DNA of 33,119 nt. Origin: Thermoleophilia bacterium. GTDB lineage: Bacteria > Actinomycetota > Thermoleophilia > Gaiellales > SKUG01. The notes beneath the pieces are model-generated. The model saw only the letters and a program-made list of their open reading frames with translations. It did not search any database and had not been told where the DNA came from. Location: the NCBI GenBank assembly GCA_025964435.1, contig JAOPYV010000099.1, positions 1-33,119 of the forward strand. The letters are read 5' to 3'. A program made the position numbers and the translations under genes. Below, one piece after another: positions 1 through 33,119 of this stretch (position 1 is its first letter; each line of letters begins with the position of its first letter).

Positions 1-216
1 GACGAAATCGATGCCGTTCATGCCCGGCATCTGATAGTCGACGACGGCCACATCCGGCGGCTCGGCCCTGATCGCCACGAGCCCCGTCTCGGCGGAGCCG
101 GCTTCGGCGATGACGCGCGCATCGCCACCCGCTTCGAGTCCGACGCGTACGCCGTGTCGAAGGGGCGGATGGTCGTCGATCAGGAGGCACGTAATTACAT
201 CGGCAGCGCTGGGCAT
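1..216 (-). CDS. Response regulator, NarL/FixJ-like receiver domain (partial)
   Basis: Only the first 72 residues are in the window; the gene runs off the left edge. The start is fixed by an in-frame TGA two codons before the ATG. The protein opens with a hydrophobic strand followed by the acidic pair of a receiver domain (ITCLLIDDHPPLRHGVR). It then shows AVVDYQMPGMNGIDF, whose D is the expected phosphoacceptor aspartate. The DDHPPLRHG pattern is typical of NarL/LuxR-type regulators, which end in a DNA-binding HTH; that part is not visible. It lies 68 bp downstream of a kinase-like ATPase gene on the same strand, so the two probably form one two-component unit. The receiver call is firm; the output domain is inferred. 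Confidence 0.85.
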   Translation of the reverse strand, partial: MPSAADVITCLLIDDHPPLRHGVRVGLEAGGDARVIAEAGSAETGLVAIRAEPPDVAVVDYQMPGMNGIDFV

Positions 217-284
217 GTCTCAGTATCGGCATCATGTGGCCAACGTAACATCCCCCATGTGGGGACTCCTGCCCGAATCGTTCG

Positions 285-725
285 CTACGACCCGGCCACG
301 CCCACCACCTGCATCACGACGGGCACCTGGACGATCACGCTGGTACCCATCGCCGGATCGCTGCTGAGCGACGATCGTCCGCCGACCGCACCGAGGTCGC
401 GATCGACAAGTGCCATCCGCATGCCACCCGCGGCGCCCTGCACGGATCCGCGCTCGCCATCCACGAAACGGGCAATCAGCCAACCTTCCGCATCCCATGC
501 GCGAATGCCGATCCGGGTCGCGCCGGCGCGCGTCGATGCGCTGATCAGCGATTCACATGCCCGCAGGAACACGTCGAGCACACGGGCGGCAACTTCGACG
601 TCCCCCGTCCTGACCTCGATCTCGACCGGAACCGAGGAAGTCGCGGCGATTCGGGCGATCTCGCCACGCAACACGTCCTCGACCCGCGTGCGATCCTCGA
701 TGTGCATCCCCACGCCGCCGTTCAC
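285..725 (-). CDS. Kinase-like ATPase protein, degenerate (HATPase_c-like)
   Basis: A protein of about 146 residues whose C-terminal half follows the layout of the catalytic domain of NarL-type sensor kinases. There is a helix (FLRACESLISASTRAGATRI) where the N-box normally sits, a strand ending in FVDGERG at the usual DxGxG position, AAGGMRMALVDRDLGAVGG, and a final GTSVIVQVPV strand. The conserved N-box asparagine and a canonical DDGRG are not seen, so ATP binding may be weak or lost. No dimerisation histidine or membrane segment is present. The GTG at 725 was chosen because GGGGGGAG lies just upstream; ATG at 761 or 707 are alternatives. It precedes the response regulator gene by 68 bp and is probably co-transcribed with it. 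Confidence 0.6.
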   Translation of the reverse strand: MNGGVGMHIEDRTRVEDVLRGEIARIAATSSVPVEIEVRTGDVEVAARVLDVFLRACESLISASTRAGATRIGIRAWDAEGWLIARFVDGERGSVQGAAGGMRMALVDRDLGAVGGRSSLSSDPAMGTSVIVQVPVVMQVVGVAGS

Positions 726-761
726 GTCTCCCCCCTGAGTTGCACGTCGCTGACACGACAT

Positions 762-1038
762 GTATCGACGTTCGCACGATTCCCGAAATCACCCGTGCGA
801 GCAACTTGGCTACCCCCCATCGGAGCCAGCGAGGCGATATGCGTCGCTTCTCGAAGCGTTACTACAGGATCTCCGATTCGAGCCGTCGCTACACAGGTCA
901 CGGTCGACGACGTCAGCCACTTCGTCAACGCCGCGCACGGGAATTGCGTGGGGTTGTCGGGCAGCCGCCAATGCAACTGGACGGCGGCCTCAGTGGACTC
1001 ATACGCACCCAGGACCAGTCCCGAAAGGACACTCTCGA
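762..1038. other. Divergent intergenic region
   Basis: This 277-bp spacer separates the kinase-like gene on the minus strand from the CAP protein gene on the plus strand, so it must hold promoters for both. I looked for a cyclic-di-AMP riboswitch, which often precedes wall-associated genes in actinobacteria, and did not recognise its conserved blocks. A ribosome-binding site (GAAAGGAC, 1023-1030) lies at the right end. Nothing else could be assigned. Confidence 0.4.
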
Positions 1039-1638
1039 ATGACAGCCAGCATCCTCACCACCCCGCGCGCTCGCGGTCGGAACTATGCCGCGGTGGCCGC
1101 CGGAGCAGTAGCACTGGCCGCCGGGCTGGTCGCCGCACCAGGCGCGCAGGCCGCTACGACATCGACGCAGTACGACTACCTGCTCGCACCCACCACGTTG
1201 TGTGCCGGCCAGACGAGCTCGACGGCATCCGTCGCCGCACAGGAAGCAGCGATGCACTGCCTCGTCGACTACGCGCGTGGCAAGCAGGGACTGCGCCCGA
1301 CGGTCGCCAACGCCGCGCTGGATCTCGCTGCGGAGCGCAAGGCCGCTGACATCCTGCGCTGCCAGCAGTTCTCCCACACGGCGTGTGGTCGCGCATGGGA
1401 CTACTTCATCAAGTCCTCCGGCACGCGCTTCACGCGCTGGGGCGAGAACATCGCGTGGGGCTCCGACAACGGCGGCCGCTCGACGCCCCGCTCGATCATG
1501 CGCGGATGGCTCTACTCGAGCGGACATCGCGCCAACATCCTCAACGCCTCCTACAACGCGAAGGGAATCGGCCTCGTGCGCGGCAGGTTCTCAGGGTACG
1601 CAGCTGGCATCTGGGTCCAGCACTTCGGCACGAAGTAG
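1039..1638 (+). CDS. Secreted CAP/SCP-domain protein
   Basis: A 199-residue exported protein. The start has GAAAGGAC 8 nt upstream. Residues 1-32 form a signal peptide: a charged RARGR stretch, a hydrophobic AAVAAGAVALAAGLVAA core and an AQA-A cleavage site. The rest is a bacterial CAP (SCP/PR-1/YkwD) domain, with an N-terminal helix CLVDYARGKQGLRP, then FSHTACGR, GENIAWG and SSGHRANILNASYNAKGIG. Bacterial CAP proteins are extracellular and their activity is often unknown; wall-associated or metal-dependent roles have been proposed. The gene stands alone, ending before a strong hairpin shared with a convergent operon. A second, differently built CAP protein lies at 30558-31301. Confidence 0.88.
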   Translation: MTASILTTPRARGRNYAAVAAGAVALAAGLVAAPGAQAATTSTQYDYLLAPTTLCAGQTSSTASVAAQEAAMHCLVDYARGKQGLRPTVANAALDLAAERKAADILRCQQFSHTACGRAWDYFIKSSGTRFTRWGENIAWGSDNGGRSTPRSIMRGWLYSSGHRANILNASYNAKGIGLVRGRFSGYAAGIWVQHFGTK

Positions 1639-1658
1639 GTCGACCGACGACATCCCGC

Positions 1659-1701
1659 CCACTGGTCCCAGCTTCTCCTGACAAGGAGTTGGGACCAGTG
1701 G
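1659..1701. terminator. Bidirectional terminator between CAP gene and XRE/DUF2975 operon
   Basis: A 12-bp perfect inverted repeat (CCACTGGTCCCA at 1659-1670, TGGGACCAGTGG at 1690-1701) encloses a further CTCCT/AGGAG pairing. It sits between convergent genes, 21 bp after the CAP stop and 37 bp from the XRE stop. There is no long U-tract on either strand, which is usual in GC-rich actinobacteria. Confidence 0.75.
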
Positions 1702-1737
1702 CCGCCGTCGAGCATGCCGACTCCCCTGACGGGGTGG

Positions 1738-1944
1738 TCAGTCGTCGACCCACTCCAGCAGGTCGCCCGGCTGACATTCCAGCACGCGACACATCGCCTC
1801 GAGCGTGCTGAAGCGCACCGCCTTGGCGCGTCCGTTCTTGAGCACGGCCACGTTGGCGGGGGTGAGCCCCACCTGCTCCGCGAACTCCCCGACACTCATC
1901 TTGCGCTTCGCCAACTCGACGTCGATCCGCACCACGATCGGCAT
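1738..1944 (-). CDS. XRE/Cro-family helix-turn-helix regulator (YozG-like)
   Basis: A 68-residue single-domain DNA-binding protein. The sequence MPIVVRIDVELAKRKMSVGEFAEQVGLTP... follows the short YozG-type pattern of a strand, then helices two and three of the HTH (GEFAEQVGLTPANVAVLKNG), then a helix with FSTLEAMCRVLECQPGDLLEW. This compact family is nearly always encoded next to a DUF2975 membrane protein. Here the ATG shares its A with the TGA of the upstream DUF2975 gene (TGATG), so translation is probably coupled. The inverted repeat over the operon promoter (2487-2513) is a good candidate for its own binding site. Confidence 0.9.
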   Translation of the reverse strand: MPIVVRIDVELAKRKMSVGEFAEQVGLTPANVAVLKNGRAKAVRFSTLEAMCRVLECQPGDLLEWVDD

Positions 1945-2438
1945 CAGATCACCGCCTCCATGTCAGTACGCAGCGCGGTCGCCTGCAGCAGCAGCGCGCG
2001 AAGCACCACCATGAGCAGCGCGAATGCCGTCGCAGGCAGCAGCACCAGGAGGGCGGCGAAAGGATTGCCCGGATCATCGGAGGTGGCGAGCACCATCACG
2101 AAGAGGCCGAACAGCAATAGCCACGCGACGCCGGTCGACCAGACGATCGCGTCGACCCAGACCAGCGATGCCCTGCTGAAGACGCGATCCTCGTTGACCA
2201 TCGTGAGCAGCCGCCACGTGCTGACGATCACCACCTGGACGCAGATCATGCCGAGCTCGCAGACGGCGAGCAGCGGCCAGCGCACGCGCGAGAACTCCGG
2301 TGACTCCTCCGCCATGTGCGCGAACATGCCGGGGAAGGACATGGCCTCCGCCACGACGAGTGCGACGAACGTCATCGCCAGCAGGATCCGCAGCGGCACG
2401 ACGGCGAGACGCAGGTGCTTCATCGGTCGCTCATCCAT
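1944..2438 (-). CDS. DUF2975 membrane protein
   Basis: A 164-residue integral membrane protein with four hydrophobic segments: RILLAMTFVALVVAEAM, WPLLAVCELGMICVQVVIVS, WVDAIVWSTGVAWLLLFGLF, and the FAALLVLLPATAFALLMVVL region. The conserved FSRASLVWVDAI stretch and the LLLQATALRTDMEAVI tail match the DUF2975 layout. The function is unknown; members are always small four-TM proteins paired with a short XRE regulator, and a role as a membrane-side sensor or partner is only a guess. The ATG at 2438 was chosen over the internal Met at 2423 because GGAG lies just upstream. It is the first gene of a two-gene operon with the XRE regulator. Confidence 0.85.
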   Translation of the reverse strand: MDERPMKHLRLAVVPLRILLAMTFVALVVAEAMSFPGMFAHMAEESPEFSRVRWPLLAVCELGMICVQVVIVSTWRLLTMVNEDRVFSRASLVWVDAIVWSTGVAWLLLFGLFVMVLATSDDPGNPFAALLVLLPATAFALLMVVLRALLLQATALRTDMEAVI

Positions 2439-2486
2439 GCTCCGGCTCCCCGACCACGACGATGCATCGAATCGCACCGCCTTTCC

Positions 2487-2519
2487 ATCGATAGTAGCCC
2501 ATAATCTATCGATAATCAA
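2487..2519 (-). promoter_or_regulatory. Promoter and candidate operator of the DUF2975-XRE operon
   Basis: On the minus strand a near-consensus promoter is visible: -35 TTGATT (2514-2519), a 17-bp spacer, and -10 TACTAT (2491-2496). An inverted repeat ATCGATAG-N11-CTATCGAT (2487-2494 and 2506-2513) covers the -10 and the spacer. The stretch is strikingly AT-rich for this genome. Protein bound at the repeat would block RNA polymerase, so autoregulation by the XRE protein is likely. The divergent MFS gene may share this control, since a TATATAT on the plus strand lies at 2519-2525. Confidence 0.7.
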
Positions 2520-2561
2520 TATATATCCGCAGAACCTGTGGATGACGGGTACGGTTGTCGC

Positions 2562-3740
2562 ATGCCCCGCCCCGCACAACGCTCCCGCGCACAGGTCGTC
2601 GCGACGCTCGTCGCATTCGCGAGCTTCGGCTCGTTCTGGGGCGCGTGGGGCGCCAGCATCCCGCGCATCCGTGACCAGGCCGGTGTCGACGCGGGCGAGC
2701 TTGGACTCGCCCTCCTCTGCGTCGGGGCGGGCGCGCTGCCGGCGATGCTGCTGATCGGGCGCGCGCTCGATCGCTGGGGTCTTCGGCTCGCCGCGTACGC
2801 GATCGCGGTGCTCGGCGTTGCCGGCGTCGCCGTCGTGCTCGGCGCGACCTCGCTCGTGACGCTGTCGCTCGGCCTGCTCGTCGTCGGCATGGCCAGCGGC
2901 GCAGCGGACGTGGCGATGAATGCGGTCGCGGGCCGCGCGGAGCAGGACGCCGGCCGGCCGATCATCACGCGCGCCCACGGCATGCTCTCGGGGTTCGTCG
3001 TGCTGGCGAGCCTCGGCGGCGCAGCGGTGGCGGCGCTCGAGCTGCCGATCGTCGTTCCGTTCCTCGTGGTCGCGACGATGTCACTCGTCTCCGCGGCGAC
3101 GATGCTGCGCGCACTTCCTGCCGGCGGGCCTGACATCGCGGAGCACGGCGCGGATCATACTCCCGAGCCCGCCCGCGGCCTGCGCGGTGCGGCGACCATG
3201 CCCCTGCTCCTGATCGGCACGCTTGGCGCCCTGGCCTTCGCGAGCGAGAGCGCGCAGCAGAACTGGAGCGCGATCTTCGCGCGCGACGTGCTCCATGCAG
3301 GACACGGCCAAGCCGCGCTCGCGCCGGCGCTGTTCGCTGCCATCGTGTCGGCGACACGCCTGTCGATCGGCACGCTCGGCGCAGCCCACGCCAAGCTCGT
3401 CCTCGTGCTCGGCGGCACCGCCGCCGCGGCCGGATCGCTGATCGTCGCCGCCGCGCACGGCGCACCCGTCTTCATCGCCGGGCTCGTCGTCGCCGGTGCG
3501 GGCACGGCCGTGCTCTTCCCGACGGTGCTGGGCATCGTCTCGCGGACCGTCGCCGAATCCCGACGCGGCCGCGCCACCTCGCTCGTCTCGACCGTCGCCT
3601 ACACCGGCTTCCTGCTCGGTCCGGCCTACGTCGGCGTGTGGGCCGACCACTACGACCTGCGCATCGCCATGGTCGCAGTGGCCGCCCTCGCCGCTGCGCT
3701 CGCGCTGCTCACGCCGTGGCTCCTGCGCCGCGCGACCTGA
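2562..3740 (+). CDS. Major facilitator superfamily transporter
   Basis: About 392 residues, the usual MFS length, with about twelve hydrophobic segments split by a cytoplasmic loop near residues 180-215. The first segment (AFASFGSFWGAWGASIPRIRD) and the following loop resemble the YbjJ-type exporters. The motif-A equivalent GRALDRWGLR lies after TM2. A paired pattern recurs in the second half (ESRRGRATSLVSTVAYTGFLLGPAYVGVWADHYDLR). The substrate cannot be told from sequence. ATG 2562 gives a short basic N-terminus, but an in-frame ATG at 2538 is equally possible; neither has a clear ribosome-binding site, so a short-leader or leaderless transcript is possible. It is divergent from DUF2975-XRE and 103 bp before the FAD oxidoreductase gene. 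Confidence 0.88.
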   Translation: MPRPAQRSRAQVVATLVAFASFGSFWGAWGASIPRIRDQAGVDAGELGLALLCVGAGALPAMLLIGRALDRWGLRLAAYAIAVLGVAGVAVVLGATSLVTLSLGLLVVGMASGAADVAMNAVAGRAEQDAGRPIITRAHGMLSGFVVLASLGGAAVAALELPIVVPFLVVATMSLVSAATMLRALPAGGPDIAEHGADHTPEPARGLRGAATMPLLLIGTLGALAFASESAQQNWSAIFARDVLHAGHGQAALAPALFAAIVSATRLSIGTLGAAHAKLVLVLGGTAAAAGSLIVAAAHGAPVFIAGLVVAGAGTAVLFPTVLGIVSRTVAESRRGRATSLVSTVAYTGFLLGPAYVGVWADHYDLRIAMVAVAALAAALALLTPWLLRRAT

Positions 3741-3843
3741 ATACGCGTGCGAGCGCCCGCAGAAGCTCGCACAGACCGCTGACGCCGCCTCGAGCTGGAC
3801 GCGCGACCGGGAAGCGTCACAGGGACACCCACGGGAGGGCGAG

Positions 3844-5031
3844 ATGGGCGAGCGAATCACCACGCGTATAGGGCCGCGCGTCGTCATCATCGGAGGTGGT
3901 ATCGCCGGGGTCGAGGCAGCGCTGACCATCGCGCTCGGCTTTCCGGACGCACGGGTCACGCTCGTCGCCCGCAGCCCAGTCCTGACCATTGCCCCCAACC
4001 TGGTCTATGTCCCCTTCGGCGTGGAAGAGGAGCTGGTCGATGTCCGCCTGGACGTCCGGCTTCCGCAGTTCGGGATCAAGCTGCTCATCGGCGATGTCGC
4101 CGGCGTCGACATGTCGACATCCAGCGCGAGCATGAGCGGCGGCCGCACGCTGTCGTGGGACGCACTGGTCGTAGCCCCGGGAACCGTGCCGAACAGCGCC
4201 GCCGGATCGCGCCTGCGAACGCTCCGTGACGCGGTCGCGCTGCGCTCCCAGCTCGAGGACCTCCTCGACACCCAGTGGCGCACGAGCATGGCGATTCGCA
4301 TCCTGCCCGACAGCACATGGCCGGCACCGGCATACGAGCTCGCATTCCTCACCGATGCATGGCTCAGGTCGCACGACCGCCGGGAGCATGTCGACCTGTT
4401 CGTCGTCACCGAGGATTCCGCGCCGTTCGAGTTCCTCGGGGCGGACCCGCCTCCACATGTCGAGCGGGAGCTGGAGCTTCGCGGGATCTCGATGGTCGCT
4501 GGCGTGCCCGGCGCTCGGATCGAGGACATCGACGCGGACCTCACGATCGATGTCGGTGGCCTGTCGGCCGCACGGGTTCGAGGCCTGCACACCGCCCCTG
4601 ATGGCTTCTATGCCACGGACGAGCACTGCCGCATGACCAACGGCGCATACGTCGTCGGCGACGCCGGAAGCGGCAGGGTCAAGGCGGCATTCGTCACGGC
4701 GTGGCAGGCACGCCGCGTTCTTGCTGACCTGGGCGGCAGCCTCGAGCGCCTCGGAACCTCGACCGACGGTGTCCCACACGACACCGTCATCTACGAGATG
4801 GACCTCGGGGGCGAGACCCTGGTCGTCCGGCTCGCCGCGGACGACCTGATGATCGGCGCACAGCTGCGCCCCGCCGAGGTATCGCTGGAACCCGCGGTTC
4901 CCGACAAGCTCCGTGGCCTGCTGACCCGGGCGCTGCTGCTCGAGGGACACGAGGGATCAGCTGCCGCGCGGCTCGACCAAGCGTTCCAGGTGCGACGCCA
5001 CCTGCGCCTGGGTCCGCCGCCCGGCAGCTGA
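3844..5031 (+). CDS. FAD-dependent pyridine nucleotide-disulphide oxidoreductase family protein (NDH-2/SQR-like)
   Basis: 395 residues, with GGGAGGGCGAG just upstream of the ATG. A Rossmann FAD site sits at the start (VVIIGGGIAGVEAAL, residues 13-27), an acidic turn ends in TLVARSPVL, and a second FAD contact lies late in the protein (GAYVVGDAGSGRVKAAFVTAWQARR). The overall form resembles type II NADH dehydrogenases and sulphide:quinone reductases, which pass electrons to quinone at the membrane face. Only one cysteine was found (DEHCRM), so the cysteine pair used by true SQRs and the redox disulphide of reductases are absent. The YEMDLGG...LRPAEVSLEP C-terminal region may be the membrane-contact part. 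Its substrate is unknown. It ends 8 bp before the convergent DUF4242 gene. Confidence 0.8.
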   Translation: MGERITTRIGPRVVIIGGGIAGVEAALTIALGFPDARVTLVARSPVLTIAPNLVYVPFGVEEELVDVRLDVRLPQFGIKLLIGDVAGVDMSTSSASMSGGRTLSWDALVVAPGTVPNSAAGSRLRTLRDAVALRSQLEDLLDTQWRTSMAIRILPDSTWPAPAYELAFLTDAWLRSHDRREHVDLFVVTEDSAPFEFLGADPPPHVERELELRGISMVAGVPGARIEDIDADLTIDVGGLSAARVRGLHTAPDGFYATDEHCRMTNGAYVVGDAGSGRVKAAFVTAWQARRVLADLGGSLERLGTSTDGVPHDTVIYEMDLGGETLVVRLAADDLMIGAQLRPAEVSLEPAVPDKLRGLLTRALLLEGHEGSAAARLDQAFQVRRHLRLGPPPGS

Positions 5032-5039
5032 TCACTGGC

Positions 5040-5288
5040 TCAGCCCTGCTGCACCTCGTAGATCTCGTCGGCGACGAGTCCGTGCGCCTCCTTGTGGACG
5101 CGCATCGCGGCCTCGGCGTTCGGCGCCTCGACGAGGCAGAAGATCTTGCCCTGGTCCTCGTCGACCCAGTAATGCTGGTACGAGACGCCGTAGCTGGACT
5201 GGGTCTCCAGGTCCTTGATGTGCGCTTCGGCGACGTCCTGGGCCGAGAGCTTGCCCTCGACGTTGTGTACATCCATGAACAGTGGCAT
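5040..5288 (-). CDS. DUF4242 family protein (putative metal-binding)
   Basis: An 82-residue single-domain protein beginning MPLFMDVHNVEG, with KIFCLVEAPNAEAAMRVHKEAHG and a YGVSYQHYWVDED segment. This is the ferredoxin-like DUF4242 pattern; the characterised Streptomyces member binds nickel, and the histidines here (H8, H23, H40 and those in RVHKEAHG) are compatible with metal contacts. GAGGAG lies 8 nt upstream of the ATG. It is the last gene of the minus-strand group 7165-5040, separated from the DUF1059 gene by 119 bp, so it could also have its own promoter. The biological role is not known. Confidence 0.85.
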   Translation of the reverse strand: MPLFMDVHNVEGKLSAQDVAEAHIKDLETQSSYGVSYQHYWVDEDQGKIFCLVEAPNAEAAMRVHKEAHGLVADEIYEVQQG

Positions 5289-5407
5289 GACGAAACTCCT
5301 CGTTGGGTGGATTCGTCTCTCCACTTCCCGCCGCTCCGCGGGTGAACCGGAGCGAATCGAACCACCGCGACGAATCACGCCGGGTCTGCTTGATCAGGCA
5401 TCCGGCG

Positions 5408-5647
5408 CTACGAATCCTCGGGCAGCGCGGCGAATGCCTTCTTGGTCTTCATGTACCAACCCATGCCACCGATCGGGTTCTTCCAACGACCCTGCATGGC
5501 CTTGAGCGCCGGCGCATGCGCCGCATCGCCGCCCGCAACCATCTCCTTCAGGTGCTTGTCCTGCGCCTTGATGACCTCGTCGGCCGTCTTCCCCTGGAAT
5601 GCGGTGTCGCACGGGCCGCCCAGCTGCTTGCACGTCATCGTCTTCAT
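5408..5647 (-). CDS. DUF1059 family small protein
   Basis: 79 residues, start preceded by GAGGGGCG. The opening MKTMTCKQLGGPCDTAFQG, with its two cysteines and conserved LGG-C pattern, followed by TADEVIKAQDKHLKEM, matches DUF1059 proteins, which are short and uncharacterised; the Cys/His residues suggest metal binding but this is not shown. The tail (GGMGWYMKTKKAFAALPEDS) extends slightly beyond the usual domain. It lies 38 bp after the VOC gene on the same strand and is probably in that operon. Confidence 0.82.
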   Translation of the reverse strand: MKTMTCKQLGGPCDTAFQGKTADEVIKAQDKHLKEMVAGGDAAHAPALKAMQGRWKNPIGGMGWYMKTKKAFAALPEDS

Positions 5648-5685
5648 GTGTCGCCCCTCACCCTTCGTTGGATCGTCTGACCATC

Positions 5686-6258
5686 CTAGTCCTGCGCCTC
5701 GCCGAATCCCTGCTGCGTCAGGAAGTCGTCCAGGTCGAGATCACCGAAGATGCCCTCGAGGTGCCCGTCCGCATCGCGCGTCCACTCATCCCATGGCCTG
5801 TCCCAGCACAGCTCGAGGTCATTGCCGTCCGGGTCGGTGACGTACACCGCAAGGTGGGTGCCGTGATCCGACGATTGGCGGATCGGCCATTCGGTGCTGC
5901 GCAGCCGATGCACGATGTCGGCAAGACCGTGCTGCGTGGGAAAGTTGAGCGCGACGTGGTGCAGGCCGGTAGCCCCGTCCGCCTGCGGGGTTCCACCGGC
6001 CGACTTCCAGGTATTGAACCCGAGGTGGTGGTGGTAGCCCCCAGCGCTCACGAAGAGGATGTCGCCGGTCGTACCCCAGCCCGGGACGCCCCGTGCCTCC
6101 AGGACCACGTCGAAGCCCAGCAGGTCGACGTAGAACGCGCGAATCCGATCGATGTCCGCCGTGCGCAGGTGCACGTGGCCGATCGTCACGCCCGCCTCGA
6201 TCGGACGCTCCGCACGGACGCGCGGGACGATGTTGCCTTGCTCGGTCATGCCTGACAT
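5686..6258 (-). CDS. VOC-family (glyoxalase/extradiol dioxygenase-like) protein
   Basis: 190 residues with AGGAG 6 nt before the ATG. Two VOC beta-alpha-beta-beta-beta modules are visible: the first runs IGHVHLRTADIDRIRAFYVDLLGF to HHHLGFNTW, the second GLHHVALNFP to LAVYVTDPDGNDLELCWDRP. Candidate metal ligands are H29 in HVHLRT, the second-module histidine HHVAL, and E in NDLELCWD, as in CatE-like dioxygenases and glyoxalases. The C-terminal DLDLDDFLTQQGFGEAQD tail is acidic. The exact reaction (ring cleavage, isomerisation or resistance) cannot be assigned. It is 29 bp downstream of the phosphoribosyltransferase gene, in the same operon. Confidence 0.85.
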   Translation of the reverse strand: MSGMTEQGNIVPRVRAERPIEAGVTIGHVHLRTADIDRIRAFYVDLLGFDVVLEARGVPGWGTTGDILFVSAGGYHHHLGFNTWKSAGGTPQADGATGLHHVALNFPTQHGLADIVHRLRSTEWPIRQSSDHGTHLAVYVTDPDGNDLELCWDRPWDEWTRDADGHLEGIFGDLDLDDFLTQQGFGEAQD

Positions 6259-6287
6259 GTGCTGCTCCTGAAGACGGGGTCACGCGC

Positions 6288-6950
6288 TTACTGCCCGGCA
6301 GCGGCCAGCATGTCGCGCACCTGGGCATCGGTGACTTCGTCGAAGCTGAGGTAGTGGGCGCTGACCCCACGGAGCTGCCGGGGAAAGTACGGGCAGAGGA
6401 CCACGTCGAACTCCTCCGCCGGATCATCACGCAGCTCGGCCGGTGCGACCGGGACGGCGAGGATCACGCGGCGGGCGCCGTGGCGCGCGAGGTAGCGCGC
6501 GGCGCAGCGCGCAGTCATCCCCGTCGCGAACCCATCGTCGACCAGCACGACGTCGCGCTCGTCGAACGGAAGCATCGCGCGGTCGCCGCGCAGCACGGCG
6601 ACCCTGCTCCGAAGCTGCTCCTGCGCGCCGCTGACCTGGGCGCCGACCTGCCCCGCAGTCAGGCCCATCTCGTCGGTCCGCTCCCGATCGAGCAGGATCT
6701 CGCCGTCCTCGTCGACCGCGCCGATGGCGAGCTCCGGCTGCTGTGGCGCGCCGACCTTGCGCACGACGACGATCTCCAGCGGCGCGTGCAGCGCGTGGGC
6801 GACCGGCACGGCGACCTGGACGCCGCCGCGGGGCAGCGCGACCACGATCGGATCGACCAGCTCCTTCGCATGGATCGTGACCGTGCTCGCGAGCACGTCA
6901 CCGGCCTGGTCCCGATCGACGAAGGCTCCGCTGCGCCACAACGTCCTCAC
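6288..6950 (-). CDS. Phosphoribosyltransferase-domain protein
   Basis: 220 residues. The PRPP-binding signature VVLVDDGFATGMTA is intact, and the N-terminal region has PIVVALPRGGVQVAVPVA, typical of the group of stand-alone phosphoribosyltransferase proteins often annotated as predicted phosphoribosyltransferases or hydrolase fusions. Members of this group have unknown substrate and are commonly found in stress-related gene sets. The start is GTG at 6950, overlapping the DUF1918 stop by 4 bp (GTGA), which implies coupled translation. The C-terminal segment FDVVLCPYFPRQLRGVSAHYLSF is well conserved in this family. Confidence 0.87.
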   Translation of the reverse strand: MRTLWRSGAFVDRDQAGDVLASTVTIHAKELVDPIVVALPRGGVQVAVPVAHALHAPLEIVVVRKVGAPQQPELAIGAVDEDGEILLDRERTDEMGLTAGQVGAQVSGAQEQLRSRVAVLRGDRAMLPFDERDVVLVDDGFATGMTARCAARYLARHGARRVILAVPVAPAELRDDPAEEFDVVLCPYFPRQLRGVSAHYLSFDEVTDAQVRDMLAAAGQ

Positions 6951-7165
6951 CCGGCGCCGTCGGCCGCATGCCGGGGACGGATCGATGCGTCGCTCCCGGG
7001 GAAGTAGACGCTCTCGTGACCATCGTCCCAGCGCACGCGATAGTGGGGGTGGTCGGGCTCGCCCAGCACCTCGAGGATCTCTGCGAGCCGCCTGACATCG
7101 CCGACGTAGTGCACGCCGACTTCGACGACGTCACCGGCCTTGGGTACGTACTTGGTGGTGTCCAT
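6947..7165 (-). CDS. DUF1918 protein
   Basis: 72 residues, with GGGGGAGG 9 nt upstream. The core GDVVEVGVHYVGDVRRLAEI and YRVRWDDGHESVYFPGSDA match DUF1918, a small actinobacterial SH3-like domain of unknown function, usually free-standing as here. It is the first gene of the reverse group DUF1918 - phosphoribosyltransferase - VOC - DUF1059 - DUF4242, and its promoter must lie in 7166-7336, shared with the divergent oxidoreductase gene. Confidence 0.88.
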   Translation of the reverse strand: MDTTKYVPKAGDVVEVGVHYVGDVRRLAEILEVLGEPDHPHYRVRWDDGHESVYFPGSDASIRPRHAADGAG

Positions 7166-7336
7166 GCCATCGAGCCTCCCCCGCGCCGCTCGCGGTAGCA
7201 GCGGCAATGCGCAGAATCACGTCCTCTCTTCGTCCATGGAGCGCCGGCCTTTTGCCATTCCGAGCACGTCCAGGCGGGGCAACACTGCGAAGTGTCGAGC
7301 ACAACCAACGGCCACAGGCCACACGGAGGATCTACC

Positions 7337-7960
7337 ATGGACATCACCATCATCGGCGCCGGCAACATGGCACGCGGCATCGCAACACGAGCACTCGCCG
7401 GCGGACACGCTGTGCGTCTCCTGACACCAGAGCGCGACGAGGCACAGGGCCTCGCCAGCGAGCTTGGGGCCAGCACGCAGGCGGGCATCGTCGGCGACCG
7501 GCTGGACACGGACCTGGTCGTGCTCGCCATCACCTACGGTGCCGTCCACGGCGTCCTGGACACCTACGGCGACCAGCTCGACGGGAAGATCGTCGTCGAC
7601 ATCACCAACCCCGTCGACTTCGACACTTTCCAACCGCTCCAGCTCCAGGCAGGCTCCGCCGCGCAGGAGATCGCCAACGCCGCGCCCGGCGCTCGCGTCG
7701 TGAAGGCATTCAACACGACCTTCGCCGGCACGCTCGTCGAGGGCCACGTCGCCGGCCGGACGCTCGACGTGCTCATCGCATCCGACGACGAGCAGGCGAA
7801 GCAGGCAGTCAGCAAGCTCGCCACCGACGGAGGCATGCATGCCGTCGACGCCGGTCCGCTCGGTCGAGCCCATGAGCTCGAGGCGATGGGCTACATGCAC
7901 ATGGCACTGCAGGAGACGCTCGGCACCCAGTACGGCAGCGCGCTCACCGTCAGCGCCTGA
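7337..7960 (+). CDS. NADPH-dependent F420 reductase-like NAD(P)-binding protein
   Basis: 207 residues; GGAGG lies 7 nt before the ATG. It is a Rossmann protein beginning MDITIIGAGNMARGIATRAL, with DLVVLAITYGAVHGVL, GKIVVDITNPVDFDTF and ARVVKAFNTTFAGTL, the usual order for the F420-dependent NADP oxidoreductase family (PF03807). The nearby TPERDEA at the end of beta-2 is where the adenine ribose is read. Without F420 biosynthesis genes in view, the true cofactor pair is uncertain; many homologues are simply NADP-linked. It is a single gene, divergent from DUF1918 and ended by a hairpin at 7994-8030. Confidence 0.85.
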   Translation: MDITIIGAGNMARGIATRALAGGHAVRLLTPERDEAQGLASELGASTQAGIVGDRLDTDLVVLAITYGAVHGVLDTYGDQLDGKIVVDITNPVDFDTFQPLQLQAGSAAQEIANAAPGARVVKAFNTTFAGTLVEGHVAGRTLDVLIASDDEQAKQAVSKLATDGGMHAVDAGPLGRAHELEAMGYMHMALQETLGTQYGSALTVSA

Positions 7961-7993
7961 CACCGAGCGATGGATCGCCAGCAGCGCCACCCA

Positions 7994-8030
7994 TGAGACG
8001 ACCCTCGCCCCAGCGGCGGGGGCCGTCTCA
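7994..8030. terminator. Bidirectional terminator, oxidoreductase / TRIC genes
   Basis: A 16-bp stem, TGAGACG-A-CCCTCGCC against GGCGGGGG-C-CGTCTCA, with one A-C mismatch and a five-base loop. It lies 34 bp after the oxidoreductase stop, and its right arm contains the stop codon of the convergent TRIC gene. Confidence 0.78.
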
Positions 8031-8675
8031 TTCCGGTGGACGCGGCATGTCCAGGTCGTAGTGGATGCCGATCAGGCGGATGAGGAAGCAGACGCCGATG
8101 CCGGCGACGGGCACCATGAGGCCGTGGATGCCGAGCTTGTACGCCACCACGACGATCGACGCCCCGATGAGGGCTGGAATGGCATAGAGGCCTGCACGCA
8201 GCACGATCGGTATCTCACGGAGGATGATGTCGCGCAGCATCCCGCCGCCGATGCCGGTGATGGCCCCGAGCACGACAGCCTCGAGGCCCCCGACGTGATG
8301 ATCGAGCGCCGTGCTGGCGCCAGTGACGCAGAACAGCGCGAGTCCGGCGCCATCGAGAATGAGGATCGGCCGCCCGAGTCGATCGAGCCACCGCGGCGCG
8401 AGGAACGCGACCAGCCCCGCGCCACCGGCGACGACAAGATAGCGCCAGTCGCGGAAGGTCTGCGGCGGGATGCCGATCAGGACGTCGCGTGTGATTCCAC
8501 CCGCGAGCCCGACGACGACGCCCAGCGCCATGACGCCGAAGATGTCCAGACGCGCGCGCACTGCAGCGAGTCCACCGCTGAGTCCGAACACGAACGTGCC
8601 CGCCAGGTTCAGGACGAGCAGGATCGTCGGATCAACTTCATGCAGTGGGGTCACGGGCGGGACCCTAGCATCCAT
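8028..8675 (-). CDS. TRIC/UPF0126 trimeric cation channel family protein
   Basis: About 215 residues, with the two-fold repeated architecture of UPF0126 (PF03458 twice). The first repeat has GTFVFGLSGGLAAVRARLDIFGVMALGVVVGLAGGITRDVLIG; the second has GASTALDHHVGGLEAVVLGAITGIGGGMLRDIILREIPIVL. The glycine-rich GGITRD and GGMLRD turns are the family hallmark. There are seven hydrophobic segments. Prokaryotic TRIC proteins are homotrimeric potassium-permeable channels. The start is uncertain: ATG 8675 begins only 3 bp after a terminator-like hairpin, and GTG 8654 is an alternative. No ribosome-binding site is clear. Confidence 0.87.
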   Translation of the reverse strand: MDARVPPVTPLHEVDPTILLVLNLAGTFVFGLSGGLAAVRARLDIFGVMALGVVVGLAGGITRDVLIGIPPQTFRDWRYLVVAGGAGLVAFLAPRWLDRLGRPILILDGAGLALFCVTGASTALDHHVGGLEAVVLGAITGIGGGMLRDIILREIPIVLRAGLYAIPALIGASIVVVAYKLGIHGLMVPVAGIGVCFLIRLIGIHYDLDMPRPPE

Positions 8676-8678
8676 CCC

Positions 8679-8710
8679 ACAAGGCCCCCGCCAGCTGGCA
8701 GGGGCCTTGT
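8679..8710 (-). terminator. Terminator hairpin after DoxX gene
   Basis: Inverted repeat ACAAGGCCCC (8679-8688) and GGGGCCTTGT (8701-8710), with the self-complementary GCCAGCTGGC in between extending the stem. It lies 12 bp beyond the DoxX stop on the minus strand. The TRIC start follows almost at once, so TRIC needs a leaderless or read-through transcript if it begins there. Confidence 0.72.
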
Positions 8711-8722
8711 CGGGATTTCGGA

Positions 8723-9346
8723 TCAGCGCAGGAACGCGTGGTTCTGGACCACGGTGAGCGAGCGCCAGCGATTGCCCAGCCCCCACGTTCGACCCGCGCC
8801 CGCCAAGCCGATCACGCCGAGCGCCAGTGCATAGATGACGTGGTCGTCGATCACCGGGTTGTTGGCGCCCCAGATCGAACCGGCCGTGTACATGAGCGTC
8901 ATCATCGCGATGCCGCTGACAACAGCGATGCGGATGCCGATGCCCAGCATCAGCGCCGCGCCGACACCCAGCAGGCCGAGCATGAACATCCAATCGACGA
9001 CCGCGTTGCCCGCGAGGTTGGAGTACAGGCTCGTGAACGGCTCCTTGGTGTTGAGGCCGAAGCTGAGGAAGCCCTCGGTCGGCGAGCCGCCGTTGATCCA
9101 GGCGCCATCACCGAAGTAGTCGATTGCCCCCGTCTCGGCGTTGCGTCCGGTCGAGAAGCCAAGGCTGAATGCCTTGTCGAGGAACGCCCAGAGGAACACG
9201 AACCCGAGCGAGATGCGCATCGCAGCCATCGCGCGGAGGGCACCGATGCTCATCACCGTGGCAGGATTCTCAGCCGGTAGGGCACTCGCGGTCGCGACCT
9301 TGCTGACGACAGGAGCGGCGATGGGAGTGCGTGGTGTGGTGGCCAT
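8723..9346 (-). CDS. DoxX-family membrane protein
   Basis: 207 residues, GAAGG upstream of the ATG. After about 40 hydrophilic residues come four membrane segments: MAAMRISLGFVFLWAFLDKAF, VDWMFMLGLLGVGAALMLGIG, IAVVSGIAMMTLMYTAGSIW and DHVIYALALGVIGLAGAG. The R-I-S-LGFVFLWAFLDK stretch and the NNPVIDDHVIY motif are characteristic of DoxX/DoxD-like proteins, some of which are subunits of thiosulphate:quinone oxidoreductase. The soluble part of that enzyme is not next to it. A role in redox or sulphur chemistry is possible but unproved. Confidence 0.85.
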   Translation of the reverse strand: MATTPRTPIAAPVVSKVATASALPAENPATVMSIGALRAMAAMRISLGFVFLWAFLDKAFSLGFSTGRNAETGAIDYFGDGAWINGGSPTEGFLSFGLNTKEPFTSLYSNLAGNAVVDWMFMLGLLGVGAALMLGIGIRIAVVSGIAMMTLMYTAGSIWGANNPVIDDHVIYALALGVIGLAGAGRTWGLGNRWRSLTVVQNHAFLR

Positions 9347-9470
9347 GATGTGCCTTCTGATTGGGTTGCTGATCTTCTAACCCCAGCATCGCCAGCCATG
9401 GGACCTGCTGCCTCCGTAGACACTCCTGCCTGGTTGCGGACAACTACGCGCTCGCATGTCCGTCGGGCGG

Positions 9471-10178
9471 TCAGCGAGGTGCCGTCGGATCAGGCTCACC
9501 GTGCGGCGGAATCTCATACACGTGCTCCGGGTCAGGATGCGGAACACCCTTGATCGGTACGTATGGCGTTGTGGGATCCGGCTCACCGTGCGGCGGAATC
9601 ACGTAGACGTAGTCCGGATCGGAATGCGGGATCCCCTTGATCGGCACATACGGAGCGGTCGGATCCGGCTCGCCGTGCGGCGGGATCACGTACTCGTGGC
9701 CGGGGTCGGGATTCGGCACGCCCTTGGTCGGCACGACGGGATCGGGCGTCTCGGTCGGTGTGGCGGCTGGCGTGTCGGTCGGCGTGGCGGTTGGCGTAGC
9801 GGCTGCGGCCTCGGTCGCCGTGGGGGTCGGGCTCGCGGCCGGTGTCGGCGCGGGGCTCGTGCTCGACGCCGGGTCAGGTCGGAGATCAGGCTTCGGCACA
9901 GGCCGCGCAGGTGCAAACAGGTTCGTCAGGCCGACCGCCGCGGCCGTGAAGCCGGCACCGGCGACGAGCGCGGCGCCGATGCGGGCAACGGCACCGCCGC
10001 CCTGGAGGGCGCGCTTCACGCCGAGCACCCCTGCAGTCGTTCCAGCGCCGACGAACAGGCTGTCGGCGGTGATCTCGCCCGCTCGTGTCGTCGCATCCAG
10101 CGAGCGGGTGTTGCCCCGCCATGGCTCGAAGGTGGCGTTTCGTCCTGACTGCAGTGTCAGTCCATTGATGAAGCTCAT
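9471..10178 (-). CDS. Repeat-bearing Pro/Thr-rich protein of unknown function
   Basis: 235 residues. Residues 1-90 are a compact part with a Gly/Ala-rich hydrophobic stretch (ARIGAALVAGAGFTAAAVGLTNLF). Then comes a long Pro/Thr/Ala linker (SPTPTATEAAAATPTATPTDTP), and the last about 80 residues are a 29-residue repeat with the core YVIPPHGEPDPT-PYVPIKG, present nearly three times. There is no standard signal peptide, but the hydrophobic stretch could span the membrane, leaving the repeat outside. The linker and proline-rich repeat are typical of wall-spanning segments. AGGA lies upstream of the ATG. I do not recognise a named family; the gene may be fast-evolving. It is downstream of the broken phzF on the same strand. 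Confidence 0.7.
   Translation of the reverse strand: MSFINGLTLQSGRNATFEPWRGNTRSLDATTRAGEITADSLFVGAGTTAGVLGVKRALQGGGAVARIGAALVAGAGFTAAAVGLTNLFAPARPVPKPDLRPDPASSTSPAPTPAASPTPTATEAAAATPTATPTDTPAATPTETPDPVVPTKGVPNPDPGHEYVIPPHGEPDPTAPYVPIKGIPHSDPDYVYVIPPHGEPDPTTPYVPIKGVPHPDPEHVYEIPPHGEPDPTAPR
9487..9747 (-). repeat. 87-bp in-frame tandem repeat
   Basis: The sequence GGATCNGGCTCNCCGTGCGG begins at 9487, 9574 and 9661, exactly 87 bp apart, which is 29 codons. The copies are close but not identical, so the array has been under drift or selection and is not a fresh duplication. The third copy is incomplete. Confidence 0.85.
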
Positions 10179-10295
10179 TCGTCCTGTCCCATTCCTCGTG
10201 TGGCGCGTCCCACGCCATCAACGAGCTATCGGGCGGCACCTGAACGCTGTCTCAGGTGCTCAGACGCCCCAACTGAACGACTCCCTAACCGACGT

Positions 10296-10903
10296 CTATA
10301 CGTGGATTGACGGTACTGTCACCCCACCGGCGCGCCGTTCGGCGAGGACGTCAGGACCCGCTCGATCTGCGGACTTGGCAGGGTCATGCAGCAGCACCCC
10401 GAGCCATCCAGGGCCGTTGTCGATCCATGCCATGTCGACGACGTCGGCCACGGAGACCCCGAGTTCGGCGAGGATCTCCAGCTTGAGTGCGGCATCTACC
10501 GGTCCGGAGCGGACGAGCGGCGGGGACGCGAACGAGAGCAGGCCGGTATCGCTTCGCCGAATGCGGACGAGTCCGGCGCCGCACTCCTGGACGATGAGCT
10601 GCGGGTTCTCGGGAAGGCCACCCGCTTCGAGCCACGCGTGGCAGCTCCCGAGCGTTGGGTGGCCGGCGAACGGCAGCTCGCCTGTCAGTGTGAAGATTCG
10701 CAGGCGATAGTCCGCTTCCGACCGCGTCGGGGGAAGCACGAACGTGGCCTCCGAGAGGTTCGTCCAACGCGTGAAGGCCTGCATGGTCGACGTCGACACG
10801 CCAGTCCCATCTAGTACGACTGCAACGGGATTCCCCGCCAAGGCGGATTCGCCGAAGACATCGACCTGTTGGAACGGACGCGCCGAGGTGCATGGGAAGT
10901 CAT
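10296..10903 (-). pseudogene. PhzF-family isomerase, truncated and frameshifted
   Basis: The frame from about 10884 to 10296 encodes the N-terminal half of a PhzF (phenazine biosynthesis-like) protein: RPFQQVDVFGESALAGNPVAVVLDG, then NLSEATFVLPP with the conserved catalytic Glu, then FTLTGELPFAGHPTLGSCHAWL. PhzF proteins are usually about 260-300 residues in two similar domains; here translation stops after about 196, and the second domain is missing. The natural start ATG at 10903, coupled to the stop of the upstream PaiB gene (ATGA), is in a different frame from the PhzF reading, so at least one indel separates them. A second ATG at 10893 is also out of frame. Only 117 bp separate it from the next gene. 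Most likely a decaying gene. Confidence 0.72.
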
Positions 10904-11559
10904 GACTTCCTTGGCGATTCGGGCGAACCGGTCTCGTCGATCGCAGGCGCAAGCAACGGGGCGAGACGTTCGATCTCCACCGCAGCCCGCTGGTCATTGG
11001 GCTCACCGCGTTCGCGAAGATGCTGCGCGATCGATCGTCGCTGCTGTACGTCGCCCTTCCCTACCTTGAACTTCGCCTGCCGAGAGGTGACGTCAATTCG
11101 CATCGCAGCCAGTCGACGCAGCTGAGGCCCGTACAGCTCGTCGTCGGCGACCGGGCGTGCGTCGGGTCCATACCCGTAGACATCCATGAGTCGCGCCAAC
11201 GCAGCCGCGACTTCACGGGGCTCCGTCGTCAGGGTTGCCACGCCTCGCATGAGCACGGCCTCGAACTGCAAGGTTGCCTCCGATGCGTCCTCGGCATCGA
11301 TCCACTCGTGCGGGGTGTAGGCCAGAAAGTCGGACACGAGCAAGGTCACATGCGGATTGGCCATCGCCGCAACGAATGTCGCATCTGCCTGGACGCAATG
11401 CAGCTCGATCGTGTCATCGTCAAGGATGACGAACGGCAGGATGCTCGCCTGCGGCGCCTCACCGGGCGCGGCCGCCATCAATGTGACGTGTTGCTGTCGC
11501 CGCACGAACTCATCGATGAGCGTCGCATCTCCAGGGCGATGTTTCCGCGTGTCGAACAT
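10900..11559 (-). CDS. FMN-binding PaiB-like transcriptional regulator family protein
   Basis: 219 residues, PaiB/FMN-binding split-barrel type. Key segments are MFDTRKHRPGDATLIDEFVRRQQHVTLM, APQASILPFVI, ELHCVQADATFVAAMANPHVTLLVSDFLAYTPHEWI and the late TLQFEAVLMRGVATL. Family members bind FMN, and PaiB itself is a negative regulator in Bacillus; many actinobacterial members have unknown targets. The chosen ATG has TACACT ending 6 bp upstream, the spacing of a leaderless promoter, and no ribosome-binding site. The gene ends in an ATGA overlap with the broken phzF. Confidence 0.85.
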   Translation of the reverse strand: MFDTRKHRPGDATLIDEFVRRQQHVTLMAAAPGEAPQASILPFVILDDDTIELHCVQADATFVAAMANPHVTLLVSDFLAYTPHEWIDAEDASEATLQFEAVLMRGVATLTTEPREVAAALARLMDVYGYGPDARPVADDELYGPQLRRLAAMRIDVTSRQAKFKVGKGDVQQRRSIAQHLRERGEPNDQRAAVEIERLAPLLAPAIDETGSPESPRKS

Positions 11560-11631
11560 GCCGACAGTGTAGCCGTGACCCCGACGGTCCGCCCGCAGCG
11601 ACGCGAGGCCAACCACCCACCGCGAAGACAC

Positions 11632-11660
11632 GTCAGCCGCGGCACGAGGCCGCGGCTGAC
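11632..11660 (-). terminator. Terminator after the lipoprotein gene
   Basis: A perfect 12-bp inverted repeat, GTCAGCCGCGGC and GCCGCGGCTGAC with a five-base loop, 16 bp past the stop of the lipoprotein gene. It separates that operon from the PaiB-like gene. Confidence 0.78.
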
Positions 11661-11676
11661 GGGCATCATGATCCAG

Positions 11677-12477
11677 TCAGTCACGCGCAGTCGCGTCCGT
11701 GAACTCCACGAGTTCGGCTCGCTCACCGTCGCCGTCGGTGTGCATGCTCAACAACGGTCCCACGCCCTTGACGTAGAACTTCAGCTCCTGGACCTTGGGT
11801 TCGGTCGCCGACAGGTCGCGTGTCATCAGTACGTTCTTGAAGAAGCCGAACGGCACCTCCACCTGTTCCTGATCGACGGTGATGATCGCGCCGTTGTCCT
11901 CTGCCTCGCCTTTGTAGTACTCCTGCCGGTAGCTCATGCCAGGCCTTGGCTGTGCCGGCATGATCACGCCGGGCAGCGCACCGTCGACGCCTGCCTCGAA
12001 CGAGCCGTCGTGATCGACGGGCTTGCCGTCCTCGTAGTTGGTCACGTACTCCCCCAGGTACCAGATCGTGCCCGTCGAGTCCTGGGCGTACCAGTCGTCG
12101 GTGATCTCGACCGGCACGCCGTCCTCGGTGGCTGTGTCGCGAACGACGCGAGCGGTGATGCCGTTGGCGATCTTCTTGGTGCGATCGGTGACCTCCACCA
12201 CGACCTGTCCACGATTGCCGGTCGCGTCAGTCTCCTCGTACACCCAGCGGTTGCCGACCCGCATGGGCCAATACGGGTTGTCGATGTCGGTGGAGAAGTC
12301 CGCTGGATCGAGCTGGACTGGCTCGTCGCCGAGCGGGAACGCGTGGGCACGAGAGTCCCCAGAGCGCTCAGCGCTGCCAGGGCCCGCCGACACCTCGGCC
12401 GATCCGCCGCAGCCCGCCAGCGCGATGCTCGCGACGGCGATGAGTACGCCCGTTGATTTCGGATGTGGATGTCGCAT
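11677..12477 (-). CDS. Secreted lipoprotein of unknown function
   Basis: 266 residues. The N-terminus is a lipoprotein signal: MRHPHPKSTGVLIAVASIALAGC, with lipobox LAGC and Cys23 as the lipidation site, then a Ser/Gly linker. The mature domain contains NPYWPMRVGNRWVYEETDATG, a pattern seen in many secreted beta-rich actinobacterial proteins, followed by QVVVEVTDRTKKIANGITARVVRD and alternating strands to ELKFYVKGVGPLLSMHT. No catalytic residues stand out. AAGGAGG lies 6 nt before the start. It is 26 bp downstream of the PepSY gene and likely co-expressed. Confidence 0.82.
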   Translation of the reverse strand: MRHPHPKSTGVLIAVASIALAGCGGSAEVSAGPGSAERSGDSRAHAFPLGDEPVQLDPADFSTDIDNPYWPMRVGNRWVYEETDATGNRGQVVVEVTDRTKKIANGITARVVRDTATEDGVPVEITDDWYAQDSTGTIWYLGEYVTNYEDGKPVDHDGSFEAGVDGALPGVIMPAQPRPGMSYRQEYYKGEAEDNGAIITVDQEQVEVPFGFFKNVLMTRDLSATEPKVQELKFYVKGVGPLLSMHTDGDGERAELVEFTDATARD

Positions 12478-12503
12478 GGTCTGCCTCCTTGTGGATGCCT
12501 GGC

Positions 12504-12845
12504 TCAGGACTCGTCGTTCTCGCCCCGCTCGTTGCCGTCGGCTTCGGTGCCCACGACCGAGAAGTCCGCGTCCAGGTGCACGTCGACCTGGGTGCCGTCA
12601 TCATGGGTGACCTCGACCTCGTACTTGCCCTCCTCGTCGTCGATCTCGGTGCCGGTGACCGTTCCGCTCCCGGCCTCGTCGAGCGCGACAGCGCTCGCTT
12701 CCTCGAGCGCCGAGCCGGTGATCGCCGTCTCAGGACCTTCGGTGGCGTCCTCGCTGCCTCCAGCAGCGAGCGCGTAGCCGCCGCCGAGTGATCCGAGCGC
12801 CGCGCAGACGGTGCCGATCAGGATGGTTCGCTTCGATGGCTTCAT
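12504..12845 (-). CDS. Secreted PepSY-domain protein
   Basis: 113 residues. An N-terminal signal or anchor (KRTILIGTVCAALGSLGGGYALAAGG) is followed by a PepSY-like module: ALEEASAVALDEAGSGTVTGTEIDDEEGKYEVEVTHDDGTQVDVHLDADFSVV. The helix-then-strands order and YEVEV..DGT.VDVHLD pattern are typical. PepSY domains are thought to inhibit proteases or modulate extracytoplasmic activity. GAAGGAG precedes the start. It is the first gene of the operon with the lipoprotein and is divergent from a response regulator/kinase pair, a common arrangement in which the two-component system controls the PepSY gene. Confidence 0.85.
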   Translation of the reverse strand: MKPSKRTILIGTVCAALGSLGGGYALAAGGSEDATEGPETAITGSALEEASAVALDEAGSGTVTGTEIDDEEGKYEVEVTHDDGTQVDVHLDADFSVVGTEADGNERGENDES

Positions 12846-12911
12846 GTCAGTCTCCTTCGAGTGGTGGTGTCCGGCGAAACCGGTTGTCCGACCAACATGC
12901 TGCTCGCGCTA

Positions 12912-12929
12912 GGTGAACATTCGATGAAC
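12912..12929 (-). promoter_or_regulatory. Candidate response-regulator box (11-bp direct repeat)
   Basis: On the minus strand GTTCATC and GTTCACC occur in tandem with starts 11 bp apart, the helical spacing bound by OmpR/PhoB-type regulators. The form resembles the Streptomyces PHO box. It lies between the PepSY operon and the response regulator gene, so it could control either. Confidence 0.5.
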
Positions 12930-13015
12930 GCCCGCCCCCGCTCTCGATCTCGTCGCCGAGCTCGCGACGCGTGGTTTTCATCCCGCATTCATGTTCGGCT
13001 GGGAGAATGCGCGAT

Positions 13016-13702
13016 ATGCGCATCATCATCGCCGAGGACGACATCAAGATGGGAGCCCTGCTGCGGCGAGGGTTGACCGCTGACGGCGCCCACGTAGACG
13101 TGGTCGGCACGGGCCCGACGATGATCGATCGTCTGCAAGCTGCCCGCTACGACGTCGTGGTGCTCGACGTGATGCTTCCAGGTCCAGACGGCTTTGCCAC
13201 CTGCCGTCGCATGCGCGAAAAAGGCATCTGGACGCCGGTACTGATGCTCACCGCACGCGACGCGGTCGCCGACCGCGTCGAGGGACTGGAGGCCGGCGCG
13301 GACGACTACCTCGTGAAGCCGTTCGCGCTCGCCGAGCTCAAGGCGCGCCTGCGCGCGCTGGTGCGCCGGCCAGCCGCGCCAACGGATGCGTCGGTGCTGA
13401 CTGTGGGCGACCTGCAGCTGGACCCGGACGCGCTGAGCGTGCGACGAGCAGGCTCGATCATCGAGCTGTCGCCCACCGAGATGCGAGTGCTCGAGCTGCT
13501 GATGCGCAATGCCGGCTCGGTCGTGACCCGCGACACGCTGCTGGACAATGCGTGGGACTACGGCTACGAAGCGCAGTCCAATATCGTCGATGTCTACGTG
13601 CGCCACCTCCGCGCCAAGCTCGACCAGCCCTTCGGCCTGCGCTCGATCGAGACCGTCCGTGGTGCCGGCTACCGCCTTCGACGCGACGGCGGCCGCTCGT
13701 GA
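13016..13702 (+). CDS. OmpR/PhoB-family response regulator
   Basis: 228 residues. Receiver domain: acidic pocket IIIAEDDIKMG (D8-D9 region), phosphoacceptor in VVVLDVMLPGPDG, conserved TARD and the lysine in DDYLVKPFAL. Winged-helix output: LTVGDLQLDPDALSVRRAG, ELSPTEMRVLELLMRNAGSVVTRDTLLDNAWD, IVDVYVRHLRAKLDQPFG and IETVRGAGYRLRRD. The start has GGGAG upstream; an upstream in-frame ATG at 13007 is less likely. The stop overlaps the kinase GTG by 4 bp, so the pair is translationally coupled. It probably autoregulates and acts on the divergent PepSY operon, where a direct repeat is visible. Confidence 0.93.
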   Translation: MRIIIAEDDIKMGALLRRGLTADGAHVDVVGTGPTMIDRLQAARYDVVVLDVMLPGPDGFATCRRMREKGIWTPVLMLTARDAVADRVEGLEAGADDYLVKPFALAELKARLRALVRRPAAPTDASVLTVGDLQLDPDALSVRRAGSIIELSPTEMRVLELLMRNAGSVVTRDTLLDNAWDYGYEAQSNIVDVYVRHLRAKLDQPFGLRSIETVRGAGYRLRRDGGRS

Positions 13703-15129
13703 CAGCTCTCCCCGCCAAGCTGCGCCACCCCAGCATTCGACTGCGGATCACGCTCGCGGTCACCGCGGCGATGACCGTCGCATTCGCTGCAATCGGCCTG
13801 TACGTGTACGACCACACCTCGCGTTCACTCGACCATGCCCGCGTCGAAGCGCTCACGGCCCGCCTGAACGACACCGGCTCGGTCGTTCGCGGCGCCAAGG
13901 ATGCGGATCGGGTGCGCGAGCTGGACTTCGCCGACCGTGACAACACGTTCGTACAGGTGGTCGACGCCCGGGGCGGTGTGCTTGCCGACAGCGGTGAGTT
14001 GGACGGGGCGGAAGTCCTCCCACGCCGCCTGATCGATCGGGCTTCGCCCCAGCCGGCGAACCTGACCCGGGTGCTGGAACGCGATGACCCACCCGTCGTC
14101 CTGCGCATGCAGCGCCTGCAGCTCGACGACCGCGAGGTCGTGGTGATCGTGGGTGCGTCCACCGGGTCAGACGCGAGGGCGCTGCAGGCGCTGCGTCGAG
14201 GCTTGTCGATCGGGGCGGCCATCGCGATCGCCCTGATTGCCGGGATCGGCTACCTCGCCGTCGCGCTGGCGCTGCGTCCAGTGGAACGGATCCGTCGCGA
14301 GGCCGCGGCCATCACTACACGCAGCTCCCTGCAACGCCTGCCAGTTCCCCACTCGCGAGATGAGCTGTCGCACCTCGCCGAAACGCTCAACGCGATGCTG
14401 TCCAGGCTCGACGCCGGCCTCCAGCGTGAACGCCAGCTGACTGCGGATGCAAGTCATGAACTACGCACACCGCTCGCACTGCTCAAGATGGAACTGGAAG
14501 TGGCGCTCGCCGAGGCCACATCAACACTCGGCCGCAAGTCGGCCCAGGAACAGGTCGAGCACCTGCTGGAGACGATTCGCTCCAGCGAGATCGAAGTCGA
14601 CCGACTGATCCAGCTCGCCGAATCGCTCCTGCTGCTCGCACGCGCCGACCAGGGCGAGCTCCAGATCATGCGAAGCGACGTCGACATACGTACGTTGCTC
14701 CGCGACCTGGCCACCCGATTCGCCGCCCGGGCGAGTCAAGATGGGCGCACGATCACCATCGATTCCCCCGATCTGACGATCTCCGCAGACCCGATCCGAT
14801 TGACCCAGGCGCTCAGCAACCTCGTCGACAACGCCCTCCGCCACGGCCAAGGCGCGATCACGGTCCGAGCCCAGCTCCGGCCGCCGGGCGAGCTCGTGAT
14901 CAACGTGCGCGACGAAGGCCCCGGGATCGATCCGGCGTTCGCCACCCACGCATTCGACCGATTCACCCGGGCGGAGAGCTCGCGCACGAGTGCAGGCGCC
15001 GGCCTGGGCCTCTCGATCGCACAGGCGATCGCCGCTGCACATGACGGCGACGTCCGCATCGCCACCACCCCAGACCACGGCAGCAGCGTCGAGCTCCGCC
15101 TGGGCGTCGCCCTCGACCACTCCCAGTAA
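13699..15129 (+). CDS. Sensor histidine kinase (EnvZ/BaeS type)
   Basis: 476 residues; GTG start overlapping the regulator stop (GTGA). Layout: basic N-terminus, TM1 (ITLAVTAAMTVAFAAIGLYVY), an extracytoplasmic domain of about 130 residues, TM2 (GAAIAIALIAGIGYLAVALAL), a HAMP linker (RPVERIRREAAAI), a HisKA box SHELRTPLALLKMELEVAL with the phosphorylated His in ADASHELRTP, and a full HATPase domain with N-box LSNLVDNALRHG, G1 VRDEGPGIDP, F-box FDRFTRAESSR and G2 GAGLGLSIAQAIAAAHDG. All catalytic boxes are present. The signal is unknown; the ligand would be sensed by the outer domain. Confidence 0.94.
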   Translation: MTALPAKLRHPSIRLRITLAVTAAMTVAFAAIGLYVYDHTSRSLDHARVEALTARLNDTGSVVRGAKDADRVRELDFADRDNTFVQVVDARGGVLADSGELDGAEVLPRRLIDRASPQPANLTRVLERDDPPVVLRMQRLQLDDREVVVIVGASTGSDARALQALRRGLSIGAAIAIALIAGIGYLAVALALRPVERIRREAAAITTRSSLQRLPVPHSRDELSHLAETLNAMLSRLDAGLQRERQLTADASHELRTPLALLKMELEVALAEATSTLGRKSAQEQVEHLLETIRSSEIEVDRLIQLAESLLLLARADQGELQIMRSDVDIRTLLRDLATRFAARASQDGRTITIDSPDLTISADPIRLTQALSNLVDNALRHGQGAITVRAQLRPPGELVINVRDEGPGIDPAFATHAFDRFTRAESSRTSAGAGLGLSIAQAIAAAHDGDVRIATTPDHGSSVELRLGVALDHSQ

Positions 15130-15471
15130 GCCTCGAGCTGCGCGCAGCGCGGCCATCGTCACTCTCCGGGAATCGACAACGGAGCACCGAGCGTGCCGCA
15201 GGCGCGCGAGCATCCGACGCCTGCTAATGACCGCCGCGTGGCGGGCCGGCGTCCGCCGTCCGTGCGAGACAGGCCGAGCCGGTCGAATCCATGGCGTTGC
15301 AGCTCCTCGTGCCGCCATCTGCACAAACTGGCGAATGTCGGAACAGCCAGGTTTTGGCCAATCTGACCGGGGCATCGACCGCGGGACATCGCGAACCACG
15401 AGCGGGTCGCGCCGGCCAATCCACCTGGTGCCCTCACTGCCCCTGGTCCGCCAACGAAGCGGAGGTGCGAG
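15130..15471. other. Intergenic region upstream of clpC-like gene
   Basis: 342 bp without a gene I can support. It should contain the promoter of the ClpC-type gene. I searched by eye for CIRCE, HAIR and ClgR-type operators and found no convincing copy. A 12-bp palindrome GCTGCGCGCAGC lies at about 15136 just after the kinase stop and may help termination. The ClpC ribosome-binding site GGAGG is at the right end. Confidence 0.4.
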
Positions 15472-18072
<2,601 letters not shown>

Positions 18073-18148
18073 CGGAACCGCGAGTGTACGGCCTCGGTGG
18101 TGCGGGAGCTGTCGCACCCGGGGAGCACGGAGTTCCTCAACCATCGGC

Positions 18149-18177
18149 GATCGGCTGACCCCTCCGGGCAGCCGATC
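18149..18177. terminator. Bidirectional terminator, clpC-like / membrane protein gene
   Basis: Nine-bp inverted repeat GATCGGCTG and CAGCCGATC, with an 11-base loop, between convergent genes, 77 bp after the ClpC stop. Confidence 0.7.
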
Positions 18178-18203
18178 CCGTGCCGTGCCCGGTTTCGAAT
18201 GTG

Positions 18204-19349
18204 TCAGTCGGTGTCGAGCGCCGCGCCGTGCCGTTCCGCGCCGTGCCGTTCCGTCCTCGCATCCGCGCGTTGCAGGTGGGTCGCGTTGCGGACGGCGGGA
18301 TCGCTCTCCACCAGTGAGCCGAGTGCACCGCCGACGGTCGCGAGCACTGCCACATAACTCGCGAGCCGCAGGTAGTCGACGACATCGACTCCATGCCCCA
18401 GTTCGTGCGCAAGCCGCGCGGAGGGGATGAGCAACGCCGCGCCGGCGGCGAACAACGCGACCAGTGCGACGAAGAGAGCCAGCACTCCCAGCGTGATCGT
18501 GATCGCCGTCGCCGCGTTCGTGAGCACGACTCGCTCGCGTGCATGGGCGCTGCGTGCTCGCTCCCAGAGTCCATGCGCGACCAGGAGCGCGAACACGGTG
18601 ATCGCGATGCCGGTCGCCGCGAGCGCCGCCAGCCGGAGGAACGACGTCGAGTCTGCAAGCAGCCAGATATCGCGCAGCACGACGGCGGCGGTGCCGGCCG
18701 CGAGGGCGCCCACCGTCGCGCGTGAGAGGCGAGCGATGACACGCGTGGGATGGTTGGCGTGGACCATGCCCACGAGCAAGCGCAGGTTGCCGCGCACGAC
18801 GGCACCGATGAATCGGACCGACCCGTCATCCGCGGCGCGAACGATCCCGAGTGGTGACCGCAGCTCACCGAGCCGGTCCAGCATCCGCTGCACGCGTCGT
18901 GGTTCGTCGCCGATTCCGCCCCCCGAGACAGCCTCGCCCAGCATCCCCTCGATCACGTGCACCACCGCCCGCACGAGTCGTTGCCTGACTCTGATGGCGC
19001 CAAGCGCCGGGATCGAGACGAGGCCGACGCCATTCGTCGCGTTGGAGTGGGCGACCACCGCGCGTTTCGCGGCGTGCAGCGGCAAGTCACTCAGGCCGAC
19101 CGCGAGGTGCCAGCCCGCATCCAGCAGGTGGCGTCGCACCGTGTCGACGAGGTCATCGACGCGTGCGGCGGAATCGTGCGGACCTGCGACCCGCACGTCG
19201 ACTTCCCACCGCGTCCCGGGAAACCGCTCGGCGAGCTCGACCGGAAGCTCGGCGGCAAGCTCGGTCGCCAGGTCCGCCGCGTCACCGGGAGCCGCGACCA
19301 CGCCGACGACGAACACGTCTGACGGTTGCTCTGGCTGCACATCGTCCAT
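18204..19349 (-). CDS. Four-TM membrane protein with cytosolic N-domain, paralogue A
   Basis: 381 residues from ATG 19349. The soluble N-terminal region starts VFVVGVVAAPGDAADLATEL and continues RWEVDVRVAGP, WHLAVGLSDLPLHAAKRAVVAHSNATNGVGLVSIPALGA, a pattern shared with the gene at 20742-21842. Four membrane segments follow (around AAGTAAVVLRDIWLL, LAALAATGIAITVFALLVAHGLWER, ITLGVLALFVALVALFAAGA, YLRLASYVAVLATVGGALG). I recall homologues in actinobacteria with misleading methylene-tetrahydrofolate dehydrogenase names, but no folate-enzyme motif is visible here. The real function is unknown. Near the end a 15-bp DNA repeat (18223-18252) encodes ERHGAERHGA. Confidence 0.75.
   Translation of the reverse strand: MDDVQPEQPSDVFVVGVVAAPGDAADLATELAAELPVELAERFPGTRWEVDVRVAGPHDSAARVDDLVDTVRRHLLDAGWHLAVGLSDLPLHAAKRAVVAHSNATNGVGLVSIPALGAIRVRQRLVRAVVHVIEGMLGEAVSGGGIGDEPRRVQRMLDRLGELRSPLGIVRAADDGSVRFIGAVVRGNLRLLVGMVHANHPTRVIARLSRATVGALAAGTAAVVLRDIWLLADSTSFLRLAALAATGIAITVFALLVAHGLWERARSAHARERVVLTNAATAITITLGVLALFVALVALFAAGAALLIPSARLAHELGHGVDVVDYLRLASYVAVLATVGGALGSLVESDPAVRNATHLQRADARTERHGAERHGAALDTD
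18223..18252 (-). repeat. 15-bp tandem repeat in paralogue A coding end
   Basis: The 15-mer GCGCCGTGCCGTTCC occurs twice back to back (18223-18237, 18238-18252). It is in frame and adds the dipeptide unit seen as ERHGAERHGA in the protein tail, suggesting local slippage. Confidence 0.8.
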
Positions 19350-19521
19350 GGCCGGACCGTACCCCATCCGACAGGCATGACGACGACTCTCCGCAACGTG
19401 CGGGATCCCGACGGAGCCGGTTGCAGCCTGGCGCGCATTCGCACGGCTGATGTCGCCTGCCGAGGTTTCACCAGCCGCCGCGTGGCGATCTTGCCCTGAG
19501 CCCACGTATCTGGAGGCAGAC

Positions 19522-20703
19522 ATGGCGACCAGGCACCATAACCGCGTCGACCTGCCGATCTGGTCGCCCAAGGAGGGCGCGCCTGTGTGGGAGCGCGCTA
19601 CCGGCGAATTCGTGCATGCAACGGACGGGCGCGACTACATCGACCTGTCGATGGGCTGGGGCGCATGCCTGTGGGGGCACGGACTGGTCGCTGAACGGAT
19701 CTTCGAGCACTACACCCCGGCCGAGCTCGCGCAGGGCGTGGGTTCCACGCAGACGACTGCGATCCGCGAGCGGGCCGAGCAGGCGTTGGTGGAATGGGTG
19801 GGCGCACGGTGGCCGGGATCGCCAGACCTGCGGGTCGGAATCCTGCACACCGGGGCCGAGGCCGTGGAGGCAGCTCTGAAGACCGCGCTGGCGGCCACGG
19901 GGCGCACGGAGATCGTCGCCTTCGAGGGCGCCTACCATGGCAGTTTCGGCAGCGCAGTGGCGGCGTCCGACACCCCGGACGCACGACGGGCGTTCGCGCC
20001 CACGTTCTCGTTCGACGACGTGCGACATGTGCCCTTCGGCGAGGTGCCCGAGCTGAGTGAGCGGACGGCATGCGTCATCGTCGAGCCGGTGCAGGGATCG
20101 GCTGGGGTGGTGATTCCACCTGACGGCTTCCTCGTAGGGCTGCGGGCGGCGTGCGATCGCGTGGGCGCGCTCCTGATCCTGGACGACGTACTCGCCGGCT
20201 GCGGGCGAACCGGAGTACGGATGGAAGGCATCGAGTGCAGGCCCGATGTGCTCACGCTCGCCAAGGCGCTGTGCAGCGGGATGATGGGATCGGCCGTCGT
20301 GATGACGAGCGACGTGGCCGATGCGGCTTGGGGCAGCGACGACGCACCGAGGCTCTCCTCGACCTACTACGGGCACCCGTTCACGTGCGCAGCCATCCTC
20401 GAGGTGCTCGCGTTGCACTCCCAGTACGACCTTGCCTCCCTGTGCCGCCACTTCGAAGGCGCACTCCGGCGGGTGGAGGACGCGACGTCGTTCACGCTCC
20501 GCGGCAAGGGCGCCTTCTGGGCCCTCGCGGGCGCGAAGGATCAGGCCTCCCAGGTATCCACGGAGTTGCTCGAGCGCGGCGTGATCGCCGACGCCGCAGG
20601 AAGTGATGGAGACGTGCTCTCGCTCAAGCCGTCGGTGCTCATGCGTGACGAGTCGCTCGAGCGCGTGGTGAGCGCCATCATCAGCTGCCCCAGTGCGAGC
20701 TGA
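19522..20703 (+). CDS. Class III (omega) PLP-dependent aminotransferase
   Basis: 393 residues, with GGAGG 5 nt before the ATG at 19522. Characteristic segments in order: YIDLSMGWGACLWGHG; the PLP phosphate-binding region LHTGAEAVEAALKTALAATGR; EIVAFEGAYHGSFGSAVAAS; VIVEPVQGSAGVVIPPDGFLVGLRAACDRVGALLILDDVLAGCGRTG, with the aspartate that contacts the pyridine nitrogen; and LTLAKALCSGMMG, with the Schiff-base lysine. These are enough for the fold and chemistry but not the substrate, which could be glutamate-semialdehyde-like, ornithine or a diamine. At 393 residues it is rather short for the class. It sits alone on the plus strand between two paralogous membrane protein genes, so a functional link is possible. 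Confidence 0.88.
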   Translation: MATRHHNRVDLPIWSPKEGAPVWERATGEFVHATDGRDYIDLSMGWGACLWGHGLVAERIFEHYTPAELAQGVGSTQTTAIRERAEQALVEWVGARWPGSPDLRVGILHTGAEAVEAALKTALAATGRTEIVAFEGAYHGSFGSAVAASDTPDARRAFAPTFSFDDVRHVPFGEVPELSERTACVIVEPVQGSAGVVIPPDGFLVGLRAACDRVGALLILDDVLAGCGRTGVRMEGIECRPDVLTLAKALCSGMMGSAVVMTSDVADAAWGSDDAPRLSSTYYGHPFTCAAILEVLALHSQYDLASLCRHFEGALRRVEDATSFTLRGKGAFWALAGAKDQASQVSTELLERGVIADAAGSDGDVLSLKPSVLMRDESLERVVSAIISCPSAS

Positions 20704-20741
20704 CGGCACGCGCTGTCCGTGGCCGACGCGGCCGGCTGCGA

Positions 20742-21842
20742 TCAGGCTTCGCTGTTTCCGGATTCCCGTCGTCGACCCTGGTGGTGCCCGTAGGTCGCGT
20801 AGCGGAACTCATCGGCGTTGTCGAGCTTCGAACCGAGGCCACCGGCCACGGTGCCGATCGCGGCGCCAAGCCACGCGAGTGATGCATACGCGCCGATGCC
20901 TGCAGCGTTGTCGGCGTTCTGCTGGAAGACGCCGCCTTCTATCAGCAGTCCGGACACCGCGAAGAGCAGCACGAACAACGCGAGGTAGCCGCACGCCACC
21001 GCGATTGCCAGCGTGAGCGACGTCGCCGAGTTGTAGAGCGCCGCCTCCTTGGGCGTCGTGTTCCCATCGGCCCGCTCCCAGAGTTCGTGGCCGACGACCA
21101 ACCACACGATCATCGCGACGACGGCGCAGACCATGATCGCCACAAGGCGGCCCCAGCCAAGCTCACCGCTCAGCTGCCAGATCGTCGGGCTCAGCAGCGC
21201 GTATGCGCCGGTCCCGAAAGCCGCCACGACGGCGGTCGACAGTCCACTGAACGCGCGCCACGGGCGGTTCGCTCGCACCATTCCACTGAGCAGACGGACA
21301 TGACCGGTCCCCGCGGGTGCCAGGTAACGGACCTGAGGGCGCCCATCCATGACCACCTCGCGGCGCATCACCATGCCGGCCGACAGGCGCCGTTTGGGCT
21401 GCTGGCCGCGTTCCAGGGCCTCCTCCATGATGTCGGCAAGCAGTGCGACCGTCATCGTGCGCACTCGACCGCCGAGCGCGGTGAGACCAAGCGCCGGGAT
21501 GTTGACGACAGCAACCTTGTCGTGCCTGTCCACAGCCGCGACGAGGGGTCGCTTCCCGTCGCGCAGTGGCACGTCGGTGAGGCAGATGGCGACATCCCAT
21601 CCTGCCGCACTGCGCGCGTCCCTTCCGGCATCCAGCACGTCGTCGACACCGGCGCGGCCAGCCAGCAAGGGGTCTTCGGCAAGTTCCACATGCCAGCGTC
21701 CGCCGAAGTTGCGATCCAGCAGTCGTGGGAGTCGGTCGACCAGATCGAGTGCAACGCGCCGGGGCAGCTCCGGTGCCGCAACCAGCCCAACCCGCACCAT
21801 GTGCAAGCCAGGTTGCGCTGATGAACCGTCGACGTCGGTCAT
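20742..21842 (-). CDS. Four-TM membrane protein with cytosolic N-domain, paralogue B
   Basis: 366 residues. Built like the protein at 18204-19349: the N-part MVRVGLVAAPELPRRVALDL, RWHVELAEDPL, WDVAICLTDVPLRDGKRPLVAAVDRHDKVAVVNIPALGL aligns by eye with SDLPLHAAKRAVVAH...GVGLVSIPALGA of paralogue A. Four hydrophobic segments follow: VVAAFGTGAYALLSPTIW, LVAIMVCAVVAMIVWLVVGHELWER, LTLAIAVACGYLALFVLLFAVSGLL, and IGAYASLAWLGAAIGTVAGGLGS. The shared GHELWER/AHGLWER after TM2 and the GLTALGGR/GAIRVRQR region are further matches. Function unknown. The ATG 21842 is preceded by GGCAGG; an internal Met at 21800 is possible. Confidence 0.75.
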   Translation of the reverse strand: MTDVDGSSAQPGLHMVRVGLVAAPELPRRVALDLVDRLPRLLDRNFGGRWHVELAEDPLLAGRAGVDDVLDAGRDARSAAGWDVAICLTDVPLRDGKRPLVAAVDRHDKVAVVNIPALGLTALGGRVRTMTVALLADIMEEALERGQQPKRRLSAGMVMRREVVMDGRPQVRYLAPAGTGHVRLLSGMVRANRPWRAFSGLSTAVVAAFGTGAYALLSPTIWQLSGELGWGRLVAIMVCAVVAMIVWLVVGHELWERADGNTTPKEAALYNSATSLTLAIAVACGYLALFVLLFAVSGLLIEGGVFQQNADNAAGIGAYASLAWLGAAIGTVAGGLGSKLDNADEFRYATYGHHQGRRRESGNSEA

Positions 21843-21901
21843 GACCCGTACCTGCCCGCAACGATCCCGGGTAGGCGTTGCCTGCGGGATTGGAACGAGG
21901 T

Positions 21902-24900
21902 TCAGGGCAGGGCGACGGCAGTGAGTGTCAGGAGCCCGTCATAGTCGGCGGCCTTCTGTGTGGTGGACGGGTTCAGTCGGACGGTGAGGACGACCGTGTC
22001 GGTGACGAGGCTGTAGCTGGATCTCCGGTGGAGCTCGACCTCGGACGAGTTCTCGAGGCCCGTGTAGAGGTTGTTGATCATGTCGCCCTGCGCGGTGCCG
22101 GTGCCGGTGCCCCACTTGGCGAGGCGCCCGCCTGTCGCGTCGCGCACCGTGATGCCGACGAAGCCGGCAGCCCCAGCAGGCCACGACGCGGGGGCGACGG
22201 CGCCGTTCTGACGATCAGGGATCGTGGCAGTGTTGGTCACGAGCTCGGCCAGGCCCCAGGTGTCGCTCTCATCGTGGGCGGTGAGCTGGTAGCCACTCGC
22301 CGAGTCGGTGGTGACGTTGACGCTGCTGGAGCCAAAGGCGTCCGTGCCTGGGAGCACGGTGCCGAGCGGCATTGTGCTGCCGACCGAGACCGTGAGTGTG
22401 GTGTTCGCCGCCACCTCGAGCCAGTCCGGCACGCCCCAGAGCGTGAAGGCGCCGGTCGGCTGCATGCGCAGGCGCGCCCGCTGCCAGTAGCGTGCGCCGT
22501 CGCGCAGTATCTGGGCAGGGCCGGAGTAGGTGGAGTCGGCGCAGCGCGCGGCAGCCGCGCAGTTCGGGCCGAGGGCGGTGGTCCCCGAGTCCCAGATCGT
22601 CTCGAGGTGGGGTCGCTTGGCGCGGTAGTAGCCGAGCACGGCGGCGGCGACGTATTCGGTGGGCGCGAAGCGGATCTCGTCGATGTCGCCGTGGAAATGG
22701 TTGCCGCCGGCGGCCGAGCCACCCACTCCCAGGATGCTCGCGTTCTGGTCGGCCGCGCCACCCGCTGCTACCGGACCCGCCACGAGCTGCCCGTCGATGA
22801 AGAGACGCATCTCGTTCGTCGTGCTCATCGTGTAGGCGACGTGATGCCATTGACCGTCGACGGTCGCGTTGCCGGCAGCGGCGCTTGAGCAGGCCGTCTT
22901 GGCCACCGCTCCCACCATCGTCTGCGCGCAGAGCGGGCCGGCCGAACTGAATTGGATGGAGTATGTGCAGTCGCCCGAACAGCCCGTTCCCGGCCCCTTC
23001 TCCAGGATGACCGGATTGGCGGTGTTGCCGATGTCGCTGGTGCGATACCAGGCGTCCACGGTGAACCCGTTGGTAGCGGTGAGCGCGGCACTGTGGGGGA
23101 TGGTGGCGCGTTGGGTCGTGCCGTCGAGCGACAGGGCCTGCCCGAACTGGCTCGCGACGTAAGGGGGGGCGTTGACCGGCGTCATCGCGCCGGTGTAGGT
23201 GCCGCCGGGGTCGGCCGCGGTGGAGCCGTTGGCGTGCCAGACGCCTCCCGCATGTTCCGGCGGCGTCGACCATGTCTGGACGTTCAGTGCGTCTGCCGCG
23301 GCCGGTGCCGCGTTCACGAACGAGGTGTGGAACACCGACGAGCGGATCGGCGGTGCGTTGGTGAGGCTGGGGTTGGCTCGCCCCGCCTGCGCATTGACAT
23401 CGTCGCCCCACATCGTGGTCGGCCCCGGGCACGGTGGGGGAATCGTGAAGGTTCCTTCAGCGGGCAGGGCCGTCACGAGCGAGGCCCAGTCGGTGGTGCG
23501 CACGCGGTAGTAGTACGTGCCGGGCGCGGCCGTGATCGTCCTTGAATGCGTGGGGCCGGACGCAGTCGGATCGAGCGATGACATGGTGTATTCCGCGTAC
23601 GACGCGCGCGGGACGGTGTCGAACAGGATGTCCGACGAACCCGATTCGCTGGTTTCCCACTCGATCGTCGCGCCGACACAGCTGGTGGTGACGGTCGAGG
23701 CCACGGTGATCGTCGGCGCGATCGAGTCGTCCCAGCGCAGCACGCGCGCTCCGTAGTCGGAGCCGATCCAGACGGCGCCGTCGAGGGCGCTGATGCCCGT
23801 CGACTGCGCGTTCCTGTTCTGGGCCCAGGTGCCGTTGTTGGTGCAGCTCGGCGTGCCGATCTGCTGCGCGCCGGTCGTTACGAAGCCCGACGTCGGGATG
23901 GGGTCGAGCACCATGGCGCCGCAGTCGTTCGTCCAGAAGATCGCGTTGTCGGTCATCGAGACCCCCATCGTGCCGTGTGCGATGCCGCCGGAGCCGTTGA
24001 GGTTGGCTGCGGTCTGCCCGATGATGGCGTCGGCGGGCTGGTTGTTCGTCGTCGGGATCGTGTTCCAGATCAGGATGCGGTGGTTGTCGGCGACGGCGAG
24101 CTTGCCGTTCCAGATCGAGACCCCGACGGCGTAGCTGATCGAGGATGCGCTGGTTCCCCCGTTGTCGGAGGTCCCGCTCGTGAAGTTCGGCTGGCCGAGC
24201 ACGACGTCGGCCGGGGGTGACGCACCGCTTGCAGGGATGCTGTTCCAGATCATCACCCTGTTGTTGTTCTGGTCCGTCACGACGACCTTGGTCCCGTCGG
24301 AGGCGACGCCCTTTGGATCCGTCAGCAGCGACTGCGTACGCCCGTTGTTGACCCCGGTCAGCGACGACTGCCCGAGCGCGAAGTCGGCGGGCTGGTTCTC
24401 CACGGTCGGGAGGGTGTTCCAGACCAGCACCCGGTTGTTCGACGAGTCGGTCACCATGAGCTTGGTCCCATCACTCCACGACCCCTGGGGCTGGTCGGCG
24501 GTGGCAGCTCCGCGGATGCCATTCACGCCGTCGCTGAAGGAGTAGAAGTCGCTGGACTGGTGGAAGCGCCACGTCGGAGGCGTGTTGGTCGCGGCGGGGC
24601 GTGTCGCCCACCAACGGCCGGTGTGCATCTCCGCCGCCTCGACGAACAACCCCCCGCCAGGGATGGCCAGTGGCCAGATCCCGACCTCGGACAGCGTCGT
24701 GCGGTCGTGCGTGAAGGTGAGGTCCTTGTCATACCCGGAGTTTCCGGCCTTGTTCATCGCATCCTGGCCGAGCACGAAGCCCGCCGCGGTGTTCGTGATC
24801 CCGCTCGGCCACGCCGCCCACGAGAGGACCCGCTGGTTGCCAGTGTCCGTGACGAGCACGCGGGTGCCGTTCGACCAGACGTCAGCCGGCGTGAAGAGCG

Positions 24901-26002
24901 TGTCGGCGCCGACGGCCGCCTGGCTGCGATTGCCTCCGCATGCGGTCCACGAGGACTGTCCGAGAACGTGGTTGGCGTTGGTGCCCACCGCGCTTGCCGG
25001 CCAGGCATCCCAGAACAGCACGCGGTGGTTGGTCTTGTCGGCGATGACCGTCTTCGTTCCGTCGGTCCATATCCCGCGCGGATCGTTCATCTTCGCCTGG
25101 GTGCAGCCGGAGGTAGTGGTCGTGAGGTCTGGCTGGCCGAAGACCCGGTCGAATGCCTGGCCCGTGGCGGTGGGCCAGGTGTTGTATCCGACGACCCGGT
25201 TGTTGTCGGTATCGGCGATCACCAGCTTGGTGCCAGCTGCGTCCCCGTACACACCGGTGGGTGTATTGAGCCCGGTCGTGCCGGCGCCCGAGGCCGTCGA
25301 GGTCGCCGTCGGCTGGCCGAGCACGAGATCCGCCGGTTGCTGGTTGGAAGTGGGCCAGGTGTTCCAGACCAGCACGCGGTTGCTGCCCGCATCGGCGACG
25401 ACCACCTTCGTGCCGTTCGTCCACACCCCGGCAGGCTGGAACATCGTGGTTGCATCGTCGGTGCCTGCCGCCGGCCAGGCGCACGACGTCATGTTCGGCT
25501 GCCCCAAGACGATGTCCGGGGGGGTGTCCGGCGCCGTCGGTGCCGTGTTCCAGAGCAGCACCCGCGTGTTGCCGTTGTCGGCAACGGCCATGCGCCCGCC
25601 CGCCACGATCACGTCGGAGGGGCGGCTTGCGCCGTTCGAGGCGCACCGTAACGTCGGGTTGAACAGCTGCTCGGCACCGCTGGGCTTCAGGTGCACCGCG
25701 TCGAACACCGGGCCGTTCGCGGTGGGGAAGGCGTTCCACTGGGCGACGCGGCTGCCGAGTTCGTCGGTGGCATAGACGCGCGTGCCGTCGGACGTGACGC
25801 TCGTGGGGCGCCCGAATGCCCTGTCGCCACGGGTGCCTGCGCGAATCCGGGTCCAGTCGGGACCCCCCAAGTGGAGGGTCGCGTTCTGGCCGGCGGTGAA
25901 GTTCGCCCCCTGCGCCACGCCGACGAACCCGGCGATGAGCCAGGCTACCGCCGCGATGGTTGATATGCAGATTGAGGATGTAACGCTCACACCGGTGACC
26001 AT
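21902..26002 (-). CDS. Large exported NHL-repeat / LamG surface protein
   Basis: 1366 residues from ATG 26002. A signal peptide (ICISTIAAVAWLIAGFVGVAQG-A) is preceded by hydrophilic residues. Residues about 40-700 hold at least eight copies of an NHL-like beta-propeller strand pattern ending VLVWNT-P-----PADxVLGQ, most with G-KLVVADT-NNRV. An FN3-like region follows (about 757-850; TIEWETSESGSSDILF ... GTYYYRVRTTDWAS), then a LamG/concanavalin-like domain (about 907-1200; NGFTVDAWYRTSD, HHVAYTMS, GDIDEIRFAP). The last about 150 residues are a beta-rich domain ending SSTTQKAADYDGLLTLTAVALP, which resembles the end of the protein at 31945. No LPXTG or obvious anchor is visible. Probably a cell-surface or secreted binding protein. 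An earlier in-frame start (up to 26125) is possible but weaker. Confidence 0.87.
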   Translation of the reverse strand: MVTGVSVTSSICISTIAAVAWLIAGFVGVAQGANFTAGQNATLHLGGPDWTRIRAGTRGDRAFGRPTSVTSDGTRVYATDELGSRVAQWNAFPTANGPVFDAVHLKPSGAEQLFNPTLRCASNGASRPSDVIVAGGRMAVADNGNTRVLLWNTAPTAPDTPPDIVLGQPNMTSCAWPAAGTDDATTMFQPAGVWTNGTKVVVADAGSNRVLVWNTWPTSNQQPADLVLGQPTATSTASGAGTTGLNTPTGVYGDAAGTKLVIADTDNNRVVGYNTWPTATGQAFDRVFGQPDLTTTTSGCTQAKMNDPRGIWTDGTKTVIADKTNHRVLFWDAWPASAVGTNANHVLGQSSWTACGGNRSQAAVGADTLFTPADVWSNGTRVLVTDTGNQRVLSWAAWPSGITNTAAGFVLGQDAMNKAGNSGYDKDLTFTHDRTTLSEVGIWPLAIPGGGLFVEAAEMHTGRWWATRPAATNTPPTWRFHQSSDFYSFSDGVNGIRGAATADQPQGSWSDGTKLMVTDSSNNRVLVWNTLPTVENQPADFALGQSSLTGVNNGRTQSLLTDPKGVASDGTKVVVTDQNNNRVMIWNSIPASGASPPADVVLGQPNFTSGTSDNGGTSASSISYAVGVSIWNGKLAVADNHRILIWNTIPTTNNQPADAIIGQTAANLNGSGGIAHGTMGVSMTDNAIFWTNDCGAMVLDPIPTSGFVTTGAQQIGTPSCTNNGTWAQNRNAQSTGISALDGAVWIGSDYGARVLRWDDSIAPTITVASTVTTSCVGATIEWETSESGSSDILFDTVPRASYAEYTMSSLDPTASGPTHSRTITAAPGTYYYRVRTTDWASLVTALPAEGTFTIPPPCPGPTTMWGDDVNAQAGRANPSLTNAPPIRSSVFHTSFVNAAPAAADALNVQTWSTPPEHAGGVWHANGSTAADPGGTYTGAMTPVNAPPYVASQFGQALSLDGTTQRATIPHSAALTATNGFTVDAWYRTSDIGNTANPVILEKGPGTGCSGDCTYSIQFSSAGPLCAQTMVGAVAKTACSSAAAGNATVDGQWHHVAYTMSTTNEMRLFIDGQLVAGPVAAGGAADQNASILGVGGSAAGGNHFHGDIDEIRFAPTEYVAAAVLGYYRAKRPHLETIWDSGTTALGPNCAAAARCADSTYSGPAQILRDGARYWQRARLRMQPTGAFTLWGVPDWLEVAANTTLTVSVGSTMPLGTVLPGTDAFGSSSVNVTTDSASGYQLTAHDESDTWGLAELVTNTATIPDRQNGAVAPASWPAGAAGFVGITVRDATGGRLAKWGTGTGTAQGDMINNLYTGLENSSEVELHRRSSYSLVTDTVVLTVRLNPSTTQKAADYDGLLTLTAVALP

Positions 26003-26192
26003 CGGCTTCTTTTTCCGACGCCTAAAGGACGAAAAAAGGAGCAAATCCCCTGCCCGGGGCCAGTCCGCGGATGTCCATGAGGTCGCTTCGATCGGCCATT
26101 CCGAATGCAGCAGCCCGGGGGCCATGATCAGGTTGTTGGCGGCTGGCGAGGGCAGCGATCAACGATCCACATCAAGCAGATCCAAGGAGCGG

Positions 26193-26387
26193 GTGAAGCG
26201 TTTCAACGACCGCGGGCGCTGGGCACCGGTGGGGCAAGCGGTATTGGCAAGGCAACGGTTCGTCAACTCGCGGATGAAGGCGCCGCCATGGCGATCCAGG
26301 CCACGCCGGCGAGCAGCTCGCAGGGGAGCTGCGGGAAGCCGGACAACGTGTTGTCTTCATCGAGCACGACGTGACGAGCAGTGAGTG
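26193..26387 (+). pseudogene. Short-chain dehydrogenase/reductase remnant
   Basis: AAGGAG stands 3 nt before a GTG (26193), from which the first codons read VKRFNDR, the usual SDR opening before the first strand. One base is then missing (expected GTGGCGCTG, observed GGGCGCTGG). A frame beginning near 26217 continues ALGTGGASGIGKATVRQL, the Rossmann glycine motif, to ADEGAAMAIQ. After a second indel a third frame reads GEQLAGELREAGQRVVFIEH, then DVTSSE and a stop. The catalytic Ser-Tyr-Lys part is absent. It is a truncated, frameshifted SDR directly beside the displaced ssrA end, probably damaged around the time of island integration. Confidence 0.82.
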
Positions 26388-26407
26388 ATGGGAAAAAAAC
26401 CACAAAA

Positions 26408-26434
26408 GAAAACCCCCGCAAAGCGAGGGTTTTC
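26408..26434 (-). terminator. Terminator at displaced ssrA 3' end (left copy)
   Basis: GAAAACCC at 26408 pairs with GGGTTTTC ending at 26434, with an inner CGC/GCG after a C-A mismatch. On the minus strand a run of T follows (complement of AAAAAAA near 26393). It matches the layout and position of the terminator after the intact ssrA copy, 2130 bp away. Confidence 0.78.
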
Positions 26435-26462
26435 AGTGGAGGCGGCGGGAATCGAACCCGCG
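26431..26462 (-). repeat. Left attachment-site copy, displaced ssrA 3' end
   Basis: This 32-bp sequence is identical to 28561-28592 and contains the T-arm and acceptor 3' strand of tmRNA (CGCGGGTTCGATTCC on the minus strand). Beyond 26462 the similarity stops, and no matching acceptor 5' strand is present nearby, so it is not a separate tRNA or tmRNA. The similarity continues leftward, less strictly, through the terminator and the GGGAAAAAAACCACAAAA run. Confidence 0.85.
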
Positions 26463-26503
26463 ATCCAACTCAATACCGGTTGCATAGCGACGCCAAACCG
26501 TAA

Positions 26504-26549
26504 CGTGTACACGCTTGTGTAACCATACGGGTACACCATGCGATATACT
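26504..26549 (+). promoter_or_regulatory. Promoter and operator of the antitoxin-toxin operon
   Basis: A palindrome CGTGTACACG (26504-26513) is followed by GTGTAACC-N4-GGGTACAC (26517-26536), an inverted repeat with one mismatch per arm. A -10 box TATACT lies at 26544-26549, and the antitoxin ATG begins 6 bp later, as in leaderless transcripts. No -35 at 17 bp is evident. The palindromes sit where a Phd/YefM repressor would bind, so autoregulation is likely. Confidence 0.65.
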
Positions 26550-26555
26550 GGGGAT

Positions 26556-26879
26556 ATGGCCGTCCCGCGCATCCTCTCCGTTCGCGAAGCCCGCACCGGG
26601 CTCGCCCAGGTGATGAAGGACGTGCGCGAGCCAGGTGCCGAGCCCATCTACGTCGGCGCACATCGAAAGCCGGAGGTCGTCATCGTGTCAGCAGAACGCT
26701 ACGCAGAGCTCACCGGTCAGCGCGCCATCGACAACTCCGTCGCCTCCGCGCGACTCGAGGGACTCGAAGCAACAGACCGCGACCTCGACCTCATGAAGCG
26801 GGTCGCCTCCGGCGAGCTGACCACTGAGCAGGCGATCCAGATCGCGCTCGGCACGACCGCCGATCGAGCGAGTGCATGA
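26556..26879 (+). CDS. Antitoxin: Phd/YefM-like domain fused to VbhA-like Fic inhibitor
   Basis: 107 residues. Residues 1-55 (ILSVREARTGLAQVMKDV ... PEVVIVSAERYAEL) have the Phd/YefM DNA-binding dimer fold pattern. Residues 60-100 read NSVASARLEGLEATDRDLDL then MKRVASGELTTEQAIQIALG. This is close, as I remember it, to VbhA, the antitoxin of the Bartonella Fic protein VbhT, and contains the inhibitory motif [S/T]xxxE[G/N] as S64-ARL-E68-G69. The motif glutamate is known to obstruct ATP in the Fic active site. So the protein should both repress its operon and neutralise the toxin. Its stop overlaps the toxin start by 8 bp. The start is ATG 26556, next to the -10 box; an upstream in-frame ATG at 26538 is within the -10/operator region. 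Confidence 0.85.
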   Translation: MAVPRILSVREARTGLAQVMKDVREPGAEPIYVGAHRKPEVVIVSAERYAELTGQRAIDNSVASARLEGLEATDRDLDLMKRVASGELTTEQAIQIALGTTADRASA

Positions 26880-27438
26880 CCCCTACGTAGACCCGGCATC
26901 AGATTGCCTGCGCAACAGACTCGGCATCACTGACCGCGTCGAACTGCAGAACGCCGAGCGCAGCGCCTCGCTCCTTCGCGAGCAGTCGATCCGCATGCAC
27001 GGACTGCCGGGAGGCTACGACCTCCCTCACCTCCAGGCCTTCCACCGCACCATCTTCCAGGACGTCTATCCGTGGGCCGGCGAGATCCGCACCTGCGAGC
27101 TCGCGCGCACGCATCCGTTCTGCCGACCCGAGTACATCGAGGAGCAGGCGAACCAGCTCCTCTCGAGCCTCGCCGACGAGTCACACCTGCGCGGACTCGA
27201 GCGCACCGACTTCGTCGATCGCCTGACGCACTACTTCTCCGAGATCAACGCCATCCACCCGTTCCGCGAAGGCAACGGACGCACGCAACGAATCTTCTTC
27301 GAGCAGCTCGCGCGGGATGTCGGCTACGTCCTCGACTGGTCCCGAACGACCGAGCACGAGAACGTCGAGGCGTGCGTCGCAGCGATCGAAGGGGACGTCC
27401 AGCGGCTGAGGTCACTCCTCGATGCCGTCATTGACTGA
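26872..27438 (+). CDS. Fic-domain toxin (AMPylating type)
   Basis: 188 residues. The complete Fic core motif HPFREGNGRTQR begins at residue 129 (HxFx(D/E)GNGRxxR), with the catalytic His and the Mg-binding acidic residue intact. Upstream are the conserved helix GGYDLPHLQAFHRTIFQDVYPWAGEIRT and the flap HPFCRPEYIEEQANQLL. The short length and VbhT-like order fit the class I Fic toxins, whose inhibitor is a separate small protein; such enzymes transfer AMP to targets such as gyrase and topoisomerase IV. The start is GTG 26872, overlapping the antitoxin end, so translation is coupled. The target here is unknown. Confidence 0.9.
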   Translation: MHDPYVDPASDCLRNRLGITDRVELQNAERSASLLREQSIRMHGLPGGYDLPHLQAFHRTIFQDVYPWAGEIRTCELARTHPFCRPEYIEEQANQLLSSLADESHLRGLERTDFVDRLTHYFSEINAIHPFREGNGRTQRIFFEQLARDVGYVLDWSRTTEHENVEACVAAIEGDVQRLRSLLDAVID

Positions 27439-27675
27439 TCGCTGTCTCTGCGGGCTGGAACACGCTACGATCGATCGAAGGTCGGCCTGCACTCGGCGCT
27501 GGGCGAATCCACGCGTCAGGGACATAGCCGAGGATGCTGAGCGGCCGTCGCGATCGACACGCTGCACCGACGATCGGACATCGACCAGCTCCGTTGAACG
27601 CCGCGGGCACCACCAATCACACAATCCCGGCTATGAACGATACGATCACGCGGGATCGGCGAACAGGACTGGTAG
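27439..27675. other. Intergenic region inside the island
   Basis: 237 bp between the Fic toxin and the racemase-like gene. A -10-like TACGAT lies near 27640 and could serve the racemase-like gene. No recognisable reading frame, repeat or integrase fragment was found. Confidence 0.4.
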
Positions 27676-28380
27676 ATGTCAGAGCAGAAGACTATCGGTG
27701 TCATCGGCGGAACGTCCTGGCATTCGTCTGCGACGTATTACCGGCATTTGAACGAAATTGCGCACGAACGACTCGGCCGTAAGCACTCCGCGCGCGTGTT
27801 GCTGGACAGCATCGATTTCGACGAGATTGATCGCCTACAGGTTCAGGCCCGGTGGAACGACGTCGGGGCGATACTTGCTTGGCACGCATCGAGACTGGAA
27901 GACGCTGGAGCCGATCTGGTGCTGGTCGCGGCAAATGCAATGCACACCGCGGCCGATGCGATCGAATCAGCCATCACCGTGCCCTTTATCCATATTGCAG
28001 ATGCGATCGCGCACGAGTGTCGAGTGATGGAGTACGAGAAGGTAGGACTAATCGGCACTCGGTATACGATGTCAATGTCCTTCCTCGTCGATGCTCTGCG
28101 AGACCGCGGAATCACCGCCATCCAGGCGCCCCAGACTGAACACGCAGAAATCGATCGAGTGATCTATGACGAGCTCACTCACGGCATATTCCGTGACACC
28201 GCCGAACACCTGTTGACGTCGGTGACGGAGGATCTCGTCACAAAGGGATCTGAAGCCGTCGTGCTCGCATGCTCAGAACTCGCCGCCCTCGCGGCGCGCA
28301 TGGATGTCACCTCAGCTGCGTACATCGACACTGCGTACGCCCACTGCCGCATGGCCATCGATCGGTCTTTGTCGGACTAA
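27676..28380 (+). CDS. Aspartate/glutamate racemase family protein
   Basis: 234 residues. The start MSEQKTIGVIGGTSWHSSATYYRHLNE is the YgeA-type opening of the Asp/Glu racemase superfamily, and the C-terminal catalytic segment SEAVVLACSELAAL keeps its cysteine. The N-terminal catalytic position, normally Cys or Thr before an Asn (as in CNTxH or TNTMH), reads LVLVAANAMHTAA here, so the acid/base residue is Ala. Racemisation needs both residues, so the enzyme may be inactive as a racemase or do different chemistry. Codon use and lower GC than the neighbours point to recent acquisition. A weak AGGA precedes the ATG. Confidence 0.8.
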   Translation: MSEQKTIGVIGGTSWHSSATYYRHLNEIAHERLGRKHSARVLLDSIDFDEIDRLQVQARWNDVGAILAWHASRLEDAGADLVLVAANAMHTAADAIESAITVPFIHIADAIAHECRVMEYEKVGLIGTRYTMSMSFLVDALRDRGITAIQAPQTEHAEIDRVIYDELTHGIFRDTAEHLLTSVTEDLVTKGSEAVVLACSELAALAARMDVTSAAYIDTAYAHCRMAIDRSLSD

Positions 28381-28537
28381 TAGTCGCCGCAGGGGGACAC
28401 GGTCGCTACGATCTGAAGCACCAACAGACGGCTCTGCTTACAGGCCGTGTCGAGGCGGAAATCGCCTGCTCGCGCAAATTGTGGCGGTATGCAGGTGCTT
28501 TCCGAAGGCCACTTTGACGGGAAAAAAACCACAAAAA

Positions 28538-28564
28538 GAAACCCCCTGCAAAACAGGGGGTTTC
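28538..28564 (-). terminator. Terminator of ssrA (intact copy)
   Basis: Perfect 11-bp stem GAAACCCCCTG / CAGGGGGTTTC with a five-base loop, followed on the minus strand by T-rich sequence (complement of AAAAACACC-type runs at 28521-28537). It lies 2 bp beyond the tmRNA 3' end. Confidence 0.85.
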
Positions 28565-28592
28565 AGTGGAGGCGGCGGGAATCGAACCCGCG
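28561..28592 (-). repeat. Right attachment-site copy, ssrA 3' end in place
   Basis: Identical for 32 bp to 26431-26462. It covers the 3' strand of the tmRNA acceptor and T-arm, plus the first bases beyond, so ssrA is complete here. Confidence 0.85.
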
Positions 28593-28947
28593 TCCACGGC
28601 CGGATTGGTATGGGCGTCTACGAGCGTAGCCTGCAATTTGTTCTCGGCGTGAGGACGCTCCACAGGCAAGCTGCCTCATGCCACCCACCTCCTGAAAGTC
28701 CCGGCACCACCGAGGTGGATTGTGGTGCCAGCAAGCCCGCTTGATACCTGGCTACGTCACGGGCGACCGTTGACCAGGGGTTTCGTCATCTGATCCGAGG
28801 ATCAGGCGGCGAGTGCGAGGTTGCCCTCGCTGGTGCTCACGTTGTTCGTGGCAGTTGTTGAGTGCCGGACTGATTAACGAGGCCAACCGACATCCTCGGC
28901 TCGCAACCCATCCGCACGATCGACCCTGTCGAAGCCAGGTCGCCCCC
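28567..28947 (-). ncRNA. ssrA: tmRNA (transfer-messenger RNA)
   Basis: The 5' end GGGGGCGACCTGGCTTCGAC (28947 down) is the standard tmRNA opening, and the 3' end carries the T-arm GGTTCGATTCC and acceptor CGCCTCC followed by A; CCA is not encoded. The length is 381 nt. The tag reading frame (28852-28802) begins GCC ACG AAC AAC and encodes ATNNVSTSEGNLALAA, ending in the LALAA proteolysis signal and TGA. With the charged alanine the full tag would be 17 residues. tmRNA frees stalled ribosomes and labels the unfinished protein for proteases, with SmpB, encoded 2.5 kb away at 31423. A -10 box TATGAT is at 28969-28974. The 3' end served as an integration target. Confidence 0.95.
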
Positions 28948-28968
28948 GTGTAGATGGCTAGCTCCCAC

Positions 28969-28974
28969 ATCATA
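28969..28974 (-). promoter_or_regulatory. ssrA -10 box
   Basis: TATGAT on the minus strand, about 22 bp before the mature 5' end, leaving room for a short leader removed by RNase P. No strong -35 was found. It lies within the gap between the ssrA 5' end and the stop of the upstream membrane-protein gene. Confidence 0.5.
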
Positions 28975-29001
28975 GCGCGCCGTCCAGCACGCGTATCAGC
29001 C

Positions 29002-29562
29002 CTACCCTGCGGCTACCATGGCCGCACGAACCTCGCCATCGAATCCGCGCTCCTCCGGGCGGATCGCGTGGAGTTCCATCGACACCGCCCGCAAGGCGCG
29101 TGTCGCGCCCTCCATGTTGACCAGCAACTGTTCGCGCGCGGCAGGCGACAGGTCAGGCAGTGTCATCAGCAGCTGGACACCCGCATCGATGACGGTCAGC
29201 GGATTGCAGATCCGATGGCTCATCAGCTGGTCGTAGTCGCCTTGCGCGCGACCGTATTCGGCGCACGCCTGCTCCATACGCAGCGAGTTCGACCGCATCG
29301 CGCGCAGCCCGGACTGCAGGCTCCACACCAGGAGGAGCACCGCAATCAGGTTGGCACAGTCCACGACGAGCAAGGTTGGTCCACGCAGCGCAAGCACGCC
29401 TCCCACGATCATGTGCGAGCCCGTCGTGAACAGGCAGAGGCCGACGATCGCGAGGAAGCGTCGCCCCTCGTGCGTCTGTCCACGGGAGATCTTGACGAGC
29501 GAGGCCAGGCCGCCGAGCAGCAGAGCGGCGTTCACGACGTGCAGGACAGTGTGGATGCCCAT
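29002..29562 (-). CDS. Three-TM membrane protein with HisKA-like dimerisation box, no ATPase domain
   Basis: 186 residues; GGAAGGAAATC before the ATG. Three hydrophobic segments: HTVLHVVNAALLLGGLASLV, FLAIVGLCLFTTGSHMIVGGVL and LVVDCANLIAVLLLVWSL. Then about 75 residues form a helical hairpin: YDQLMSHRICNPLTVIDAGV ... AAREQLLVNMEGATRALRAVSMELHAI. SHRICNPLTVI resembles the H-box SHELRTPL of histidine kinases, and the second helix fits a DHp. The ATPase domain is entirely absent, and the stop is clean, 54 bp before ssrA. It may be a partner for another kinase or a truncated one. The role is unknown. Confidence 0.68.
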   Translation of the reverse strand: MGIHTVLHVVNAALLLGGLASLVKISRGQTHEGRRFLAIVGLCLFTTGSHMIVGGVLALRGPTLLVVDCANLIAVLLLVWSLQSGLRAMRSNSLRMEQACAEYGRAQGDYDQLMSHRICNPLTVIDAGVQLLMTLPDLSPAAREQLLVNMEGATRALRAVSMELHAIRPEERGFDGEVRAAMVAAG

Positions 29563-29806
29563 GATTTCCTTCCGACGACTCCGGGGCCGGACTGTGCGCG
29601 CCCCGTGTAGTACCGGTATCGACCACCTCGGCCCCGGCTCGCTCCCCCATGCGGGTCGCTGTGACCAACCGATCTGGCACGCTGCGCGCCGACCCCAGGC
29701 GGCCATTCCGTGGCCGCAATGAACCAAAAGGCCAGCACGCCGCGATACCCCGGTGAATGCGTCCTTGGAACTTCGGACGCTTGTCACCTCGGGAGAAGGA
29801 CACCAT
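29563..29806. other. Divergent intergenic region
   Basis: 244 bp between the HisKA-box membrane gene and the peptidoglycan-binding gene. The ribosome-binding site GGGAGAAGGA of the latter is at the right end. No operator or structured element was recognised. Confidence 0.35.
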
Positions 29807-30478
29807 ATGAGCCTGTCAGCACTTTCCACGACCACGGCGATCACGCCCACCACCAAGCCCCAGGCAGCCGTCGCCACCGTGAAGGGCGGGGGCGTCACGA
29901 CGTTCACTGGCGGAACCACCTCGGCTGGTGCCTACATGGCGCAGGGAGCCGGCATGGACCAGCCCGGTGGCTCGCTCGTCAAGAAGCTGCTCATCGGCGG
30001 TGTGCTCGGTGCGGGTGCCGGCTTCGCGGCCTCGTTCCTCCCGATCGCGTGGATCACCAACCTCGGCCCCGGTGGCTGGGCGGCGAAGGGCATCATGGCG
30101 GCTGCGGGTGCAGCGATCGGCGTTGCCGGTGCCGCGATCACGCACTTCGTCGGCAAGCGCAAGGCGACGCTCAACATGGAAGCCCAGGCGGCTGCCCAGC
30201 AGCAGCAGTCGGCGGCGCAGGCAGTCGCGGCGCCACTGGCCTCGGGCGGCACGCTCAAGGTGGGCTCGCGTGGAGCGGCTGCCAAGAAGCTGCAGACCGA
30301 GCTGAAGACGATCGGCCACTACGACGGGAAGATCACCGGCACCTATGACGCGGCGACGGCCACGGCGGTGAAGAAGTACGAGGTGACCAAGGGCGTGACG
30401 CCCATGGGCCTCGGCTCGCCGGAGGTCAGGACGGCGATCAGCCAGGATGCGTCGCTCGTGGCGCAGTACGCCGGCTAG
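29807..30478 (+). CDS. Peptidoglycan-binding-domain protein with hydrophobic N-region
   Basis: 223 residues; GGAGAAGGA precedes the ATG. Residues 1-55 are Thr/Gly-rich with no signal peptide. Two hydrophobic, Gly/Ala-rich segments follow (LLIGGVLGAGAGFAASFLPIAW; GIMAAAGAAIGVAGAAITHFVG). A short Gln/Ala linker leads to a C-terminal PG_binding_1 module: LKVGSRGAAAKKLQTELKTIGHYDGKITGTYDAATATAVKKYE. That module usually holds proteins to the wall. The overall form suggests a membrane-anchored wall protein, but no enzyme domain is visible. Confidence 0.8.
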   Translation: MSLSALSTTTAITPTTKPQAAVATVKGGGVTTFTGGTTSAGAYMAQGAGMDQPGGSLVKKLLIGGVLGAGAGFAASFLPIAWITNLGPGGWAAKGIMAAAGAAIGVAGAAITHFVGKRKATLNMEAQAAAQQQQSAAQAVAAPLASGGTLKVGSRGAAAKKLQTELKTIGHYDGKITGTYDAATATAVKKYEVTKGVTPMGLGSPEVRTAISQDASLVAQYAG

Positions 30479-30502
30479 CTGGCGTCATCCCGACGATATT
30501 CC

Positions 30503-30536
30503 CCGGCGACGCGTGGGCTGGTCCCCGCGTCGCCGG
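30503..30536. terminator. Bidirectional terminator, PG-binding / CAP genes
   Basis: Perfect 11-bp stem CCGGCGACGCG and CGCGTCGCCGG with a 12-base loop, 24 bp after the PG-binding stop and 21 bp from the convergent CAP stop. Confidence 0.78.
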
Positions 30537-30557
30537 AATGCGTTACCGGGTGGCTGG

Positions 30558-31301
30558 TCAGGCCGCGCCGAACTCCTGCGCCCAGTACGAGCGGCCGTTC
30601 TCGGCGGTCGTGTAGGCGACGCCCATCTGGCGGAAGTTCGGGTCCATGATGTTGCGTCGGTGCCCGGGGCTCGCCATCCACTCCTTGACGACCTGCTCGG
30701 GTGAGGTCTGACCGGTGGCGACGTTCTCGCCCCAGCCCTTGGCGAAGCCTTCGGAGCGGATGCGCTCGCCCGGGTCGCCGTCGCCGATGCCGTCATGCGC
30801 CATCGAGCCGACCTTCGCCATGTGCGAGGCGTGCTTCTCGGCAGCGTTGTCGAGCTGGCCGTTGTAGGAGACCGGCGCCAGGCCTTCCTTGGCGCGCTCC
30901 TTGTTGATCAGGTCGACGACCTGCCGCTCGTAGTCGTTGTCCTCGTTGCTGGCGTACGACGTCTCGGTCGAGGCGCGGGCCACGAACTGCGTCGCCTCGG
31001 CCTGGGTGCCCTGCACGCCGGCGACGTTGGTGCCGCTGCCCATCTTCTGGATCACCTTGTTGAGCTCGTCGAGCGCGGTCTTGAGCTGCTCGAGCGCGGC
31101 GCTCAGCGCTGATCCACCGCCGCCGGCAACCTGCGCGGCGCCTGCGCCAGCCTGGGTGCCTTCGTGCGGGCATGCCTCACCGGCCGCATGGCCATGGTTC
31201 GTCGCGGCAGCTGGTGCCGCGGCCGCTCCTCCGCCAGAAAGTCCAGCCACGCCCGTCGTGGGCGTCGCAATCTTCGGCGCAATGCCAGTCGTTCCACACA
31301 T
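30558..31301 (-). CDS. CAP/SCP-domain protein without a signal peptide
   Basis: 247 residues; GGGGGA lies upstream of the ATG 31301. Residues 1-70 are Gly/Ala-rich and low complexity, followed by a helical stretch (LSAALEQLKTALDELNKVIQKMG) that could form a coiled coil. The CAP domain starts near residue 120: ERQVVDLINKERAKEGLAPV, HASHMAKVGSMAHDG, GWGENVATGQTSPEQVVKEW, SPGHRRNIMDPNFRQMGVAY, WAQEFG. The CAP histidines and glutamates are present (H in HASHMAK, E in GENVA, H in SPGHR). The N-terminus has no typical export signal, unlike the CAP protein at 1039. Confidence 0.85.
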   Translation of the reverse strand: MCGTTGIAPKIATPTTGVAGLSGGGAAAAPAAATNHGHAAGEACPHEGTQAGAGAAQVAGGGGSALSAALEQLKTALDELNKVIQKMGSGTNVAGVQGTQAEATQFVARASTETSYASNEDNDYERQVVDLINKERAKEGLAPVSYNGQLDNAAEKHASHMAKVGSMAHDGIGDGDPGERIRSEGFAKGWGENVATGQTSPEQVVKEWMASPGHRRNIMDPNFRQMGVAYTTAENGRSYWAQEFGAA

Positions 31302-31422
31302 CGTGTCGTCCCCCAGTGGTGCCCGTCGCCCTCGTGCAGTCCCTTGCACGACGTCGGACTCCTGTCCCTACGACCAGTGAACCCCGGAACCCGCAAGTGC
31401 GCAACCGGGAACCGTCAGCGCG

Positions 31423-31905
31423 TCAGTAGCGGGCGGACTTGAGCTCGCGGTCGACCTGGCGCTTCATGTCGCGCTCGGCGATGACCTGGCGCTTGTCGCC
31501 CTTGTCCTTGCCCTTGGCGACGCCAATGAGGAGCTTGGCGCGCCCCTCCTTGAAGTAGAGCGACAGCGGGACGAGCGTGTTGCCCTTGCGCGTGGTGTGC
31601 ACGTGCAGGTCCTCGAGCTCCTTGCGATGCAGCAGCAGCTTGCGGGTGCGCATCGGCTCGTGGTTGAAGACGTTGCCCTGCTCGTACGTCGCGACGTTCA
31701 TCCCGTAGATGAACGCCTCGCCACCGTCGAGCCTGACGTAGCCCTCCTTGATGGTGGCCTTGCCGGCGCGCATCGACTTGACCTCGGTGCCGGTCAGCAC
31801 CATGCCCGCTTCCATCGTCTCGAGGATCGCGTAGTCGTAGCGTGCCTTCGGGTTCTCTGCAATGACCTTGCGCCCGTCGCCCTGCTGTTTCTTCGCTGCC
31901 ACCAT
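31423..31905 (-). CDS. smpB: SsrA-binding protein SmpB
   Basis: 160 residues, the usual size. The signature runs VIAENPKARYDYAILETMEAGMVLTGTEVKSMRAGKATIKEGYV, followed by EAFIYGMNVATYEQGN, HEPMRTRKLLLHRKEL and LVPLSLYFKEGRAKLLIGVAKGKDKGDKR, with a basic C-terminal tail (IAERDMKRQVDRELKSARY). SmpB binds the tRNA-like part of tmRNA and fits the tail into the mRNA channel of the stalled ribosome. ssrA lies about 2.5 kb away on the same strand, a common neighbourhood. The gene is between the delta-60 protein gene and the CAP gene, both also on the minus strand. Confidence 0.96.
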   Translation of the reverse strand: MVAAKKQQGDGRKVIAENPKARYDYAILETMEAGMVLTGTEVKSMRAGKATIKEGYVRLDGGEAFIYGMNVATYEQGNVFNHEPMRTRKLLLHRKELEDLHVHTTRKGNTLVPLSLYFKEGRAKLLIGVAKGKDKGDKRQVIAERDMKRQVDRELKSARY

Positions 31906-31944
31906 CGTGTCGGTGAGCGTATCAGTCGCGCGGCGCCGTGACCT

Positions 31945-33119
31945 CTAGGGCGTGAGGATGGAGAAGGTGATCGGGGCGACGTAGGTGGCCGGCGACTGGG
32001 TCGCGGTCGTGCGCAGCCCGAAGCGCAGGCGCGCGACGGCGTCCGGCGGGTCCGGCTCGGCGACCGCAGTCGTGGCGATGGTCACGGGAGCCGCCGGGAT
32101 CGCGTTCCACTGCGCTCCGTCAGCGATCGCACAGGGGTCGCTCGGCATCCATGCGGTGGTGGCTCCGCCGCCGACGCTGCGCAGGCAGGCTGCGAACATG
32201 CTCGTCGTGCCGGCGCTCGCCCAATCGGTGTCGCCGCCGGCTCCGGTGCTGGAGTAGTTGCTGATCGTGCTGCCGCCGTCGAGCATCATCAGGCAGAACT
32301 CCTCGTTGACACCGTCGGAGCAGCCGCCCGCCATGAGGATGTCGCCATCGGAGCGATGCGCCAGCCCGCCAACGTAGCCATCGAGTGCAGTCATCAGCTC
32401 GATGCGGCCGTTTCCGGTGCCGGTCGGCCCATCGAAGGCGACGTCGAGCGCCCCGGTGGCCGTCGTGCGCGTCACGCAGATCTTGTCGTCGCACTCGCCG
32501 CCGAGCACGATCATGCCGTCGTCCTGCACGATGATGCGGTACGCGGCCTCGTAGCCGACCTTGGTTAGGGTGGCGATGCCGTTGCCGGTTCCGCTCGGCC
32601 CGTCGAAGCTCAGGTCGAGTGCACCGGTCGTCTCGAGCCGCGCCATGCAGAAGTCATCCGTCGCACCGCTGCACTTGCCGGCTATCAGGATCCGACCATC
32701 CTCCTGGATGGCACCGTCAAAGACATCCACGTGACCAGCGCCGGCGGGCAGGACGAAGCGACCGTTGCCCGTGCCGGACGGTCCATCGAAGGTGACGTCG
32801 AAGGCGCCTGCAGCGGGCGTCAGCCGCGCCGCACAGAACGCACGCAGGCCGCCATTCACGCAGTCGCCGACGAGCACGATGTTGCCGTCCTGTTGGAGGA
32901 GGACCCGCGCCGAGTCGTCGTTGCCGACCCCGATCGGCACGAGGACGACACCGTTGCCGCCTCCAGAGGGGCCATCGAAGGTGGGATCCAAGGACCCATC
33001 CGCGTTCAGGCGCATGATGCACGCGTCATCGTTGGCCCCATTGGAGCAGAAGCCGGAGAACAGGATCTGGCCATTCTCGAGCAGGTGGATCGACTCGCCG
33101 TAGTCGTCGATCGCGCCAC
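31945..33119 (-). CDS. Delta-60 repeat surface protein (5' end beyond window)
   Basis: The C-terminal 390 residues are present; the frame is open to the right edge. At least four delta-60-like repeats of about 54 residues each follow the pattern LDxTFDGPSGTGNG...QDGxIxxxGxC....CxARL, typical of outer-surface or exported proteins. Each repeat carries a Cys pair (GDCVNGGLRAFCAARL, GKCSGATDDFCMARL, GECDDKICVTRT, GGCSDGVNEEFCLMML). The end, RFGLRTTATQSPATYVAPITFSILTP, resembles the end of the giant NHL protein. No anchor motif was seen at the C-terminus. The N-terminal signal is beyond the window. Confidence 0.86.
   Translation of the reverse strand, partial: GAIDDYGESIHLLENGQILFSGFCSNGANDDACIMRLNADGSLDPTFDGPSGGGNGVVLVPIGVGNDDSARVLLQQDGNIVLVGDCVNGGLRAFCAARLTPAAGAFDVTFDGPSGTGNGRFVLPAGAGHVDVFDGAIQEDGRILIAGKCSGATDDFCMARLETTGALDLSFDGPSGTGNGIATLTKVGYEAAYRIIVQDDGMIVLGGECDDKICVTRTTATGALDVAFDGPTGTGNGRIELMTALDGYVGGLAHRSDGDILMAGGCSDGVNEEFCLMMLDGGSTISNYSSTGAGGDTDWASAGTTSMFAACLRSVGGGATTAWMPSDPCAIADGAQWNAIPAAPVTIATTAVAEPDPPDAVARLRFGLRTTATQSPATYVAPITFSILTP

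Follow-up and report, generated by a model that had tools for sequence, protein, structure and literature searches.

A Phd/YefM-VbhA chimeric antitoxin paired with a predicted class I Fic AMPylase in a member of the Thermoleophilia

Background

Published accounts present class I Fic antitoxins as small helical inhibitors, and none that we found mentions a transcriptional arm. The glutamate of the inhibitory motif of EcFicA and other FicA proteins engages the second arginine of the Fic motif (PMC5033356; PMC8401265), and antitoxins that consist of the VbhA part only neutralise toxins of this class although they have no DNA-binding domain (PMC8401265). In the published operators of YefM and Axe antitoxins, palindromes carry TGTACA cores spaced at 12 bp, and this distance is reportedly conserved across many bacteria (PMC7730913). 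Here we describe a locus in a 33,119-nucleotide stretch of DNA from a Thermoleophilia bacterium (hereinafter, the window) that is very likely a type II toxin-antitoxin (TA) operon, in which a class I Fic AMPylase would be accompanied by a modular antitoxin combining operator repression of the Phd/YefM type with toxin block of the VbhA type.

Results and discussion

A two-domain antitoxin encoded by a gene overlapping that of a Fic toxin

The first-pass annotation of the window placed a Fic toxin and its antitoxin at positions 26556-27438, and two intact overlapping ORFs are indeed present there on the forward strand. The first of these (26556-26879) encodes an antitoxin of 107 aa, with an ATG at 26556 and a TGA stop codon at 26877-26879. 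An alternative in-frame ATG at 26538 would add six residues, yielding a 113-residue form; 26556 is the likelier start because, in the alignment, the first residue of the homologous antitoxins corresponds to this position. The same annotation had read the antitoxin as a fusion of a Phd/YefM-like N-terminal half with a VbhA-like C-terminal half, and profile searches bear this out. A Pfam search identified PhdYeFM_antitox (PF02604; 35.9 bits, gathering cut-off 29.8) at residues 11-74 and VbhA (PF18495; 38.1 bits, gathering cut-off 25.9) at residues 62-102, both counted from 26538. The antitoxin also scores above the cut-off of the NCBIfam model TIGR01552 (phd_fam, 22.2 bits), and a genome-side search recovered the VbhA domain at identical coordinates. 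In a phmmer comparison, the VbhA chains of the VbhT complex (3ZC7/3SHG) align to the VbhA part of the antitoxin with E-values of 0.004-0.005.

On the forward strand, the predicted Phd/YefM DNA-binding and dimerisation domain, which is also apparent in an AF2 model, maps to 26568-26717, and the predicted VbhA-type neutralising domain, comprising alpha-inh and two helices, maps to 26721-26843. Within the latter, the inhibitory motif SARLEG (26745-26762, forward strand) matches (S/T)xxxE(G/N) and occupies, as had been claimed, residues 64-69 counted from 26556, with S64, E68 (codon GAG, 26757-26759) and G69 at the defining positions. In the single-sequence AF2 model of the antitoxin (mean pLDDT 72), numbered as in the 113-residue form, helices and strands succeed each other much as in Phd proteins at residues 12-59 (pLDDT about 75-86), and further helices are present at residues 80-91 and 96-103; the alpha-inh region is modelled as a low-confidence strand, not as a helix. 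A Foldseek search initiated with this model returned the Phd/YefM chains 2odk, 2a6q and 8yzg among the first matches, at 1.9-2.8 Å over about 50 residues but with E-values of about 1.

The toxin is a class I Fic protein and not Doc

The second ORF (26872-27438, forward strand) encodes a predicted class I Fic AMPylase of 188 aa; it starts with GTG at 26872, overlapping the end of the antitoxin gene, and its own stop codon ends at 27438. The protein matches PF02661 in Pfam (65 bits) and, in NCBIfam, the PRK10347 Fic (179.7 bits) and VbhT (161.9 bits) models; its closest solved relatives in the PDB are E. coli FicT, VbhT and Fic-1 (E-values of 1e-38 to 1e-42), with the alignment extending over the full toxin. 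Similarity to the PADLOC candidate defence family PDC-S04 was detected as well (E-value 9e-73). The active-site motif HPFREGNGRTQR (27256-27291, forward strand) fits HxFx(D/E)GNGRxxR, and H129, E133, N135, R137 and R140 are all invariant in an alignment of eight sequences (A2). The VbhA/alpha-inh domain is encoded by a separate, overlapping ORF upstream of the toxin, which is the class I arrangement. By analogy with other FicT proteins, type IIA topoisomerases (gyrase and topo IV) are the probable target.

Given the Phd domain of the antitoxin, the pair could alternatively be viewed as a Phd/Doc-type system, with a Doc-like kinase as the toxin and an antitoxin that acts by Phd fold complementation. 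The TASmania database lists a PhdYeFM.Fic pair in Proteobacteria, in apparent agreement with this view; these pairs are probably Phd-Doc because the combined Fic/DOC family of Pfam includes Doc. However, the motif HPFREGNGRTQR is of the AMPylating type that the first-pass annotation had recognised and not that of Doc, and the DOC_P1 model reaches only 20.2 bits, well short of its cut-off of 38.65, compared with the 162-180 bits of the VbhT and Fic equivalog models, so that we rejected a Doc-type toxin. The coverage of the full toxin by the FicT/VbhT alignment and the VbhA motif in the antitoxin tail also speak against a Phd/Doc system, which we regard as exceedingly improbable.

Genomic context of the Fic gene pair

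The gene pair lies between two copies of a tmRNA 3' end with terminator (26390-26462 and 28520-28592), which are 85% identical over 73 nt, with a stretch of full identity at the tmRNA end. The 2.1-kb segment between them holds, in addition to the TA pair, an Asp/Glu racemase family gene identified with Pfam (27676-28380, forward strand), the G+C content of which is 58%, compared with 67% for the window; no integrase was found between the two repeats. Judging from the sequence, this segment is probably what is left of an element that had inserted at ssrA. In three genomes of the same genus (L070-L072, 64-81% complete), the tmRNA has a different downstream flank where the contig permits reading, and the antitoxin has no match in these genomes. 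Other features of the surroundings include a fragment on the forward strand at 26200-26380 that resembles the start of a short-chain dehydrogenase (TGGASGIGKATVRQLADEG) and is apparently a gene remnant, and a putative ORF of 1407 aa on the reverse strand (21902-26125) whose repeats look like propeller units of the NHL type. Other contigs of this genome (G000), namely C74, C114 and C189, contain four more Fic-domain ORFs with open frames of 398-506 aa.

Such a setting suggests that the pair itself might be debris, that is, a decayed or silenced module left in the ssrA-site segment: the duplicated tmRNA 3' end flanks it without an integrase in between, the dehydrogenase-like fragment adjoins it, and the Fic genes of some relatives are broken. 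Nevertheless, both ORFs in the window are intact, all catalytic and inhibitory motif residues are present and the operator is intact, and we consider decay very unlikely.

The Phd-VbhA combination recurs in actinobacteria

We identified 13 further Phd-VbhA antitoxins in actinobacteria, for a total of 14 distinct chimeras with that of the window. Three of these are encoded, together with Fic, on plasmids of three Pseudonocardia strains (L035-L037), where they are annotated as 'Phd/YefM (or prevent-host-death) family antitoxin' and 'Fic family protein'; one is L008, and the remaining nine (L165-L169 and L172-L175) were found in other actinobacterial genomes by a search with an alignment of five chimeras (A1). 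In addition, a fifteenth case (L176) has its Phd part divided between two frames, and L164 matches the L036 plasmid without a difference over 3333 bases. This match identifies the genome of L164 (G727) as a Pseudonocardia and, that genome being of the same phylum, puts the genome of the window in Actinomycetota. The S-x-x-x-E-G motif is present in all 14 chimeras. When five relatives were run against Pfam, the Phd score was 27.1-28.7 bits in four of them, just below the cut-off of 29.8. The dual-role reading of the antitoxin is strengthened by this recurrence in at least 13 more loci with an invariant S-x-x-x-E-G.

A Fic ORF with the HPFREGN motif is located downstream of the chimera gene in the window, in the three Pseudonocardia plasmids and in L166, L168, L169, L172 and L175, the frame of the last reading HPFREGNGRALG; in L165 the contig ends within the Fic gene. 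After the other chimera genes, Fic is split in frame (L008), cut short (L167), partial (L173) or not seen (L174). The chimera gene is intact in these four loci, which might accordingly encode orphan antitoxins; the occurrence of an intact chimera beside a broken or absent Fic gene implies that Phd-VbhA can persist without an intact partner.

A search of 101 relatives with the antitoxin of the window produced two weak matches only, neither of which was retained: L003 is a Phd gene that precedes a RelE-like ORF, and L004 was judged to be due to chance. No chimera was found in the viral contigs searched or in phage records, and an antitoxin of the Phd type was detected at none of the 59 viral loci that have Fic relatives.

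A predicted YefM-type operator accompanies the Phd domain

The palindromes that the first-pass annotation had noted upstream of the pair are present and more specific than it had claimed. A predicted YefM-type operator (26504-26536) consists of three TGTACA-type cores, namely TGTACA (26506-26511), TGTAAC (26518-26523) and GGTACA (26530-26535), the successive centres of which are regularly spaced at 12 bp. The score of this triple, 15 of 18, is the highest attained among 20,000 random 80-mers of the window and is reached by 35 of them, about as many as should overlap the operator. The triple is a stronger signal in the window than a single pair of cores, for which a spacing of 10 bp ties with 12 bp and P is about 0.03. 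A consensus scan of the TA region identified no sigma-70 promoter.

We then scored pairs of cores at each spacing from 8 to 16 within the 80 bases preceding the start codon. Spacing 12 ranks first, alone or tied, upstream of 15 of the 16 chimera genes scanned (including one duplicate, as L164 repeats the L036 plasmid), the exception being L166, which has no 12-bp pair in the 80 bases scanned. Conversely, among 17 operons whose VbhA antitoxin is without Phd (nine plus eight, with HTH_17 present in three of the eight), the 12-bp score is unremarkable in 16; the exception, a locus on an Embleya plasmid (L100), has a marginal 12-bp pair (P 0.04). Phd-only antitoxin genes (L003, L005 and L038) have the 12-bp spacing too. 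The P-values for single operons are modest, and the weight rests on the contrast between the chimera and Phd-less sets.

This contrast bears on the possibility that the pair is an ordinary class I FicTA system in which the VbhA part does everything and Phd is a passive appendage for dimerisation or degradation that no longer regulates. The sufficiency of VbhA-only antitoxins for neutralisation is compatible with such a scenario, as is the lack of a Phd domain in the Embleya locus, which is nested among the Pseudonocardia Fic partners. However, the 12-bp operator is kept across the chimera operons and is absent or nearly absent where Phd is missing; because a non-binding Phd domain would not maintain a YefM-type operator, a passive role of Phd is disfavoured and appears rather unlikely. 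The presence of the operator in nearly all chimera operons and its lack in the Phd-less ones instead strengthen the interpretation of the antitoxin as a protein with two roles.

Proposed mechanism

Under this dual-role interpretation, a single protein probably represses the operon through its YefM-type domain and blocks the ATP site of Fic with its VbhA-type helix. The features observed directly are the two domains, catalytic and inhibitory motifs that are intact, the overlap of the genes and the recurring architecture and operator; DNA binding, repression, AMPylation and neutralisation, as well as the target and any conditional cooperativity, we infer. The Phd/YefM N-terminal domain would dimerise and bind the TGTACA-type operator, whose cores are spaced at 12 bp, immediately before the antitoxin start, and the operator-bound antitoxin would repress the operon. 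The VbhA-like C-terminal domain would take the place of the usual toxin-binding tail of Phd/YefM proteins and set E68 of alpha-inh against R140 of the toxin, its predicted partner, such that productive ATP binding is blocked and the toxin is kept off. Translation of the overlapping antitoxin and toxin genes is probably coupled.

Apparently exchangeable modules in Fic antitoxins

In four actinobacterial genomes (L177, L178, L179 and L181), the VbhA domain is located behind a different DNA-binding domain, the excisionase-type HTH_17; in the two cases that were run on Pfam (L179 and L181), both domains score above the cut-off, and an ORF with the Fic motif lies beside the VbhA-HTH_17 gene in three of the four genomes. 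The neutraliser is thus joined to two unrelated DNA-binding domains, Phd/YefM and HTH_17, and its occurrence behind HTH_17 in four genomes indicates that it seems to be exchangeable. Given that the Phd-VbhA combination and its DNA site recur in other actinobacteria, these antidotes appear to be built from mixed modules.

In the phylogenetic tree of the Fic domains, many branches of which are weak and long, the four sampled intact partners of chimeras are not recovered as a single clade, and a single origin has an AU p of 0.023; a clade to which the Phd-less Embleya protein is added forms weakly and is not rejected. The Embleya plasmid locus (L100, 1166-1483) encodes a VbhA antitoxin without Phd, and its Fic protein groups with the partners of the Pseudonocardia chimeras; this antitoxin may have lost a Phd domain. 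It is likely from the tree that the Phd part was gained or lost more than once. More generally, we somewhat favour a scenario in which class I Fic antitoxins of actinobacteria are built from swappable parts, with VbhA combined with at least two unrelated DNA-binding domains (Phd/YefM, or HTH_17 as in the four genomes above) to give autoregulated FicTA operons, and with multiple origins or losses of a Phd fusion that carried its operator along.

Comparison with described systems

We found no description of a Phd-VbhA or Phd-Fic chimera in the open-licence full texts that we searched. The component domains are known, and public annotation already lists the gene pair, without comment, as a Phd/YefM antitoxin followed by Fic. 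The locus shares with VbhA/VbhT and other class I FicTA systems (3SHG, 3ZC7; EcFicA/EcFicT, 5JFF; AntF/Fic-1, 8WT0) the common Fic AMPylase motif, the overlapping genes with the antitoxin first and the C-terminal VbhA domain with (S/T)xxxE(G/N), whereas most of the sampled antitoxins of that class are about 60-75 aa long and have no DNA-binding domain, where that of the window carries Phd/YefM in front. With YefM-YoeB and Axe-Txe, it shares the Phd/YefM N-terminal domain and the TGTACA cores 12 bp apart (PMC7730913), but the toxin of those systems is a RelE-fold ribonuclease, as opposed to the VbhA tail and Fic AMPylase of the pair described here. Phd/Doc of phage P1 similarly combines a Phd-family repressor with a Fido-fold toxin; however, P1 Doc is a kinase with another motif that is inhibited by a disordered Phd tail, unlike the AMPylating-type Fic with alpha-inh in the window. 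Modular antitoxins such as Panacea with Phd-C (PMC10440598) and the mazE-doc pair TasAB (PMC1626090) follow the same principle, that of one DNA-binding or scaffold domain with an exchangeable neutraliser; in the parts of these reports available to us, the domains involved are others and no class I Fic/VbhA combination is seen. The joining of a YefM-type repressor, a VbhA-type inhibitor and a matching operator is thus a clear example from nature of two unrelated TA families having recombined their antitoxin domains, and such a chimera allows one to test directly whether recognising the operator and neutralising the toxin are functions of separable plug-in modules.
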